From: Pseudooceanicola marinus
Lineage (GTDB): Bacteria > Pseudomonadota > Alphaproteobacteria > Rhodobacterales > Rhodobacteraceae
Assembly: GCF_020177265.1 (NCBI RefSeq)
Contig: NZ_JAIVMC010000011.1
Coordinates: 1-64,000 of the forward strand
DNA length: 64,000 nt
Direction of reading: 5' to 3'
The translations under genes were made by a program, and so were the position numbers. This document shows, piece after piece, positions 1-64,000 of this stretch. The notes under the pieces were generated by a model. It ran no database searches. It worked only from the letters and a program-made list of their open reading frames with translations, and was not told the origin of the DNA. The stretch's first letter is position 1. Every line of letters begins with the position of its first letter.

Positions 1-119
1 GAAATACCTCTGAATTTCTCGTCACCACCTCGTCGTCCAGTCCCTCCGAAGCGTCCGCTCCGTCCGTCCCGTCCGCCTCAGTGGCGCCCCGGTGCGCCTC
101 AGCGCCGCCGGTGAAGGGG

Positions 120-182
120 GTTCTAAGGTTTACCCCCAAAACCCGCAAGCGCTTTTTCCAACAAAAATGAAAATTCTGACAG
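120..182 (-). promoter_or_regulatory. Strong leftward promoter with UP-like element, possibly for an rRNA operon
   Basis: On the minus strand there is TTGCGG (143-148), exactly 17 bases, then TAGAAC (120-125). Upstream (about 150-182) the DNA is rich in A and T tracts, unlike the GC-rich surroundings, as in UP elements. The -10 lacks the T at -7; this is known for CarD-dependent promoters of Rhodobacter. The leader below has no open gene, so a stable-RNA operon to the left is a reasonable inference but lies outside the window. Confidence 0.5.
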
Positions 183-297
183 AAAGAGAGAACAATACAC
201 GAAATCAATGACTTGGATAACACCAACTCCCGCGGAACTACACCGAAGGCGGATCGGCGGCCCACGCCGCTCGCGCCTCTGCCCTCCATATCTTGGG

Positions 298-318
298 GTA
301 TCCACAGAGTTATCCTCA
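298..318 (+). promoter_or_regulatory. Pair of DnaA-box-like sites
   Basis: GTATCCACA (298-306) and TTATCCTCA (310-318) each match the DnaA box TTATCCACA at eight of nine positions, in the same orientation and 12 bases apart. They lie between the leftward promoter and the 3' end of a dehydrogenase gene. Two imperfect boxes can occur by chance; binding is inferred only. Confidence 0.3.
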
Positions 319-462
319 AAAGAGCCGAGCCTCACCGCGGAATCGGTGCCGACTCCGCGGGGAATCGGGACGTCTCGGGCGACTCGGCGCGGCTCCGGCG
401 AGTCGGGGGCTGCAAAAGGAGGCCGCAGCCCCCTCTTCTCCCTCCGTACAGATACGTCTCCC

Positions 463-1269
463 TCAGGGATCGGGCTGCCCCGACACGCTCCGCTCCATCA
501 GCCGCTGAAAGAGAGAGGGAGAAAGGCGGTTCACCCACCAGGCCAGGCGCGCCACGCGCCCCACGGGGATCATCGGCCGCCCCCGGGCCAGACCGCGCAG
601 GATCTCCGCTGCGGCGGCCTCGGGCGTCATGTAGTCCATCCCGTCAGCGGCGGAACCGGGCCGAGCGATGCCGGAGGCCTCGCGCTCGGGCCGACCGATG
701 TTGGTGGCGACGAAGGAGGGCGCGGCGATCTGGACCCTGACCCCGTACGCACGCTCCTCCGAGCGCAGCGACTTGAACGCCCCTTCGAGGGCATGTTTCG
801 ACGCGGCATAGGCGCAGCGGTTCAGCAGCGGGGTAAACCCGGCCACCGAGGAGATCGCCAGGTGGGTCCCCCCGGTGTCGCGCAAGGCCTGGAGGAAGTG
901 GCCCGCCATGGCCGTGGCGGCGAAGTAGTTCACCTCGAAGACCTTTCGGTGCGTCGCCGCGTCCAGCTCCGCGAAGGGGCCAATCTGCGTGATACCGGCA
1001 TTGTAGATGACCAGGTCCGCACGCCCGTGATCGGCCAGCACGCGGGCGCAGGTCCGCGACAGCGCCTCCGGCTCCGTCAGATCGCATGTATAGAGAGAGA
1101 GGCCGGACGCCGGGACGAGGGCCGACACGTTCCGGTCGATCACCGCCACGCGCCAGCCCCGCGCCAGCAGCGCCGCCGCCAAGGCCCGGCCTAATCCCCC
1201 GGCCCCGCCGGAGATGACCGCGACCCGGCCTGCGCCCTCTCTTCTCTCTTCTCTGTCAGGAAAGGTCAT
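463..1269 (-). CDS. Classical short-chain dehydrogenase/reductase
   Basis: A 268-residue cytosolic NAD(P)-dependent oxidoreductase of the classical SDR family. The cofactor-binding glycine motif GGAGGLGRA lies near residue 20, the YNAG strand near 90, the catalytic serine in AISSVAG, and the YAASK active-site pair near 155, so the enzyme should be active. It is the last gene of a four-gene minus-strand operon, 12 bases after the epimerase-like gene. SDRs of this kind oxidise alcohols or reduce ketones; the substrate cannot be read from the sequence, but the linked flavin monooxygenase and BASS transporter suggest breakdown of an imported organic acid or terpenoid/steroid-like compound. Confidence 0.85.
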   Translation of the reverse strand: MTFPDREERREGAGRVAVISGGAGGLGRALAAALLARGWRVAVIDRNVSALVPASGLSLYTCDLTEPEALSRTCARVLADHGRADLVIYNAGITQIGPFAELDAATHRKVFEVNYFAATAMAGHFLQALRDTGGTHLAISSVAGFTPLLNRCAYAASKHALEGAFKSLRSEERAYGVRVQIAAPSFVATNIGRPEREASGIARPGSAADGMDYMTPEAAAAEILRGLARGRPMIPVGRVARLAWWVNRLSPSLFQRLMERSVSGQPDP

Positions 1270-1281
1270 CGGGTGCTCCTT

Positions 1282-2226
1282 CTAAAGGCCCGCCTGGGCG
1301 CACCAGAGATCGAAGACCTCCGCGCTGGTCTTTTCCGGCTGATAGCCGAACTGCGATTTCAACGCGTCATTGGCCAGCACCGGCCGATATTGCAGGAAGC
1401 GGACCTGTTCCGGCCCGTAGCGGGTCAGCCCAAGGGGTTTCGCCACGGCCAGCGCGGCCTTCAGCGCCCAGGCGGGCAGCACCCGCACCGGCTTGCCCAT
1501 GCGAGTCGCCAGATCAGCCACCGACAGGGCGCCATCACCGGCCACGTTGTAGATGCCTGCCGGGCCGTCGGTGGCCGCGCGCTCGATGATACGTGCCAGA
1601 TCGCGGGTCCAGATGAAGACGAAGGGGCTGTCGCAGCCCGCCACCGCCAGCACCCGCGGCTTGCGGAAGAGGGCCGTGATCTGGTTCTCGGTGCCCGCCC
1701 CCAGCACCGTGCCCACGCGCAGCACCACCTGCTCCAGCGCGGGTGCGGCGCGGCGCGCCTCGGCCAGCATCTCCTCCACCTGCCGCTTGTGATCGGCATA
1801 GGCGAACTCGGCATTGCCGCGCAGCGGATCGCTTTCGCGCAGCGGGACCGGGTTGTCGGGATGATAGCCGTAGGCCGCCCCAGAGGAGGTGACGACCAGC
1901 CGCCGCACCCCGTTGGCGATGCAGGCGTCGATCACATGGCGCGTGCCGGTGACGTCGACGCGATAGGCCAGGTCGCGCCCCTGCTCCGGCGCCGGCGTGA
2001 CGATCGAGGCAAGGTGCACCACTACCTCAGGCTGCACCGCCGTGATGACCCGCATGGGATCGTCCCCCGTGACGTCGAGGGTCTCGAACCGCACCTCGGG
2101 CGGAAGATCGGCGGGACGATGCAGATCGCTTGCCACGACCTCCACCTCCCCGCCGTGCTCCGCGAGTGTAAGGGTCAGGGCGCGGCCGATCATGCCAGCC
2201 GCCCCGGTGATCAGAATACGGGTCAT
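1282..2226 (-). CDS. NAD-dependent epimerase/dehydratase (extended SDR)
   Basis: A 314-residue extended SDR with the Rossmann motif TGAAGMIG at the N-terminus, a conserved SSGAAYG segment, and YADHK as the Tyr-Lys active-site pair. The family includes sugar-nucleotide epimerases and 3-beta-hydroxysteroid dehydrogenase-like enzymes; no sugar-nucleotide genes are nearby, so an alcohol dehydrogenase role in the linked pathway is at least as likely. Its start overlaps the stop of the BASS transporter by four bases (ATGA), showing translational coupling within the operon. Confidence 0.85.
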   Translation of the reverse strand: MTRILITGAAGMIGRALTLTLAEHGGEVEVVASDLHRPADLPPEVRFETLDVTGDDPMRVITAVQPEVVVHLASIVTPAPEQGRDLAYRVDVTGTRHVIDACIANGVRRLVVTSSGAAYGYHPDNPVPLRESDPLRGNAEFAYADHKRQVEEMLAEARRAAPALEQVVLRVGTVLGAGTENQITALFRKPRVLAVAGCDSPFVFIWTRDLARIIERAATDGPAGIYNVAGDGALSVADLATRMGKPVRVLPAWALKAALAVAKPLGLTRYGPEQVRFLQYRPVLANDALKSQFGYQPEKTSAEVFDLWCAQAGL

Positions 2227-3119
2227 CGGGCCGCCTCCGTCCGGCGCCAGAGCTGCGACAGGGCGAAGCCCGAAACCGCATGCCAGATGCCCCAGAAAGC
2301 GGCGACCACGGCCATGCCACCAAGCCCGTGGAAGAAGCCGAAGATCAGCACCAGGCCCAGGCCGGAATTCTGGATCCCCGTCTCGATTTTCACCGCGCGG
2401 GTGTTGAAGGCCGAGAGCCTAGCGGCGCGGGCAGTGCCGAAGCCACCCAGAAGGGCCAGCGCGTTGTGGGCGATGACCAACCCGGCAATGCCTCCGGCGA
2501 ATTGCAGGAAGTAGCCCCAGTTCGACGCCAGCGCCGCCAGCACGAAGGCCACGAAGATCCCCATCGAGATCCATTGCAGCGGCCCGCGCATCCGCGCCGT
2601 GATGTCGGGGCGGCGTGTGTTCAGCGTCACGCCCAGCACCAGCGGCAGCACCAGCATCAGCCCCACGGTGATCGCCACCGACAGAGGGTCGATATGCGTC
2701 TCGCGCAGGATCTGCCGCGAGGGTTCGTACAGCGATCCCCAGAAGGCGATGTTCGTGGGCGTCAGCAGGATCGCCCCCACCGTCGCCAGCCCGGTCATCG
2801 ACACCGACAGCGCCGCATTGCCCCCGGCTCGCTGGGTAAAGAAGTTGGAGATATTGCCCCCCGGGCAGGCCGCCACCAGGATCAGGCCAAGGGCGACCGA
2901 GGCCTGCGGCTGCGTCACCCAGACCAGGCCGAAGGTCAGCGCGGGCAGCACGGCAAACTGTGCCAGGAACCCGGCGATCAGGGGTTTCGGCCGCCGCAGC
3001 AGCTCCAGGAAGTTGGCGGGCGTCAGGTCGATGGCGACCGAGAACATGACCACGGCAAGGATCGAATTCAGCAACCGCAGCGAGGCGGGGCTGAAGTGCA
3101 GCATGACCTCATCCATCAC
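2223..3119 (-). CDS. Bile acid:sodium symporter (BASS) family transporter
   Basis: A 298-residue inner-membrane protein with about nine to ten hydrophobic segments. The stretch LVAACPGGNISNFFT and the following threonine/asparagine-rich region match the discontinuous core helices that bind sodium and substrate in BASS transporters. Known members move bile acids, pantoate, pyruvate and other organic anions with sodium. It overlaps both neighbours by four bases (ATGA at each end), so it is firmly part of the monooxygenase operon and probably imports the compound that the operon's enzymes act on. The substrate is unknown. Confidence 0.85.
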   Translation of the reverse strand: MMDEVMLHFSPASLRLLNSILAVVMFSVAIDLTPANFLELLRRPKPLIAGFLAQFAVLPALTFGLVWVTQPQASVALGLILVAACPGGNISNFFTQRAGGNAALSVSMTGLATVGAILLTPTNIAFWGSLYEPSRQILRETHIDPLSVAITVGLMLVLPLVLGVTLNTRRPDITARMRGPLQWISMGIFVAFVLAALASNWGYFLQFAGGIAGLVIAHNALALLGGFGTARAARLSAFNTRAVKIETGIQNSGLGLVLIFGFFHGLGGMAVVAAFWGIWHAVSGFALSQLWRRTEAAR

Positions 3120-4435
3120 GTTGCCTCCGCGCCCGACAGGCGACGAATCCAGTCGGTCACCGCCTTCCGGTAGGTCGCCTTGTCCACGTAGTAGGCCATC
3201 CGCGCCAGTTTCAGGTAGGCCATGCCGCCCGTGGCCCGATCGAACCCGGCCGCCTTCTTCTGGTGCAGCACCTCGGCGGCAGGATTGCCGCTCCGCCGCC
3301 CGGCGATGTAGCGCGCCACCATCTCGGCCTGTTCATGGCGACCTTGCCAGCCCAGGCCCGAGGCCTCGACCATGCCCAGCACGAACAGATCGTCACGCGT
3401 GGGATGCATGGCATTCAGATAGAGGTGTGGCGCATCCCCCTGCCAGTTCAGCAGTTCTTTCGCGATGAAGGGATAGTGCAGCTTGTAGCCGGTGGCGGCC
3501 AGGATCATGTCGTAGTCGGCCCGGGTGCCATCCTTGAAATGCACCGTCTTGCCCGACAGGTGGTCGATGTCCGGCCGGATCGTCAGGTCCCCGTGCCCCG
3601 CGTGGAACAGCACCAGCGAGTTCACCACCGGGTGGGATTCGTAAAGCTTGTAGTCGGGCTTGGGGAAACCGTACTTCGCCGGGTCCCCAGTGAACCACTT
3701 CAGGATCAGCCCGTCGATCCGTCGCTTCAGCCACATCGGCAGCTTGATCGCGCCGCCCAGTGTATCCGCCGGCCGGCCGAAGACGTATTTCGGAACGAAG
3801 TAGTAGCCGCGGCGCATCGACAGGTCACAGCTGACCCCATGGTGGATCGCATCGACCGCGATGTCGCAGCCGGAATTGCCGGCCCCGACCACCAGCACCC
3901 GCTTGCCATCGAACTGGCGCGGGTCGCGGTACTGGCTGGCGTGGATCAGCTCTCCCTCGAACTGCCCCCTGAAGCTCGGCATGTTCGGCTCGGACAGGGT
4001 GCCATTGGCGATCAGCACCCCGGCAAAAACCGCCTCGTGATCGCCCTCCGCATCAGTCCAGGCCACGCGCCAGCCCGCACCGTCCTCGCCCAGGGGGTCC
4101 ACCCGCGTCACCTCGGCGCCGAAGGTGTAGTGCCGGCGCAGATCGTAATGATCGGCGAAATCGCGGAAGTAGCGCGCCATCTCGCGGTGCGACGGATACT
4201 CGGCCACCTCTTCGCGCATCGGGAAATCGGTGAACTCCGTCATCCGCTTGGACGAGATCAGATGCGCCGTCTCATACATGGTCGATTGTGGCGCCTCGAT
4301 ATCCCACAGCCCGCCCACGTCCGAGTGCAGCTCGAAACCGTGAAAGGCGACGCCCTGCTCGCCCAAAGTCTTGGCGGCTGCCAGGCCCATGGGGCCCGCC
4401 CCGATCAGGGCGAATTTCCCTGTCGTGTCCTGCAT
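3116..4435 (-). CDS. Flavin-containing monooxygenase (class B, FMO/BVMO type)
   Basis: A 439-residue FAD and NADPH enzyme. It shows the FAD motif GAGPMG (residues 12-17), the FMO fingerprint FxGxxxHxxxY (F159, G161, H165, Y169) and the NADPH motif GAGNSG (184-189). Such enzymes insert one oxygen atom into N, S or carbonyl substrates. I chose the ATG at 4435 because GGGAGGAA sits just before it; the reading frame runs further but would cross the palindromic operator. It is the first gene of the four-gene operon and faces the TetR gene. Confidence 0.88.
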   Translation of the reverse strand: MQDTTGKFALIGAGPMGLAAAKTLGEQGVAFHGFELHSDVGGLWDIEAPQSTMYETAHLISSKRMTEFTDFPMREEVAEYPSHREMARYFRDFADHYDLRRHYTFGAEVTRVDPLGEDGAGWRVAWTDAEGDHEAVFAGVLIANGTLSEPNMPSFRGQFEGELIHASQYRDPRQFDGKRVLVVGAGNSGCDIAVDAIHHGVSCDLSMRRGYYFVPKYVFGRPADTLGGAIKLPMWLKRRIDGLILKWFTGDPAKYGFPKPDYKLYESHPVVNSLVLFHAGHGDLTIRPDIDHLSGKTVHFKDGTRADYDMILAATGYKLHYPFIAKELLNWQGDAPHLYLNAMHPTRDDLFVLGMVEASGLGWQGRHEQAEMVARYIAGRRSGNPAAEVLHQKKAAGFDRATGGMAYLKLARMAYYVDKATYRKAVTDWIRRLSGAEAT

Positions 4436-4476
4436 GGTATTCCTCCCTCGCACCCCTCCCGGTGCCGAGGCTAAAA

Positions 4477-4490
4477 TGAACGTACGTTCA
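4477..4490. promoter_or_regulatory. Palindromic operator, likely for the divergent TetR regulator
   Basis: TGAACGTACGTTCA is a perfect 14-base palindrome in the 74-base gap between the monooxygenase start (4435) and the TetR start (4510). Size, symmetry and position are typical of TetR-family operators that control both divergent transcripts. Direct binding is inferred. Confidence 0.75.
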
Positions 4491-4509
4491 ACATAAGGCA
4501 AGGAAATTC

Positions 4510-5178
4510 ATGTCGCCGGAAAACACCAATAAGAAACAACGGCAAAGGGCACCCCAGAAGCGTGCCGTGGAAAGCCGGCAAAAGATCCTGGATGCGGCGG
4601 AGCGAGTCTTCGCCCAGGGGGGATTCGACGGCGCCAAAGTGCGTGACATCGCCGCCGAAGCCGGCGTGCCCGTGGGGCTGGTGCATCACCATGGCGGCGG
4701 CAAGGAGGCGCTGTTCAAGGAGGTGCTCACGCGCCGGGCCGAAATCCTGTCCGCCCAGCGGATCGAGGCGCTGGATGCCGCCCGTGCGGAGGGGCCCTTG
4801 ACGCTGGACCAGGTGCTGCGCGCCTTCACCACGCCCTACTTCGAACTGGCCTACAACGGCGGCCCGCAATGGCTGGCCTATGCGCGGCTGGTGGCGATCA
4901 TCTCGGCCGATGAGAAGCTGACCGAAGTCTCCGCCACCCTTTTCGATCCGACGGCAAAAGTCTTCATTCAGGAACTGGAGCACCTCTATCCGAACGCCCC
5001 GACAGCCGTCGTGGCGGAGTGTTTCGTCTACATGGTGTCCTGCATGCTGGCCCTTGTCACCGCGCGCTTCCGCATCGCGTCCCTCAGCGGTGGCCGCGAG
5101 AGTGGCGAGATGGATGGCCTGCTGACCTTCTGCCGCGCGGGCTTCGAGGCGCGGCTGGCCGAGGCGGGCAAAGCCTGA
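4510..5178 (+). CDS. TetR/AcrR family transcriptional regulator
   Basis: A 222-residue regulator. The N-terminal 60 residues after a basic tail form the TetR helix-turn-helix (ILDAAERVFAQGGFDGAKVRDIAAEAGV), and the recognition helix region reads VGLVHHHGGGKEALF where most relatives have YYHFGSKEALF. The C-terminal ligand domain resembles no specific subfamily that I can name. It is transcribed divergently from the monooxygenase operon, with AAGGA ahead of its ATG and a 14-base palindrome between the two, so it probably represses the operon and itself until the operon's substrate binds. Confidence 0.9.
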   Translation: MSPENTNKKQRQRAPQKRAVESRQKILDAAERVFAQGGFDGAKVRDIAAEAGVPVGLVHHHGGGKEALFKEVLTRRAEILSAQRIEALDAARAEGPLTLDQVLRAFTTPYFELAYNGGPQWLAYARLVAIISADEKLTEVSATLFDPTAKVFIQELEHLYPNAPTAVVAECFVYMVSCMLALVTARFRIASLSGGRESGEMDGLLTFCRAGFEARLAEAGKA

Positions 5179-5286
5179 CCCCGACGGACCTCGACGGGGG
5201 CCGCTCAGCTGCGGCGGGCACGGGACAGACACCGCACCCAAGGCCCGTCGCCCCGAAGGGCAGCATTTTCTCGATTTCTGGAAAAT

Positions 5287-5363
5287 TGGTCGGAGTGGCG
5301 AGATTCGAACTCACGACCCCTGCCTCCCGAAGACAGTGCTCTACCAGGCTGAGCTACACTCCG
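5287..5363 (-). tRNA. tRNA-Pro (anticodon CGG)
   Basis: The minus strand folds as a complete cloverleaf of 77 bases including an encoded CCA (5287-5289). The acceptor stem is CGGAGTG with CACTCCG, the D-arm is GCTCAGCCTGGTAGAGC, the anticodon stem CTGTC/GGCAG closes the loop TTCGGGA, and the T-arm contains GTTCGAATC. Anticodon CGG reads CCG, a frequent proline codon in this GC-rich genome. Confidence 0.97.
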
Positions 5364-5375
5364 ACCGTGCAGCGC

Positions 5376-5404
5376 GATCTACAACCAGCGCCCGGGCTTG
5401 GCAA
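5376..5404 (-). promoter_or_regulatory. Promoter of tRNA-Pro
   Basis: On the minus strand TTGCCA (5399-5404) is followed after exactly 17 bases by TAGATC (5376-5381), about 13 bases ahead of the mature tRNA 5' end. The -10 again lacks T at -7, like the leftward promoter at the window edge. Confidence 0.6.
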
Positions 5405-5484
5405 GAGAGAATCCGACGCAAATTCAATTGCCCCCGGACCGGACCTGCGCCGCCCGCCGCCAAGGGGCCCGCAGCGGCCCCGGT

Positions 5485-6483
5485 TCAGGCGTTGCGCCGG
5501 GTGCCGGGGCTTCCCGTGACGGTCTTCGCACGGTTGGAAATCATCCGCATCAACGGACCGACGCGCAGCGCCGCCGGCGTGCCAGTGCGGTTGCGCGTGC
5601 GCAGCACCGGCTGGATCGAGGCACTGCCCGGCCGGGATTCGCGGAAGACGATGTAAAGACCAGACCCGATGATCAGGACGGACCCCACAGCCGTGTTCAT
5701 CCCCGGCAGCTCGTTGAACAGCAGCCAGCCATAGAACGTGGCCCAGAGGATCTGGGAATACTGCATCGGCGCGATCAGAGCCGCCTCAGCGTTGTTGTAG
5801 GCCGCGATCATGAACAGCATCGCCACCGTCGACAGCGCCGCCACGGCGAAGAACCCGCCCATGTGCGGCAGTGGCACCGCCGCGAAATTGCCCGGCAGGG
5901 CCATCAGGATGCCCATCAGGGCGAAATTGGCCACCAGCGGGTAGATCAGCATGACCACGTTGCGCTCCTCGCGGCCGATCTTGCGCACGATGACCGAGGC
6001 CAGCGCCCCGCAGGCCGCCCCGCCCATGGCCGCGAAATGGCCCAGCGACAGGTCCGACTTGCCCGGTTGCAGCACAACGGCCACGCCTGCCAGCCCGACC
6101 AGCACCGCCAGCCAGCGGCGCAGGCGCACCTTCTCGCCCAGAATCGGAATCGACAGCACGGTAATCAGCAGCGGCGTGGCAAAGAGGATGGCATAGACAT
6201 CAGCCATCGGCAGCACCGAGAAGGCATAGAACCCACAGCCCGCCGCGACCACCGAGGCCAGGGTGCGCACCAGCATCCACCAGGGGTGCACCGGGCGCAG
6301 CGTCCCGGGCCGCGTGTCGCGGATCAGGATGACCGAGGTCAGCGGAAAGCTCATCAGCACGGTGAACCAGACCAGTTGGAACGCGCTGTAGTTGGCGCCC
6401 AGGATCTTGATGATCGCGTCGTGCCCCGAATAGATCGCGAAAGCCAGTAGAGCGAAGCCGATGCCGCGTGTGGTGCCGGACAT
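5485..6483 (-). CDS. DMT superfamily (EamA) transporter
   Basis: An inner-membrane protein of about 332 residues with ten predicted hydrophobic helices arranged as two EamA repeats, the layout of drug/metabolite exporters such as YdcZ/RhaT-like and S-adenosylmethionine or amino-acid exporters. The C-terminal 45 residues are polar and basic, likely cytosolic. I chose the ATG at 6483 because the upstream alternative at 6510 lies directly against the T-run of the leuB terminator. The substrate is unknown, and the gene stands alone between tRNA-Pro and leuB. Confidence 0.8.
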   Translation of the reverse strand: MSGTTRGIGFALLAFAIYSGHDAIIKILGANYSAFQLVWFTVLMSFPLTSVILIRDTRPGTLRPVHPWWMLVRTLASVVAAGCGFYAFSVLPMADVYAILFATPLLITVLSIPILGEKVRLRRWLAVLVGLAGVAVVLQPGKSDLSLGHFAAMGGAACGALASVIVRKIGREERNVVMLIYPLVANFALMGILMALPGNFAAVPLPHMGGFFAVAALSTVAMLFMIAAYNNAEAALIAPMQYSQILWATFYGWLLFNELPGMNTAVGSVLIIGSGLYIVFRESRPGSASIQPVLRTRNRTGTPAALRVGPLMRMISNRAKTVTGSPGTRRNA

Positions 6484-6511
6484 GGGAGTCCCTTCCGAAA
6501 AGCCAGACATG

Positions 6512-6546
6512 AAAAAACCTTCCCGGCGATAATGGCCCGGGAAGGT
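6512..6546 (-). terminator. Rho-independent terminator of leuB
   Basis: On the minus strand ACCTTCCCGG (6537-6546) pairs with CCGGGAAGGT (6517-6526) across a 10-base loop and is followed by six T residues. It separates leuB from the exporter gene. Confidence 0.85.
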
Positions 6547-6649
6547 CTGGTTTCAAGCGCTCGGCGGAAAAAGCCGGGTCGTCAGGGTGTTATTGGCCCG
6601 AAGCGCGGAAAAATGGCCCGCCGTGCGGGCCAGTTCCCGGTCCTGTGCC

Positions 6650-7753
6650 TCAAAGGCTGGCATCGAGGGCAGCCACCACGGCGTCGCCCATCTCGGTGGT
6701 CGAGGCGGGCGTGCGGCCTTCCTCGTTCAGCAGGTCGGCGGTGCGCACACCGTCGGCCAGCACCTTTTCCACGGCCGCTTCCAGGCGGTCGGCCTCGGCG
6801 CCCATGTCGAAGGAGTAGCGCAGCGCCATGGCAAACGACAGGATGCAGGCACAGGGGTTGGCCTTGCCCTGACCGGCAATGTCGGGGGCAGAGCCGTGCA
6901 CCGGTTCATAAAGCGCCTTCGGACGGCCGTTGGCCATCGGCTTGCCCAAGCTGGCGGAGGGCAGCATGCCCAGCGAACCGGTCAGCATGGCGGCGGCATC
7001 CGACAGCAGGTCGCCGAACAGGTTGTCGGTGACGATCACGTCGAACTGCTTCGGCGCGCGGCACAGCTGCATGGCGCCGGCATCGGCGTACATATGCGAC
7101 AACTCCACCTCGGGGTATTCCTTGCCCACCTCGGTGACGACTTCACGCCACAGGATGCCCGATTCCATCACGTTGGCCTTTTCCATCGAGCAGAGCTTCT
7201 TGCCCCGCTTCATGGCCAGCTCGAAGGCGGAGCGTGCGACGCGGTCGATCTCGCTCTCGGTGTAGCGCTGCGTGTTGATGCCAACGCGTTCGTTGCCTTC
7301 CTCGATGATGCCGCGCGGCTCACCGAAGTAGATGCCGGAGGTCAGCTCGCGCACGATCATGATGTCGAGACCCGCCACCACGTCCTTCTTCAGCGAGCTG
7401 AAGTCGGCCAGCGCGTCGAAGCACTGCGCCGGGCGCAGGTTCGCATAAAGGTCCATTTCCTTGCGCAGGCGCAGCAGGCCGCGTTCGGGCTTCACCGAGA
7501 AGTCCAGCACATCGTATTTCGGGCCGCCCACGGCGCCCAGCAGGACGGCGTCGACCTCCTGCGCCTTGGCCATGGTGTCGTCATGCAGCGGCGTGCCGTG
7601 CTTGTCGTAGGCGGAGCCGCCCACCAGGTCCTCGGAAACGTCGAAGGCGATGCCCCGCTTGGCGCCGAACCAGTCGATGATCTTGCGCACTTCGGCCATG
7701 ACCTCGGGGCCGATCCCGTCGCCGGGCAGGATGAGAAGCGAGGGGTTGCTCAT
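6650..7753 (-). CDS. leuB: 3-isopropylmalate dehydrogenase
   Basis: A 367-residue cytosolic enzyme for the third step of leucine synthesis, oxidising and decarboxylating 3-isopropylmalate with NAD. The start [18 protein letters not shown] and the downstream signature [15 protein letters not shown] are diagnostic of the isocitrate/isopropylmalate dehydrogenase family, and the length is normal. The ATG at 7753 follows GGAAGG; a longer frame has no support. It is 6.5 kb from leuCD, on the same strand but in a separate transcript with its own terminator. Confidence 0.97.
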
Positions 7754-7826
7754 GGGACGTCCTTCCTTAACTCTGCGTCGCCTTCGCGTAGCGGGCGATG
7801 CGCGAAAGATCAAGAAACGAAAGACC

Positions 7827-8723
7827 TCATGCAAGGTAGGATCGTAACCCGACGGCCAGTCTGTCCCAGACAGCAGAGACGCGCGGGGTGGGCCGCAGGC
7901 TCTCATGCGCGGCGATCCACAGGGGCAGCACGGGCAGGTCCAGGTCGGGCAGCACCTGTTCGACCTCCGCGTCGCCCCGGATCAGCGGGATCTGCCCGAA
8001 CCCGATGCCGCAGCCCGCGCGCACCAGTTCCCAGTAGGTGACCTGGTCGTCGCAGCGGGTGGCGAAGCGGGCCCGCTCGGGCGGCAGTCCGAGGCGCGCC
8101 ATTTCCTTCAGGATCAGATCGGCACGATCGTAGCCCACCAGGGCGTGATGGGCCAGGTCGTCGACCTGCGCAGGCCGTCCCATCCGGTCGAGGTAATCGC
8201 GGGCCGCAAAGGCCCCCAGGGTCACGTCGCCCAGGTGGCGCGCGATCAGGTCGGGCTGCACCGGGCGGTACATGCGCAGGGCGATGTCAGCTTCGCGGTA
8301 CATCAGGCTGTCAGTGTCATCGCTGGCCACCAGCTCTATCTGCAGCTGCGGCAGCTCGGCCCGGATCCGCGCCAGGATCGGCGGCAGCACCCGGGTCGCC
8401 ACCATGCGGCTGGCCGTCACCCGACAGGTCCCCGCCAGCCGGTCGTCGCGCGCCGCGGCGGTCAGGGCAACCTCTCCCACGGCCTCGGCCATGCGCCGGG
8501 CGGGGCCCAGGATCTGCCGCCCCTCCTCCGACAGGATCAGCCCGCGCGGCTGGCGCAGGAACAGGGTCATGCCCAGCCTCCCCTCCAGCGCGCTTACCTT
8601 GCGGCCCAGCGTCGGCTGCGACTGCCCCAACCGTCGCGCCGCCGCTGACAACGATCCGGTTTCGGCCACCGCCAGGAAGACCTGCACCGCGGCCCAGTCG
8701 AGTGTCTGCAATCGCTCATCCAT
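7827..8723 (-). CDS. LysR family transcriptional regulator
   Basis: A 298-residue LysR regulator: winged helix-turn-helix in residues 8-66 ([20 protein letters not shown] region) and a periplasmic-binding-like effector domain behind it. It is divergent from an NAD-dependent epimerase-like gene, with two short inverted repeats in the 108-base gap, so it most likely controls that gene. The effector is unknown. Confidence 0.9.
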
Positions 8724-8758
8724 TCAAGAATGAATAGCCAGCGATTGATTTCGGTCAA
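8722..8758. promoter_or_regulatory. Inverted repeats between LysR gene and epimerase-like gene
   Basis: ATTCA-agaa-TGAAT (8722-8735) overlaps the LysR start codon, and ATTGA-tttcgg-TCAAT (8744-8759) follows. The second also reads TTGAT-TTCG-GTCAA (8745-8758), which fits the FNR box used elsewhere in this window. The position favours a LysR operator; the FNR reading cannot be excluded. Confidence 0.4.
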
Positions 8759-8831
8759 TTCCCATTCCCCCTGCGCAGGCGCAGGATAGCGTCAGACTCG
8801 TCACTCTCCCCTGATGCGAAAGGAGCGTCCC

Positions 8832-9698
8832 ATGCCCGGCAAGGTCCTCATCCTCGGTTCCCACGGCCGTTTCGGCCATCACGCGGCGCAGGCCTTCGGC
8901 GCCGCCGGCTGGCAGGTCACGATCTTCGACCGCCACCGCGACGACCTGGCGTCGGCGGTGCAGGGCCAGGACGTGATCGTCATGGCCGCCAATCCGGGCG
9001 GGTATCAGCACTGGGCGCGGGAGCTGTTGCCCCTGCATCGCGCGCTGATCGCCGCCGCGCAGGGCAGCGGCGCCACGATCTTGCTGCCCGGCAACGTCTA
9101 TGTCTTCGGCCCCGAGGCCCCGTTCGGCTGGGATGCGGACACGCCGCACCTGGCGACCAACCCGCTGGGCCGGCTGCGTCAACAGATGGAAGGCGACTAT
9201 CGCGCCTCCGGCTTGCAGGTGATCGTGCTGCGCTGTGGCGATTTTCTCGACACGCGGCCCTCGGGCAACTGGTTCGACGCCCATATCGCCAAGGGCGCCC
9301 ACCGGGGGCGTTTCGCCTATCCCGGCCCGCTGGACCGGCCCCACGCCTGGGCCTATCTGCCCGATGCCACCCGGGCCGCCGTGGCCCTGGCCGAACAGCG
9401 CACGCAATTGGGGCAGTGGGAAGACGTGCCCTTCCCCGGCTACACGCTGACCGGGACCGAACTGGCCGCTGCGACCGGCAGGGCCATTGGCCGCGACGTA
9501 CCTGCGGGCCGCATGGCCTGGTGGCCGCTGGCGCCTCTGCGCCCCGTGGTCCCTGCCCTGCGCGGCATCTTCGAGATGCGCTATCTCTGGTCCCTGCCGC
9601 ACCGGCTGGAGGGCGCGAAGCTGCAGCGCCTGCGGCCGGGCTTCGCCGATACCCCGGTCGAGGAGGCCATCGCGGCGGGGCTGGCCCATCACGGGTGA
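8832..9698 (+). CDS. NAD(P)-binding epimerase-like protein
   Basis: A 288-residue atypical extended SDR / NmrA-like protein. The N-terminus GKVLILGSHGRFGHHAAQAFG is a Rossmann dinucleotide site, and the middle shows LLPGNVYVFGP, the equivalent of the active-site strand of sugar epimerases. A normal YxxxK pair is not obvious (after VYVFGP the usual Y is absent), so catalysis is uncertain. The start at 8832 is set by AAAGGAG eight bases upstream. It is divergent from a LysR regulator that probably controls it. Confidence 0.75.
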   Translation: MPGKVLILGSHGRFGHHAAQAFGAAGWQVTIFDRHRDDLASAVQGQDVIVMAANPGGYQHWARELLPLHRALIAAAQGSGATILLPGNVYVFGPEAPFGWDADTPHLATNPLGRLRQQMEGDYRASGLQVIVLRCGDFLDTRPSGNWFDAHIAKGAHRGRFAYPGPLDRPHAWAYLPDATRAAVALAEQRTQLGQWEDVPFPGYTLTGTELAAATGRAIGRDVPAGRMAWWPLAPLRPVVPALRGIFEMRYLWSLPHRLEGAKLQRLRPGFADTPVEEAIAAGLAHHG

Positions 9699-9780
9699 TC
9701 GGTGAAGGACAGCGCGATAAACGCTTCGGTAAAGTCTGTGCCCGATGATCCGCGCAGGTTGTCGACGAAGGATCCCGGGG

Positions 9781-11118
9781 ATGAGTTACGACATGCCCGC
9801 TCTGCTGGCGCAGATCGGTCTGGACCATGACAGGCGGCGTCTGCTGTCCGAGGTCGGCGCGGTCCTGTTGCCGCATATGGACGCGGCGCTGGCGGGACAG
9901 ACGGAGCTGATCCGCGCCGAACCGGCGCTGGACGCGATGTTCCGCGACGATACGCACATGCGCCAGGTGATGACCGGCCAGGTCACCCATTGGCAACGCC
10001 TGTTCACCGGGCCGCTGGATTCGGATTTCGCCGAACAGGCGATGAAGATCGGCCGCATCCACTTTCACGCCGGCCTGCCGGTCGAATCCTACTTCGCCTC
10101 CTACGCCCGTACCCTCAGCGCGATGCAGGGGGTCCTGCTGAGCTCGCTGGCCCGCTTCGGCCGGTTGCGCGTGGCCGAGGCGGTGCAGATGATCGATGCC
10201 CTGTCGCGCGCCACGATGCTGGACCAGCTGCTGGCGGTCGAGGGCTACAACACCGCCCAGCGGGAGGATTTCGGCAAACGCCTGGGCGCGCTCAGCGAGA
10301 ATTTCCAGCGCGCGATCGGGGATGTTTCCTCCGGGGTTCAAAGCTCGGTGACCGAACTGGCGGGCGTGGCCGACGGCATGACCCGCGGCGCCGCCGGCGC
10401 CCTGCCGCAGGTCGAGGCGGCGGTGGACGCCGCCGGCAGCACCGCCAGCATGATCCTGTCGGTCTCCGCCGCCGCGGAGGAGCTGTCGGCCTCGATCAAG
10501 GAGATCACCAGCCAGGTCACCCACGGCCAGCAGATCTCGGCCGATGCCACCCAGAAGGCGGAGCGGACGGACAGCCTGGTGCGCACCCTGCGCAGCTCCG
10601 GCGACGAGATCGGTGGCGTGGTCGAACTGATCTCCGACATCGCCTCGCAGACCAACCTGCTGGCCCTCAACGCCTCGGTGGAGGCCGCGCGGGCCGGCGA
10701 GGCGGGCAAGGGATTCGCCGTGGTCGCGGGAGAGGTGAAACACCTGTCGATGCGCATCTCGGAGGCCACGACGGAAATCTCCGCCAAGATCGACCAGATG
10801 CAGCAGGACATGGCCGAGGCCGTCGCCGCGATCCAGGACGTCGGCGGCACGATCCACCGCATGGCGGAGATCTCGGCCTCGATTTCCGTCTCGGTGGAAC
10901 AGCAGAAGATGGCGACCGACGACATCGCCCGCAATGCCGAAGCGACGGCGACCGGGACGGAACAGATGACACGCAACATAGAGACGGTCAGCGGGGTGAT
11001 GCGCCAGACCAGCGAGGCCACCCGCAGCGTTCAGACCGCCGCCGAGGGCCTGAAAGGCCGCTCGGACGAATTGCGCGGCCAGATCGAGAAGTTCGTCGCC
11101 GGAATCAGGGCCGCCTGA
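9781..11118 (+). CDS. Soluble globin-coupled methyl-accepting chemotaxis protein
   Basis: A 445-residue cytosolic chemoreceptor without membrane segments. Residues 1-160 resemble the protoglobin domain of HemAT-type sensors, with the heme-site region [11 protein letters not shown] (His94 the likely proximal ligand) followed by ESYFASY. Residues about 180-445 are the signalling coiled coil with the highly conserved hairpin tip around [19 protein letters not shown] and [13 protein letters not shown]. It likely signals oxygen (or another heme ligand) to CheA. No other chemotaxis genes are nearby, and no C-terminal CheR-tethering pentapeptide is visible. Confidence 0.85.
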
Positions 11119-11256
11119 GCGAGAAGATCACGAAGGCCGGCACACGGTTCTGGGCACCGGCCCATGTAATAAGCGTAAAGCGCGTCGCGCCTGCCATCCC
11201 TCCAGCGTCTCCCGTGCCCACGGAACGGAGCGCCAGGTGTGCCCAGCGTGCGCCGC

Positions 11257-12471
11257 TCAGGGCAGAGCCACCTCCACCCAGATCAGCCGATGGCGGCTGG
11301 CCTCTGCCACCGTCTCCGCCATCGGCGCCTCGGCAATGGGCCAGAAGACCCCTGCATCATGCAGGATCAGATCCACGGAGGGCAGGACATAGTCCACCCG
11401 CATGCGCCCCGGCCCCTCGGCGGGCCAGTCGACCGTCGTGTCCCCGCCGGCGGCGTCCGGTGCGTGCCAGCGGGGAGCGGGATCCTGCAGTCGCGGATCC
11501 TCCAGCAGCGCCCGGATTGCCTCGCGCCGCCCCTCTCCCCGTTTCGGATCCAGATTGGCCCCGCCGAGGATCACGAATGGCGCAGGCAGCCCCCGGGGCC
11601 CGTCGACAGCTTCAGCTTCCACCGCGCCCAGCGGGAGCCCCCGCGGCAGCGCGCCATCCAGCAGGTGCCGCCAGAAGATCACCTCGTCATGGTTGCGCCG
11701 GCCGTTGCGATCTTCCGGCCCGTCGAAGACCGGCGTGGTGGCACGGAACAGACCGAGGTGCAGCACGCCCTGCGGGGTCTCCACCGGCAGCACCCAATGC
11801 ACCATCGACGACAGGCGCTGCACCCCGTGGCCCGGGTCGTCCGCGGCGATCAGACTGCCCGGCAGGTCCTGCCACAGCAGCGCCGAATGATCAGCCCCGA
11901 CCCCGATGGGCCAGCGCGACAACAAGGCCAAACCGCTTTCGCCGGTGAAGCGGCCATAGCCCTGCGCGTCACGCGCTTCCCCCCGCCGGCCATTGCCGTC
12001 CATGTCCCGCCCGGTGGCCAGCCCGGCATTGGGCAACGCGGTGAAGAGATGCGGATAGGGCGCGGGCAATGCGGCGTTCAGTGCCGCCAGCGTCCGCGCT
12101 TCGGCATCCGCGTCGATCCCGGCCAGAACGAGAATGTCGGGGGACATGGCGCTGATCACCTTCAACACCGCGACGACCTGCGGATCGGTCGCGCGCGTGA
12201 CGTCACGCAGCAACAGCCCCGGCCCGTCGCGGGCCAGTTCCGTGTCGAAATAGGCCAGCCGCAACGGCTCCGCGCGCAGCGCAGGCGGCCAGACGAGGCA
12301 GGTTAGCAGGAGCAGAAGCGCAGGAGCGCGCCCGGCGAGTTGGCTTAGATCGCCAGGACGCCTTCGGCCTTGGCGGCGGCGTAGGTGCGGCGCCGCTTGG
12401 CCTCGATCATCGCCGCGACACGGGCCAGGGCCACGCCGCGCATGATCAGGTTTGCCGGAAGGAAGGCCCAT
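11257..12471 (-). CDS. Endonuclease/exonuclease/phosphatase-like exported protein
   Basis: About 360-400 residues. After a hydrophobic stretch ending in LRA, which looks like a signal peptide, the mature part follows the EEP fold: PDILVLAGIDAD, a central ESGLALLSRWPIG, then ILGGANLDP, RMRVDYVLPS and SRHRLIWVEV near the C-terminus. Several usual metal and catalytic positions differ, for example GDFN has become GGAN, so activity is doubtful. The only ATG start (12471) would overlap the upstream membrane-protein gene by 127 bases. The true start is probably near 12345, perhaps at a rare codon, and the first 40 residues are not trustworthy. Confidence 0.7.
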   Translation of the reverse strand: MGLPSGKPDHARRGPGPCRGDDRGQAAPHLRRRQGRRRPGDLSQLAGRAPALLLLLTCLVWPPALRAEPLRLAYFDTELARDGPGLLLRDVTRATDPQVVAVLKVISAMSPDILVLAGIDADAEARTLAALNAALPAPYPHLFTALPNAGLATGRDMDGNGRRGEARDAQGYGRFTGESGLALLSRWPIGVGADHSALLWQDLPGSLIAADDPGHGVQRLSSMVHWVLPVETPQGVLHLGLFRATTPVFDGPEDRNGRRNHDEVIFWRHLLDGALPRGLPLGAVEAEAVDGPRGLPAPFVILGGANLDPKRGEGRREAIRALLEDPRLQDPAPRWHAPDAAGGDTTVDWPAEGPGRMRVDYVLPSVDLILHDAGVFWPIAEAPMAETVAEASRHRLIWVEVALP

Positions 12472-13184
12472 GCCACCATCGTCCAGATCAGGGTCTGCGG
12501 CAGCGCCAGCGCGTGCAGATCCACCATCGGCATCAGGAAGCGCACCACCACCGGTGCCAAGAATGGCAGCAGGAACCCTAACACGATGTTAACCACCGAA
12601 TCCCGCTTCAGCCGGGCCAGGACGTCACCCCCCCCCGTGGGGTCGAACAGCGGCAGGTTGATCCAGACATTGAAGGCGCCGTAGCGGGCGGGCCAGCCAT
12701 AGACCCGCACCAGGATGCCGAAGGCCACCAACCCGCAGAGCGAGGTCAGATAGGCGATGCCGGCGGCGGCGCGCACGTCTTGGATGAAGACGGAGGAAGC
12801 ATCCTCCGGCAGCGCCAGAATCACCAGCCGGACCGGCGAATAGGGGAAGTCGACCGCGTTCACCAGAATCTGGCCCACGCGCTGCAACAGATCCGAGATC
12901 GGCGAATCCAGCGCCGGGCCGGACTGGTACACCGTCAGCAGCAGGATCATGGCGAAGGCGGTGAAGTAGCGCAGCCTGTTCACCGGCGGGGCGAATCGAA
13001 ACTCGATGATGGTCGGGAACTGGCTGAAATATTCGATGAAGGTATAGAGGGCGCCAACCATGGCGACCAGCACGACGACCTGGGCCGCGTCGGCGGTGAT
13101 GTCCGGCAACAGCAGCGAGGGCGTGGCGATTGCCAGCGCAATAAGGATGGCCCGCATCAGGGCGCCGGTGACTCGAACGATCAC
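12345..13184 (-). CDS. Conserved multi-pass membrane protein
   Basis: About 279 residues with five to six hydrophobic helices and a basic C-terminal tail. I do not recognise a named family with confidence. I prefer a GTG start at 13184, preceded by GAAGGAAG; the next ATG is at 13157 and a longer, highly basic N-terminal extension up to 13280 looks spurious. It lies directly upstream of, and probably in one transcript with, the EEP-like gene. Function unknown. Confidence 0.7.
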   Translation of the reverse strand: MIVRVTGALMRAILIALAIATPSLLLPDITADAAQVVVLVAMVGALYTFIEYFSQFPTIIEFRFAPPVNRLRYFTAFAMILLLTVYQSGPALDSPISDLLQRVGQILVNAVDFPYSPVRLVILALPEDASSVFIQDVRAAAGIAYLTSLCGLVAFGILVRVYGWPARYGAFNVWINLPLFDPTGGGDVLARLKRDSVVNIVLGFLLPFLAPVVVRFLMPMVDLHALALPQTLIWTMVAWAFLPANLIMRGVALARVAAMIEAKRRRTYAAAKAEGVLAI

Positions 13185-13489
13185 TGCTCGTCTTCCTTCA
13201 AACTGGCCCGGGCGTCTTTTGCGTTTGCCCGTGTTTCCACTTTGATGCCGCTGCATGGCGGACTGCCTCATTCTTGCCACGATTTAGACACCCCTCCGCC
13301 CAAAGGCTCAAGAGCTGCTGTCAGGAGACACCGATATTGCGGCGAAATGCGGGCCAAACTGGTGCGATCTTGCATCATTTGCCCCGCAACCCCTGGTTGC
13401 AGCCCGCCGATGCGCCTCAATGCGTGTTCAGTGTGCAGCTGCGGGCCGTACCCTGCGTCCCGGGCTCCTATGCCGTCGGCGGCGGGGCT
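13185..13489. other. Intergenic, no gene seen
   Basis: This 305-base gap lies between the start of the membrane-protein gene and the 3' end of the HdeD-like gene. I see no credible reading frame, RNA or strong hairpin with a T-run. It must hold the promoter of the membrane-protein gene. Confidence 0.5.
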
Positions 13490-14008
13490 TCAATAGCCGC
13501 GATGGCGGGAGATCAGCCCGAAGGCGACAAGGGCCGCCCCTTCGGCCAGCAACTGGATCCCGAGGAGAATCCCCAGGAAAGTGGTCGCCGCGGCGCCCAC
13601 GTCGAAGAGCACCATCAGGCCGATGGCCAAAGAGGCGACGCCCGACAGCAGCACCAGCGAGAAGAAGGGGGCACCGCGCAGAGACGCAGCCATGGCTAGC
13701 CGTACGAATCCCATCAGGAAGAAGATCGCCCCCAGCAGGATCGTCAGCGACAACGTGCCCGCCAACGGATTTGCCAGCAGCCAAACCGCGGCCACGATGG
13801 TTAGCAGGGCCACCAGCCCGTTGCGCCGCCGACCCTGGTGCGGACCGGCCTTAAACTCGACCCAGGCTTGGGCGACGCCGGAAATCATGAAGACGATCCC
13901 GACCAGGGAGGTGACGGCCAGCGAGGCGGCAAAGGGATTGGCCAGGGCCAGGGCCCCCATCACCAGCAGGGCCACACCGATCAGGACAAAGGCGGTGGAA
14001 GGTCTCAT
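13490..14008 (-). CDS. HdeD/DUF308 family membrane protein
   Basis: A 172-residue inner-membrane protein with six hydrophobic helices in three similar pairs, the pattern of the HdeD family. The only tested relative, HdeD of enteric bacteria, helps acid resistance at high cell density; this link is by family only. It stands alone between the membrane-protein operon and leuD. Confidence 0.8.
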   Translation of the reverse strand: MRPSTAFVLIGVALLVMGALALANPFAASLAVTSLVGIVFMISGVAQAWVEFKAGPHQGRRRNGLVALLTIVAAVWLLANPLAGTLSLTILLGAIFFLMGFVRLAMAASLRGAPFFSLVLLSGVASLAIGLMVLFDVGAAATTFLGILLGIQLLAEGAALVAFGLISRHRGY

Positions 14009-14205
14009 GGCGCAGGGTCTCCTGGGCTGCGGGGCACGTTGCCAAATGCGCGTTCGATTTCAGACGCATGCCGGGCCAACCTGCCCCGCTTCGTCGCCAT
14101 CAACAAGCCCGTTTCCGTCGGGACGCGCGCCATCGCGCAGCGCCGGTGCAGCAGGGCACAGATGCAACCGTCGTGAACGTGGGCGCCGGTCACTGCCAGC
14201 GCACG

Positions 14206-14228
14206 AAAAAGGGGCCCGCAGGCCCCTT
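14206..14228 (-). terminator. Rho-independent terminator of leuCD
   Basis: AAGGGGCC (14209-14216) pairs with GGCCCCTT (14221-14228) over the loop CGCA; on the minus strand the stem ends in TTTTT. It lies 25 bases beyond the leuD stop. Confidence 0.85.
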
Positions 14229-14253
14229 CTCTTTACTGCGGTGATCACCCGGA

Positions 14254-14859
14254 TCAGACCCAGGGACGGGCCTGTTCCATCTGGCTTTCAAAGCTGTCGA
14301 TGGCCGGCGCCTTGGCCAGGGTCAGGCCGATGTCGTCCAGGCCTTCCAGCAGGCAATGCTTGCGGAAGGCGTCGACCTCGAAGGGGAAGACTTCACCATC
14401 GGAGGTGGTGACGGTCTGGGCTTCCAGGTCCACTTCCATCCGGGCGTTGGCGCCCTTCTCGGCGTCCTCCATCAGCACGTCCACCACGTCTTGCGGCATG
14501 ACGATGGGCAACATGCCGTTCTTGAAGCAGTTGTTGAAGAAGATGTCGGCGAAGGAGGTAGAGATCACCACCTTGATGCCGAAATCGGCCAGCGCCCAGG
14601 GGGCGTGTTCGCGCGACGAGCCGCAACCGAAGTTGTCGCCCGCGACGATGATCTGGCTTTCGCGGTAGGCGGGCTTGTTCAGCACGAAATCGGGAATCTC
14701 GTTGCCCTGATCGTCATAGCGCATCTCGGCGAAGGCATGCACGCCCAGGCCCGAGCGCTTGATCGTCTTCAGGTACTGCTTGGGGATGATCATGTCGGTG
14801 TCGATGTTCACCAGCGGCATGGGCGCCGCGATCCCCGAGACTTTCTCGAACTTTTCCAT
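14254..14859 (-). CDS. leuD: 3-isopropylmalate dehydratase small subunit
   Basis: A 201-residue subunit that, with LeuC, isomerises 2-isopropylmalate to 3-isopropylmalate in leucine synthesis. The segments [17 protein letters not shown] and [15 protein letters not shown] (the substrate-binding swivel loop) are diagnostic. I took the ATG at 14859 (MEKFEKV) because it gives the usual length. It follows leuC by 53 bases on the same strand and ends in a clear terminator. Confidence 0.97.
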
Positions 14860-14912
14860 TTGGCTTTCCTTTGGCTGTCCGGTGGCGGAGAGGCTGGCCC
14901 TCCGCCCGGGGA

Positions 14913-16319
<1,407 letters not shown>

Positions 16320-16620
16320 GGGTCCTCTCCCTCGGTTTTCGTGGAAATTCGCAAAAGCGGAAAACGCGCGCGGCCCGCCGCCGGTGCCAAATGGCACGCG
16401 GCACCGCGCCCGGCCTCATAGGTGGGCCTGGATCGTCAGCGTCGCACCGAAGAACCGCCAGGGCAGGCGGGCACGGTCGTCCATGTCGAAAATCTGCGTC
16501 ATGACGGCTCAAATACTCTTCGCGCCGCGTTTCATCAAGCCTGCGCTTCGCCCGCGTATCGCCATGGCCATCCGGAACCCTGTCGCCACCCCGCCCGTTG
16601 TCCCGTCAAAGGAGGTTCCG
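16320..16620. other. Intergenic between leuC and FAD oxidoreductase
   Basis: A 301-base divergent region holding the two promoters. Apart from a possible 28-codon frame on the minus strand (16416-16502) and AAAGGAGG ahead of the rightward gene, I see no clear structure. Confidence 0.5.
16416..16502 (-). CDS. Possible 28-residue peptide upstream of leuC
   Basis: A short frame starts with ATG at 16502 and ends TGA at 16416-16418. The product (MTQIFDMDDRARLPWRFF and ten more residues, three leucines in total) looks protein-like in composition, but there is no good ribosome site and it is not leucine-rich as an attenuator would be. It may be chance. Nothing is known of its function. Confidence 0.2.
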   Translation of the reverse strand: MTQIFDMDDRARLPWRFFGATLTIQAHL

Positions 16621-17301
16621 ATGACCCAGACCATTACCCTGAAGGACAAGCGCCAGCTGACGCCCGATGTCCACGCCTATACCTTCACCCGCCCCGACGG
16701 CCTGGAGTTCACCCCCGGCCATGCGACCGAAATGACCCTGAACCGAGAGGGCTGGAAGGAAGAAGGGCGCCCCTTCACCTTCACCTCGCGCCCCGAAGAG
16801 GACCATCTGCAGTTCGTCATCAAATCCTACCCCTCCCATGACGGGGTGACGGAACAGCTGCCAGACCTGGCCCCCGGCGAAACCGTGGAAATCGCGGAGC
16901 CCTTCGGCGCGCTGGAGGACAAGGCCCCCGAAGCCCCCGCCACCTTCCTCGCCGCCGGCGCCGGCCTGACGCCCTTCCTGGCGATCCTTCGCGAACGCGC
17001 GGCGCAGGGCACGCTGCAGGGCTGCCAGCTGATCTTCACCAATGCCACCGAGGCGGACATCATCCTGCGCGGCGAACTGACGGCGATGGAAGGTCTGACC
17101 ACCCATTTCACCGTCACCGACGGCCCGGCGAAAACGGTGGAGAAGGCCAAGGTCGACCGCGCCTTCCTGGCCGACAAGATCCACGATTACAGCGGCCATT
17201 TCTACATCTGCGGCCCGCAGGGATTCGTCGACGACATCCGCGATGCGCTCACCGCCCTCGGGGCGGATGCGGACCGCATCCACACCGAGGAAGGCTGGTG
17301 A
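16621..17301 (+). CDS. FAD-binding oxidoreductase (ferredoxin-NADP reductase family)
   Basis: A 226-residue flavoprotein reductase. The FAD motif appears as RPFTFTS near residue 40, the NAD(P) site as AAGAGLTPFLAILRE near residue 115, and the C-terminal strand as YICGPQGFVDDI. It has no 2Fe-2S ferredoxin domain, so its electron acceptor must be a separate protein. AAAGGAGG sits a few bases before the ATG at 16621. It is followed, after about 150 bases, by rsfS on the same strand; functional connection is unclear. Confidence 0.85.
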   Translation: MTQTITLKDKRQLTPDVHAYTFTRPDGLEFTPGHATEMTLNREGWKEEGRPFTFTSRPEEDHLQFVIKSYPSHDGVTEQLPDLAPGETVEIAEPFGALEDKAPEAPATFLAAGAGLTPFLAILRERAAQGTLQGCQLIFTNATEADIILRGELTAMEGLTTHFTVTDGPAKTVEKAKVDRAFLADKIHDYSGHFYICGPQGFVDDIRDALTALGADADRIHTEEGW

Positions 17302-17447
17302 AACGCACCAGCGGCACCGGGCGGGGTGGCGGATTTGCCGCCCTCCCGCCCATGTCATCCGGATTCATTGAAAACCCGCCCCCGCGCTGTTACCTTTGGG
17401 ACATGCCCAGCACCGGGGCCGTGGTCGGTGCGCATCCAGGGAGGACG

Positions 17448-17504
17448 ATGTCCTGTCACTTGACGCAACGGCGGATCATTCCGCATCCTCGGGGGCCCAG
17501 ATGA
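17448..17504 (+). CDS. Possible 18-codon leader frame ahead of rsfS
   Basis: ATG at 17448 is preceded by AGGGAGG (17438-17444) and opens an 18-codon frame whose TGA (17502-17504) overlaps the first ATG of rsfS (17501) as ATGA. rsfS itself has no comparable ribosome site directly before its ATG. This suggests translational coupling; a frameshift relative to a longer natural rsfS start is the other explanation. Confidence 0.35.
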   Translation: MSCHLTQRRIIPHPRGPR

Positions 17505-17866
17505 TGGCAGCCCCGCAAGAGCTGAGTGTCCAAGACCAGCTCACCCTCATCCTGAAATCGCTGGAAGACGACAAGGCCGAGGAGATCGTTCAGATCGACC
17601 TGGCCGGCAAATCCTCCATCGGGGATTACATGGTCGTCTGCTCCGGGCGCTCGTCCCGCCAGGTCGGCGCGCTGGCCGAAAAGCTGGTTGAACGCCTGAA
17701 GGAGGCCACGGGCCGCACCGCCAAGGTCGAAGGCAAGGAAACCGGCGACTGGGTGCTGATCGACACGGGCGACGTAATCGTCCATGTCTTCCGCCCCGAA
17801 GTGCGCGAGTTCTACCAGATCGAGAAGATGTGGATGGAGCCGGGCCAGAAGACCCCGCTGTCCTGA
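17501..17866 (+). CDS. rsfS: Ribosome silencing factor
   Basis: A 121-residue RsfS/Iojap protein. It binds L14 on the 50S subunit and blocks subunit joining when nutrients are scarce. The core KAEEIVQIDLAGKSSIGDYM, then CSGRSSRQVGA and the GDWVLIDTGDVIVHVF segment are family signatures. Tandem ATG codons at 17501 and 17504 are possible starts; a longer N-terminus in this frame would need a non-standard start. It precedes rlmH by 26 bases, the common rsfS-rlmH pairing. Confidence 0.93.
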   Translation: MMAAPQELSVQDQLTLILKSLEDDKAEEIVQIDLAGKSSIGDYMVVCSGRSSRQVGALAEKLVERLKEATGRTAKVEGKETGDWVLIDTGDVIVHVFRPEVREFYQIEKMWMEPGQKTPLS

Positions 17867-17892
17867 TCCGGACGGCTGCTGCCTGAGGCCCG

Positions 17893-18363
17893 ATGAAACT
17901 GCATCTCTGCGCCATAGGCCGGCTCCGCAAGGGGCCGGAAAAGGCGCTGATCGACGACTACCTCGACCGCGCCGGGAAGACCGGCCGCGCGCTCGGGCTC
18001 GGTCCCTGCGCGGTCAGCGAGGCCGAGGCGAAACGCGGCGGCGGCATGGCCGAAGAGGCCGAGCTGCTGTCCCGCATGATCCCCGATGGCGCGAAGCTGG
18101 TCTGCCTCGATGAACGCGGCAAGCTGCTGACCTCACCGCAACTGGCCGATCAACTGGGCGCCTGGCGCGACGAGGGGATCCGCGACACGGCCTTCGTCAT
18201 CGGCGGCGCCGACGGGATCGACCCGGCCCTGCGCGCCCGCGCCGACCTGTCGATCTCCTTCGGCAAGATGGTCTGGCCGCACATGCTGGCGCGCGTCATG
18301 CTGTCCGAACAGATCTACCGCGCCACCACCATCCTCGCCGGATCGCCCTACCACCGCGTTTGA
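17893..18363 (+). CDS. rlmH: 23S rRNA pseudouridine1915 N3-methyltransferase
   Basis: A 156-residue SPOUT methyltransferase that uses S-adenosylmethionine to methylate pseudouridine 1915 in helix 69 of 23S rRNA. The trefoil-knot motifs FVIGGADG and the C-terminal SEQIYRATTILAGSPYHR are clear and the length is standard. It follows rsfS closely; both act on the 50S subunit. Confidence 0.96.
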   Translation: MKLHLCAIGRLRKGPEKALIDDYLDRAGKTGRALGLGPCAVSEAEAKRGGGMAEEAELLSRMIPDGAKLVCLDERGKLLTSPQLADQLGAWRDEGIRDTAFVIGGADGIDPALRARADLSISFGKMVWPHMLARVMLSEQIYRATTILAGSPYHRV

Positions 18364-18562
18364 CGCGCGGCTGCGACGGACACCAATCAGGCCCGGCGCC
18401 GAGAGGTCGCGCCTGTTGGCGGACTTTGCAGCCGGGGCGCCCCCTGCCCCCACATCAGGCAGCACCACGGCTGAACCCTGCCCGCCCCGGCAGCAGAGGT
18501 TTCCCCCCTGCCGCGAAGGGTCTAGAACGACAGCAGACCCGGGCCACGTTAGGAGAATCCGC

Positions 18563-20083
18563 ATGTCCACCCCCAAACCTGTCGTCCTGTGCATTCTCGA
18601 TGGCTGGGGCCTGCGCGAGGAAACCGAGGCCAATGCCCCGGCCCTGGCCGACACCCCCACTTTCGACCGGCTGTGGTCCACCTGCCCCCATGCCACGCTG
18701 ACCACCTTCGGCCCCGACGTGGGTCTGCCCAAGGGCCAGATGGGCAATTCCGAGGTGGGCCACACCAACATCGGCGCCGGGCGCGTCGTCGCCATGGACC
18801 TGGGCCAGATCGACCTGGCCATCGAGGACGGCTCCTTCGCCAGGAACGAGGCCCTGCTGGCGATGATCGCGACGCTGAAGGACAGCGGCGGCACGGCCCA
18901 TGTGATGGGGCTGGTGTCGGACGGCGGCGTGCACGGCTCGCTCACCCATATCCTGGCGGCGGTGAAGATCATCGCGGGCGCCGGCGTGCCCGTGGCCCTG
19001 CATGCGGTGACCGACGGCCGTGACGTCGCCCCGCAATCCGCCAAGGGCTACCTGGACACGCTGGAGGCGGGCCTGCCCAAGGGCGCGCGCATCGCCACCG
19101 TCTCGGGTCGCTACTACGCCATGGACCGTGACAACCGCTGGGAACGGGTGTCCAAGGCCTATTTCGCCATGATCAAGGGCCAGGGCGAAAAGACCGCCGC
19201 CACCGCGCAGGAGGCCGTCGACCAGAGCTATGCCAGCGATGTCATCGACGAGTTCATCCTGCCCACCGTCATCGGCGACTACGTCGGGGTGGCTGACGGT
19301 GATGGCTTCTTCTGCATGAATTTCCGCGCCGACCGCGCCCGCGAGATCCTGCGCGCCATCGGGGAACCGGAGTTCGCCGAATTCGACACCGGACCGCGCC
19401 CCGCCCTTTCGGCCCTGCTGGGCATGGTGGAATATTCCGACGACCACAACGCCTACATGACCACCTGCTTCCCCAAGCGGGAGATCGTCAACACCCTGGG
19501 CGACTGGGTGTCCAAGCACGGCAAGACCCAGTTCCGCCTGGCGGAGACCGAGAAATACCCCCATGTGACCTTCTTCCTCGACGGCGGGGTCGAGAAGATC
19601 AAGCCGGGCGAGGATCGGTACATGCCGAAGTCGCCCAAGGTGGCGACCTATGATCTGCAGCCCGAGATGTCCTCGGTCGAGGTCACGGACAAGTTCGTCG
19701 AGGCGATCGAGAAAGGCTACGACCTGATCGTGACCAATTTCGCCAACCCCGACATGGTGGGCCACACCGGGTCGATCCCCGCCGCCGTCGCCGCCTGCGA
19801 GGCGGTGGACCGTGGCCTGGGCCGCGTGGTCGAGGCGCTGGAGAAGGCGGGCGGTGCGATGATCGTCACCGCCGACCATGGCAACTGCGAAACCATGGTG
19901 GACCCGGAAACCGGTGGGCCGCACACGGCCCATACCACCAACCCGGTGCCGGTGATCCTGTTCGGCGGGCCCGAGGGGGCCGCGCTGCGCGAGGGGCGCC
20001 TGGCTGACCTGGCGCCGACCCTGCTGGAGTTGATGGGGATGGAGAAACCGGCCGAAATGACCGGCGAGAGCCTCATCAAGTGA
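18563..20083 (+). CDS. gpmI: Phosphoglycerate mutase, 2,3-bisphosphoglycerate-independent
   Basis: A 506-residue glycolytic enzyme interconverting 3- and 2-phosphoglycerate with two manganese ions. The metal site begins at LDGWG, the phosphorylated serine is Ser63 in GQMGNSEVGHTN, and DGRD and TADHGN supply other ligands. AGGAG lies seven bases before the ATG at 18563. Its stop overlaps the GTG start of the EnvC-like gene, so the three genes gpmI, envC-like and ctpA are translated as one unit. Confidence 0.97.
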   Translation: MSTPKPVVLCILDGWGLREETEANAPALADTPTFDRLWSTCPHATLTTFGPDVGLPKGQMGNSEVGHTNIGAGRVVAMDLGQIDLAIEDGSFARNEALLAMIATLKDSGGTAHVMGLVSDGGVHGSLTHILAAVKIIAGAGVPVALHAVTDGRDVAPQSAKGYLDTLEAGLPKGARIATVSGRYYAMDRDNRWERVSKAYFAMIKGQGEKTAATAQEAVDQSYASDVIDEFILPTVIGDYVGVADGDGFFCMNFRADRAREILRAIGEPEFAEFDTGPRPALSALLGMVEYSDDHNAYMTTCFPKREIVNTLGDWVSKHGKTQFRLAETEKYPHVTFFLDGGVEKIKPGEDRYMPKSPKVATYDLQPEMSSVEVTDKFVEAIEKGYDLIVTNFANPDMVGHTGSIPAAVAACEAVDRGLGRVVEALEKAGGAMIVTADHGNCETMVDPETGGPHTAHTTNPVPVILFGGPEGAALREGRLADLAPTLLELMGMEKPAEMTGESLIK

Positions 20084-21270
20084 GGCCCCCGCGCCGCCTT
20101 CCCTGCCGGCTGACCCGCGCGCTGGCCCTGCTGGCGGGGCTGGCGATCCTGGTGCTGGCACTGCTGGGACAGGGGGCCCCGGCTCGCGCGGCGACCGATG
20201 CCGCCGCGCTGGCCCGCGCCGCCGCGTCCGAGCTGGAGGCAGCACATGACCGGCTGGACGGGGCGGAACGGGCCTCCGACCGGGTGGCGGCGCTGACCGC
20301 CACCATCGCCGCCTATGAAAAGGGCCTCTCGGCCATGCGTGACAGCCTGCGCGCCGCCGCCCTGCGCGAGGCCCGCATCCAGGCCCAGTTCGACGCCCAG
20401 CGGGACGAGATCGCGGCGCTTCTGGGGACGCTGCAGACCCTGTCCCGCGAACCCGCCCCGGTGCTGATGCTGCATCCCGACGGGCCGATCGGCACCGCGC
20501 GATCCGGCATGCTGATGGCGGAGGCCGCGCCGGCGCTGAACCAGAAGGTCGCAGAGCTGCGCGCCCGGCTGGAAGAGGCCCGCGAGCTGCGCGCGCTGCA
20601 GGAGGCCGCCGCCGACCAGTTGCATACCGCGCTTTCAGGCGTGCAGGAGGCACGCACCGCGCTCAGCCAGGCGGTGTCGGATCGCACCGATCTGCCGCGC
20701 CGCTTCACCGCCGACCCGATGAAGACGCAGCTGCTGGTGGCCACCGCCGAAACCCTGCGCGCCTTTGCCTCGGGCCTGTCGGAGATCACCGAGGGCGAAG
20801 AGGCCCCCGCGGCCCAGGATATCACCGCGCAGAAGGGGCAGATCCCCCTGCCCGTACAGGGCAGCGTGCTGCGCCGCGCGGGCGAGGCCGATGCCGCCGG
20901 TGTCACCCGCCCCGGCGTGGTGCTGGCCACCCGTCCCCGCGCCCTGGTCACCGCGCCGGTGCCGGCGACGATCCGCTATCTCGGCCCGCTTCTGGACTAC
21001 GGAAACGTGATGGTCCTTGAACCTCAATCCGGTTTACTCTTTGTTCTCGCCGGGCTCGATATCGTCTACGGAGAGATCGGGGAGGTGCTGCCCGCGGGGG
21101 CACCGCTCGGCCTGATGGGGGGCGAAGACCCCGCGCCCGGCGCAATTCTGGCCCAATCCCGGGACGGCTCTGGAAATGACCGCTCGGAAACGCTTTACAT
21201 GGAAGTCAGGCTGGGCAACGAGCCCCAGGACCCACTGACCTGGTTCGCAGTCACGAAGGACACGCAATGA
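20080..21270 (+). CDS. EnvC-like murein hydrolase activator with degenerate LytM domain
   Basis: A 396-residue exported protein: a signal peptide to about residue 37, a long alpha-helical coiled coil (about 40-240), then an M23/LytM-like domain (about 255-390). In the LytM domain the metal-binding His and Asp residues of active M23 peptidases are missing: the DYGNVMVLEPQSGLLFVLAG strand carries no histidine. This matches EnvC, which activates amidases instead of cutting. The GTG start at 20080 overlaps the gpmI stop, and its stop overlaps the ctpA start (ATGA). Confidence 0.85.
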   Translation: MRPPRRLPCRLTRALALLAGLAILVLALLGQGAPARAATDAAALARAAASELEAAHDRLDGAERASDRVAALTATIAAYEKGLSAMRDSLRAAALREARIQAQFDAQRDEIAALLGTLQTLSREPAPVLMLHPDGPIGTARSGMLMAEAAPALNQKVAELRARLEEARELRALQEAAADQLHTALSGVQEARTALSQAVSDRTDLPRRFTADPMKTQLLVATAETLRAFASGLSEITEGEEAPAAQDITAQKGQIPLPVQGSVLRRAGEADAAGVTRPGVVLATRPRALVTAPVPATIRYLGPLLDYGNVMVLEPQSGLLFVLAGLDIVYGEIGEVLPAGAPLGLMGGEDPAPGAILAQSRDGSGNDRSETLYMEVRLGNEPQDPLTWFAVTKDTQ

Positions 21271-22661
21271 TGAAGAAATTCGCCATGGCAGCGATCAGCG
21301 GGATGACCGTGGCGGTGATCGCCACCACCCAGATCGCCCCGCCGCTGCTGGCCCAGGACGCGAGCCGGGACAGCTCCGTCTACGAACAACTCGACCTCTT
21401 CGGCGACGTCTTCGAGCGCATCCGCAACCAGTATGTCGAGGATGTCGATCCCTCCGACCTGGTCGAAGCGGCCATCGACGGCATGCTGACCTCGCTTGAT
21501 CCGCACAGCAGCTATCACCCGCCCGAACAGGCGGACGACCTGCGCGTGCAGACCCGGGGCGAGTTCGGCGGCCTGGGCATCGAGGTGACCCAGGAAGAGG
21601 GCTTCGTGAAGGTCGTCACGCCGATGGACGACACCCCCGCCTATGACGCGGGGATCGAGGCCGGCGATTACATCACCCACGTGGACGGCGAATCCGTTCT
21701 CGGGCTGACGCTCGACGACGCGGTGAAGATGATGCGCGGCCCCGTCGGTTCGGAGATCGTCATCACCGTGGTCCGCGAAGGCGAGCCGGAGCCCTTCGAC
21801 GTGACCATCGTGCGTGACACGATCAAGCTGACCGTGGTTCGTGCCCGCACCGAAAGCGACTCGATCGTGCTGCGGGTCTCGGCTTTCAACCGCCAGACCT
21901 ACCCGACCATGGTCGAGAAGCTGAACGAGGAGATCGAGGCGGCCGGTGGTCTCGACAACGTCAACGGCATCGTGCTCGACCTGCGCAACAACCCCGGCGG
22001 CCTGCTGGATCAGGCAATCCTGCTGTCCGACGCCTTCCTCGACAAGGGCGAGATCGTCTCGACCCGCGGCCGCGAGGCCGGGGACGGCGAGCGGTTCAAC
22101 GCCGAAGCCGGTGACCTGGTCGACGGTAAGCCGATCGTCGTGCTGGTCAACGGCGGCTCCGCCTCCGCGTCGGAGATTGTCGCGGGCGCCCTGCAGGATC
22201 ACCGCCGCGCCATCGTCGTGGGCACCAAGTCCTTCGGCAAGGGCTCGGTCCAGACGGTGATGCCGCTGCGTGGCGACGGCTCCATCCGGCTGACGACGGC
22301 GCGCTACTACACGCCCTCAGGCCGCTCGATCCAGAACCTCGGGATTTCGCCCGACATCGTGGTGCACCAGCCGCGTGTCGATCCCAATGCCGAGGAAGGC
22401 GAGGAAGAGGAACAGGTGGATCGCCCCCGCCGCTCCGAGGCCGATCTGCGCGGGACCCTGGACAACGACTCGCTGAGCGAGGACGAGATCCGCCAGATCG
22501 AGGAAGAACGCGCCCTGGCCGAAGAGGCCGCGCAGCTGCGGGACGAGGATTACCAGCTGGCCTATGCCATCGACATCCTGCACGGGCTGGCGGCCCTGGG
22601 GCCGCAGTACCGCGCCCCCGCCATGCTGGCCGGAGAGACGGACGCCAGCGAAGGCAACTGA
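21267..22661 (+). CDS. ctpA: Carboxy-terminal processing protease, S41 family
   Basis: A 464-residue periplasmic serine protease. After a signal peptide (to about residue 30) come an N-terminal helical part, a PDZ domain (about 90-175) and the S41 catalytic domain with the serine in NGGSASASEI and the lysine in VGTKSFGKGS. The C-terminal 80 residues are acidic and coiled. CtpA proteases trim cell-wall hydrolases and tail-tagged periplasmic proteins; coupling to the EnvC-like gene suggests joint control of peptidoglycan remodelling. Confidence 0.94.
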   Translation: MMKKFAMAAISGMTVAVIATTQIAPPLLAQDASRDSSVYEQLDLFGDVFERIRNQYVEDVDPSDLVEAAIDGMLTSLDPHSSYHPPEQADDLRVQTRGEFGGLGIEVTQEEGFVKVVTPMDDTPAYDAGIEAGDYITHVDGESVLGLTLDDAVKMMRGPVGSEIVITVVREGEPEPFDVTIVRDTIKLTVVRARTESDSIVLRVSAFNRQTYPTMVEKLNEEIEAAGGLDNVNGIVLDLRNNPGGLLDQAILLSDAFLDKGEIVSTRGREAGDGERFNAEAGDLVDGKPIVVLVNGGSASASEIVAGALQDHRRAIVVGTKSFGKGSVQTVMPLRGDGSIRLTTARYYTPSGRSIQNLGISPDIVVHQPRVDPNAEEGEEEEQVDRPRRSEADLRGTLDNDSLSEDEIRQIEEERALAEEAAQLRDEDYQLAYAIDILHGLAALGPQYRAPAMLAGETDASEGN

Positions 22662-22686
22662 GCCGCGACGCATCGCTGAGACCAGA

Positions 22687-22716
22687 CCCCCGCGCAGGCC
22701 CTGCGCGGGGGTTTTT
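22687..22716 (+). terminator. Rho-independent terminator of gpmI-envC-ctpA
   Basis: CCCCCGCGCAG (22687-22697) pairs perfectly with CTGCGCGGGGG (22701-22711) across a three-base loop and is followed by TTTTT. Confidence 0.95.
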
Positions 22717-22749
22717 CCTTGCCGTGTCGAACCCGCGACAGCGCCCCTG

Positions 22750-23712
22750 TCATCCATCCATGCGCAAGACCACCGCGCCACGCTTGTGCCGCCCCTCGAC
22801 GCGGGCATGGGCGGCGCGCGCCTCGGCCATGGGGAACACCTCCCCGACCAGCGGGTGCAACTGCCCCTCGGCCCAGAGCTTCACCAATGCCTCCAGATCC
22901 TCCGCCCGGTCGGCATTGACGTGGATCTTCACCCGCCTGCGCGCCCATGGCCAAAGCGCCGCCGCGATCTCCCGCAGCCCGAAATTCAGCGGCACGAAGA
23001 CACCGCCGGGACGCAGCAGCGCCCGGGCCTGCCGCACCGACAGCGCCCCGAAGGTGTCGAGCACAACGTCAAAGCTCTGCCCCAGGGCGGCCAGATCGGC
23101 GCTGCGATAGTCCAGTGCCGTTTCGGTGCCCAGCTCGCGCAGCAGCGCCAGATTGCCAGCGCTGGCCATGGCCGTCGCCCGCGCACCTAAGGCCGTCGCG
23201 ATCTGCACCGCCATGGCGCCCACCTCGCCCGATCCGCCGGTGATCAGCACCCGCTGCCCCGGCTTCAGCTGCGCCACGTCACGCAGGAAGACCAGCGCGG
23301 CCAGCCCGCCGAAGGGCAGCGCTGCAGCTGCCTCGGCGCTCATGCCTGCGGGGCGGGCCACCACGCAGGCGTCGGGGCCGATCACCAGCTCCTCGGCATG
23401 CGCCCCCGCCGGCACGAAGCCCAGCACCTGCTGGCCCGGGCTCCAGGGCGACCCTTCGCCCGCCTCCGTCACCTCTCCGGCAAAGGCGCTGCCCAGCACC
23501 GGCTGCCGGGGGCGCCGCCAGCCGAACATCGCCCGCCCGACAAGCGCCAGCACGCCGGGAAAGGCCGCCGCCCGCAACCGCCAGTCGGCCGTCGTCACAG
23601 CCGCCGCCTGCACCCGCACCCGCGCGCCTTTCGGCTGTAGCTCGGGCCGCGCCCGCTCGGCCAGGTGCAAAACGTCCGGGCCGCCATACGCTCCGTAGAC
23701 AATCGCTTTCAT
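22750..23712 (-). CDS. Quinone oxidoreductase-like MDR dehydrogenase
   Basis: A 320-residue medium-chain dehydrogenase/reductase. The N-terminal part is the GroES-like fold (VLGSAFAGEVTEAGEG), and the NADP site is ITGGSGEVGAMAVQIA. It lacks the cysteine-rich zinc lobe of alcohol dehydrogenases, so it belongs with the zinc-free quinone oxidoreductase branch. The ATG at 23712 is placed seven bases after GGAG; two GTG codons just upstream are less likely starts. It is divergent from a LysR gene. Confidence 0.88.
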   Translation of the reverse strand: MKAIVYGAYGGPDVLHLAERARPELQPKGARVRVQAAAVTTADWRLRAAAFPGVLALVGRAMFGWRRPRQPVLGSAFAGEVTEAGEGSPWSPGQQVLGFVPAGAHAEELVIGPDACVVARPAGMSAEAAAALPFGGLAALVFLRDVAQLKPGQRVLITGGSGEVGAMAVQIATALGARATAMASAGNLALLRELGTETALDYRSADLAALGQSFDVVLDTFGALSVRQARALLRPGGVFVPLNFGLREIAAALWPWARRRVKIHVNADRAEDLEALVKLWAEGQLHPLVGEVFPMAEARAAHARVEGRHKRGAVVLRMDG

Positions 23713-23802
23713 CACCACGCTCCATCGCTGTTGCGCAGGATCTAACGCCTCAGCACACTCAACAGAATTGACTGAAAGGGTATATCACCCATAAAAAATT
23801 GC

Positions 23803-24705
23803 ATGGATATATCCCAGATCTCCTTCGACTGGAGCCGCGCGCGCGCCTTCCTGGCGACCGCCGAGACCGGCTCCCTGTCCGCCGCCGCGCGGGCCCTTGG
23901 GCTGGCCCAGCCGACCTTGGGCCGCCAGGTCGCACAGCTGGAGGAGGATCTGGGCCTGGCCCTCTTCGACCGCACGGGGCGTGCCCTGGTGCTGACGCCC
24001 GCAGGCCGCGCCCTTTTGCCCCGCGCCCGCGCCATGGCCGAGGCGGCGCTGGCCTTCTCCCGCGCCGCCGCCGGGCTGTCGGACCAGATCGACGGGCGGG
24101 TCGTCCTCACCGCGTCGGAATTCTACGCCGCCTTCCGCCTGCCGCCGGTGATCGCCGCACTGCAGGCCGCGCATCCGGGAATCGAGGTGGAGGTCCGCGC
24201 CTCCAACGACGTCTCGGACCTGGCCCGGCGCGAGGCCGACATCGCCCTGCGCAACACCCGCCCCGAGGACCCCAAACTGATCGGCCGCCGCCTGGCCGAT
24301 GACGAAGGGTATTTCTACGGCAGCGCCAGCTACGTCGCCTCACTGGGGACGGTCACTGGCCCCGCCGACCTCGCCTCGGCACGCTTCCTCGCCTGGGACC
24401 AGGGCCCGGCGCTGGCCGACCTGCTGACGGGGATGGCCGTGCCACTCGGCCCGCACAGCTTCCCGGTGACGACGGGCAGCCACCTGGTGCAATGGCAGAT
24501 GACGCAAGCCGGGCTGGGACTGGCGGCCTTCCCCCGCGCCGAGGGCGACGCGCATCTGACCCGGGTGGCCCACCTGGCCCCGGTGCCCTTCCCGGTCTGG
24601 CTGGTGGCGCATCGGGATCTGGCGCATTCGAAACGGCTGCGGCTGGTCTGGGACCTCCTGGCAGCCATGCTGCCTCGGGCGGCGGGCCCCTCCGCGGGAC
24701 CGTGA
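23803..24705 (+). CDS. LysR family transcriptional regulator
   Basis: A 300-residue LysR regulator with its helix-turn-helix near residues 20-42 ([18 protein letters not shown]) and an effector domain behind. It is 90 bases from the divergent MDR dehydrogenase, the usual sign of control. TTGACT (23768-23773) lies 16-17 bases ahead of CATAAA, very close to the ATG, so the transcript may have almost no leader. Effector unknown. Confidence 0.9.
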   Translation: MDISQISFDWSRARAFLATAETGSLSAAARALGLAQPTLGRQVAQLEEDLGLALFDRTGRALVLTPAGRALLPRARAMAEAALAFSRAAAGLSDQIDGRVVLTASEFYAAFRLPPVIAALQAAHPGIEVEVRASNDVSDLARREADIALRNTRPEDPKLIGRRLADDEGYFYGSASYVASLGTVTGPADLASARFLAWDQGPALADLLTGMAVPLGPHSFPVTTGSHLVQWQMTQAGLGLAAFPRAEGDAHLTRVAHLAPVPFPVWLVAHRDLAHSKRLRLVWDLLAAMLPRAAGPSAGP

Positions 24706-24809
24706 CAGACGACGCAGACCTCGTTGCCCACGCTGTGCCGGAAAGAGGTGCCGAGGACATCAGCAGCCCGCCCCGCGAAAAAGGAAAAGGCGGATCCGCG
24801 GACCCGCCT

Positions 24810-24874
24810 CATACGATGGCTGGAAATACTCCCGGGGGCGTCGCGGCCCCGCCGCGACCGGGGGCAGCGCCCCC
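24810..24874 (-). repeat. 3'-end structured repeat, copy A
   Basis: Read on the minus strand, 49 bases after the gcdH stop: hairpin GGGGGC/GCCCCC (24860-24874), a second hairpin GTCGCGGC/GCCGCGAC (24840-24858), then CCCCCGGGAGTATTTCCAGC (24819-24838) and CATCGTATG. Same architecture as copies B, E and F. Confidence 0.75.
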
Positions 24875-24922
24875 TTGCCCGTCCGGCGCCCTTGCGGCGG
24901 CGGGCGGGCAACCCGCCCAGGA

Positions 24923-26149
24923 TCAGAAGAACGCCTGCAGCCCGGTCTGCGCCCGGCCGAGGATCAGCGCATGCACGTCATGCGTCCCCTCGTAGGTGTT
25001 CACCGTCTCCAGGTTCTGCGAATGGCGGATCACCTGGTATTCGATCTGGATGCCGTTGCCGCCGTGCATGTCCCGCGCCTGGCGGGCGATATCCAGGGCC
25101 TTGCCGCAGTTGTTGCGCTTGATGATCGACACCATCTCCGGCGCGGCCTTGGCGGCGTCGAACAAGCGACCCACCTGCAGCGAAGCCTGAAGGCCCAGCG
25201 CGATCTCGGTCTGCATGTCGGCCAGCTTCTTCTGGTAGAGTTGCATGCCGGCCAGCGGCTTGCCGAACTGCTTGCGGTCCAGGCCGTACTGGCGCGAGCG
25301 GTGCCAGCAATCCTCGGCCGCGCCCATCACACCCCAGGCGATGCCGTAGCGCGCGCGGTTCAGACAGCCGAAGGGCCCCTTCAGGCCCGACACATGGGGC
25401 AGCAGGGCCTCTTCGCCCACTTCCACGTTGTCCATGACGATCTCGCCGGTGATCGAGGCGCGCAGGGACAGCTTGCCGTCGATCTTCGGCGCCGTGAGAC
25501 CCTTCATGCCCTTTTCCAGGACGAAGCCACGGATCGCGCCATCATGGGCCTCGGACTTCGCCCAGACGACGAAGACATCGGCAATCGGCGCGTTGGAGAT
25601 CCACATTTTCGAGCCGACGAGGCGATAGCCGCCCTCGGTCTTGATGGCGCGGGTCTTCATGCCGGCGGGGTCCGACCCGGCATCGGGTTCGGTCAGGCCG
25701 AAACAGCCGATCCATTCGCCCGAGGCGAGCTTCGGCAGGTATTTCATCCGCTGCTCTTCGCTGCCGTAGGCATAGATCGGGTACATCACCAGCGAGGACT
25801 GCACGGACATCATCGAGCGGTAGCCCGAATCGACCCGCTCCACCTCACGCGCGACCAGGCCGTAGCTGACGTAGCCCGCGCCGATGCCGCCGTATTGCTC
25901 GGGCACCGTGACGCCCAGGAGGCCCATCTCGCCCATCTCGGCGAAGATCGAGGCGTCGACACCCTCTTCCAGGTACATCTTCTCGACCCGGGGGGCGAGT
26001 TTCTCCTGCGCGAAGGCATGGGCGGTGTCGCGGATCATCCGCTCTTCCTCTTCCAGCTGTTCGTTCAGCAGGAAAGGGTCTTCCCAGGAAAAGCTCGACA
26101 TGTTCGGGCGGTCCTTTTCCTTCAGGACCGGACGGTTGGCGGTGTCCAT
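24923..26149 (-). CDS. gcdH: Glutaryl-CoA dehydrogenase
   Basis: A 408-residue acyl-CoA dehydrogenase that oxidises and decarboxylates glutaryl-CoA to crotonyl-CoA in lysine, tryptophan and benzoate breakdown, passing electrons to [23 protein letters not shown] contains the arginine that binds the free carboxylate and is specific to this enzyme; [14 protein letters not shown] is the FAD/substrate site, and the catalytic glutamate is in [24 protein letters not shown] precedes the ATG at 26149. It is divergent from a LysR gene. Confidence 0.95.
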
Positions 26150-26269
26150 TCTCTCTCTCCTCGACGGGAATCTGGCTAGGCGTTTGCCCGCAACCTAAGT
26201 CATGGACCTTTCCACCGCCAACGCGTAATTCTGGCAAAGCTATGAGTTTCCCGAATAGGCGGCCCGAAA

Positions 26270-27166
26270 ATGCGCAAACCCTACATACCCTCCGTGGGTG
26301 AGCTTGAAGCCTTTTGCGCATGCGCCCGGGTGGGCACGACCACCGGGGCGGCGCGGGAACTGGGGCTGACGCAATCCGCCGTGTCGCGTTCCATCGCCGC
26401 GCTGGAGGACCGGCTGGGCGTGGCCCTGTTCACCCGGGCCCGGCAACGGCTGGCCCTGTCGGACGCGGGCCGCAGCTTTCGCGGCGAGGCGGAGGCGTTG
26501 CTGGCGCGGCTGGATGCGGCGGCTACCTCCGTCATGGCCTTCGGCGGGCAGGAGGCGGTGCTGCGCATCTCGGTCCTGCCCAGCTTCGGGCGGTCCTGGC
26601 TGATCCCGAAACTGGCCGATTTCCGCGCCACGATGCCGGGGATGAGCTTCGACGTGGCCGCGCGCCTGGCGCCGGTGAACTTCGACACCGATCCCTTCGA
26701 CCTGGCGATCCAGCGCAGCGCGCAGCGCGCGGGCGGCGCGCATCACCTGCACCTGCTGGACGAAAGCCTGGTCGCCGTCGCCTCGCCGAAGCTGGCGCGC
26801 TCCGGCCCGCTGTCAGACGAGGCGATGCTGGCGCTGCCGCTGTTGCAGCAATCGACGCGCCCCACCCTCTGGCCCGACTGGTTCCGGGCCAGCGGCGTGG
26901 ACCCCCGCCGTGCCCTGCGCGGGGCGCGGTTCGATCATTTCGACATGGTGGCCGACGCCGCCGCCGCTGGCCTGGGCGTCGGCCTCGTCCCCGAGGTGGT
27001 GGCCGAACGCGCCCTGGCCGAGGGGCGTCTGGCCCTGGCCTCTGCACGGCGGCTGGAGACGGGAGAGGCCTATACGCTGATCTACCCCGAACGGTCCGAG
27101 GCGCTGCCGGGATTCGCCCGCTTCCGCGACTGGCTGGCCGCCGAACTGGCCGGCATCTGGGCCTGA
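26270..27166 (+). CDS. LysR regulator, likely controller of gcdH
   Basis: A 298-residue GcvA-like LysR protein, with helix-turn-helix around ARVGTTTGAARELGLTQSAV and effector domain with the LAIQRS segment typical of the GcvA subgroup. It faces gcdH across 120 bases, the same layout as the gcdR-gcdH pairs known in other proteobacteria. A glutarate-related inducer is an inference from that context. Confidence 0.88.
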   Translation: MRKPYIPSVGELEAFCACARVGTTTGAARELGLTQSAVSRSIAALEDRLGVALFTRARQRLALSDAGRSFRGEAEALLARLDAAATSVMAFGGQEAVLRISVLPSFGRSWLIPKLADFRATMPGMSFDVAARLAPVNFDTDPFDLAIQRSAQRAGGAHHLHLLDESLVAVASPKLARSGPLSDEAMLALPLLQQSTRPTLWPDWFRASGVDPRRALRGARFDHFDMVADAAAAGLGVGLVPEVVAERALAEGRLALASARRLETGEAYTLIYPERSEALPGFARFRDWLAAELAGIWA

Positions 27167-27180
27167 GAGCCCCCTCCCGG

Positions 27181-27226
27181 GCGGGGGCCTGCCCCCGCAC
27201 CCCCGGAGTATTTCCGGCCAACGTAT
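27181..27226 (+). repeat. 3'-end structured repeat, copy B
   Basis: Starts 14 bases after the LysR stop. Hairpin GCGGGGGC/GCCCCCGC (27181-27188 with 27191-27198) is followed by CCCCCGGAGTATTTCCGGCC (27200-27219) and AACGTAT. The second hairpin seen in copies A, E and F is absent. Confidence 0.75.
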
Positions 27227-27343
27227 AAGCACAGGACAGGTCAAGCGCGGGCCGACCGGCGACGCCCCGCGCGGGTGCGCTCCGGGCGGTGGACTTCACC
27301 CGCCTGCGGCGTAGGATGCGCGCGAAATGCAAGGAGTTGTCCG

Positions 27344-27835
27344 ATGACACCCGAAGAGAAAGCCGCCCTGCCCTATCGCCCCTGCGCCGGTGTCATGCTG
27401 GTGAATGAGCTGGGCCTGGTCTTCACCGGCCAGCGCAACGACATGAAAGCGGGCGAGCCGCCGGCCTGGCAGATGCCCCAGGGCGGCATCGACGAGGGCG
27501 AAACCCCGGAAGAGGCCGCGCTGCGCGAGCTCTGGGAAGAGACCGGCGTGACGGCGGACAAGGTCACGCTGGAGGCGATGACCGACGACTGGATCCTCTA
27601 TGACCTGCCCGAGCACCTGCTGGGCAAGATCTGGAAGGGCAAGTACCGCGGGCAAAAGCAGAAATGGGCGCTGATGCGTTTCCATGGCAGTGACGCGGAT
27701 ATCGACATCGCCACCGAGCATCCCGAGTTCACAGAGTGGAAATGGATGGCCCCCGACGAGCTGGTGGAGAACATCGTGCCCTTCAAGCGCAGCGTCTACG
27801 AGGCCGTCCTGGCCGCCTTCGGGGACAAGATCTGA
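27344..27835 (+). CDS. rppH: RNA pyrophosphohydrolase (Nudix)
   Basis: A 163-residue Nudix enzyme that removes pyrophosphate from the 5' end of mRNA and so starts decay. The complete Nudix box begins at [14 protein letters not shown] and continues [21 protein letters not shown] at the start and the length are typical of RppH. AAGGAG precedes the ATG at 27344. Its stop overlaps the start of the next gene by one base (TGATG). Confidence 0.95.
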
Positions 27836-28314
27836 TGCGCGCGCTTCTCCTCTCCGCCCCGATCCTGGCGCTCGCCAGCCAGGCCAGCGCGCTGTCCTGC
27901 CTGCCGCCCGATGCGGTGGCCAGCTACCAGCGCGCCGACCAGGCCGCCGAGACCTATGTAGTCCTGCTGGGGGACTTCAGCTTCGACGCGCCCGAGCTGC
28001 CGGAGCGGGACCTGACCAATCCGAATCCCGAGGAACACCGCTTCCCCGCGCAGTTCGAGGGCCAGGCCCTCGGCCCCGAGGGGTTCACCGGCCGCTATGC
28101 CCTTGACATGGAGGTCACGCTGACCTGTGCCGGGCCGTGGTGCGCGGGCGTGCCGGCGGGCGGCGCGGGGCTGGCCTTCGTGGAAATGACCGACACGGGT
28201 TATGACCTGCGCCTCGGCCCCTGCGGCGGACAGTATTTCGCTGCCCCCGAACCGGCCATCACCGACCGGATCGCGGCCTGCCACGCAGGCGACACGGGTT
28301 GCGCGGCGGAGTGA
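27835..28314 (+). CDS. Small exported protein of unknown function
   Basis: A 159-residue protein with a signal peptide ending about residue 19 (LASQASALS). The mature part has six cysteines (in SCLPPD, LTCAGPWC, GPCGG, ACHAGDTGC), which suggests disulfide bonds in the periplasm. I do not recognise the family. It is translationally coupled to rppH, but a mechanistic link between a periplasmic protein and an RNA enzyme is not evident. Confidence 0.75.
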   Translation: MRALLLSAPILALASQASALSCLPPDAVASYQRADQAAETYVVLLGDFSFDAPELPERDLTNPNPEEHRFPAQFEGQALGPEGFTGRYALDMEVTLTCAGPWCAGVPAGGAGLAFVEMTDTGYDLRLGPCGGQYFAAPEPAITDRIAACHAGDTGCAAE

Positions 28315-28338
28315 TCCGCCGTGCCCGGCCCCGCGGCC

Positions 28339-29286
28339 TTAGCTCTTGAAATCGAAGAAGTTGGCGCCGGCCTGCGCCAGCAGGGCCTCGGCCATGACGC
28401 GGCCCAGTTCGGCCCCGTCTTCCACCGGCGCGCTGCGGTCATCCGACAGCGCCTCCGACCCGTCGGGGCGCAGAATCTCGCCGCGCAGACGCAGGGTGCC
28501 GTTCGTCACCTCCGCCAGCCCGGCAATCGGCGTCTCGCAGGAGCCGTCGAGGCGCGCGAGGAAGGCGCGTTCCGCCGCCAGCCGCTCGGCCGTGGCCGCA
28601 TCATGGATGGGCTCCAGCAGCGCGGCGGTGGCCATGTCGTCGGCGCGGCGCTCGATCCCGATGGCGCCCTGGGCAACCGCCGGCAGCATCTCGTCCGGGT
28701 CCAGGGCGGCGCGCGCCAGCTCGGGCCGGCCCAGCCGGTGCAGCCCGGCCATGGCCAGGAACGTCGCTTCGGCCACACCTTCCTCCAGCTTGCGCAGACG
28801 GGTCTGCACGTTGCCGCGGAATTCCACCACCTGCAGGTCGGGCCGCCGCACCAGCAGCTGTGCCCGGCGGCGCAGCGAAGAGGTGCCCATGACGGCGCCC
28901 TGCGGCACCTCCGCCAGCGAGCCATGGGCCAGCGAGACGAAGCCGTCGCGCACATCCTCGCGCGGCAGGTAGCAATCCAGCACCAGCCCCTCGGGCTGAT
29001 CCACCGGCATGTCCTTCATCGAATGCACGGCGATGTCGATCTCTCCGGTGGACAGCGCCACCTCGATCTCCTTGGTGAAGAGGCCCTTGCCCCCCACCTC
29101 GCGCAGCGCCTTGTCCTGGATCCGGTCGCCTGCGACCGAGATCACCACCACCTCGAAGGCCTCAAGCGGCAGGTCGAAATGGGCCGCGATCCGGTCGCGG
29201 GTCTCATGCGCCTGGGCCAGGGCCAGGGGCGAGCCACGGGTGCCGATCTTCAGGGGCTGGGCGGGGGTCGGGCGTGCATCTGTCAT
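28339..29286 (-). CDS. hemC: Porphobilinogen deaminase (hydroxymethylbilane synthase)
   Basis: A 315-residue heme-pathway enzyme that joins four porphobilinogens. [14 protein letters not shown] at the N-terminus, HSMKDMP in the middle and the dipyrromethane-binding cysteine in [11 protein letters not shown] are all present. Ends in FDFKS. It faces hemE across 182 bases, so the two consecutive parts of the pathway are made from one divergent promoter region. Confidence 0.97.
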
Positions 29287-29468
29287 GGGCCTTGGTTACG
29301 CCCGCGCGCCCGGGCTGGCAAGCGTGGCGAAGGGGCGCGGGCAAGGGCGGCCGACCGACGTGGACAGATCGCCCGGGCGCACCATCTGTCACAGGCGCGA
29401 GACACCGGGATCGCTTGACTTTCAGGGGCCGGACCGCGACCAGAGACCCGAAGAACGGAGGGACCCAC

Positions 29469-30503
29469 ATGGCCGAAAAGACGATCCTGCGCGCGCTCAA
29501 GGGCGAGGTGCTGCCGACGCCGCCGATCTGGATGATGCGCCAGGCAGGGCGTTACCTGCCGGAGTACAAGGCGACCCGTGCCCAGGCCGGGGATTTCCTG
29601 TCGTTGTGCTACAATCCGGACCTGGCCGCCGAGGTCACCTTGCAGCCGATCCGCCGCTACGGTTTCGACGCCGCGATCCTCTTTGCCGACATCCTGCTGC
29701 TGCCCCAGGCCCTGGGTGCCGACCTGTGGTTCGTCACCGGCGAGGGGCCGCGCCTGTCGACGATCACGCAGCAATCCGAGTTCGATGCGCTGAAGCCTGC
29801 GTCGGAGGTGCATGAGACCCTGTCGCCGATCTACGAGACGGTGAAGATCCTGAAGCGCGAGCTGCCCGCCGAGACGACGCTGATCGGCTTCGCCGGCGCG
29901 CCCTGGACGGTGGCCACCTACATGATCGCAGGGCGCGGCACCAAGGACCAGGGCCCGGCCCATGCGCTGAAGGCCGAGAACCGCGCGCTGTTCGAGGCGA
30001 TCCTGGAGCGGCTGACCGAGGGCACGATCGAATACCTGTCGAAACAGATCGAGGCCGGCGCCGAGGTGGTGAAGCTGTTTGACAGCTGGGCCGGATCGCT
30101 GAAGGGCGAGGATTTCGACCGCTACGCGCTGGCGCCTGCCAAACGCATCATCGCCGAGCTGAAGGCGCGCCACCCGGGCATCCCCGTCATCGCCTTCCCG
30201 CGCGAGGCGGGTGAGAAATACGTGGGCTTTGCCAAGGCCACCGGCGCCGATTGCGTCGCCCTGGACAATTCCGTGGCGCCCGAATGGGCCGCCGCCAACG
30301 TCCAGGTGGACGGCTGCGTGCAGGGCAACCTGGCCTCGTCGCACATGGTCACCGGGGGCGAGGCGTTGGTGCGGGAAACCAGGGAAATCGTGCAGGCCTT
30401 TTCCAAGGGGCCGCATATCTTCAACCTGGGCCACGGCATCACGCCGGATGCGGATCCCGAGAACGTCCAGCTGATGATCGACACTGTGCGCGGCGGCGCC
30501 TGA
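29469..30503 (+). CDS. hemE: Uroporphyrinogen decarboxylase
   Basis: A 344-residue enzyme turning uroporphyrinogen III into coproporphyrinogen [19 protein letters not shown] holds the substrate-binding arginines, [13 protein letters not shown] the second signature, and FNLGHGI the C-terminal site. GGAGGGAC precedes the ATG at 29469. A TTGACT element (29415-29420) lies upstream. Feeds hemF and hemN, both also in this window. Confidence 0.97.
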
Positions 30504-30545
30504 TCTGACGTCGCCGGGTCAGGCCCACATCCTCAGCCCCCGTCC

Positions 30546-31586
30546 TCAGGCTTCCGCCCGGCGGGGGTCGTGGACCGGCAAAGAGAGGCCCTCCGGCTCC
30601 GCCTCGGCGGGGCCGTCGACCTCGTGGATCGGCCCTTCTTCCACCAGCTGCGCTTCCTGCGGGCCGTCGTCCACGGCCCCGCCATCTACCTCTTTCCCGG
30701 TCAGGACCGTATCCGCCTCGCCCCGCTGTGGGGCCGGATCCGGCGCCGCGACCTCGGCGGCCAGCGCCCGGTCGATCTGAACGTTCAGCGACGCGCCCAG
30801 CAGGACAACGAAGGCCGAGACATAGAGCCAGAACAGCAGGGCGACAGCCGCCCCGAGAGAGCCGTAGACCTCGTTGTAATCGGCGAAGTTGGTGAAGTAG
30901 AGCGACAGCGCGTAGGAGGCGGCCAACCACAGCACCACGCTGACGATGGCCCCTGGCGTCGCCCAGGACATGCGTTCGCCCCGGTTGTTGGGGCCATAGC
31001 GATAGAGCAGCGACAGCGCGCCCATGACAGCCAGAAGCGCGGCCAGCCAGCGCACGATCTCCACCGCGACGGAGGCCACGGGGCCGAGCGGGAAGATCGT
31101 CAGGATCACCGGCAGCACCACGACGGAGCCGAGCGCCACGATCCCCACCCCCAAAAGCGCGACCGTCAGCATCAGCGCGATCAGGTAGTGGCGTAGCGAG
31201 CCGCGATTCTCCTGCCCGTGGATGGTGTTCAGCCCCAGGATCATCGCCGCCACGCCCGACCGCGACGACCAGATGGCGAAGGCCAGCGACAGTGCCCCCG
31301 CCCAGCCGAGGGTCGAGCCGGAGGAGGCGGAGATCTTGTAGACCTGTGCGGCGACCAGTCGATAGACCTCATCCGGCAAGATGCCGCGCAGCAGTTTCAG
31401 CTCTTCCATCACCACGGTGGGGTCGGAAATGATCCCCCACAGGGCGATCAACGCGGCGAGGCCCGGAAACAGCGCCAGCATGGCGTAGAAGGCGACGCCA
31501 GCGGCGACCAGGGCCATGTTGATCTCGCCGATCTGCACGACGATGCCCGACAGGACCGCCCACGCGCGTTTCACCTGTTTCATCAT
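30546..31586 (-). CDS. YihY/UPF0761 family membrane protein
   Basis: A 346-residue inner-membrane protein with six helices in the YihY (formerly RNase BN/BrkB) arrangement: GVAFYAMLALFPGLAALIAL near the N-terminus and SLGAAVALLFWLYVSAFVVLLGA at the end of the membrane part. The last 75 residues are acidic and probably disordered. The older RNase BN name is wrong for this family; the molecular function is not established. It lies 46 bases after hemF on the same strand and converges on hemE. Confidence 0.85.
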   Translation of the reverse strand: MMKQVKRAWAVLSGIVVQIGEINMALVAAGVAFYAMLALFPGLAALIALWGIISDPTVVMEELKLLRGILPDEVYRLVAAQVYKISASSGSTLGWAGALSLAFAIWSSRSGVAAMILGLNTIHGQENRGSLRHYLIALMLTVALLGVGIVALGSVVVLPVILTIFPLGPVASVAVEIVRWLAALLAVMGALSLLYRYGPNNRGERMSWATPGAIVSVVLWLAASYALSLYFTNFADYNEVYGSLGAAVALLFWLYVSAFVVLLGASLNVQIDRALAAEVAAPDPAPQRGEADTVLTGKEVDGGAVDDGPQEAQLVEEGPIHEVDGPAEAEPEGLSLPVHDPRRAEA

Positions 31587-31632
31587 CGTCGCTGTCCCTC
31601 TGCTGCGCCCGGCTGCCAGACTAGATGGCGCG

Positions 31633-32523
31633 TCACACCCACTTTGCCAGCGGCGGCAGGGACATCAACACGGCATTGGGGTCGTGGCCGGTCTCCAGGC
31701 CGAATTTCGTCCCGCGGTCATAGACCAGGTTGTATTCGGCATAGAGCCCGCGATGGATCAGCTGCGCGTCCTTGTCGGCCGCGTCCCAGGGCTGCGCCCG
31801 GCGCTTGTCGGCCAAGGGCAGGAAGGCGGGCAGGAAGGCGCGGCCCACGTCCTGGATAAAGGCGAAATCGGCCTCCCAGTCGCCGCTGTTGTGATCGTCG
31901 AGGAAGATGCCGCCGACGCCGCGCGCGCGCTTGCGATGCGGGATGTAGAAATACTCGTCCGCCCAGTCCTTGAAACGCGGATAGAACGCCGGGTCATGCC
32001 GCGCGCAATGCTCTTCCTGCACCGCATGGAAATGGGCGGTGTCCTCGGCATATTCGATGCAGGGGTTCAGGTCGGACCCGCCGCCGAACCACCAGCCGTG
32101 CGGCGTCCAGAACATGCGGGTGTTCATGTGGACGGCCGGCGCATGGGGGTTCTGCATATGCGCCACCAGGCTGATGCCCGAGGCCCAGAAGCGCGGATCC
32201 TCGGCCATGCCGGGCAGACCCTTGCGCGCGGCCATGGCCGTCTGCGCCCGCGCGCCCAGCTCCCCATAGACGGTTGAGATATTGACGCCGACCTTCTCGA
32301 AGACCCGGCCGCCGCGCATCACGGACATCAGCCCGCCGCCAGCGTCGCTGCCATCCTCGCTGGTGCGTGTCGTCGGCGTGACATCGAAGCGGCCCGCAGG
32401 TTGGTCCGACAGCGGCCCGTCCGTCTGCGCGTCCTCCAGCCCCTCGAATGCCGCGACGATCTGATCCCGCAGCTCGCGGAACCAGGCGCTGGCCCGCGCC
32501 TTCTCATCCGTCATCTCCGCCAT
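31633..32523 (-). CDS. hemF: Oxygen-dependent coproporphyrinogen III oxidase
   Basis: A 296-residue cytosolic enzyme that uses O2 to form protoporphyrinogen IX. The family signature around FWTPHGWWFGGGSDLNP and the EEHCARHD and GIFLDDHNSG segments are intact. AAAGGAG lies ahead of the ATG at 32523. The genome also holds hemN, the oxygen-independent enzyme for the same step, so heme can be made with or without oxygen. Confidence 0.97.
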   Translation of the reverse strand: MAEMTDEKARASAWFRELRDQIVAAFEGLEDAQTDGPLSDQPAGRFDVTPTTRTSEDGSDAGGGLMSVMRGGRVFEKVGVNISTVYGELGARAQTAMAARKGLPGMAEDPRFWASGISLVAHMQNPHAPAVHMNTRMFWTPHGWWFGGGSDLNPCIEYAEDTAHFHAVQEEHCARHDPAFYPRFKDWADEYFYIPHRKRARGVGGIFLDDHNSGDWEADFAFIQDVGRAFLPAFLPLADKRRAQPWDAADKDAQLIHRGLYAEYNLVYDRGTKFGLETGHDPNAVLMSLPPLAKWV

Positions 32524-32606
32524 GTCCCGCTCCTTTCGCCAGATGCCTCCGCCTCCCTACCAGCCCGCGCCGCAGGGCAGAAGAGGGCGCCCACCCCCTG
32601 ACCCCA

Positions 32607-32640
32607 TACGATGGCTGAAAATACTCCCGCCGGAGGCTCG
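32607..32640 (-). repeat. 3'-end repeat, copy C
   Basis: Read on the minus strand: GGGAGTATTTTCAGCCATCG (32611-32630) then TATG. It is downstream of the SDR gene (stop 32761) in that gene's direction. The preceding hairpin here is GC-rich but irregular (about 32634-32652). Confidence 0.6.
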
Positions 32641-32675
32641 GGGCTCCGCAGGAGCGCCGAACAGCACCGGCGCAA

Positions 32676-32701
32676 AAGGAAATGGCCCCTGACGGGGCCA
32701 T
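32676..32701 (-). terminator. Hairpin terminator of the clpS-methyltransferase-SDR run
   Basis: ATGGCCCC (32682-32689) pairs perfectly with GGGGCCAT (32694-32701) over TGAC. On the minus strand it is followed by TTTCCTTTT, a weak T-run. Confidence 0.6.
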
Positions 32702-32710
32702 GCCTTCGGC

Positions 32711-32734
32711 GAGAGTATTTGTGGCTGTCGGATG
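32711..32734 (+). repeat. 3'-end repeat, partial inverted copy D
   Basis: GAGAGTATTTGTGGCTGTCG then GATG. It is a partial copy in the opposite direction to copy C, so C and D form an outward-facing imperfect inverted pair (about 16 of 22 positions match) around the terminator hairpin. Confidence 0.4.
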
Positions 32735-32760
32735 AAAGGGGCGCGTCGCCCCGGCCCGGA

Positions 32761-33561
32761 TCAGTGCGCGGGGGCGGCGACCGGATCGAGCAGGGTGCGG
32801 CCGCCGTCGACCGTGACGATCTGTCCGGTCATGAAGGAGGAGGCGTCACAGGCCAGGTATTGCACCGCCTCGGCCAACTCGCCCGGGGGCGCGATGCGCG
32901 ACAGCGGCGTGTGGTCCTCGATGTCCTCGCGGAAATCCGAATTGCCGCGCAGGGTTTCCTTCAGCGAGGACGACATGACCGAGCCGAAGGCCAGCGCGTT
33001 GACGCGGATCCCGTGCGGCGCCAGGGCCACGGCCAACGAGCGGGTCATCTGGTCCAGCGCGGCCGACGAGACGGAGAAGGCCATCAGGTCCGGGTGGGTC
33101 CGGCGCGCGGCGATCGACGACAGGTTCACGATCGCCCCGCCCTTGGGGCCGTCGGGCTTCTCGGATTGCTTGATCATCCGCTTGGCCACCGTCTGCGTCA
33201 CCCGCAGCGCCGTCAGCAGGTTCTGCTGCAGCATGGTTTCCATCGCGTCGTCATCGGGGTTCAACGGGTCCGACACCAGCACCTGGCGCGAGGCGTTGAC
33301 CAGGATGTCCACCTGGTCGAAGGCGTCGATGGTGGCCGACAGCAGGTTGGCGATGGTCAGCTTTTCCCGCAGGTCGCCGGCGAAGTAGCGGATATTGCCC
33401 TCTTCCACCGCCTCGCCCAACTCGTCCCGCAGGCGATCCTCGTCCATGTCGGCGAACATCACGTTGGCACCCTTGTCGGCAAAGAGCTTGCCGATGGCCA
33501 GACCGATGCCATGGGCGGCGCCGGTCACGATGGCGGTCTTGCCCGCAATCGAGAATGTCAT
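32761..33561 (-). CDS. SDR-fold protein with lost active site
   Basis: A 266-residue SDR-fold protein. The cofactor site TGAAHGIG is normal, but the catalytic pair is gone: where active members have YxxxK before AAL, this protein reads FSVSSAAL (Tyr to Phe, Lys to Ser), and the usual NNAG strand reads VNASRQV. The fold and the C-terminal MTGQIVTVDGG are kept, so it is probably a binding or regulatory protein, or has unusual chemistry. Its start overlaps the methyltransferase stop by four bases (ATGA). Confidence 0.88.
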   Translation of the reverse strand: MTFSIAGKTAIVTGAAHGIGLAIGKLFADKGANVMFADMDEDRLRDELGEAVEEGNIRYFAGDLREKLTIANLLSATIDAFDQVDILVNASRQVLVSDPLNPDDDAMETMLQQNLLTALRVTQTVAKRMIKQSEKPDGPKGGAIVNLSSIAARRTHPDLMAFSVSSAALDQMTRSLAVALAPHGIRVNALAFGSVMSSSLKETLRGNSDFREDIEDHTPLSRIAPPGELAEAVQYLACDASSFMTGQIVTVDGGRTLLDPVAAPAH

Positions 33562-34583
33562 CTGGATCTCCCCATTCGTCCCGAGGGGGAGCCTACCTTG
33601 CCCCCGCCCCCTTGGCGAGAGGGCCGCTCTGCCATCAGCAGCTTGAAGCTTCGATTGCCGCCGAAGACCTCCACATGGCCGAAAAGATCACCCAGGGTCT
33701 TCTCGTAGCCCAGATGCGCATTGGCCACGACGTAAAGACGCCCCTTGGGCGCCAGCATGGCGCCGGCGGCCCGCAGGAAGGTGCGGCCCAGTTCCGGGTC
33801 GGCCTTGCGTTCGCGGTGGAAGGGCGGGTTCATCACGACGAAATCCAGCATCCGCCCCGGGCGCCAGGCCGTGGCATCGGCCCAGTGGAAGCCCGCGCGC
33901 GGATCGGTCACGTTGCGCCGCGCACAGGCCAGCGCGGCGTGGTCGGCCTCGACCAGATCCAGCGCCTTCACCTTGGGCGAGCCTTCCAGCACCTTGGCCC
34001 CCAGGAAGCCCCAGCCGGCGCCCAGGTCGGCGCCATATCCCGACAACTCCGGCAGGGCCTCGGCCAGCAGGGCCGACGCCGGGTCGATCCCGTCGGCGGA
34101 GAAGACGCCGGGCGCGGTGTGCCAACCATCGGCGCTCTGTTCTGCGGCGGGGCGCCAGGCCTCCAGATCGGCGGCGCCAATCCAGAACAGCTTCCCATGG
34201 GCCTTGGAGATGGGGGCCGAGACCTCGCCCAGCCCACGCAGCGCCTTCAGCATGCTGTCCACGCCCGCGTCCTTCTGCCCGTCGATCAGGACGGGGCCGT
34301 CGGTCACGGCGCGCGCCTGCGCCACCAGCGCCCGCGCCTCGGCCTTGGCCCGCGGCAGGCAGACCAAGGCGGCGGCGTAGCGGCCCTCGGGGGCCACCGC
34401 AACGGCATAGCCCAGGCGTTCGAAGGCGGTGTAGTCGGGGCGGAAGCCGGTCACGACCTCCACACGATCTTTCGGCAGGGCCGTCAGGTCGGCGCCGGCA
34501 TGGGGCGCGAACACGGCGATCCGACCCGCCTCCGGCAGGGTCGGGCCGCTCTCCATCGCGAGAGCGAGGCGGGATCCGAGCAT
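33558..34583 (-). CDS. RsmC-like class I methyltransferase
   Basis: A 341-residue protein with two related halves, as in RsmC (16S rRNA G1207 N2-methyltransferase). The C-terminal half has the S-adenosylmethionine site (YGADLGAGWGFLGAKVL) and the amino-methylating motif VMNPPFH. The N-terminal half lacks these, as usual. The last 20 residues are Gly/Arg-rich and extend past the usual end. It follows clpS by only a few bases and is coupled to the SDR-fold gene. An exact rRNA target is not proven by sequence. Confidence 0.85.
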   Translation of the reverse strand: MLGSRLALAMESGPTLPEAGRIAVFAPHAGADLTALPKDRVEVVTGFRPDYTAFERLGYAVAVAPEGRYAAALVCLPRAKAEARALVAQARAVTDGPVLIDGQKDAGVDSMLKALRGLGEVSAPISKAHGKLFWIGAADLEAWRPAAEQSADGWHTAPGVFSADGIDPASALLAEALPELSGYGADLGAGWGFLGAKVLEGSPKVKALDLVEADHAALACARRNVTDPRAGFHWADATAWRPGRMLDFVVMNPPFHRERKADPELGRTFLRAAGAMLAPKGRLYVVANAHLGYEKTLGDLFGHVEVFGGNRSFKLLMAERPSRQGGGGKVGSPSGRMGRSR

Positions 34584-34590
34584 GGTCGCT

Positions 34591-35001
34591 CTATTCCTTT
34601 TCCATGGTGCATTGCAGCGGATGCTGGTGCTTGCGGGCGAAATCCATCACCTGCGCCACCTTGGTCTCCGCAATCTCGTGGCTGAAGACGCCGACGACGG
34701 CGACGCCCTTCTTGTGCACGGTCAGCATGATCTCGAACGCCTGGGCATGGGTCATGCCGAAGAACCGTTCCAGCACCAGCACGACGAATTCCATCGGGGT
34801 GTAATCGTCGTTCAGCAGCAGCACCTTGTAAAGGGGCGGTCGCTTGCTGCGCGGCTTGGTGTCCAGCACGACATTGCCGTCGCCTTCCGGATCATCAGGT
34901 CCGGCCATCAGGGTCAGCGGCTGCGCCCAGGCGCCCATCTGCGCCAGCGGCTCGGGCCGCGCGGTCTCGGTCACTTGGGTCATCATCACGTCGGTCGTCA
35001 T
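34591..35001 (-). CDS. clpS: ATP-dependent Clp protease adaptor
   Basis: A 136-residue adaptor that delivers N-degron proteins to ClpAP. The core [25 protein letters not shown] and the peptide-binding region with [15 protein letters not shown] are standard. The first 50 residues are a longer, unstructured N-terminal tail, which in ClpS proteins controls ClpA activity. ATG codons at 35001, 34986 and 34983 are all possible starts. First gene of a clpS-methyltransferase-SDR run. Confidence 0.93.
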
Positions 35002-35148
35002 CTCCGCTGGGCCTGTCTCTCCGATCGAACGTCCAAAGCGATGTTCTTCCGGGGTGCCGGCAGCAGTGTTGAGGTTTCGGGATCAGGCTGCTCTATATAA
35101 CGCCGCAGGCCCGTCAGGGAAGGCCGCAGCCAGGATCACGGAAAAAAA

Positions 35149-35850
35149 ATGGCACGAAAAATCACAACAATCGGTTTCGATGCGGATGACACACTCTGGC
35201 ACAACGAGCGGTTCTTCCACCTCACCCAACAGCGATTCGCCGAATTGCTGGCCGATCATGCCGATCCCGACCACCTGTCGGAACGCCTTCTGGCGGCCGA
35301 GCGGCGCAACATCGGGCACTACGGTTTCGGCATCAAGGGCTTCATGCTGTCGATGATCGAGACCGCGATCGAGATCACCGAGGACCGCGTGCCGGCCCAG
35401 GTCATCCGCCAGATCATCGAGGCCGGCCAGGACATGCTGGCCCATCCGATCGAACTGCTGCCCCATGCCCGGGAGGCGGTCGAGGCGCTGGCGGGCAGCC
35501 ACCGCGTGCTGCTGATCACCAAGGGCGACCTACTGGACCAGGAACGCAAGCTGGCGCAGTCCGGGCTGGGGGATCTCTTCGACGGAGTCGAGATCGTCTC
35601 GGACAAGACCCCGCCGGTCTACGCCCGCATCTTCTCCGAACATGGCGACGGGCCGGAGCGCGCGCTGATGGCCGGGAACTCGATGAAATCCGACGTGCTG
35701 CCGGCCATCGCCGTCGGCGGCGTCGGGGTGCATGTGCCGCACGGGCTGTCCTGGGCGCTGGAACATGCCGAGGCGCCCGAGGATGAGCCGCGCTTCTTCA
35801 CCCTGACCGATCTCGGAGCCCTTCCGCCGCTGGTCGATCAGCTCGACTGA
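35149..35850 (+). CDS. HAD family hydrolase
   Basis: A 233-residue phosphatase of the HAD superfamily. Motif I is FDADDTLW (Asp nucleophile), motif II LLITKGD, and motif IV is near GNSMKSDVLPA; all four motifs are present, so it should be active. An all-helical cap (residues 15-90) fits subfamily I. The TATATAAC region at 35094-35101 is the probable promoter. Substrate unknown; divergent from clpS. Confidence 0.88.
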   Translation: MARKITTIGFDADDTLWHNERFFHLTQQRFAELLADHADPDHLSERLLAAERRNIGHYGFGIKGFMLSMIETAIEITEDRVPAQVIRQIIEAGQDMLAHPIELLPHAREAVEALAGSHRVLLITKGDLLDQERKLAQSGLGDLFDGVEIVSDKTPPVYARIFSEHGDGPERALMAGNSMKSDVLPAIAVGGVGVHVPHGLSWALEHAEAPEDEPRFFTLTDLGALPPLVDQLD

Positions 35851-36264
35851 GGCCGTGGCGCCCCCTTTGGCCACGTGGGCGCGCGACAGGCCCGCGTTAC
35901 GTGTCAAGGGCCCGGCCCAGCCCCCTTGCGGATCACGCCCAGCCTCCGATGGCGGCCCGACGATGCCGAAAATGTCAACTTCGGCGCCTAGGCCCCTGAA
36001 AAGGAAAAGCAATTGCACATCTGTAACCCCGCAATTGCATCCCCTTGTTTTCATGGGTGACCACAGTCCTAGTAGGTTTATTCACAGCCATCACTACATC
36101 TGGAAGATGTACACAGGTGGCGGAAAGTCGCCCCAAAATGGTCGCTTTGTTCCACATGCGCCCTATGGTATCTCTCGCAATAGACGACAGGGGTGCCGCA
36201 GGCATTGGCGCCCCGGTCGACAAAGATGGACCGACCGGAAAACCGGCGGCGACGAGGCAGATAG
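35851..36264. other. Intergenic region with repeated palindromes and a DnaA box
   Basis: This 414-base gap between the HAD gene and the D,D-carboxypeptidase is AT-richer than its surroundings in 36000-36190. It holds inverted repeats CGTGGC/GCCACG (35854-35875) and GCCGAA/TTCGGC (35965-35985), two identical palindromes GCAATTGC 22 bases apart (36009-36016, 36031-36038), and TTATTCACA (36078-36086), a full match to TTATNCACA. No gene is convincing. Confidence 0.5.
36009..36038. promoter_or_regulatory. Tandem GCAATTGC palindromes
   Basis: Two copies of the 8-base palindrome GCAATTGC start 22 bases apart, about two helical turns, upstream of the carboxypeptidase gene. Spacing on one DNA face suggests a cooperative binding site; the protein is unknown. 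Confidence 0.4.
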
Positions 36265-37845
36265 GTGAGTGACGTGGTGGTTCGGCGCAGGCAGCCGGCC
36301 CTTGACGGGCTATTCAAGACATTCGTAACGGCATTTCTTGCCCTGGTGCTCGTGGCCTTGTGGTCACCCGGCGCCCAGGCCGCACCCTATGCCGAAATGG
36401 TCGTAGACGCCCGCACCGGCGAGGTGCTGCGCTCCCGCAATGCCGACACCCGGCTGCACCCTGCCTCCCTCACCAAGATGATGACGCTCTACATTGCCTT
36501 CGAGGCGGTGGAACATGGCGAGATCTCCCTCGACACCCAGGTGCGCGTGTCCCGCAACGCCGCCAACGAGGTCCCCTCGAAGCTGGGTCTGCGTGAAGGT
36601 CAGCGGATCAAGCTGCGCTACCTGATCCGCGCGGCGGCGGTGAAATCGGCCAATGATGCGGCCACGGCCATCGGCGAGGCCATCGAGGGCTCCGAAGCGG
36701 CCTTTGCCCGCCGGATGAACCGCACTGCCGAGGCGCTCGGGATGACCCGCACCACCTTCAAGAACGCCAATGGCCTGACCTCCTCCGGCCACCTGTCGAC
36801 CGCCCGCGACATGACCACGCTGGGGCGGCACCTCTATTTCGACTACCCGGAATACTACCACCTGTTCTCGAAACGCACGGCGGATGCGGGCGGCACGACC
36901 GTCTACAACACCAACCGCAAGTTCCTGGCCGCCTATCGCGGCGCCGACGGGATCAAGACGGGCTACACCCGCGCCGCCGGGTTCAACCTGGTGGCCTCCG
37001 CCGCTCGCGGCAACGAACGCATCATCGCCACGATCTTCGGCGGTCGCTCGACCCCCTGGCGCAATGCGCGCATGGCGGAACTTCTGGACCTTGGCTTTGA
37101 ACGTGCCCCCTCCTCCGCGCCGACCATCGCGCCGGCGAAACCCGTCTACGGCGCTCATGACGAGCTGCTGATGGCCGGCAAGACAGTGCGCGTGAACGGC
37201 GCGCCGCGGGCCTCGCTGCGCCCCCGCGCCCGCCCGATCCCCGACACGCCGGAGGAGGCGCCGGACGAGATGCTGCTGGCCTCGCTGCCCGACGCCGCCA
37301 CGTTGGACGCCGCCGCCGCCGAGGCCCTGGCCTTTGCCGACACCAGTGCCGGTCAGACCCTGCCGCCGCCCGAGGACCCCGCCCAGGGCGATGCCGCGGT
37401 CGAAACCGCCGTCGCCGCCACCCCGGCGATCCTGCCCTCCGGCCCGGTAGAAAACCCGATCCCCCCGATGGCCCGGCCCAGTACCCTGCTGAACCAGTTC
37501 AGCCCGGCCCTGCCCGCGCAGACCACGGAGGCCCAGAAGGCCTCGCTGCCCGCAGACGTGGGCGTGGCCGTCACCCCGGTGGTCACCCGCTCCGCCGATG
37601 CCGGCCCGGCCAGCTGGGGCGTGAACATCGGCCGCTACACCACCGAGGGCCGCGCGGAACGCATCCTGCTGACCACCGCCCTGGCCGAGGTCGAGACGCT
37701 GGAAGGCGCCGACCGTCGCGTGGTGCGCTCGCCCACCGGGTTCGACGCCAACTTCGCCGGCCTGACCCGGGATGCCGCCGACCGCACCTGCCGGCGCCTG
37801 AACGCCCGCAACCAGACCTGCTTCATGATCGGCCCGGACACCTGA
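36265..37845 (+). CDS. D-alanyl-D-alanine carboxypeptidase with C-terminal SPOR-like domain
   Basis: A 526-residue penicillin-binding protein of family S11. A signal peptide ends about residue 40 (GAQAAPY). The active-site motifs are SxxK in HPASLTKMM, SAN, and KTG in DGIKTGYT. After the peptidase domain (about 40-280) comes a long Ala/Pro-rich linker (about 290-430), then a region (about 440-525) that looks like a SPOR domain binding denuded septal peptidoglycan. It would trim the fifth D-Ala from cell-wall stem peptides. The start is GTG at 36265. Confidence 0.9.
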   Translation: MSDVVVRRRQPALDGLFKTFVTAFLALVLVALWSPGAQAAPYAEMVVDARTGEVLRSRNADTRLHPASLTKMMTLYIAFEAVEHGEISLDTQVRVSRNAANEVPSKLGLREGQRIKLRYLIRAAAVKSANDAATAIGEAIEGSEAAFARRMNRTAEALGMTRTTFKNANGLTSSGHLSTARDMTTLGRHLYFDYPEYYHLFSKRTADAGGTTVYNTNRKFLAAYRGADGIKTGYTRAAGFNLVASAARGNERIIATIFGGRSTPWRNARMAELLDLGFERAPSSAPTIAPAKPVYGAHDELLMAGKTVRVNGAPRASLRPRARPIPDTPEEAPDEMLLASLPDAATLDAAAAEALAFADTSAGQTLPPPEDPAQGDAAVETAVAATPAILPSGPVENPIPPMARPSTLLNQFSPALPAQTTEAQKASLPADVGVAVTPVVTRSADAGPASWGVNIGRYTTEGRAERILLTTALAEVETLEGADRRVVRSPTGFDANFAGLTRDAADRTCRRLNARNQTCFMIGPDT

Positions 37846-37975
37846 CAGGCGCCCGCGCGGCACGCCGGTCCGCAGGGGTCGCGGCTGCGCAGGGGCCCGG
37901 CCCGCTTGCACAGGCCTGACCGGGCCGCAAGAAGCCCCCCGGTCGCCGAAGGGCATTGCGCCCCTCTCTCTCTAT

Positions 37976-38040
37976 TTGTTGGTTAGAAGTATCCCGGGGG
38001 AATTGAGCCCCCCCAGGGCTCAAGGGGGCAGAGCCCCTCC
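37976..38040 (-). repeat. 3'-end structured repeat, copy E
   Basis: Read on the minus strand, 50 bases after the ccoS stop: hairpin GGGGC/GCCCC (38025-38037), hairpin TTGAGCCC/GGGCTCAA (38003-38023), then CCCCCGGGATACTTCTAACC (37981-38000) and AACAA. Nearly collinear with copy F over about 65 bases. Confidence 0.8.
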
Positions 38041-38090
38041 CGGTCCTGCCTGCCCCATCCGACGACGGGGCCAAGGCACAGCCGCGCCCC

Positions 38091-38249
38091 TCAGGGCTTC
38101 GGGTGATCGTCCCATTGATCCGACAGGATCCGCTGCGACGCCCCGTCGGGGTCGTCGTATTGATCCGTCTTCACCGTCCAGATGAAGCCGACCAGACCGA
38201 TCCCGCCGAGAAACAGCGAGATCGGGATCAGCCAGACGAGAATATCCAT
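38091..38249 (-). CDS. ccoS: cbb3 oxidase maturation protein CcoS
   Basis: A 52-residue membrane protein, shorter than most gene finders' limits. It starts MDILVWLIPISLFLGGIGLV, one N-terminal helix, followed by GFIWTVKTDQYDDPDGASQR and a polar tail: the standard CcoS pattern. CcoS is needed for active cbb3 oxidase, probably for placing heme or copper in CcoN. It is the last gene of ccoGHIS, 68 bases after ccoI. Confidence 0.93.
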   Translation of the reverse strand: MDILVWLIPISLFLGGIGLVGFIWTVKTDQYDDPDGASQRILSDQWDDHPKP

Positions 38250-38317
38250 GTCCTGTCCCCTTTCGGCCCCTCGCGGGTGCCCCTGTCACTGCCTGCCCCG
38301 GTCCCCGACCGCGCGCG

Positions 38318-40525
38318 TCAGCGCAGCCGCAGGGCGTTCAGCGATACCGTGATCGAACTGGCCGACATGGCCAGCGCCGCGATCAGGGGCGAACAGAGCC
38401 CCGCAACCGCCAGCGGCACGGCTATCACGTTGTAGAATGTCGCTATGCGGAAGTTCTCACGGATCCGCCGCGTGGCGCGAGAGGCGATGCCGAGGGCCTC
38501 TGGAATGGGCGACAGATCGCCTCCCAGCAGGACAATGTCGGAGGCAACCCGCGCAGCGTCCAGCGCCGAAGCGGGCGAGATCGAGACATGCGCCGTGCTC
38601 AGCGCCGCCGTATCGTTCAGCCCGTCGCCCACCATCAGCACCCGCGCGCCCTGCGCCTGCAGGTCCACGATGCGGGTGGCCTTGTCGCCCGGCAGGGCCC
38701 CCGCGGTCCAGTCCTCGATGCCCAGGCGCGCGGCCAGATCAGCCACCGCGCCCTCGGCATCGCCGGAGATCAGCGCGACCCGTTTGCCCGCCGCCAGAAG
38801 GTCGCGCACGGCCGCCTCGGCACCATCCCGCAGGCTGTCGGTGAAGGTGAATTCCACCAGGCCGTCCGGCCCCTCCAGCCAGGTGGCGGTCTCGCCCCCG
38901 GCCTCGGCGCCCAGCCAGGCGGCACGGCCCAGGCGGACGCGGCGTCCGTCCAGCAGCCCTTCAGTGCCATAGCCCGGCACCTCGCGCAGCTCCGCGACCG
39001 GCGCAGGAGCGATCCCGCGCGCACGCAGGGCAGTGACGAGAGAGCGGCTCAGCGGGTGCGAAGAGCCCTCGGCCAGGGCAAGCGACAGCGACAGGGTGGC
39101 GTCGTCAAATGCGTCCAGGTTGGTGGCCTCGGGCGTGCCGGCGGTCAGAGTGCCGGTCTTGTCGAAGACCACCGTATCGACCTCGGCCAGCCGTTCCAGC
39201 GCGGTTTCATGTTTCACCAGCATCCCTCGCCGGAACAGACGGCCCGAGGCCGCGGTGGTCACCGCGGGCACGGCCAGACCCAGAGCACAGGGACAGGTGA
39301 TGATCAGCACGGCGGCGGCGATGTTCAGCGCCACGCGCAGGTCCCCCGACCACAGGAACCAGCCGAGGAAACTGAGCGCCGACAGGATATGCACCCCGGG
39401 AGCGTAGAGCTTCGCCGCGCGGTCAGCCAGCGAGGTATAGCGCGATCGCCCGCTTTCGGCGATGGCCACCAGATCCGCCATTCGGGCCAGCGAGGTGTCG
39501 CGCCCGATAGCCGTGGCCCGCACGGTCAGCGGGCCGGTCAGGTTCACCTCCCCCGCGCTGACACCCTGGCCCGCCAGGGCGGGCACGGGCAGCGTCTCGC
39601 CGGTCAGCAGGGAGCGGTCGAGTTCCGAGGCGCCCTCGACGATCTCGCCGTCCACGGGCATCCGCCCGCCGGGACGCACCTGGATCAGGTCGCCGATGGA
39701 CAGCTCGGCCACCGGCAGCTGCACCTCTTCGCCATCGCGCAGCACCCAGGCGCGGGGCACTTCCAGCGCCGCCAGCTCCTCCGCCGCCGAGCGCGCCGCG
39801 GCGCGGGTGCGGTGATCCAGGTAGCGGCCCGCCAGCAGGAAGAAGGTCAGGGTCAGGGCCGCGTCAAAATAGGCATGTTCCCCCGACAGCGAGGTTTCCC
39901 AAAGGGAGGTCGCAAGGGCCAGGAGGATGGCCAGCGAGATCGGCACATCCATGTTCAGATGCCGCGCCTTCAGGGCGCGCCCGGCGCTGATGAAGAAGGG
40001 CTGGGCGCAGAAGGCGATGGCCGGCAAAGTGATCGCCGCGCTGATCCAATGGAACAGGTCGCGCGTGGCATCCGCCGCCCCCGACCAGACCGAGACCGAC
40101 AGCAGCATCACGTTCATCGAGGCGAATCCTGCCACCGCCAGCCGCATCAAGAGCTCGCGCCCCCGCCGGTCGGTGGCGGTGGCCGCAATGGTGCCCGCGT
40201 CCAGCTCATGCGCCTCGTACCCCACGCCCTCGACCACCTGCACCAGGTCGGCGGCCTCGACATCGGCGTCGGCCTTCACCTGGGCCCGCTTGAGGGTCAG
40301 GTTCACCCGCGCCTCCCGCACGCCGGGCGCGGCGTTCAGCGCCCGTTCCACCGTGTCGATGCAGGCGGCGCAATGGATGCCCGGCAGCGACAGCGCCAGG
40401 GTCGCGCCTTCCAGCTCGCGCGCACGGCGGGCCATGTCCTCGGCCGCCGGGGCGGCGGAACAGGCCGGGCAGGCAGAGATGCCGCCCGGTTGTTCCTCGA
40501 TGTAATGCTGCGCTGCGTCGACCAT
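38318..40525 (-). CDS. ccoI: Copper-transporting P-type ATPase of cbb3 assembly
   Basis: A 735-residue inner-membrane P1B ATPase that moves copper for cbb3 oxidase. The N-terminal metal-binding domain has HCAAC (about residue 51-55), with a further CPAC near residue 19. The copper channel motif is TCPCALGLA, the phosphorylated Asp is in DKTGT, the phosphatase motif is TGET and the hinge GDGLNDTAAL. It lies in ccoGHIS, with ccoH ending 16 bases upstream. Confidence 0.96.
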   Translation of the reverse strand: MVDAAQHYIEEQPGGISACPACSAAPAAEDMARRARELEGATLALSLPGIHCAACIDTVERALNAAPGVREARVNLTLKRAQVKADADVEAADLVQVVEGVGYEAHELDAGTIAATATDRRGRELLMRLAVAGFASMNVMLLSVSVWSGAADATRDLFHWISAAITLPAIAFCAQPFFISAGRALKARHLNMDVPISLAILLALATSLWETSLSGEHAYFDAALTLTFFLLAGRYLDHRTRAAARSAAEELAALEVPRAWVLRDGEEVQLPVAELSIGDLIQVRPGGRMPVDGEIVEGASELDRSLLTGETLPVPALAGQGVSAGEVNLTGPLTVRATAIGRDTSLARMADLVAIAESGRSRYTSLADRAAKLYAPGVHILSALSFLGWFLWSGDLRVALNIAAAVLIITCPCALGLAVPAVTTAASGRLFRRGMLVKHETALERLAEVDTVVFDKTGTLTAGTPEATNLDAFDDATLSLSLALAEGSSHPLSRSLVTALRARGIAPAPVAELREVPGYGTEGLLDGRRVRLGRAAWLGAEAGGETATWLEGPDGLVEFTFTDSLRDGAEAAVRDLLAAGKRVALISGDAEGAVADLAARLGIEDWTAGALPGDKATRIVDLQAQGARVLMVGDGLNDTAALSTAHVSISPASALDAARVASDIVLLGGDLSPIPEALGIASRATRRIRENFRIATFYNVIAVPLAVAGLCSPLIAALAMSASSITVSLNALRLR

Positions 40526-40541
40526 CTGTGGCCTCGGATCC

Positions 40542-41018
40542 TCAGTTCACAACCTGCAGCTCTAGCCGTTGCAGGAACTCGGTGCCGTCCTCGGCAATGG
40601 CGCTGAACCGCACGATCCAGCGGCCCTCGCCCACGGCCAGAGGCGTCTCGTAGGCGGTGCCGTTGTAGGCGAACTGCGGCACCACGTCGTCGGTGCTGTC
40701 GGTGGGCCGGCCGATGGTCGCGGTCATCTCCTTGGCGCGCACCGGGCGGCCGTCGGAATCGGTGATCGCGATGGTCAGCATCTCGCCCACGTCGCGGGCC
40801 TCCACCGTCCAGCCCAGGCGTTCCTGGTCCGCGACGCGGCCGTCGAATTCCTGGCTGAAGACATAGGTGTTGTCGACTTCCAACCCCGGGAAAGTACGCA
40901 CCGCCTTGGTGGCCATGACCACGTTGACCGTGATGATGATGCCGAAGGCCGCCACGAAGATCGCCAGTACGTGCCAGCCCTTCAGGGTGAAACCGGTGGG
41001 TTCTGCGGTGTCGCTCAT
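40542..41018 (-). CDS. ccoH: cbb3 oxidase assembly protein CcoH (FixH family)
   Basis: A 158-residue protein with a single N-terminal membrane helix (GWHVLAIFVAAFGIIITVNVV) and a periplasmic domain. VFSQEFDGRVADQERLGW is the FixH signature. CcoH stabilises early cbb3 complexes. Only one base separates it from ccoG. Confidence 0.94.
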   Translation of the reverse strand: MSDTAEPTGFTLKGWHVLAIFVAAFGIIITVNVVMATKAVRTFPGLEVDNTYVFSQEFDGRVADQERLGWTVEARDVGEMLTIAITDSDGRPVRAKEMTATIGRPTDSTDDVVPQFAYNGTAYETPLAVGEGRWIVRFSAIAEDGTEFLQRLELQVVN

Positions 41019-41019
41019 G

Positions 41020-42453
41020 TCAGTTGGCCCTTCCGTTGAAGACGGTTTCCTCGCTCGACCGTTCCTGGCTGGACGTGTCCTCGACCCAGAGGGTGAACTC
41101 GGTCCGGTCCGATGTTGCCGGTGTGGTGCCCGGGGCGGCGGTCACGTAGACCCGCGCCAGGTGGGTGGCGTCCGCGTCGACCGTCACCGTGGCATCCTCG
41201 CTGCCTTCCACCTGAACCTCAAGGGCGGGATCGCCCTCGGCCGACAGGCGGAAGACCTGCGCCTCGCCCTGCTTGTTGCGCAGGCGCACGTCGTAGACGT
41301 TGCGGATGGTGCCGTCAGACAGGGTGATGAAGGTCGGGTTGCGCACCGGGGCGACGGTCATGTCGATGTCGGGCCGGATGAACAGCGCGACGACCAGGCC
41401 CACGCCCACGGCGGCCCAGAGCACGGTGTAGAGGATCGTGCGCGGGCGGAAGATGTGGCGGGTGATCTTGCGGGGTTCCTTGCCGGCGCGTTCGTTCTGT
41501 TCGTCCGTCAGCGCCATGTAGTCGATTAGCCCGCGCGGCTTGCCGACCTTGTCCATCATGTCGTCGCAGGCGTCGATGCACAGCGCGCAGGTGATACAGG
41601 CCAGCTGCTGCCCGTCGCGGATGTCGATGCCCATGGGGCAGACGTTGACGCAGGCATGGCAGTCGATGCAGTCCCCCAGGGCCTCGGCGCCTTCGGCCTT
41701 GCGGTGCTTGCCGCGCGGCTCCCCCCGCCAGTCACGGTAGGCCACAGTGATCGTGTCCTCGTCCATCATGGCGGCCTGGATGCGCGGCCAGGGGCAGGCA
41801 TAGATACAGATCTGTTCCCGGGCGAAGCCGCCGAAGAGGAAGGTCGTCGCGGTCAGCAGCAGCATCGTGGTATAGGCCACCGGGTGGGCGTTCAGCGTCA
41901 CCAGGTCACGCAGCAGCGTCGGTGCATCGGCAAAGTAGAAGACCCAGGCGCCCCCCGTCGCCAGGCCGATCAGGAACCAGGCCACCCACTTGGTGATCCG
42001 CAGGCGGACCTTCCGGACATCCCATTTCTTCTGCCGATGCAGGCGCAGGCGGGCATTGCGGTCGCCCTCGATCCAGCGCTCCACCAGGATGAAGAGGTCG
42101 GTCCAGACGGTCTGCGGACAGGTATAGCCGCACCAAACCCGACCCAGGGCCGAGGTGAACAGGAACAGCCCCAGCCCCGCCATCACCAGCAACCCGGCGA
42201 TGAAGTAGAACTCATGCGGCCAGATCTCGATCCAGAAGAAGAAGAACCGCCGGTTGGCCAGGTCGATCAGCACCGCCTGGTCGGGCAGGTTCGGGCCCCG
42301 GTCCCAACGGATCCAGGGCGTCAGGTAATAGATGCCCAGGGTCACGATCATGATGACCCATTTCAGGTTCCGGAAGCGGCCTTTCACCCGGCGGGGAAAG
42401 ATCGGTTCCCTGGCAGCATAGAGCTTGGGATCTTCTGTATCGGAAGCAGACAC
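41020..42453 (-). CDS. ccoG: cbb3 oxidase accessory protein CcoG (polyferredoxin)
   Basis: A 477-residue membrane iron-sulfur protein, reported in related bacteria to reduce copper for oxidase assembly. It has several membrane helices (about residues 40-200), two cluster motifs CIDCHACVNVCPMG and CITCALCIDAC, further conserved cysteines in WCGYTCPQTVW and CIYACPW, and a C-terminal immunoglobulin-like domain. The start is GTG at 42453 with AAAGGAA upstream. An FNR box (42513-42526) is 60 bases ahead. Confidence 0.94.
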   Translation of the reverse strand: MSASDTEDPKLYAAREPIFPRRVKGRFRNLKWVIMIVTLGIYYLTPWIRWDRGPNLPDQAVLIDLANRRFFFFWIEIWPHEFYFIAGLLVMAGLGLFLFTSALGRVWCGYTCPQTVWTDLFILVERWIEGDRNARLRLHRQKKWDVRKVRLRITKWVAWFLIGLATGGAWVFYFADAPTLLRDLVTLNAHPVAYTTMLLLTATTFLFGGFAREQICIYACPWPRIQAAMMDEDTITVAYRDWRGEPRGKHRKAEGAEALGDCIDCHACVNVCPMGIDIRDGQQLACITCALCIDACDDMMDKVGKPRGLIDYMALTDEQNERAGKEPRKITRHIFRPRTILYTVLWAAVGVGLVVALFIRPDIDMTVAPVRNPTFITLSDGTIRNVYDVRLRNKQGEAQVFRLSAEGDPALEVQVEGSEDATVTVDADATHLARVYVTAAPGTTPATSDRTEFTLWVEDTSSQERSSEETVFNGRAN

Positions 42454-42512
42454 GGGGGCGTTCCTTTGGATGCAATTACAAAGCCTTCTCGCAAACCGAT
42501 GTTTTCCCAACA

Positions 42513-42526
42513 TTGACCTGCATCAA
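42513..42526 (-). promoter_or_regulatory. FNR box of ccoGHIS
   Basis: TTGACCTGCATCAA matches TTGAT-N4-ATCAA at nine of ten positions. It lies between the LysR gene and ccoG, 60 bases before the ccoG start; FnrL is encoded in this window. Confidence 0.8.
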
Positions 42527-42546
42527 ATGCGACATTTTCACTGTAC

Positions 42547-43479
42547 CTATTGCGCCCCCGGTTGTGATCCCCCCGCTTCGCTCGCCCCGGCCCTGTCGCC
42601 CCAGGCCGCCCGGGCCTGCCGCAGCAACCAGCGGCCGAAGTCCCGCGCCTCGGGACGCAGCGTCGGCGCGTGCCAGAGCAGGAAATAGCCCTTTTTCCGT
42701 ACGTCCTCGAACAGAAGGCGCAGGCGCCCGGCGGCCAGTTCCTCCTCCGCGAAGGCCCGCGCCATGACCCCGACACCGCGCCCCGATCGCAGCGCCTCCA
42801 GCATCAGGTTGCCCGGCAGCGACGTTACGCCGCGCCGCGGATCCAGCTTGCTGCCCTGCCATTCAAGGAACTCTCCAGCCTCGTTGGTGCCCAGCTCCTG
42901 GAACCAGGGATAGCTGGACAGTTCATCGGGGCTGGGGAAATGGCCTTCGGGAATCAGCCCTGGCGAGGCGAGGACGGCAATCGGGCTTTCCACCAGCAAA
43001 TGCGCCTCCAGCCCGGGCCAGTGGCCACTGCCATAGCGCAGGGCCAGGTCGGCCCCGCCGGGGCCCAGATCGCGCAGCGCGGGCGTCGGGTCGATCATCA
43101 GGGACAGGCCGGGATGGCGGGCCTGGTAGTCGCCCAGGCGCGGCATCAGGAACTGCGCCGCCAGGGTGGGGGTGCAGGTAACCAGGATCGGACGTTCGGC
43201 CAGGTCCCCGCGCAGCCGCGTGACCACCTCCTCGATGCCCGCCACGCCCGCGAGCACCGCATCAGCCAGCTGCCGCCCCTCGGCCGTCAGTTCCAGGGCA
43301 CGGGCGCCACGGCGCACCAGCGGCAGGCCCAGGTGGCTTTCCAGCTGCTTCACCTGCTGACTGATGGCGGCATGGGACACGTTCAGCCGGGCGCCGGCGG
43401 CGACGGTTGTGCCCGTCTCCGCCAGGGCGGCCAGAGCGCGCAGCGCCGTCATCGGGGGAAGGCCGGTCCAGTCGATCAT
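42547..43479 (-). CDS. LysR family regulator (GcvA-like)
   Basis: A 310-residue LysR protein. The DNA-binding part (residues 8-65) reads AALAETGTTVAAGARLNVSH followed by AAISQQVKQLESHLG; the effector domain has ADLALRYGSG typical of the GcvA group. It is divergent from two very small genes, and the palindrome TGTAAG-N5-CTTACA overlaps its own start codon, so autorepression is likely. It sits inside the cbb3 region but is not a usual member of it. Confidence 0.88.
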   Translation of the reverse strand: MIDWTGLPPMTALRALAALAETGTTVAAGARLNVSHAAISQQVKQLESHLGLPLVRRGARALELTAEGRQLADAVLAGVAGIEEVVTRLRGDLAERPILVTCTPTLAAQFLMPRLGDYQARHPGLSLMIDPTPALRDLGPGGADLALRYGSGHWPGLEAHLLVESPIAVLASPGLIPEGHFPSPDELSSYPWFQELGTNEAGEFLEWQGSKLDPRRGVTSLPGNLMLEALRSGRGVGVMARAFAEEELAAGRLRLLFEDVRKKGYFLLWHAPTLRPEARDFGRWLLRQARAAWGDRAGASEAGGSQPGAQ

Positions 43480-43495
43480 GTAAGCCAGACTTACA
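43479..43495. promoter_or_regulatory. Palindromic operator of the LysR gene
   Basis: TGTAAGCCAGACTTACA is a perfect inverted repeat with a five-base centre that fits the LysR T-N11-A pattern. It abuts and overlaps the LysR start codon (43477-43479), and lies about 80 bases before the first small gene. Confidence 0.6.
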
Positions 43496-43575
43496 CATGG
43501 GAAACATTCCTGAATAGGGGATTCGGGGGTCTGTCCCGTAAAACAAGGTCAGACACCCCAACCGGAGAGAGACCC

Positions 43576-43701
43576 ATGTTCAACATCTACGCACAGAGCC
43601 TGCTGACCGCCACCCGCCTGGAGCGCCGCAGCGCGCCGCCCGTGGCCGAAACCCGCCTGCCCCGCCTGCGCGCCCCGCGCGATGCCCGGCGGAACGACTG
43701 A
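43576..43701 (+). CDS. Small basic protein, 41 residues, unknown
   Basis: A 41-residue frame starting MFNIYAQSLLTATRLERRSA, with GGAGAGAG ahead of its ATG. It is rich in arginine and proline (10 Arg), with a short amphipathic start. No family is recognised. It is divergent from the LysR gene and followed after 34 bases by another small gene with its own AAAGGAG, so the two look like an operon controlled by that LysR. Confidence 0.55.
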   Translation: MFNIYAQSLLTATRLERRSAPPVAETRLPRLRAPRDARRND

Positions 43702-43735
43702 CACCGCACAGACAGTCCCGAAAGGAGTGATCCCC

Positions 43736-43888
43736 ATGGATCCGATCCTCTACCGCCCCCTCGACGTTCTGGACGAACGCATCCGCCGCGCCGACCGCTA
43801 CCAGCAGAACCAGCCCCGGCGCCGCATGCCCGACCCTGACGCGCCGCGTTTCTACTGGTGGCCCGCGAAACCGCGTCGCTGTCGCTGA
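43736..43888 (+). CDS. Small protein, 50 residues, unknown
   Basis: A 50-residue frame starting MDPILYRPLDVLDERIRRAD, with AAAGGAG (43721-43727) eight bases before the ATG. The middle is basic (NQPRRRMP) and the end aromatic (APRFYWWPAKPRR), which could be a membrane- or nucleic-acid-contacting peptide. Family unknown. It is the second of two small genes downstream of the LysR operator. Confidence 0.55.
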   Translation: MDPILYRPLDVLDERIRRADRYQQNQPRRRMPDPDAPRFYWWPAKPRRCR

Positions 43889-43926
43889 ACCGCAACCCAT
43901 CTCCTGCCCACCCCGCGCGCAGCAAT

Positions 43927-43961
43927 GAAAAAAGCCCGCCCTGCGATCGCAGGGCGGGCTT
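43927..43961 (-). terminator. Terminator of ccoNOQP (perfect 30-base palindrome)
   Basis: Bases 43932-43961 form a perfect palindrome (arms AAGCCCGCCCTGC and its complement around GATC). On the minus strand it ends in a run of six to seven T residues, so it terminates transcription from ccoP. It could also stop rightward transcription from the small genes less efficiently. Confidence 0.85.
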
Positions 43962-44069
43962 CCCCGAAGGCCCGGGGCGGGCTAGAAAAATGGCACCGAC
44001 CGTTCAAGGAAACGCGCGAACAGGACGAAGCGGCCGGTGCCAACCCCACCACGAGAGCGGGGGTCTGGA

Positions 44070-44094
44070 TTGGCGGGGGGGCACCCCCCGCCAA
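44070..44094 (-). other. Inverted repeat just after ccoP
   Basis: TTGGCGGGGGG (44070-44080) pairs with CCCCCCGCCAA (44084-44094) around GCA. It is 21 bases past the ccoP stop and has no T-run, so it may protect the mRNA 3' end rather than terminate. Confidence 0.5.
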
Positions 44095-44114
44095 ATTCGT
44101 TTCAGCGGGCGGGC

Positions 44115-44975
44115 TTACTCGCCGCCGCCCAGCTGGTGGACATAGGTGGCCACGGCGCGGATCTGCGCTTCGCTCAGGCGTTCACCCCAGTTGGGCATGA
44201 CACCGAAGCGGGCGTTTTCGACCGTTTCGTGGATCGTCTCGTAGTCCCCACCGTAGAGCCAGATGGCATCGGTCAGGTTGGGCGCACCCTGTTCCCGGTC
44301 CCCGGTGCCGTTTTCCATGTGGCAGGAGACGCAGTTGTACTCGAAGACTTCCGCCCCGGCCTCGACCAGGCTGGCGTCCCGCGGTTCGCCCGACAGGGAC
44401 ATGACGTAGTTCACCACCGAGTCGATTTCCTCGTCCGTCAGCAGCTCATCACGACCGAAGGCCGGCATGGCGCTGTAGCGGGCGTCCCAGTCATCCTCAT
44501 TCCGGATGCCGTGGGTGACGGTGTAGTGGATGTCCTCGATCGAGCCACCCCAGAGCCAGTCATCGTCCAGCAGGTTCGGATAGCCGACCGCACCGGCCGC
44601 CCCCGACCCGTGGCACTGCGCGCACCAGGTCTGGAAGACCGAGGCACCGGCAGACACCGCGTACTGGTTCAGCTCCGGATCACCGGCGATCTCGGTCAGC
44701 TCGACCGAGGCCAGCTGTTCGTTGATGCCGGCGTTCGCGGCCTCGACCTCGGCGATCCGTTCGGCCACCTGGGCACGGGTCGAGAAGCCCAGCACCCCGG
44801 AGGTGGCCTGGTTCACCAGCGGCCAGGCGGGATACATCACCGTGTAGATGACGCCCCAGACGATACAGGCGTAGAAGGTCCACAGCCACCAGCGCGGCAA
44901 GGGCGTATTCAGCTCTTCGATGCCATCCCAGGAGTGGCCCGTGGTGCCGTGTTTCTGTTTCAGGTCATCGCTCAT
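44115..44975 (-). CDS. ccoP: cbb3 oxidase diheme cytochrome c subunit
   Basis: A 286-residue membrane-anchored cytochrome c. One helix (about residues 30-50) holds it in the membrane; two heme c sites follow, CAQCH (118-122) and CVSCH (215-219), with axial methionines in SAMPAFG and GVMPNWG. CcoP takes electrons from cytochrome bc1 or soluble cytochromes and passes them to CcoO. Last gene of ccoNOQP. Confidence 0.97.
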
Positions 44976-44976
44976 C

Positions 44977-45192
44977 TCACAGGTCCTTTCCTGCGAAGGC
45001 CGGCTCGGACGTGTCGGTTTTCACGTCGCGGGCGGGGCGGTCTTCGTTGCGCAGAGGAATGTTCGCCGTATCCTCGTAGGTCTTGCGGGCACCGGGGCGG
45101 AACACCCACAGCACGACACCCACGAAGAACAGGAACAGGGCCAGCAGCATCCAGCTATCCGCGAACTGGCGTAGGATCGAATAGATATCCAT
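44977..45192 (-). CDS. ccoQ: cbb3 oxidase small subunit CcoQ
   Basis: A 71-residue protein with one membrane helix ([19 protein letters not shown]) and a polar tail including [17 protein letters not shown], the standard CcoQ pattern. CcoQ stabilises the complex. It is separated from ccoP by one base and from ccoO by ten. Confidence 0.95.
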
Positions 45193-45202
45193 CGGATCCC
45201 CC

Positions 45203-45934
45203 TCAGCGGCTTTCGTCTGGGTAGAAGGTCGAGAAGTCGACCAGCGTGCCCAGCATTTGCAGGTAGGCGATCAGCGCATCCATTTCGGAGATGCCCGGTT
45301 CACCGTCGAAGTTGCGCACGTTTACGCTGTCCTCGCCGTAGCGTTCCAGCAGCCCGTCGTAATCGCTGTCGGGATCCGCCTGGGCCAGAAAGTCGGACTG
45401 GGCGTTTTCCAGCTGATCTTCCGTGTAGGGGACACCGACCAGGGCATGCGTGGACATCAGGTCCTGCATGTATTCGCCCTCGATCATGGCATGGGTCAGG
45501 AAGCCGTATTTCGGCATCACCGATTCCGGCACCACGGACTGCGGGTTGGTCAGGTGATCGACATGCCACTCGTCCGAGTAGCGACCGCCGACGCGGGCGA
45601 GGTCGGGCCCAGTCCGCTTCGAGCCCCACTGGAACGGGTGGTCGTATTTCGACTCCGCTGCCAGCGAGTAGTGGCCATAGCGTTCCACCTCGTCCCGCAT
45701 CGGCCGGATCATCTGGCTGTGGCAGACATAGCAGCCTTCGCGGATGTAGATGTCCCGGCCGGCCAGTTCCAGCGGCGTGTAGGGGCGCATGCCTTCCACG
45801 TCCTCGATGGTGTTTTCGAGGTAGAAGAGCGGTGCGATCTCCACGATGCCACCGATGGTGACCACGGCGAAGGAGCAGGCCAGGAGGAGCGTGGCGTTCT
45901 TTTCAAGAAACGCGTGTTTATCAAGGATACCCAT
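45203..45934 (-). CDS. ccoO: cbb3 oxidase monoheme cytochrome c subunit
   Basis: A 243-residue membrane-anchored monoheme cytochrome c with an N-terminal helix (residues 15-38) and the heme site [11 protein letters not shown] (from Cys68). [16 protein letters not shown] is characteristic of CcoO. Transfers electrons from CcoP to the heme-copper centre in CcoN. Confidence 0.97.
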
Positions 45935-45945
45935 CTATCTGCTCC

Positions 45946-47550
<1,605 letters not shown>

Positions 47551-47648
47551 AACGCGTCCCTTTGTCAGTCCAACGAGGCGGAATTCTCCCCCCGCTTCTT
47601 ATCGGAGTTGCGACCTCCGCTTATTGCGTCGGTGCTGAATCACATGCC

Positions 47649-47662
47649 TTGATCTGTATCAA
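47649..47662. promoter_or_regulatory. FNR box 1 between ccoN and uspA
   Basis: TTGATCTGTATCAA is a perfect FNR palindrome, centred about 105 bases upstream of the ccoN ATG. FnrL binding here would turn on ccoNOQP at low oxygen. Confidence 0.92.
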
Positions 47663-47680
47663 TCGCGAAACCGTGAGGTG

Positions 47681-47694
47681 TTGACGAAGATCAA
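47681..47694. promoter_or_regulatory. FNR box 2 between ccoN and uspA
   Basis: TTGACGAAGATCAA matches at nine of ten positions. On the plus strand TAAACA (47717-47722) begins 22 bases after it, the position of a -10 in a class II FNR promoter, so this box probably drives uspA from about 47729. Confidence 0.8.
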
Positions 47695-47803
47695 TGTGAG
47701 GTAATTTCCCACATGTTAAACACACCTTATCGACCACATTCTGGTCAAGGTATCTCGTGGTTTGGTAACGATTTTTCACCGAACAACCGCTCAGGAGGCT
47801 CCC

Positions 47804-48643
47804 ATGGCCTACAACACGATCTTCACGATCCTGACGCGAAAAGAAGGGCTTCAGGCCCATCTCGATCAGGTTGCCGCCCTCGCCCTGTCACATGACGCTC
47901 ACCTCGACGTGCTCTGCCTCGGCGTGGATCGCACGCAGATGGGCTATTACTACGCAGGCGCCAACGCGATGGTCCTGCAGGAGGCAATCACCCGCGCCAC
48001 CGAAGAATCCAATGCGCTCGAAGCCGAAGCGACTGAACTGCTGAAAGGCGCCGGCCTGCGCTACGCCGTGGACACCGACGTGGCCCAGATGGGCGACATT
48101 GGCCGCCACGTCGCCTGGCGCGCCCGCTTCTCCGATCTGGTCGTGCTGCCCAAGCCCTATGGCGACGGCAAGGGCGTGGAGGATGAGCCGATCATCGAAT
48201 CGGTGCTCTTCGAAGGCCGCACCCCGGTCCTGGTCCTGCCCGACGATCCGGCCGAATCGCTGACCTCGAAGAAGCCGCTGATCGCCTGGAACGAAACACC
48301 CGAGGCCCTGGCCGCTGTGCGCAAGGCGCTGCCGATGCTGCAGAAGGCCGCGGCGGCGCATGTGGTGGTGATCGACCCGCCGATGCACGGCCCCGACCGC
48401 TCCGACCCCGGCGGCATGCTGGCCGCCTGGCTGGCGCGTCACGGGGTGGCGACCGAGATCGACGTGATCTCGAAAACCATGCCGCGCATCTCGGACCTGA
48501 TCAGCCGCCACGCGACGGACATCGGCGCGGACATGATCGTCATGGGGGCCTATGGCCATTCGCGCTTCCGCGAGGCGATCCTGGGTGGCGCCACCCGGCA
48601 CATGCTGGAAGGCACCGAACTGCCGATCTTCATGGCGCACTGA
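47804..48643 (+). CDS. Universal stress protein with two UspA domains
   Basis: A 279-residue tandem UspA protein. The second half ends with IVMGAYGHSRFREAILGGATRHML, the Gly-rich ATP-binding loop of ATP-type UspA proteins; the first half lacks it. AGGAGG precedes the ATG at 47804. Divergent from ccoN with FNR boxes between, as known for the uspA-type gene beside ccoN in Rhodobacter. Likely made at low oxygen. Confidence 0.92.
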   Translation: MAYNTIFTILTRKEGLQAHLDQVAALALSHDAHLDVLCLGVDRTQMGYYYAGANAMVLQEAITRATEESNALEAEATELLKGAGLRYAVDTDVAQMGDIGRHVAWRARFSDLVVLPKPYGDGKGVEDEPIIESVLFEGRTPVLVLPDDPAESLTSKKPLIAWNETPEALAAVRKALPMLQKAAAAHVVVIDPPMHGPDRSDPGGMLAAWLARHGVATEIDVISKTMPRISDLISRHATDIGADMIVMGAYGHSRFREAILGGATRHMLEGTELPIFMAH

Positions 48644-48668
48644 GCGCCGGCAGAGGTCAAACGCATCA

Positions 48669-48697
48669 GGGGCGGATCTTCGGATCCGCCCCTTTTT
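48669..48697 (+). terminator. Rho-independent terminator of uspA
   Basis: GGGGCGGATC (48669-48678) pairs perfectly with GATCCGCCCC (48683-48692) over a stable TTCG tetraloop and is followed by TTTTT. Confidence 0.96.
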
Positions 48698-48727
48698 CAT
48701 GAGGCTGCCGCCCGGAGCATAGCGGGA

Positions 48728-48795
48728 GGGGGCTCTGGCCCCCTTGAGCCCTCGCGGGCTCAATGCCCCCCGGGATATTTCCGGCCAACACATGG
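48728..48795 (+). repeat. 3'-end structured repeat, copy F
   Basis: Lies beyond the uspA terminator: hairpin GGGGGC/GCCCCC (48728-48743), hairpin TTGAGCCC/GGGCTCAA (48744-48763), then CCCCCCGGGATATTTCCGGC (48766-48785) and CAACACATGG. The best-formed copy in the window. The rest of the 337-base gap up to fnrL (48981) holds no gene that I can see. Confidence 0.8.
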
Positions 48796-48891
48796 ACAGA
48801 GGAGGGGCGCGTCACGGCGACCGCGCGCCCTTTGACCGACTTGGCGGGCCGAGCGCGCTTAAGGCTTGGGCGCGCTGCGCCCCAGTCTTCT

Positions 48892-48937
48892 CTTTACCGA
48901 AAGTATCCCAGCCAGAGGCATCGCCCGACAGGGCGAT
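48892..48937 (-). repeat. 3'-end structured repeat, copy G (diverged)
   Basis: Read on the minus strand, 43 bases after the fnrL stop: hairpin ATCGCCC/GGGCGAT (48920-48937), a short spacer, then GGCTGGGATACTTTCGGTAA (48893-48912). Same order as the other copies but with only one hairpin and more changes. Confidence 0.55.
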
Positions 48938-48980
48938 AAAACGGCGCGGTGCGGCGGATCACCCGCGCGGTGGCCCCGCC

Positions 48981-49727
48981 TCAGACCAGCAGGCCGCCGT
49001 CCGAATCGTCACCCGCCTCTTCCAGCAGGCGCGAGAAATCGGGCACGGTCACGTGGCGCTTGCCCTGCAGCTCGATGATGCCTTCGCGTTTCAGCGCCGA
49101 GATCTGGCGGCTGACCGTTTCCAGCGTCAGCCCGAGGTAGTCAGCCATCGCTTCGCGCGTAAGCGGCAGATCGAAGACGATCTTTTCCTGGATCGACAGG
49201 GAATTGATCGAGGCATCGCGGCGTCCGATGATGGCCAGCAGAGAGGCGATCTTTTCGCGCGCCGTCTTGCGGCCCAGCACCAGCATCCATTCGCGCGCGG
49301 CGTCCAGCTCGTCCAGGGTCATCTGCAGCAGACGCTGCGCGATATGCGGCGTCGTTTCCATCATCTGCTCAAATGGCTTCTTGCGGAAGCAGCACATGAC
49401 CAGATCGGAGGTCGCCACCACGTCGTAGGCCGCGCCTTCCCGCCCCGGGCGGCCGACGAAATCGCTGGGCAGCAAAAGACCGACCATCTGGGTCCGCCCG
49501 TCTTCCATCGTCTGGGTCAGCGTGGCGATGCCCGAGACGACGGAGCCGACGAAATCCATCCGGTCCCCGGACCAGACCACCGTCTGGCCGGCCTCGAAGC
49601 TTCTGTAATACTTGATCTCTTCCAGACGCTCCAATTCATCCGTTTCACAACGGGCACAGACGGCGCGGTGGCGGATCGGGCAATCGCCGCAATCGTGGGA
49701 GACGAAGGAGAAATCTTCCTGGAGCAT
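48981..49727 (-). CDS. fnrL: Oxygen-sensing transcription regulator FnrL
   Basis: A 248-residue Crp/Fnr regulator. Cysteines at 13, 16, 24 and 27 and at 112-113 provide the oxygen-labile 4Fe-4S cluster ligands. The recognition helix contains LTLETVSRQI, whose Glu-Val-Ser-Arg series reads the TTGAT half-site, matching the boxes in this window. I chose the ATG at 49727; a longer frame would run through the FNR box. It faces hemN with one FNR box between, so it may control its own gene. Confidence 0.96.
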   Translation of the reverse strand: MLQEDFSFVSHDCGDCPIRHRAVCARCETDELERLEEIKYYRSFEAGQTVVWSGDRMDFVGSVVSGIATLTQTMEDGRTQMVGLLLPSDFVGRPGREGAAYDVVATSDLVMCCFRKKPFEQMMETTPHIAQRLLQMTLDELDAAREWMLVLGRKTAREKIASLLAIIGRRDASINSLSIQEKIVFDLPLTREAMADYLGLTLETVSRQISALKREGIIELQGKRHVTVPDFSRLLEEAGDDSDGGLLV

Positions 49728-49751
49728 GTCAAACCGCAGTCTATGGGAGGG

Positions 49752-49765
49752 TTGATCTGGGTCAA
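49752..49765. promoter_or_regulatory. FNR box between fnrL and hemN
   Basis: TTGATCTGGGTCAA matches TTGAT-N4-GTCAA exactly. TAAACC (49787-49792) begins 21 bases to the right, consistent with a class II FNR promoter for hemN. The box centre is 31 bases from the fnrL ATG, where it could repress fnrL. Confidence 0.9.
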
Positions 49766-49800
49766 TGCGCCGTTCTGGCGCTCCGGTAAACCCTATTCTC

Positions 49801-51156
49801 ATGGTCACCAAAACGCAACTTGAACGCCTGGGACTGTTTGACGCGAAAGTGCCGCGCTACACCAGCTACCCCACGGCCCCGCATTTCTCCGACGCGATCG
49901 GCTCGGGCGAACATGCGTCGTGGATCGAAGCCATCCCGGAAGGGGCCGAGATCTCTCTCTACATCCACGTGCCGTTCTGTCGGCGGCTGTGCTGGTTCTG
50001 CGCCTGTCGGACGCAGGGCACGCAAAGCGAGGAACCGGTGCGCGCCTACATGGACACGCTGCTGGCCGAGCTGGACCTGCTGCAGACGCATCTGCCGGCT
50101 GGAGTGCGCCTGTCGCGGTTGCACTGGGGCGGCGGCACGCCGACCCTTCTCAGTCCCGGCATGATGGAGACCCTGGCAGGCCGCGTGGCCGAGGTCGTGC
50201 CCTTTGCCGAGGGCGCCGAGTTCTCGGTGGAGATCGACCCCAACGAGGTCGACGAGGCGCGCCTTTCGGTGCTGGCCGCCGCGGGCATGAACCGCGCCTC
50301 CATCGGGGTGCAGGATTTCGACCCGATGATCCAGGAATGCATCGGGCGCGAGCAGAGCTACGAGGTGACCCGCGACGTGATCGCGGCGATCCGGGCCCAT
50401 GGCATCGAGAGCCTGAACGCCGACATCCTCTTCGGTCTGCCGCATCAGACCAACGAGAAGATCACCGAAAGCGTGCAGAAGCTGCTGTCGCTGTCGCCCG
50501 ATCGCGTGGCGCTTTACGGCTATGCCCATGTGCCCTGGATGGCGCGGCGCCAAGGCATGCTGCCTTCCGACGCCCTGCCCACCCCGGCCGAGCGGCTGGA
50601 ACTCTTCGCCACCGCGCGCAAGCTGTTCCTGTGGGACAATTACGCCGAGATCGGCATCGACCACTTCGCCCTGCCCGACGACGGGCTGGCGAAGGCGCAG
50701 AAGGCCGGGACGCTGAAGCGCAACTTCCAGGGTTACACCGATGACCAGGCCGAGGCGCTGATCGGCATGGGGGCCTCCTCGATCTCGCGTTTCCCGCAGG
50801 GCTATACCCAGAACGCGCCCGCCACGGGCGTCCATACCAAGGCGATCCGCGAGGGCCGTTTCTCCACCGCCAAGGGCCATGCCTATCGCGGCGAGGACAA
50901 GATGCGCGCCCGGATCATCGAGGCGATCATGTGCGACTTCGGCGTCCGCACCGCCGAGATTGTCCGCGACTACGGCATCAGCGCGGCAACCCTGACCGCG
51001 ATGTTCCGCGAGGTCGCGGCGCAGTTCGACGGACTGTTGCGCGTGACCGAAGACGGGCTGACCATTCCCGCAGATGCGCAGCCGCTGACCCGGCTGGTGG
51101 CGCGGGCCTTCGACGACTACGACGGGGCCAAGGCGCGGCATTCCTCGGCCATCTGA
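49801..51156 (+). CDS. hemN: Oxygen-independent coproporphyrinogen III dehydrogenase
   Basis: A 451-residue radical-SAM enzyme that makes protoporphyrinogen IX without oxygen. The 4Fe-4S/SAM motif CRRLCWFC is at residues 60-67 with Cys69 behind it, as in true HemN and unlike HemW; the N-terminal LGLFDAKVPRYTSYPTAPHF is also HemN-type. No ribosome site precedes the ATG, and the predicted FNR-driven transcript starts at about that ATG. It faces fnrL. Confidence 0.96.
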   Translation: MVTKTQLERLGLFDAKVPRYTSYPTAPHFSDAIGSGEHASWIEAIPEGAEISLYIHVPFCRRLCWFCACRTQGTQSEEPVRAYMDTLLAELDLLQTHLPAGVRLSRLHWGGGTPTLLSPGMMETLAGRVAEVVPFAEGAEFSVEIDPNEVDEARLSVLAAAGMNRASIGVQDFDPMIQECIGREQSYEVTRDVIAAIRAHGIESLNADILFGLPHQTNEKITESVQKLLSLSPDRVALYGYAHVPWMARRQGMLPSDALPTPAERLELFATARKLFLWDNYAEIGIDHFALPDDGLAKAQKAGTLKRNFQGYTDDQAEALIGMGASSISRFPQGYTQNAPATGVHTKAIREGRFSTAKGHAYRGEDKMRARIIEAIMCDFGVRTAEIVRDYGISAATLTAMFREVAAQFDGLLRVTEDGLTIPADAQPLTRLVARAFDDYDGAKARHSSAI

Positions 51157-51176
51157 TCCGGGGAGAGGCGCGAAGA
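51109..51176. terminator. Bidirectional terminator between hemN and the yej operon
   Basis: This hairpin spans 51176-51208 or less: GGGGCGCGGAGC (51178-51189) pairs with GCTCCGCGCCCC (51195-51206) across GGCAG, extended by AA/TT at the base. Short T-runs follow on both strands, which fits two convergent genes. Confidence 0.5.
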
Positions 51177-51240
51177 AGGGGCGCGGAGCGGCAGGCTCCG
51201 CGCCCCTTTGTCCGTCAGGCGCCTGGCTCGGGAGTTCGCT

Positions 51241-53097
51241 TCAGCGGTCCATCGCGGCGGCGAACAGCTCCTTGGTGTAGTCCGCCTGGGGCGCGTCGAA
51301 GACCTGGGCGGCGGGCCCGGCCTCGACCACGTCGCCGTGGCGCATGACCATCACCCGGTGGGACATGGCGCGGACCACCTTCAGGTCGTGGCTGATGAAG
51401 AGATAGGCCAGCCCGTATTTCTCCTGCAACCGACGCAGCAGATCGACGATCTGCACCTGCACCGTCATGTCCAGCGCCGAGGTCGGCTCGTCCAGCACCA
51501 CCAGCTTGGGCCGCAGGATCATCGCCCGGGCGATGGCGATCCGCTGGCGCTGGCCACCGGAAAATTCATGCGGGTAGCGATCCATGGCCGCCGGATCCAG
51601 ACCCACCTCGGTCATCACCTCGGCCACCAGTTCGCGCACCGGGCGGTCATCGGCGATCTTGTGCACCGACAGGCCCTCCGCGATGATCTGCTCCGCCGTC
51701 ATCCGCGGCGACAGCGACCCGAAGGGATCCTGGAAGACGATCTGCATGTCCTTGCGCAGCCGCCGCAGGTCCGCCGTCGACAGGGCATGCACGTCGCGCC
51801 CGTCGAAGCGCACCTTGCCCTCGGACCCGATCAGCCGCATCAGCGCCAGGGCCAGCGTGGTCTTGCCTGACCCGCTTTCGCCCACGATGCCCAGGGTTTC
51901 GCCGGCATGCAGGGTCAGAGAGGCGTCGTTGACCGCCTTCACATGGCCCACGGTGGTCTTCATCAGCCCCTTCTGGATCGGGAACCAGACGCGCAGATGC
52001 TCCGTCTCCAGCACGACGGGCGCATCGCCCGAGGGCTCCTGCGGGGCGCCGGTGGCGGCCGCCGACAGCAGCATCTGCGTATAGGGGTGTTGCGGGGCCG
52101 AGAAGATGGCGTCGGTCGGGCCTTCCTCGACGATCTCGCCGTCCTTCATCACGCAGACCCGGTCGGCGATGCGTCGCACGATCCCGAGGTCATGGGTAAT
52201 GAACAGCAAGCCCATGCCGCTGTCGGCTTTCAGATCCGCCAGCAGGTCGAGGATCTGCGCCTGGATCGTCACGTCCAGCGCGGTGGTCGGTTCATCCGCG
52301 ATCAGCAGCTCGGGCTTGTTGGCCAGGGCCATGGCGATCATCACGCGCTGACGCTGACCGCCCGACAACTCATGCGGATAGGCCGTCAGCCGGGATTCGG
52401 CATCGCGGATCCCCACCTGTTTCAGCAGCGCGATGGAGCGGTCCCGCGTTTCGCTGCCGGTGATCCATTGCGCCAGCCGCGCCTTCAGCACGGCCTTGCC
52501 CGCCCAGAGCACCGCCGTCAGGCCAAGCGCCCAGAGGACGGCGCGGAACAGCCGTTCCACCGCCTCGGCCCCGAAGGCGCCGAGGAAGTCCAGCGAAGGT
52601 TCCTCGGGCGCCGTGGCCACGAAGGCCCCGTAAAGCGCCAGGAAGCCGAAGAAGACGATCAACCCGATCAGCACCGGCACGGGTTTCAGCCCCATCCAGC
52701 CTTCCAGCCAGCGTTTCAGCCAGCCGCGCCCCTTCATGCCCTGGTGCAGGGCCATGCTCTCCGCCAGCTGCTTCTCGATGGTGTGCAGCGGGTTGAGGGA
52801 GGTCATCGGCTCCTGGAAGATGAAGGAGATGTCGTTGCCCCGCAGCTTGCGCAGCTTGGCGTTCGGGGCATCCACCATCTCTTCCCCGTCGAAGGTGACG
52901 GAGCCGGAGACATGGGCGTTCTCGCCCAGAAGCGAAACGGTCGACAGCGCCGAGACGGATTTGCCGGAACCGGATTCGCCCACCAGGGCCACGGTTTCGC
53001 CGCGGTCGACGGCGAAGGAGACCCCCTTCACGGCCTCGACGCTGTGGCCGTCCTGGGTGAAGGCGACGCGCAGATCCCGGACCTTTAGCATGCTCAT
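51241..53097 (-). CDS. yejF: Peptide ABC transporter, fused double ATPase with a membrane-like insertion
   Basis: A 618-residue protein with two ATPase domains, as in YejF/DppDF fusions: Walker A GESGSGKS (40-47) and GESGSGKT (406-413), signatures LSGGQ (244-248) and FSGGQ (512-516), Walker B LLIADEP and LVVLDEP. It is about 85-90 residues longer than usual because residues about 122-213, between the Q-loop and the first signature, contain two hydrophobic stretches (about 140-162 and 183-204). Its start overlaps the permease stop (ATGA). Confidence 0.93.
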
Positions 53098-54269
53098 TTG
53101 AAGGTCTTCCTGGGGTCAAAGGCATCCCGCACGCCTTCGAAGATGAAGACGAGCAGCGAGAGCATCACGGCGAAGACGACGAAGGCGGTGAAGCCCAGCC
53201 AGGGCGCCTGCAGGTTCTGTTTCGCCTGCAGCGTCAGCTCGCCCAGCGAGGGCGAGGAGCTGGGCAGGCCGAAGCCGAGAAAATCCAGGCTGGCCAGCGT
53301 CGAGATCGTGCCGGTGACGATGAAGGGCATCATGGTCAGCGTGGCGACCATGGCATTGGGCAGCATGTGGCGGAACATGATGACGCGGTTCGACACGCCA
53401 AGCGCCTTGGCCGCGCGGACATATTCCAGATTGCGGGCGCGCAGGAACTCCGCCCGCACCACGCCCACCAGGGCCATCCAGCCGAACAGGACGGTCAGCA
53501 GAACCAGTAGCCAGAAACTTCGGCCCAGGATAGCGAAGAGGATGATGATGATGTAGAGCGAGGGCGTCGACGACCAGATCTCGATCACCCGCTGGAAGAT
53601 CAGGTCGATCTTGCCACCGAAATAGCCCTGCACGGCGCCGGCGAAGATCCCGATGGCCGAGGCGGAGACGGTGACGATCAGGGTGAAGAGGATCGACAGG
53701 CGGAAGCCGTAGATCACCCGCGCCAGCACGTCACGCTTGGTGTCGTCGGTGCCCAGAAGGTTCTGGTCGTTGGGCGGCAGCGGCGCCGCGCCCGGGCGTT
53801 CCACGGGGCTGTCGTAGGAATAGGGGATCGGCGGCCAGAGGGTCCAGCCGCGCTGGATCTCCTCGCCCTCGACCACGCCGTCGCGGGCATCCTCCATCAC
53901 CGCTTCGGGATCGTCGAAACAGATGTCGAGGCCCCCACTCTCGATCAGGCACTGCACCTCAGGGTCACGATAGATCGCCTCGGTGCGGAAATCGCCGCCG
54001 AACTCCGTCTCCGGGTAGAACCTGAAGATCGGCATGTAGTAGTCGCCGCGATAGTTCACCAGGATCGGCTTGTCGTTGGCGATGAACTCCGCAAACAGCG
54101 AGGCGCCGAAGAGGATCACGAAGAGGATCAGCGACCAGAAGGCCCGGCGATTGCGGCGGAAGGACCGCCAGCGCCGCTTGTTCAGGGGCGACAGGAACCC
54201 CTTGGGGGCCTCGGCCACCGGGGCCGGCGCCTCTTGGCCCGGCATGCGTTCTTCGTCCATCAGGCTCAT
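53094..54269 (-). CDS. yejE: Peptide ABC transporter permease
   Basis: A 391-residue inner-membrane permease. One helix near residues 45-65, a periplasmic insert of about 130 residues with LGTDDTKRDVLARVIYGFRLS at its end, then five helices with the EAA loop region EYVRAAKALGVSNRVIMFRH that contacts the ATPase. The large insert is typical of YejE. ATG at 54269 is one base after the yejB stop with GGGAGGGG upstream. Confidence 0.93.
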   Translation of the reverse strand: MSLMDEERMPGQEAPAPVAEAPKGFLSPLNKRRWRSFRRNRRAFWSLILFVILFGASLFAEFIANDKPILVNYRGDYYMPIFRFYPETEFGGDFRTEAIYRDPEVQCLIESGGLDICFDDPEAVMEDARDGVVEGEEIQRGWTLWPPIPYSYDSPVERPGAAPLPPNDQNLLGTDDTKRDVLARVIYGFRLSILFTLIVTVSASAIGIFAGAVQGYFGGKIDLIFQRVIEIWSSTPSLYIIIILFAILGRSFWLLVLLTVLFGWMALVGVVRAEFLRARNLEYVRAAKALGVSNRVIMFRHMLPNAMVATLTMMPFIVTGTISTLASLDFLGFGLPSSSPSLGELTLQAKQNLQAPWLGFTAFVVFAVMLSLLVFIFEGVRDAFDPRKTFK

Positions 54270-54270
54270 C

Positions 54271-55359
54271 TCACCCCTCCCGGCTTTCAAAGTCGATGCG
54301 GGGGTCGACGAAGACATACATCAGGTCCGACAGGATCCCGACCACCAGCCCGATCAGGCCGAAGATGAACAGCGTGCCGAAGATCACCGGGTAGTCGCGC
54401 GCCAGCGCGGCGGTGAAGCCAAGCCGCCCCAGTCCGTCGAGCGAGAACAGCGTCTCGATGATCAGCGAGCCGGCGAAGAAGACGCCGATGAAGACGCTGG
54501 GGAAGCCCGCGATGACGATCAGCATCGCGTTGCGGAAGACGTGGCCGTAGAGGACGCGGCGTTCCGTCTGGCCCTTGGCCCGGGCGGTCATCACGTATTG
54601 CTTCTTGATCTCGTCCAGGAAGGAGTTCTTGGTCAGCAGCGTCAGCGTGGCAAAGGCCGAGATGGTCGAGGCCAGCACCGGCAGGGTGATGTGCCACAGG
54701 TAATCCAGGATCTTTCCGCCGAGACTGAGCTGGTCGAAGTTGTCCGAGGTGAGCCCGCGCAGGGGGAAGATCTGCCAGTAGGATCCGCCGGCGAAGAGCA
54801 CCATCAGAAGCACCGCGAACAGGAAGCCCGGGATCGCATAGGCCACGATGATGATGCCCGAGGTCACGTTGTCGAAACGCGAACCATCCTTCACCGCCTT
54901 GCGGATCCCCAGCGGGATCGAGATGATGTAGGCGATCAGCGTGGACCACAGGCCCAGCGTGATCGACACCGGCAGCTTCTCGATCACCAGGTCGATGACC
55001 GAGACGGAGCGGAAGTAGCTTTCGCCGAAGTCCAGCCGGACGTAGTTCCACAGCATCAGCATGAACCGTTCCAGCGGCGGCTTGTCGAAGCCGAACTCCT
55101 TTTCCAGGTTCTCGATGAACTCGGGCGGCAGGCCGCGGGCGCCGGCATATTCGGAATTGCCGCTGCCCTCGAACATGTCGGCGGCATCATTGGCGCCGCC
55201 GGTGAACCCTGCGGTCACGTCCCCCTGCCCCTGCACCTGGGCGATGATCTGTTCGATCGGCCCGCCGGGCACGAACTGGGTCAGGGCGAAGTTGATGATC
55301 ATGATGCCCAGCAGGGTCGGGATGACCAGCGCCAGGCGTCTTAGGATATAGGCCCCCAT
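54271..55359 (-). CDS. yejB: Peptide ABC transporter permease
   Basis: A 362-residue inner-membrane permease with the N-terminal [20 protein letters not shown] typical of the DppB/YejB group, six helices and the EAA-loop [20 protein letters not shown]. The periplasmic insert with [20 protein letters not shown] marks YejB. It pairs with YejE. Seven bases separate it from yejA. Confidence 0.94.
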
Positions 55360-55366
55360 GTCGCGC

Positions 55367-57313
55367 TTACCTCAGCGCGCCTGCGGCTCTCAGCTCTTCC
55401 GCCCGGTCGGCGTTGTACCACCAGAAGTCGAGGTAGCCGAGGTCGTAGGGCGGAATATCGGGGTGTTCGTACATATCGTAATAGGCGACCCAGTGGCCGG
55501 ACTTGTACCAGGTGGGCACCATCAGGAATTCATGCCGCAGCGCCCGGTCCAGGGCCATCAGCGAGGCGTCCTGCTCCTCCTGCGTCTCTGTGTCCAACGA
55601 GGCATAGATGATGTCGTCGATCAGCGGGCTAGCGATGCCCGCCGGGTTGAAGACCGAGAACTCGGCCTCGGCGGAACCATACATCTGCAGCAGGCCGGTG
55701 CCGGTGCCCAGACCGGCACGGTAGCCGCCGTAGAGCATGTCGTATTCGCGGTCGCGGCGACGATTGGTGTACTGGCTGGGATCGACCACCTCGAACTCGG
55801 GTTCGATCCCCAGGACCATCAGGTTCTGGGCATAGTTGTCGAGGATCGGCTGGATCGAGGGTGCCGAGGAGGAGGCGATCGGGAAGTCGAGGGTCAGCAG
55901 CTCGCCATCCGCATTGCGGCGCTTGCCGTCGTCGCCCACGGTCCAGCCGGCCTCATCCAGCAGCTCCATCGCGCGGCCGAGGTTGCCTCGGTCGTTCAGG
56001 CGGCTGGCGCGGCTTTCGTGCACGCCGCGCGCGGGTTCGGTGAACAGCTCCGGCGGGACCACGTCGCCGAGGCTTTCAAGGAAGGCCAGCTCGGCCCCCT
56101 CCGGCACACCTTCGGCCTGCAGGGGGGTATCCTGGAAATAGCTCTCACGATGCTTGAACAGGCCGTACTGCAGGCTCTCGTTCGTCCATTCAAAGTTGAA
56201 GGCCAGCGCGATCGCCTCGCGCACGCGGACATCGGCGAACTTCTCCTTGCCGAGGTTGAAGACGAAACCGGTGTTGTTCGGCGGCATGCCGTCGGGCAGC
56301 TCGTCCTTGACGACATGACCTGCCTGCACGGCCGGGAAATCGTACTGATTGGCCCACTGGCGCGAGGAGGTTTCCTCTCGGAAGGTGTATTCGCCCGCCT
56401 TGAAGGCCTCGAAGCCGGCGGAATCGTCGGCGAAATACTCCACCCGGATGGTGTCGAAGTTCCAGCGCCCCTGGTTGATCGGCAGGTCGGCGCCCCAGTA
56501 GTCGGGATTGCGCTTGTAGACGATGCGGCGATCCACGTCGTAGCTGTCCAGCATGTAGGGACCAGAGCCCGGCGAGGTCTCGAACCGCGGCTCATCCAGG
56601 CGGGCGCCGGTTTCCTCGAACCATTTCTGCGAGAACACGGTCACACCGCCCACCTGTTCGACCAGCGACCGGCGGGACACGTCGTCGGCGAAGGTGAATT
56701 TCACCGTGTGATCGTCCAGCGCCTCGGCCCCGGTGATGACCTTCTTCACCGCCGCCGCGTAGGAGGGCAGCCCCTGTTCCAGGAACAGGTTGTGGGAGAA
56801 GACAACGTCGTGGGCCGTGACCGGCGTGCCGTCCGAGAACTTCGCCTCGGGGCGCATGTGGAAGATCACCCAGGTCTTGTCGGCCGGGTATTCCAGGGTT
56901 TCGCACAGCAGGCAGTAGGCGCCGTTGTAGTCGTCGGCGGCATCGCCCAGAAGGCTTTCGTACATCATCGACGACAGCGCGCCGGCGCGGCCCTTCACGG
57001 TGTAGGGGTTCAGGCTGTCGAAGGTGCCCGAGGCCTCGATCGCGATCTCGCCACCCTTGGGCGCATCGGGATTTACGAAATCGAAATGCTCGAAATCGGC
57101 GGGGTATTTCAGGTCGCCGAAGAAGGAATAGCCGTGACTGGTGATGATCTCCGGTCCCTCGGCCTGGGTCTCGGCCGTGTCGTCCTGCGCGGCTGCCGGC
57201 CCGGCAAGGGCCACCAGGGCCGCCAGTCCCAGCCCCGACAGCAACAGCGTCGCCCGCCGGCTCGGCGACTGGGTCGCGGCAAGGGCCATGGCACGGGGTT
57301 CGGGACGATTCAT
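55367..57313 (-). CDS. yejA: Peptide ABC transporter substrate-binding protein
   Basis: A 648-residue periplasmic binding protein of family 5 (SBP_bac_5). A signal peptide ends near residue 42 (GPAAAQ). The segments [20 protein letters not shown] and [21 protein letters not shown] are typical. In enteric bacteria the YejABEF system takes up microcin C and short peptides. GAGGAG lies ahead of the ATG at 57313. First gene of yejABEF. Confidence 0.94.
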
Positions 57314-57474
57314 GGGACGCTCCTCGACGATGTTTGCAGGATGGGCGGCAGGGCCGCGGACCGCACCGGCGGCCTCCTTTGAGGACCTAGGCTAATCGCC
57401 ACGATTAACCATGTTCAAGACGAGAATGCGTGAGCAGAGGTTACCAGAACCTTACAGGCTCTTCTGTCCCCAAG

Positions 57475-57505
57475 AAAAAAGCCGCCCGCGCAATGCGCAG
57501 GCGGC
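57475..57505 (-). terminator. Rho-independent terminator of the cytochrome c gene
   Basis: GCCGCC and GCGC (57481-57491) pair with GCGC and GGCGGC (57495-57505), with one C/A mismatch and the loop AAT. On the minus strand six T residues follow. The remaining gap to yejA (57314-57474) holds the yejA promoter, and I see no clear site in it. Confidence 0.88.
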
Positions 57506-57544
57506 CTTGATCCATGTCGCGGACCTTTGCCGAGGCGTGGGGCG

Positions 57545-58069
57545 TTACTCGCTCACGCTCTGCAGGTAGGCGATGACGTTAGCGCGGTCCTCGATGTCGT
57601 CGAGACCGGCGAAGGACATCTTGGTGCCCGAGGCGGTGTTCCGCGGATCTTCCAGGAAGGCCTGCAGGTTTTCCGGGGTCCAGACGTCGAAGTTTTCCTT
57701 CAACGCGCCGGAGTAGCTGAAGTCGGCAACAGCGCCGACCTCGCGGCCCACGACACCATCCAGGTGCGGGCCGGTGCCGTTGGAACCGTCGACCTTGTGG
57801 CAGGCGCGGCACTTGTTGAAGACACGCTCGCCGCGACCGGCATCGGCGGAAGCGAAGACCTCCTCGAAGGACATCTCGGGTTCGGGCTCTGCAGCCGCCC
57901 CTTCGTCCGCACCGGTGTCGATGACATAGCCGCGCGCGTGCTCCTCGCCACCGTGGCCTCCGGCGCTGGTGTCGTAAAGAACGTCCGCCGCCCAGTTGCC
58001 CAGCAGGAAGACCAGCAGCGTGCCGCAAAGGCCGCCAATGATCTTCGTTCCCGTCATCGTGTCAAACAT
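57545..58069 (-). CDS. Membrane-anchored cytochrome c (c552/cy type)
   Basis: A 174-residue cytochrome c with an uncleaved N-terminal helix (KIIGGLCGTLLVFLLGNWAA, residues 9-28), an acidic Ala/Glu/Pro linker (about 50-68) and a class I heme domain with CRACH (87-91) and the axial methionine in TKMSFAGL (Met151). This layout fits CycM/CycY proteins that carry electrons from bc1 to oxidases such as cbb3. The ATG at 58069 is preferred because the helix then begins near residue 9. Confidence 0.92.
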   Translation of the reverse strand: MFDTMTGTKIIGGLCGTLLVFLLGNWAADVLYDTSAGGHGGEEHARGYVIDTGADEGAAAEPEPEMSFEEVFASADAGRGERVFNKCRACHKVDGSNGTGPHLDGVVGREVGAVADFSYSGALKENFDVWTPENLQAFLEDPRNTASGTKMSFAGLDDIEDRANVIAYLQSVSE

Positions 58070-58209
58070 GTGCGCTGCGCCCCTGATGAATCCGTAGCTA
58101 GTTGTTCGGCGCGTATCTATCCGCTTCCCCTCGCGCAAAGCAAGGTGTAGTTACCGCGACCAATCGCCCGATGCGGGCGTTTTGACGCAAACAACACGGA
58201 ATTCCCCAG

Positions 58210-59043
58210 ATGACTCGCCGAATTGCCTTCCAGGGAGAGCTGGGTGCCTATTCGCACCAGGCCTGCGTCCAAGCCTGCCCCGATCTGGAACCCCTCCCCT
58301 GCCGCACTTTCGAAGATGCGATTGCAGCGGTCAAGGAGGGCGCGGCGGAAAAGGCCATGCTGCCGGTGGACAATTCCACATTCGGCCGAGTTGCGGATAT
58401 CCATTACCTTCTGCCGGGATCGGGATTGCATATCATCGGCGAGGCCTTCGTCCGGGTGCACATCAACCTGATGGGCCTGCCGGGCACGAAACTCGAAGAC
58501 ATCACCTCGGCCACCTCGCATTCGATGCTTCTGGGGCAGTGCCGCGCCTTCCTGGCCGACCACGGCATCCAGCGGATCACCGGCGCCGATACCGCCGGGT
58601 CGGCGCATCTGATCTCGCAGCAAAGCGACCGCTCGCGCGGGGCGCTGGCCAGTGAACTGGCCGCCGAGGTCTACGGCCTGGACGTGCTGGCCCACCACAT
58701 CGAGGACCAGTCGAACAACACGACCCGGTTCCTGGAAATGTCGATGGAGCCGGACCATTCCCGGCGCGGCGGCGGCAAGATGATCACCACGCTGCTGTTC
58801 GAGGTGCGCAACATACCCGCCGCGCTGTACAAGGCCATGGGCGGCTTCGCCACCAACGGCGTGAACATGACCAAGCTGGAAAGCTACATGGTTGGCGGCA
58901 GCTTCACCGCGACGCAGTTCTATGCCGATATCGAAGGTCACCCCAACGATCCGCACGTCAAGCTGGCCCTGGACGAGTTGAACTACTTCTCCTCGCGCCT
59001 CGAAGTGCTGGGCGTCTACCCCGCCGATCCGCAGCGCGACTGA
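58210..59043 (+). CDS. pheA: Prephenate dehydratase
   Basis: A 277-residue cytosolic enzyme that turns prephenate into phenylpyruvate for phenylalanine synthesis. IAFQGELGAYSHQA starts the catalytic domain (about 1-180), which includes the NNTTRF motif. The C-terminal ACT domain (about 190-270; TTLLFEVRNIPAALYKAMGGF and LESYM) senses phenylalanine. No chorismate mutase domain is fused. Confidence 0.96.
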   Translation: MTRRIAFQGELGAYSHQACVQACPDLEPLPCRTFEDAIAAVKEGAAEKAMLPVDNSTFGRVADIHYLLPGSGLHIIGEAFVRVHINLMGLPGTKLEDITSATSHSMLLGQCRAFLADHGIQRITGADTAGSAHLISQQSDRSRGALASELAAEVYGLDVLAHHIEDQSNNTTRFLEMSMEPDHSRRGGGKMITTLLFEVRNIPAALYKAMGGFATNGVNMTKLESYMVGGSFTATQFYADIEGHPNDPHVKLALDELNYFSSRLEVLGVYPADPQRD

Positions 59044-59069
59044 GCGGCGGCAGGTACGGCCCCGCGCCC

Positions 59070-59537
59070 TCAGCCGGGGCTGCGCGGCTTGCCCTCGATG
59101 GAAGCGGCGAACTCGGCCATCCGTTCGGCCACCCGCTTCTCGATCGTGCCACGCGCCAGCCGCAGCGACTGGATCAGCAGGCGGGCCGACAGGGTCTTGG
59201 GCTTGATCTCCGTCTCGATCCGGATCCGCGTGCGCGTGCGCGACAGGGCCACCAGATCGACCAGCACGCCGCCCTTCATCCCCTCCGAGCGCAGCTTCAT
59301 CACCATGCGCTCCGGCGCGTCGAACTCGGTCACTTCCAGGCCGATGTCGCGCCGCTTGCCGCGCAGATCGAACCGCACGTCCCAGGCCGCGCCGGCGCCG
59401 GTGACAGCCGGGCGATCCTTGCGAGTCACCTCTGCCCCGCGTCGAATCGCCGAGCGTTCAAAGCTGCGGAAATCCGTCACGCGGTCGAACACATCCGCGA
59501 TCGGCGCCTCGATGTCTTCTTTCGCAACGATCTTCAT
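59070..59537 (-). CDS. SRPBCC family protein
   Basis: A 155-residue helix-grip protein: MKIVAKEDIEAPIADVFDRV at the start and FEVTEFDAPERMVMKL-type strands in the middle match the SRPBCC/START-like superfamily, which binds small hydrophobic ligands. No specific ligand can be read. It converges on pheA, leaving only 26 bases between. Confidence 0.8.
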   Translation of the reverse strand: MKIVAKEDIEAPIADVFDRVTDFRSFERSAIRRGAEVTRKDRPAVTGAGAAWDVRFDLRGKRRDIGLEVTEFDAPERMVMKLRSEGMKGGVLVDLVALSRTRTRIRIETEIKPKTLSARLLIQSLRLARGTIEKRVAERMAEFAASIEGKPRSPG

Positions 59538-59598
59538 GGATTAGCCACCATAGAGGGGAAGAGAGCAAAGCCTGTCCTTCACAAAATTGAACATCACG

Positions 59599-60582
59599 TC
59601 AAGCCAGCCTGTCCGCAAGCCAATTGCGTAGGAGGAATTCCGCAATCGCGCCGCGTCGCGGCCGTCTGATCATCGGGTGGTCGCCGGCAAAGACCGTTGC
59701 CAGTTCTTCACGCGACAGCCACATGGCATCCTCCAACTCCACCGGATCGACGGTGATCGCCTCGCTCAGCGCCGTACCGCGACAGCCGAACATCAGCGAG
59801 TTGGGGAAGGGCCAGGGCTGGCAGCAGACGTAGCGGACCTCGCCCACCTCCACCGCGGTTTCCTCCAGCACCTCGCGGCGCACCGCGGCCTCGATCGTCT
59901 CGCCCGGCTCGACGAAGCCCGCGGGCACCGACCACATCCCCTCGGGCCAGCCATGGGACCGGCCCAGCAGAACGTTCTCGCCCCGGGCGATCAGCATGAT
60001 GACCACCGGATCGGTGCGCGGGAAATGCTGCGCCTGGCAGGTCGGGCAGCGACGCTGCCAGCCAGCCTCGACGATCTGCGACGGCTGGCCGCAACGGGCG
60101 CAGAAGCGATGCGACTGATGCCAGGAGAAGAGCCCCCGGGCAGTGGCAGCCAGTTCCGCCTCCTCCTGGGTCAGGTCTGCCATGATGGCACGCAGGTCGC
60201 TGAACCCCTGTCCTTCGGCCAAGGCGGGGTGCTGCGGCAGCCCGCCCACGGTCCAGCCCAGCGGCGCGTCGCGGTGTTCCAGCTCCGGCGGCTGCCAGGC
60301 GGAGATGTCCTGGGCAAAGATCACCGCCCCGTCGGCGGACCGGCCCAGCAGGATCGGCGCGGCGTCCAGCGCCTCGGCCAGCACCGGATGATCCAGCGGC
60401 AGCCGTGCCAGCGCGCGGTCCGCCTCACCGCCCTCGATCAGGACATTGCCGCGCCAGTAGAGCAGGGTCCGCGCGCCCGGCTCCGTCATCAGTGCGTCCA
60501 GCTCCGCCGCATCCCCGCGCTGCTGCGCCAATCGGTCCAGCCCGGTGCCGCCGAAGGTCACCTCCTGATCCTGCCACATCAT
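59599..60582 (-). CDS. nudC: NAD(H) pyrophosphatase / RNA deNADding enzyme
   Basis: A 327-residue Nudix enzyme that splits NADH and removes NAD caps from RNA. A zinc ribbon (CARCGQ and CPTC) stands in the middle, then the Nudix box GFVEPGETIEAAVRREVLEE and the NudC signature QPWPFPNSLMFG. The tandem ATG at 60582/60579 is the likely start; the longer frame upstream looks non-coding. It is divergent from a cyclic-nucleotide phosphodiesterase gene. Confidence 0.95.
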   Translation of the reverse strand: MMWQDQEVTFGGTGLDRLAQQRGDAAELDALMTEPGARTLLYWRGNVLIEGGEADRALARLPLDHPVLAEALDAAPILLGRSADGAVIFAQDISAWQPPELEHRDAPLGWTVGGLPQHPALAEGQGFSDLRAIMADLTQEEAELAATARGLFSWHQSHRFCARCGQPSQIVEAGWQRRCPTCQAQHFPRTDPVVIMLIARGENVLLGRSHGWPEGMWSVPAGFVEPGETIEAAVRREVLEETAVEVGEVRYVCCQPWPFPNSLMFGCRGTALSEAITVDPVELEDAMWLSREELATVFAGDHPMIRRPRRGAIAEFLLRNWLADRLA

Positions 60583-60819
60583 CCTGCCCGCCGTTCCTGT
60601 CTTGTCGTTCCTGTTTCTTGCCGCGGCAGACTGCCCCGCCCCCGGAGGAAGCTCAATGCCCCCCGCCGCGGGCGCGCACCGGCCTTCGCCCATTTGCCGC
60701 GCGCAAGGATCGGCGCGACTTCGCGTCACCCTGACAAAAGCCGCCCGCAGCGTTGTCCGTTATGCTAACGTCATGTGACGACGGCATTACCACGGTCACG
60801 TGCATTTCCGGAGCTTTCC

Positions 60820-62796
60820 ATGACACTGAAACAATCCACCTCCCTGTCCCGCCGCAATTTCCTGGGCGGTACGCTCGCCGGGGCGACCCTGCTCAGCCTG
60901 CACCCCTTCTCCGCCCGCGCCGCCAGCGGCCAGGCGCACCTGCGGATCATGGAAACGACGGACCTGCACGTCCATGTCTTCCCCTACAACTACTACGCCG
61001 ACCGCCCCGACGACACCGTGGGCCTGGCCCGCACCGCCGCCCATATGCAGGCGGTCCGGGACGAGGCGGTCAACACGCTTCTGGTCGACAACGGCGACAT
61101 CATCCAGGGCAACCCGATGGGCGACTACATGGCCTATGAAAAGGGCCTGGCCGAGGGCGACGTGCACCCGATCATCGCCGCGATGAACACCCTGGGCTAC
61201 GACGCCGCGACCCTGGGCAACCATGAATTCAACTACGGCCTGTCCTTCCTCGAAAAGGCCATCGCGGGCGCCGACTTCCCCTTCGTCTCGGCCAACGTGG
61301 TGAAGGAAATGGCCGCCAACCCCACGGGCGACACCACCTTCATCCCGCCCTACGTCATCCTCGATCGCCAGATCGAACTGGGCGACGGCACGGCCAAGCC
61401 GATCCGGATCGGTTTGATCGGGTTCGTGCCCCCACAGATCATGACCTGGGACCGCGCCCACCTGGAGGGCAATGTGCAGGCCCGCGACATCGTCGACACC
61501 GCCCGCGCCTACGTGCCCCAGATGAAGGAGGAGGGCGCCGACATCATCATCGCCCTGTCGCATTCCGGTATCGGCGCCGCCGATCATGAAGAGGGCATGG
61601 AAAACGCCTCCGTGCCGCTGGCCGGGATCGAGGGCATCGACGCGGTGATGACCGGGCACAGCCACCTCGTCTTCCCCTCGCCCACCTACGAGGGCTATGC
61701 GCTGGTGGACGTCGAGAAGGGCACCATCAACGACACCCCCGCCGTCATGGGCGGCTACTGGGGCAGCCACATGGGCCTGATCGATCTGCTGCTGGAGGCC
61801 GACGGCAACGGCTGGCGCGTCGTCGCGCATGAGGCCACCACCCGCCCGATCTACGAGCGCGGCGAGGATCGTTCGATCACCCCCACCGTCGAAAGCGTGC
61901 CGGCCGTGCTGGAAGCGGCGCAGACCGAACATGACGCCACCCTGGCCTATGTCCGCGCCGAAGTGGGCCAGACCTCGGCGCCGCTGCAATCCTACTTCGC
62001 CCTGGTGGCCGATGATCCCTCGATCCAGATCGTGACCAACGCCCAGACCTGGTACCTGGAACAGATGCTGGCCGGCACCGAATACGCCGCCCTGCCGCTC
62101 CTGTCGGCGGGCGCGCCCTTCAAGGCCGGCGGCCGTGGTGGACCGGAGTATTTCACCGAGGTCGAAACCGGCCCGATCGCGATCAAGAACGTGGCCGACC
62201 TCTATCTCTACCCGAACACCATCCGCGCGGTGAAGGTCACGGGCGCCCAGCTGCGCGGCTGGCTGGACCGCTCGGCAGGCATGTTCAACCAGGTGGAGCC
62301 GGGCGCGACCGACGCGGTGCTGCTGAACCCCGACTTCCCCAGCTACAACTTCGACGTGATCGACGGCGTGACCTACAAGATCGACCTGTCGAAGCCGATG
62401 ATGTTCGACCGCGACGGTGAGAAGATCTCAGACGAAAGCCGCATCGTCGATCTGATGTACGACGGCCAGCCCGTCACCGACGATATGGAATTCGTGGTCG
62501 CCACCAACAACTACCGCGCCTCGGGCGGCGGGCATTTCCCGGGCAACGATGGCTCCACCATCATCTTCGAGGGGCCGGACACCAACCGCGACATCATCGT
62601 GCGCTACATCGTCGAACAGGGCACCGTGAACCCCTCTGCCGATGCCAACTGGACCTTCGCCCCGATGGAGGACACCACGGTGCTGTTCGAAACCGGCCCG
62701 GCGGCAGCGAAATATGCCGACAGCGTAGAGGGCGTGACCATCGAACCCGCCGGCGAGGGCGAGGGCGGCTTCGCGCTCTTCCGCATCACGCTCTGA
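60820..62796 (+). CDS. cpdB: 2',3'-cyclic-nucleotide 2'-phosphodiesterase/3'-nucleotidase, Tat-exported
   Basis: A 658-residue periplasmic nucleotidase. A twin-arginine signal (SRRNFLGG, then a hydrophobic stretch to about residue 35) exports it folded. The metallophosphoesterase domain shows [25 protein letters not shown] and GHSHLVFP, and a C-terminal 5'-nucleotidase domain follows (about 400-650). It releases nucleosides and phosphate from RNA breakdown products. GGAG precedes the ATG at 60820. Confidence 0.93.
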
Positions 62797-62816
62797 TCCG
62801 CGCGCCAGCCGGATCG

Positions 62817-62842
62817 AAGGGCCGCCCCCGGGCGGCCCTTTT
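62817..62842 (+). terminator. Rho-independent terminator of cpdB
   Basis: AAGGGCCGCCC (62817-62827) pairs with GGGCGGCCCTT (62830-62840), with a very short loop, followed by TTC. T-run is short but the hairpin is strong; it also lies 18 bases beyond the PhzF gene that converges from the right. Confidence 0.85.
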
Positions 62843-62859
62843 CACGTGCCGGGGCAGGC

Positions 62860-63705
62860 TCAGATCGCGACCTGACCGGTCACCGTTGTGACAGCCCGGC
62901 CGCCGATGAAGATGCGGCCGCCCTCGAAATGCACCGCGATCTCGCCATCGCGCCCGACGCAGCGCCCCTGGGTCGCCAGGTAGCGGTCCCCCTCGCCCAA
63001 CTCGCCCCTCCGCAGGCGCAGCGCGGCCACCGCGCCGTTGCCGCTACCGCAAACCGGATCCTCGCCGATGCCGTCGGCGGGCACGAAGGACCGCACCTCG
63101 ATCCCGCCCTCCGGCTTGCGCCCGTAGACGGTGACACCGCCCGCGCCCGCCGCAACCTCGAACGTCGCCATGCGCGGCAGGTCCGGGGTCAGCGCCGTCA
63201 CCGCCGCGGCCGTGCCAAGGTCGGCCACGATCCACAGCGGGCCGACATCGACCACAGCCGGCGCACTGCCCGGCGCGAGCGGCGCGCCTAGAAGATCGGC
63301 CAACTCGGCCGCCTCGGGCGTGGACAGGTCACGGAACTGCGGCTCCGGCAGGCGCAGGGTCAGCAGCTCGCCCGCCTGCTGTACCGGAATCAGCCCGGCG
63401 GCGCATTCCTGCACCACCAGCCCGTCCCGCGGGCTGATCACCCCCGCCTCGATCAGCGCATGGGCACTGCCGATGGTGGGATGGCCGGCGAAGGGCAGTT
63501 CGTTGCGCGGGGTGAAGATGCGCAACCGGTAGTCGGCGCCGGGGTCGGTGGGGGACAGGTGGAACGTCGTCTCCGACAGGTTGGTCCAGGCGGCAATGGC
63601 CTGCATCTCTGCCTCGCTCAACCCGTCAGCCTGCAGGACGACGGCAACGGGGTTGCCGCGAAAAGGCACGGCGGAAAAGGCATCGACGACACGATAGGGG
63701 CGCAT
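62860..63705 (-). CDS. PhzF family isomerase-like protein
   Basis: A 281-residue protein with the DapF-like double fold of PhzF proteins. The N-terminal VVDAFSAVPFRGNPVAVVL, the conserved glutamate in NLSETTF (Glu45 acid/base in PhzF), FTPRNELPFAGHPTIGSAHAL and EDPVCGSGNGA are all present, so an active isomerase is likely. No phenazine genes are nearby, so the substrate is unknown. Confidence 0.92.
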   Translation of the reverse strand: MRPYRVVDAFSAVPFRGNPVAVVLQADGLSEAEMQAIAAWTNLSETTFHLSPTDPGADYRLRIFTPRNELPFAGHPTIGSAHALIEAGVISPRDGLVVQECAAGLIPVQQAGELLTLRLPEPQFRDLSTPEAAELADLLGAPLAPGSAPAVVDVGPLWIVADLGTAAAVTALTPDLPRMATFEVAAGAGGVTVYGRKPEGGIEVRSFVPADGIGEDPVCGSGNGAVAALRLRRGELGEGDRYLATQGRCVGRDGEIAVHFEGGRIFIGGRAVTTVTGQVAI

Positions 63706-63825
63706 GGGGCCTCCGTTTCTGGGTTTGGCATGGGGGCCGGGACAGGATCGCCCCGCGGATCTGGCGCGACCTTAGCAGCCTGACCGGACCGCGCCAGCCA
63801 TTGGCTCCGCCGCGCCCTCCCCCAC

Positions 63826-63854
63826 TTGCATTGCCCGCCGTCCTTTCCTATATG
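63826..63854 (+). promoter_or_regulatory. Promoter of the SRP RNA gene
   Basis: TTGCAT (63826-63831), 17 bases, then TATATG (63849-63854), seven bases ahead of the predicted RNA 5' end at 63861. Confidence 0.6.
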
Positions 63855-63860
63855 CGGGCT

Positions 63861-63956
63861 TGAGAGGTTGGCGCGGGCAGGCGCCTCGCCAACCCGGTCA
63901 GGTCCGGAAGGAAGCAGCCGTAACGAGTCCCGCTTGGGTCGTTGTCCAATCTCTCA
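63861..63956 (+). ncRNA. ffs: Signal recognition particle RNA (4.5S type)
   Basis: A 96-base RNA of the small bacterial SRP type. The ends TGAGAGGTTGG and CCAATCTCTCA pair to close the rod, and the apex carries GGTCAGGTCCGGAAGGAAGC, the Ffh-binding symmetric and asymmetric loops with the GGAA tetraloop. With Ffh and FtsY it targets membrane proteins. Beyond it an inverted repeat GTCACCT/AGGTGAC (63961-63985) may end transcription. Confidence 0.95.
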
Positions 63957-64000
63957 CCTGGTCACCTTTGCGCAGCAGAGGTGACAGTCACCCCTCCTCC

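Follow-up and report, generated by a model that had tools for sequence, protein, structure and literature searches.

The 64,000-nucleotide stretch of Pseudooceanicola marinus DNA analysed here (the window) contains, at positions 463 to 5178, a unit of five genes that is conserved in many marine bacteria and has a probable role in the uptake and oxidation of a small organic acid. Open reading frame calls place a TetR-family repressor gene (4510..5178, plus strand, 222 aa) divergent from four genes that run on the minus strand from 4435 to 463 in the order class B flavin monooxygenase of the FMO type (3116..4435, 439 aa), BASS-family Na+/organic-anion transporter (2223..3119, 298 aa from a GTG, with the ATG at 3116 as an alternative start), extended SDR of the epimerase / 3-beta-HSD type (1282..2226, 314 aa) and classical SDR (463..1269, 268 aa). 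The corresponding Pfam matches, from 463 to 5178, are adh_short, Epimerase/3Beta_HSD, SBF, FMO-like, and TetR_N with TetR_C_30. Gene order, junction overlaps, a shared operator and co-variation of the encoded proteins make it well supported that these genes would form a co-transcribed, TetR-controlled single unit for uptake and oxidation; substrate-induced, Na+-driven uptake and oxidation of a small organic anion is the best reading that the sequences suggest, and a fairly likely one.

Gene organisation and conservation

The first-pass annotation had described the junctions within the four-gene array as two ATGA overlaps followed by a spacing of 12 bases. This holds for the BASS/extended SDR junction (ATGA) and for the 12-base gap between the extended and classical SDR genes, but the FMO/BASS junction reads GTGATGG, i.e. 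either a GTGA overlap of 4 bases or a TGATG overlap of 1. As the window begins at contig base 1, only 462 bases can be seen past the classical SDR gene. They include an inverted repeat of 9 bp near 411-440, which was rejected as a terminator, the stretch folding no better than shuffled versions (z -0.11), and a generic terminator scan showed no excess (3 found, 4.1 expected).

Conservation was assessed in 80 named loci fetched using the transporter as query, of which 66 carry all five genes, 2 are interrupted by contig ends and 12 have the transporter alone. Order and strands are identical in all 66 five-gene loci, so that the refuting outcome named by the first-pass annotation, a gene order conserved in no relative, did not occur. 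The three junctions show a 4-base overlap between the upstream stop and the nearest start in 58/66, 66/66 and 65/66 loci. The five proteins are correlated in their pairwise distances (r 0.50-0.78), a correlation that also reflects shared species history, and for each of the ten protein pairs none of 999 permutations gave a correlation as high. No cluster of flanking ORFs is common to more than 23 of 68 loci. A TauE/SafE transporter gene immediately follows the SDR in two loci (L139 and L141), too few to use.

Spread within the family is patchy: 21 of 198 sampled genomes are positive for an FMO at 73% identity or more, and in 20 other family genomes with such an enzyme the FMO gene adjoins BASS and extended SDR genes in every case and a TetR gene in 19. 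Genera with the full unit include Ruegeria, Shimia, Phaeobacter, Thioclava, Hoeflea and Sneathiella, some of which supply laboratory model strains. The FMO-BASS pair also occurs beyond the class, where regulators of AraC or IclR type lie nearby. Since the extended SDR is absent from five of eight loci outside the class, and both BASS and SDR from one of the eight, not every part is always needed. We tentatively entertain the possibility that the unit is a pathway spread by horizontal transfer and devoted to a common marine metabolite for which this kind of consumption has not been described, in which a Na+-coupled importer, an N- or S-oxygenating (or YUCCA-like decarboxylating) FMO and dehydrogenases are reused under TetR, AraC and IclR regulators across Pseudomonadota. 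Were the substrate a compound that algae make in abundance, a single mutant in the transporter gene could uncover a step now missing from the marine flow of carbon, nitrogen or sulphur.

Where the transporter occurs alone, its gene is divergent to that of a conserved protein in 10 of 12 loci. The two of these divergent proteins that were compared with an acyltransferase model both match it weakly (27.9 and 26.0 bits); this names no substrate, and the clue was set aside.

Regulator, operator and predicted divergent promoters

The intergenic region contains the perfect palindrome TGAACGTACGTTCA (4477..4490), the core of a conserved TTGAAC-N4-GTTCAA site, so that both a TetR_N domain and a palindrome in the shared promoter region, as for a TetR protein with a divergent operator, are present. 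The first-pass annotation had recognised this 14-bp element as an operator shared with the facing TetR gene and had suggested a search for its conservation; the palindrome was confirmed and the site proved to be conserved. The exact 14-bp sequence is found once in the genome (28 contigs, 4.55 Mb), and the TTGAAC-N4-GTTCAA site, with at most 2 mismatches in its 12 bases, occurs in 66/66 TetR-FMO gaps, compared with 10 of 1320 base-shuffled gaps and none of 66 same-length stretches within the BASS gene.

For the operon promoter, the predicted -35 box is TTGCCT (4496..4501, minus strand), a hexamer identical in 47/66 loci, and the predicted -10-like box lies 17 bp away at 4473..4478 (minus strand), reading CATTTT here and mostly CAAnnT in relatives; the latter is a weak consensus match that is absent from the output of a generic scan. 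For tetR, the predicted -10-like box (4499..4504, plus strand) is CAAGGA here and CAAGAT in 35/66 loci, and ends 5 bases before the tetR ATG; the tetR message is predicted to be leaderless. The weakness of both predicted -10 boxes counts against the best reading. In relatives the operator sits between the conserved TTGCCT and CAAnnT elements, and we suggest that TetR, bound to the palindrome there, would occlude the FMO promoter. Autorepression is probable, because the predicted divergent tetR promoter overlaps the same site. Release of TetR would be brought about by an imported small molecule, either the substrate or an early product, and the conserved operator offers a ready handle for inducer discovery. 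The nearest solved relative of the repressor is the TetR-type regulator NicR (5fhp, E 6.3e-19), but the two are distant and the NicR effector is not transferable.

The BASS transporter

The SBF domain of the transporter scores 118 bits (cut-off 24.3) and the protein belongs to the same family as ASBT-NM (3zux, 120 bits), although it misses the curated cut-off of TIGR00841 (168.7 versus 326.3 bits). The ASBT Na+-ligand residues, at positions that we presumptively assigned from ASBT numbering, are retained in the alignment to 3zux. Among 28 aligned BASS sequences Q54, S91, S105, T109 and E246 are invariant and N92 nearly so, with Q250 substituted in 3/28; the pattern SNF.T is found in 66/66 loci and IE.G.QNSG in 64/66. 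Such a protein would be expected to catalyse Na+-coupled import of a small organic anion. A transporter that belongs to a family of importers and retains its Na+ sites would be odd for detoxification, which bears on the proposal that the operon is a defence, with TetR sensing a toxin or signal released by algae or competitors whose inactivation products are not food; the patchy distribution of the unit fits that proposal, as does the frequent involvement of TetR regulators and FMO reactions in detoxification, but on balance we think it improbable.

The monooxygenase

The monooxygenase is of the FMO type. Its FxGxxxHxxx[YF] motif, between two Rossmann motifs, is found in 65/66 loci, with F159, G161 and H165 invariant and Y169 nearly invariant in 34 aligned FMO sequences; the FAD GxGxxG motif is present in 66/66 loci, and the NADPH GxGxxG motif in 46/66 by one strict pattern, G184 and G186 being invariant in the 34 aligned sequences. 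The fingerprint FxGxxxHxxxW, which defines type I Baeyer-Villiger monooxygenases in the excerpted text of PMC7570161 and PMC10682829, occurs in 0/66 loci.

A structure search was made with a moderately confident model (pLDDT 73.6; weakest stretches including 209-234, 260-271 and 398-417), and most of the nearest solved structures are N-/S-oxygenases or mammalian FMOs. DiatB (PDB 8z12-8z17) gives the best match in both structure (Z 35.8-38.0) and sequence (187 bits) and is similar in length and fold (Z 37.9, about 30% identity over 408 residues), followed by a pyrrolizidine alkaloid N-oxygenase (32.5), ancestral mammalian FMOs (30.4-32.0) and an S-allyl-cysteine S-oxygenase (29.1), whereas cyclohexanone-type Baeyer-Villiger enzymes rank lower (Z 25.1 and below, at 4.2-4.4 A). 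We consider it most likely that the FMO would oxygenate an N or S atom of the imported anion, a carbonyl carbon being less likely.

These results bear on the substrate suggested by the first-pass annotation, a carboxylated ketone, terpenoid or steroid: the compact route under TetR control stands as a unit, but the ketone/steroid reading is weakened, and weakened only, because FMO-type enzymes can act on ketones. An imported carboxylated alcohol would on that reading be converted by an SDR to a ketone and by the FMO to an ester or lactone, a Baeyer-Villiger route that we regard as unlikely. The pairing of SDR and class B monooxygenase suits such a scheme, and the structural matches include two proteins that we take to be Baeyer-Villiger-capable, ancestral FMO5 at Z 32.0 and LbmA, a PKS oxygenase domain, at Z 30.2. 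On the other hand, no hydrolase gene lies inside the unit in the 66 loci, and clustering of flanking ORFs, as distinct from gene-by-gene annotation, reveals no extra gene conserved beside it. Nor did the KshA_C marker, for the ring-opening oxygenase of steroid and bile acid catabolism, show an association with carrying the unit: it was matched in 4/21 carriers (best 27.5 bits) and 3/21 non-carriers (best 31.6 bits), all weak matches obtained without a positive control, the non-carriers having been hand-picked from the 198-genome sample (16 without an FMO match at E 0.001 and 5 with weak matches only).

Plant YUCCA enzymes carry out oxidative decarboxylation, and 2-oxo acids are transported by other BASS proteins. 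Import of a 2-hydroxy or 2-oxo acid, its conversion by an SDR to the 2-oxo acid and removal of CO2 by the FMO would require neither CoA ligase nor hydrolase. The PanS (ketopantoate/pantoate) model matches the transporter at E 3.6e-31 (108.9 bits, below the NCBIfam cut-off of 400), and YUCCA has the same FxGxxxHxxx[YF][KR] fingerprint according to excerpts of PMC7570161; neither SDR, however, attains a curated family cut-off, and we give this decarboxylation little credence.

The two SDRs

SDR motifs are present by pattern in 66/66 loci, and the extended SDR matches the 3Beta_HSD Pfam model (63 bits), which would also accommodate the Baeyer-Villiger scheme. Its structural model (pLDDT 89.9) retrieves mostly sugar-nucleotide epimerases and dehydratases; the search names no substrate because 50 rows fall within 2 Z units (28.9-27.0), and the lack of 3-beta-HSD structures among the 50 matches listed proves nothing. 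For the preferred uptake and oxidation of an organic anion, the two SDRs may oxidise or reduce hydroxyl or keto groups, before or after the FMO step.

Relation to known systems

Searches of open-licence literature turned up no paper that describes these five genes together in its title or opening abstract lines, and a term search within PMC10130141, on R. pomeroyi transporter mutants, gave no hit for bile, BASS, sodium, symporter or monooxygenase. Type II FMOs (such as JsFMO and RHA1 FMO-E/F/G) have the FxGxxxHxxx[YF] fingerprint in common with the present enzyme, but a stricter form ending in [KR][PD] occurs in only 8/66 loci here and, unlike the present unit, they have no transporter partner in the text available. 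They include Baeyer-Villiger catalysts, as stated in part of PMC10028610, which lends that route some support.

As here, the mymA operon of Mycobacterium tuberculosis combines a class B monooxygenase with an SDR; it is regulated by the AraC-type VirS and is not known to include a BASS transporter or TetR. MymA is termed a Baeyer-Villiger enzyme in an excerpt of PMC13234193. Some versions of the present unit outside the class likewise adjoin AraC-type genes.

Conservation of the five-gene unit

Open reading frames and Pfam matches place in the window a tetR gene (4510-5178, forward strand) divergent from a reverse-strand run encoding an FMO-type class B flavin monooxygenase (FMO, 4435-3116), a BASS Na+/organic-anion transporter (3119-2223), an extended SDR (2226-1282) and a classical SDR (1269-463), the window starting at the first base of the contig. 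The coordinates, the palindrome at 4477-4490, the 12-base gap and one ATGA junction described in the first-pass annotation stand; its second ATGA, at the FMO/BASS junction, does not, the sequence there reading GTGATGG. A tRNA-Pro (CGG) gene, the sole tRNA detected within the window, lies just 3' of tetR on the opposite strand (5287-5363).

The BASS protein was scanned against genome contigs and the best 80 of 392 loci were taken, the closest named relative among these being Pseudooceanicola marinus LMG 23705 (L032, 97% BASS identity). All five genes are present in 66 of the 80; a contig end truncates two further loci (L077 and L078) inside FMO, and at 12 BASS has no FMO match at E 1e-10 within the fetched stretch. 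Gene order and strands are identical in all 66 five-gene loci. Measured from the nearest in-frame start to the preceding stop, BASS overlaps FMO by 4 bases in 58 of 66 and by 1 base in seven more, whilst the 4-base overlap recurs at the BASS-extended SDR junction in 66/66 and between the SDRs in 65/66, the one exception having the same 12-base gap as the window. Clustering of ORFs of at least 110 aa across 68 loci recovered the five operon proteins in 66-68 loci, clusters outside the operon peaking at 23 loci; further large clusters overlap the operon itself. Protein distances between loci correlate in all ten pairs of the five proteins (r 0.50-0.78), as would be expected for common inheritance, with species history also contributing. 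The operon is real and well conserved, and its general type is familiar.

Operator and putative promoters

The motif TTGAAC-N4-GTTCAA occurs in the TetR-FMO gap of all 66 loci (36 perfect, 17 with one mismatch, 13 with two); two mismatches were attained in 10 of 1320 base-shuffled gaps and in 0 of 66 equal-length stretches inside BASS. The conserved part is the two half-sites, the exact 14-mer palindrome of the window being found again only in L032 among the relatives' loci searched. The operator is flanked by a predicted -35 box (TTGCCT in 47/66) and, at a spacing of 17 bases from that box, by a -10-like box (mostly CAAnnT); on the opposite strand a half-site with CAAGAT (35/66) forms the overlapping, predicted tetR promoter. 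These candidate promoters were assigned from conservation, and both are absent from the output of a generic sigma-70 scan. tetR is probably transcribed as a leaderless message, since its first in-frame start sits 4-7 bases past the predicted -10 box at 49 of the 66 loci; GGGAGG precedes the FMO start in the window. The tetR box-to-start stretch spans 4499-4510 in the window, and relatives' gaps were compared across L032-L111.

Distribution and regulator replacement

Within Rhodobacteraceae, 21 of 198 sampled genomes (own included) carry FMO at 73% identity or more (next best 43%); in G096 the gene is interrupted by an in-frame stop. FMO has BASS and the extended SDR beside it in 20/20 other carriers and TetR in 19/20, a count that covers these four genes, the classical SDR falling beyond the short flank. 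Across Alphaproteobacteria, BASS was found at E 1e-60 or better in 11 of 385 genomes (own included); among the ten others it is adjoined by FMO and both SDRs in six, by FMO and the extended SDR only in three, and by no FMO in one. Across Pseudomonadota, FMO was found at E 1e-100 or better in 13 of 398 genomes (own included), with BASS adjoining in 10 of the 12 others.

Eight of these 12 fall outside the class and probably belong to Gammaproteobacteria. Their FMOs are 56-61% identical, and their loci contain BASS in 7/8 (41-47% identity), the classical SDR in 7/8 and the extended SDR in 3/8. No match to the window's TetR was found at any of the eight; AraC-type genes lie near the FMO-BASS core in five (L135, L137, L138, L139, L142) and an IclR-type gene in L136, with no regulator recognised nearby in L140 and L141. 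This amounts to replacement of the regulator around the core, mostly by AraC-type genes and once by an IclR-type gene. Because regulators differ outside the class, the enzyme-transporter pairing must be older or more mobile than any single regulator.

Monooxygenase type and proposed function

The FMO fingerprint is present in 65 of 66 loci and the Baeyer-Villiger tryptophan in 0 of 66, following definitions in passages of PMC7570161 and PMC10682829. Because type II FMOs have the same fingerprint and some catalyse Baeyer-Villiger reactions (passages of PMC10028610), finding it here only lowers the probability of ketone chemistry. Comparison of a predicted FMO model (pLDDT 73.6) with solved structures gave DiatB as the top match (Z 35.8-38.0), followed by pyrrolizidine alkaloid N-oxygenase (Z 32.5), ancestral mammalian FMOs (Z 30.4-32.0) and, further down, the polyketide-synthase oxygenase domain LbmA (Z 30.2) and plant and bacterial S-/N-oxygenases; cyclohexanone monooxygenases scored Z 25.1 and below. 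FMO5 and LbmA, both among the matches, can perform Baeyer-Villiger oxidation, which lowers our certainty on FMO chemistry.

Alignment of BASS to ASBT-NM (3zux) shows the Na+-site residues to be kept. A pattern search found the nucleotide-binding pattern and YxxxK in both SDRs at 66/66 loci. Q250 of BASS, one of the Na+-site positions, is substituted in the out-of-class loci L135, L136 and L138.

We propose that the operon encodes a substrate-induced pathway in which a small organic anion is taken up with Na+ as driving force and then oxidised, the likeliest FMO step being N- or S-oxygenation. As the unit contains no hydrolase, N/S-oxygenation or oxidative decarboxylation fits better than ester or lactone formation, although genes elsewhere could supply a hydrolase; flanking genes were surveyed by clustering. 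A steroid substrate is not favoured, on a marker search run without a positive control. Among the papers listed by literature searches, with PMC10130141 and PMC9873259 searched inside by term, no description of the five-gene set was found, and as far as these searches go the operon is undescribed. Its interest lies in being common among marine bacteria and in the direct route that it could offer to its substrate.

Related contexts of the transporter and dehydrogenases

At 10 of the 12 loci without the operon (L039, L052, L054, L057, L064, L072, L084, L088, L103, L110), close BASS relatives (69-73% identical) are divergent to a conserved protein, which weakly matched an acyltransferase model in both of the two tested; this arrangement is a second conserved context for the BASS clade. 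Outside the class, L139 (10405-11145) and L141 (10829-11635) each have a co-oriented TauE/SafE-type transporter gene after the SDR, which may hint that the substrate contains sulfur. At L150 (5219-11294), a single run that lacks FMO and adjoins a GntR/FCD gene encodes BASS, SDRs of both types, an MFS transporter and a protein resembling SGL/Vgb lyases; it is a relative of the five-gene unit with another catalytic step.
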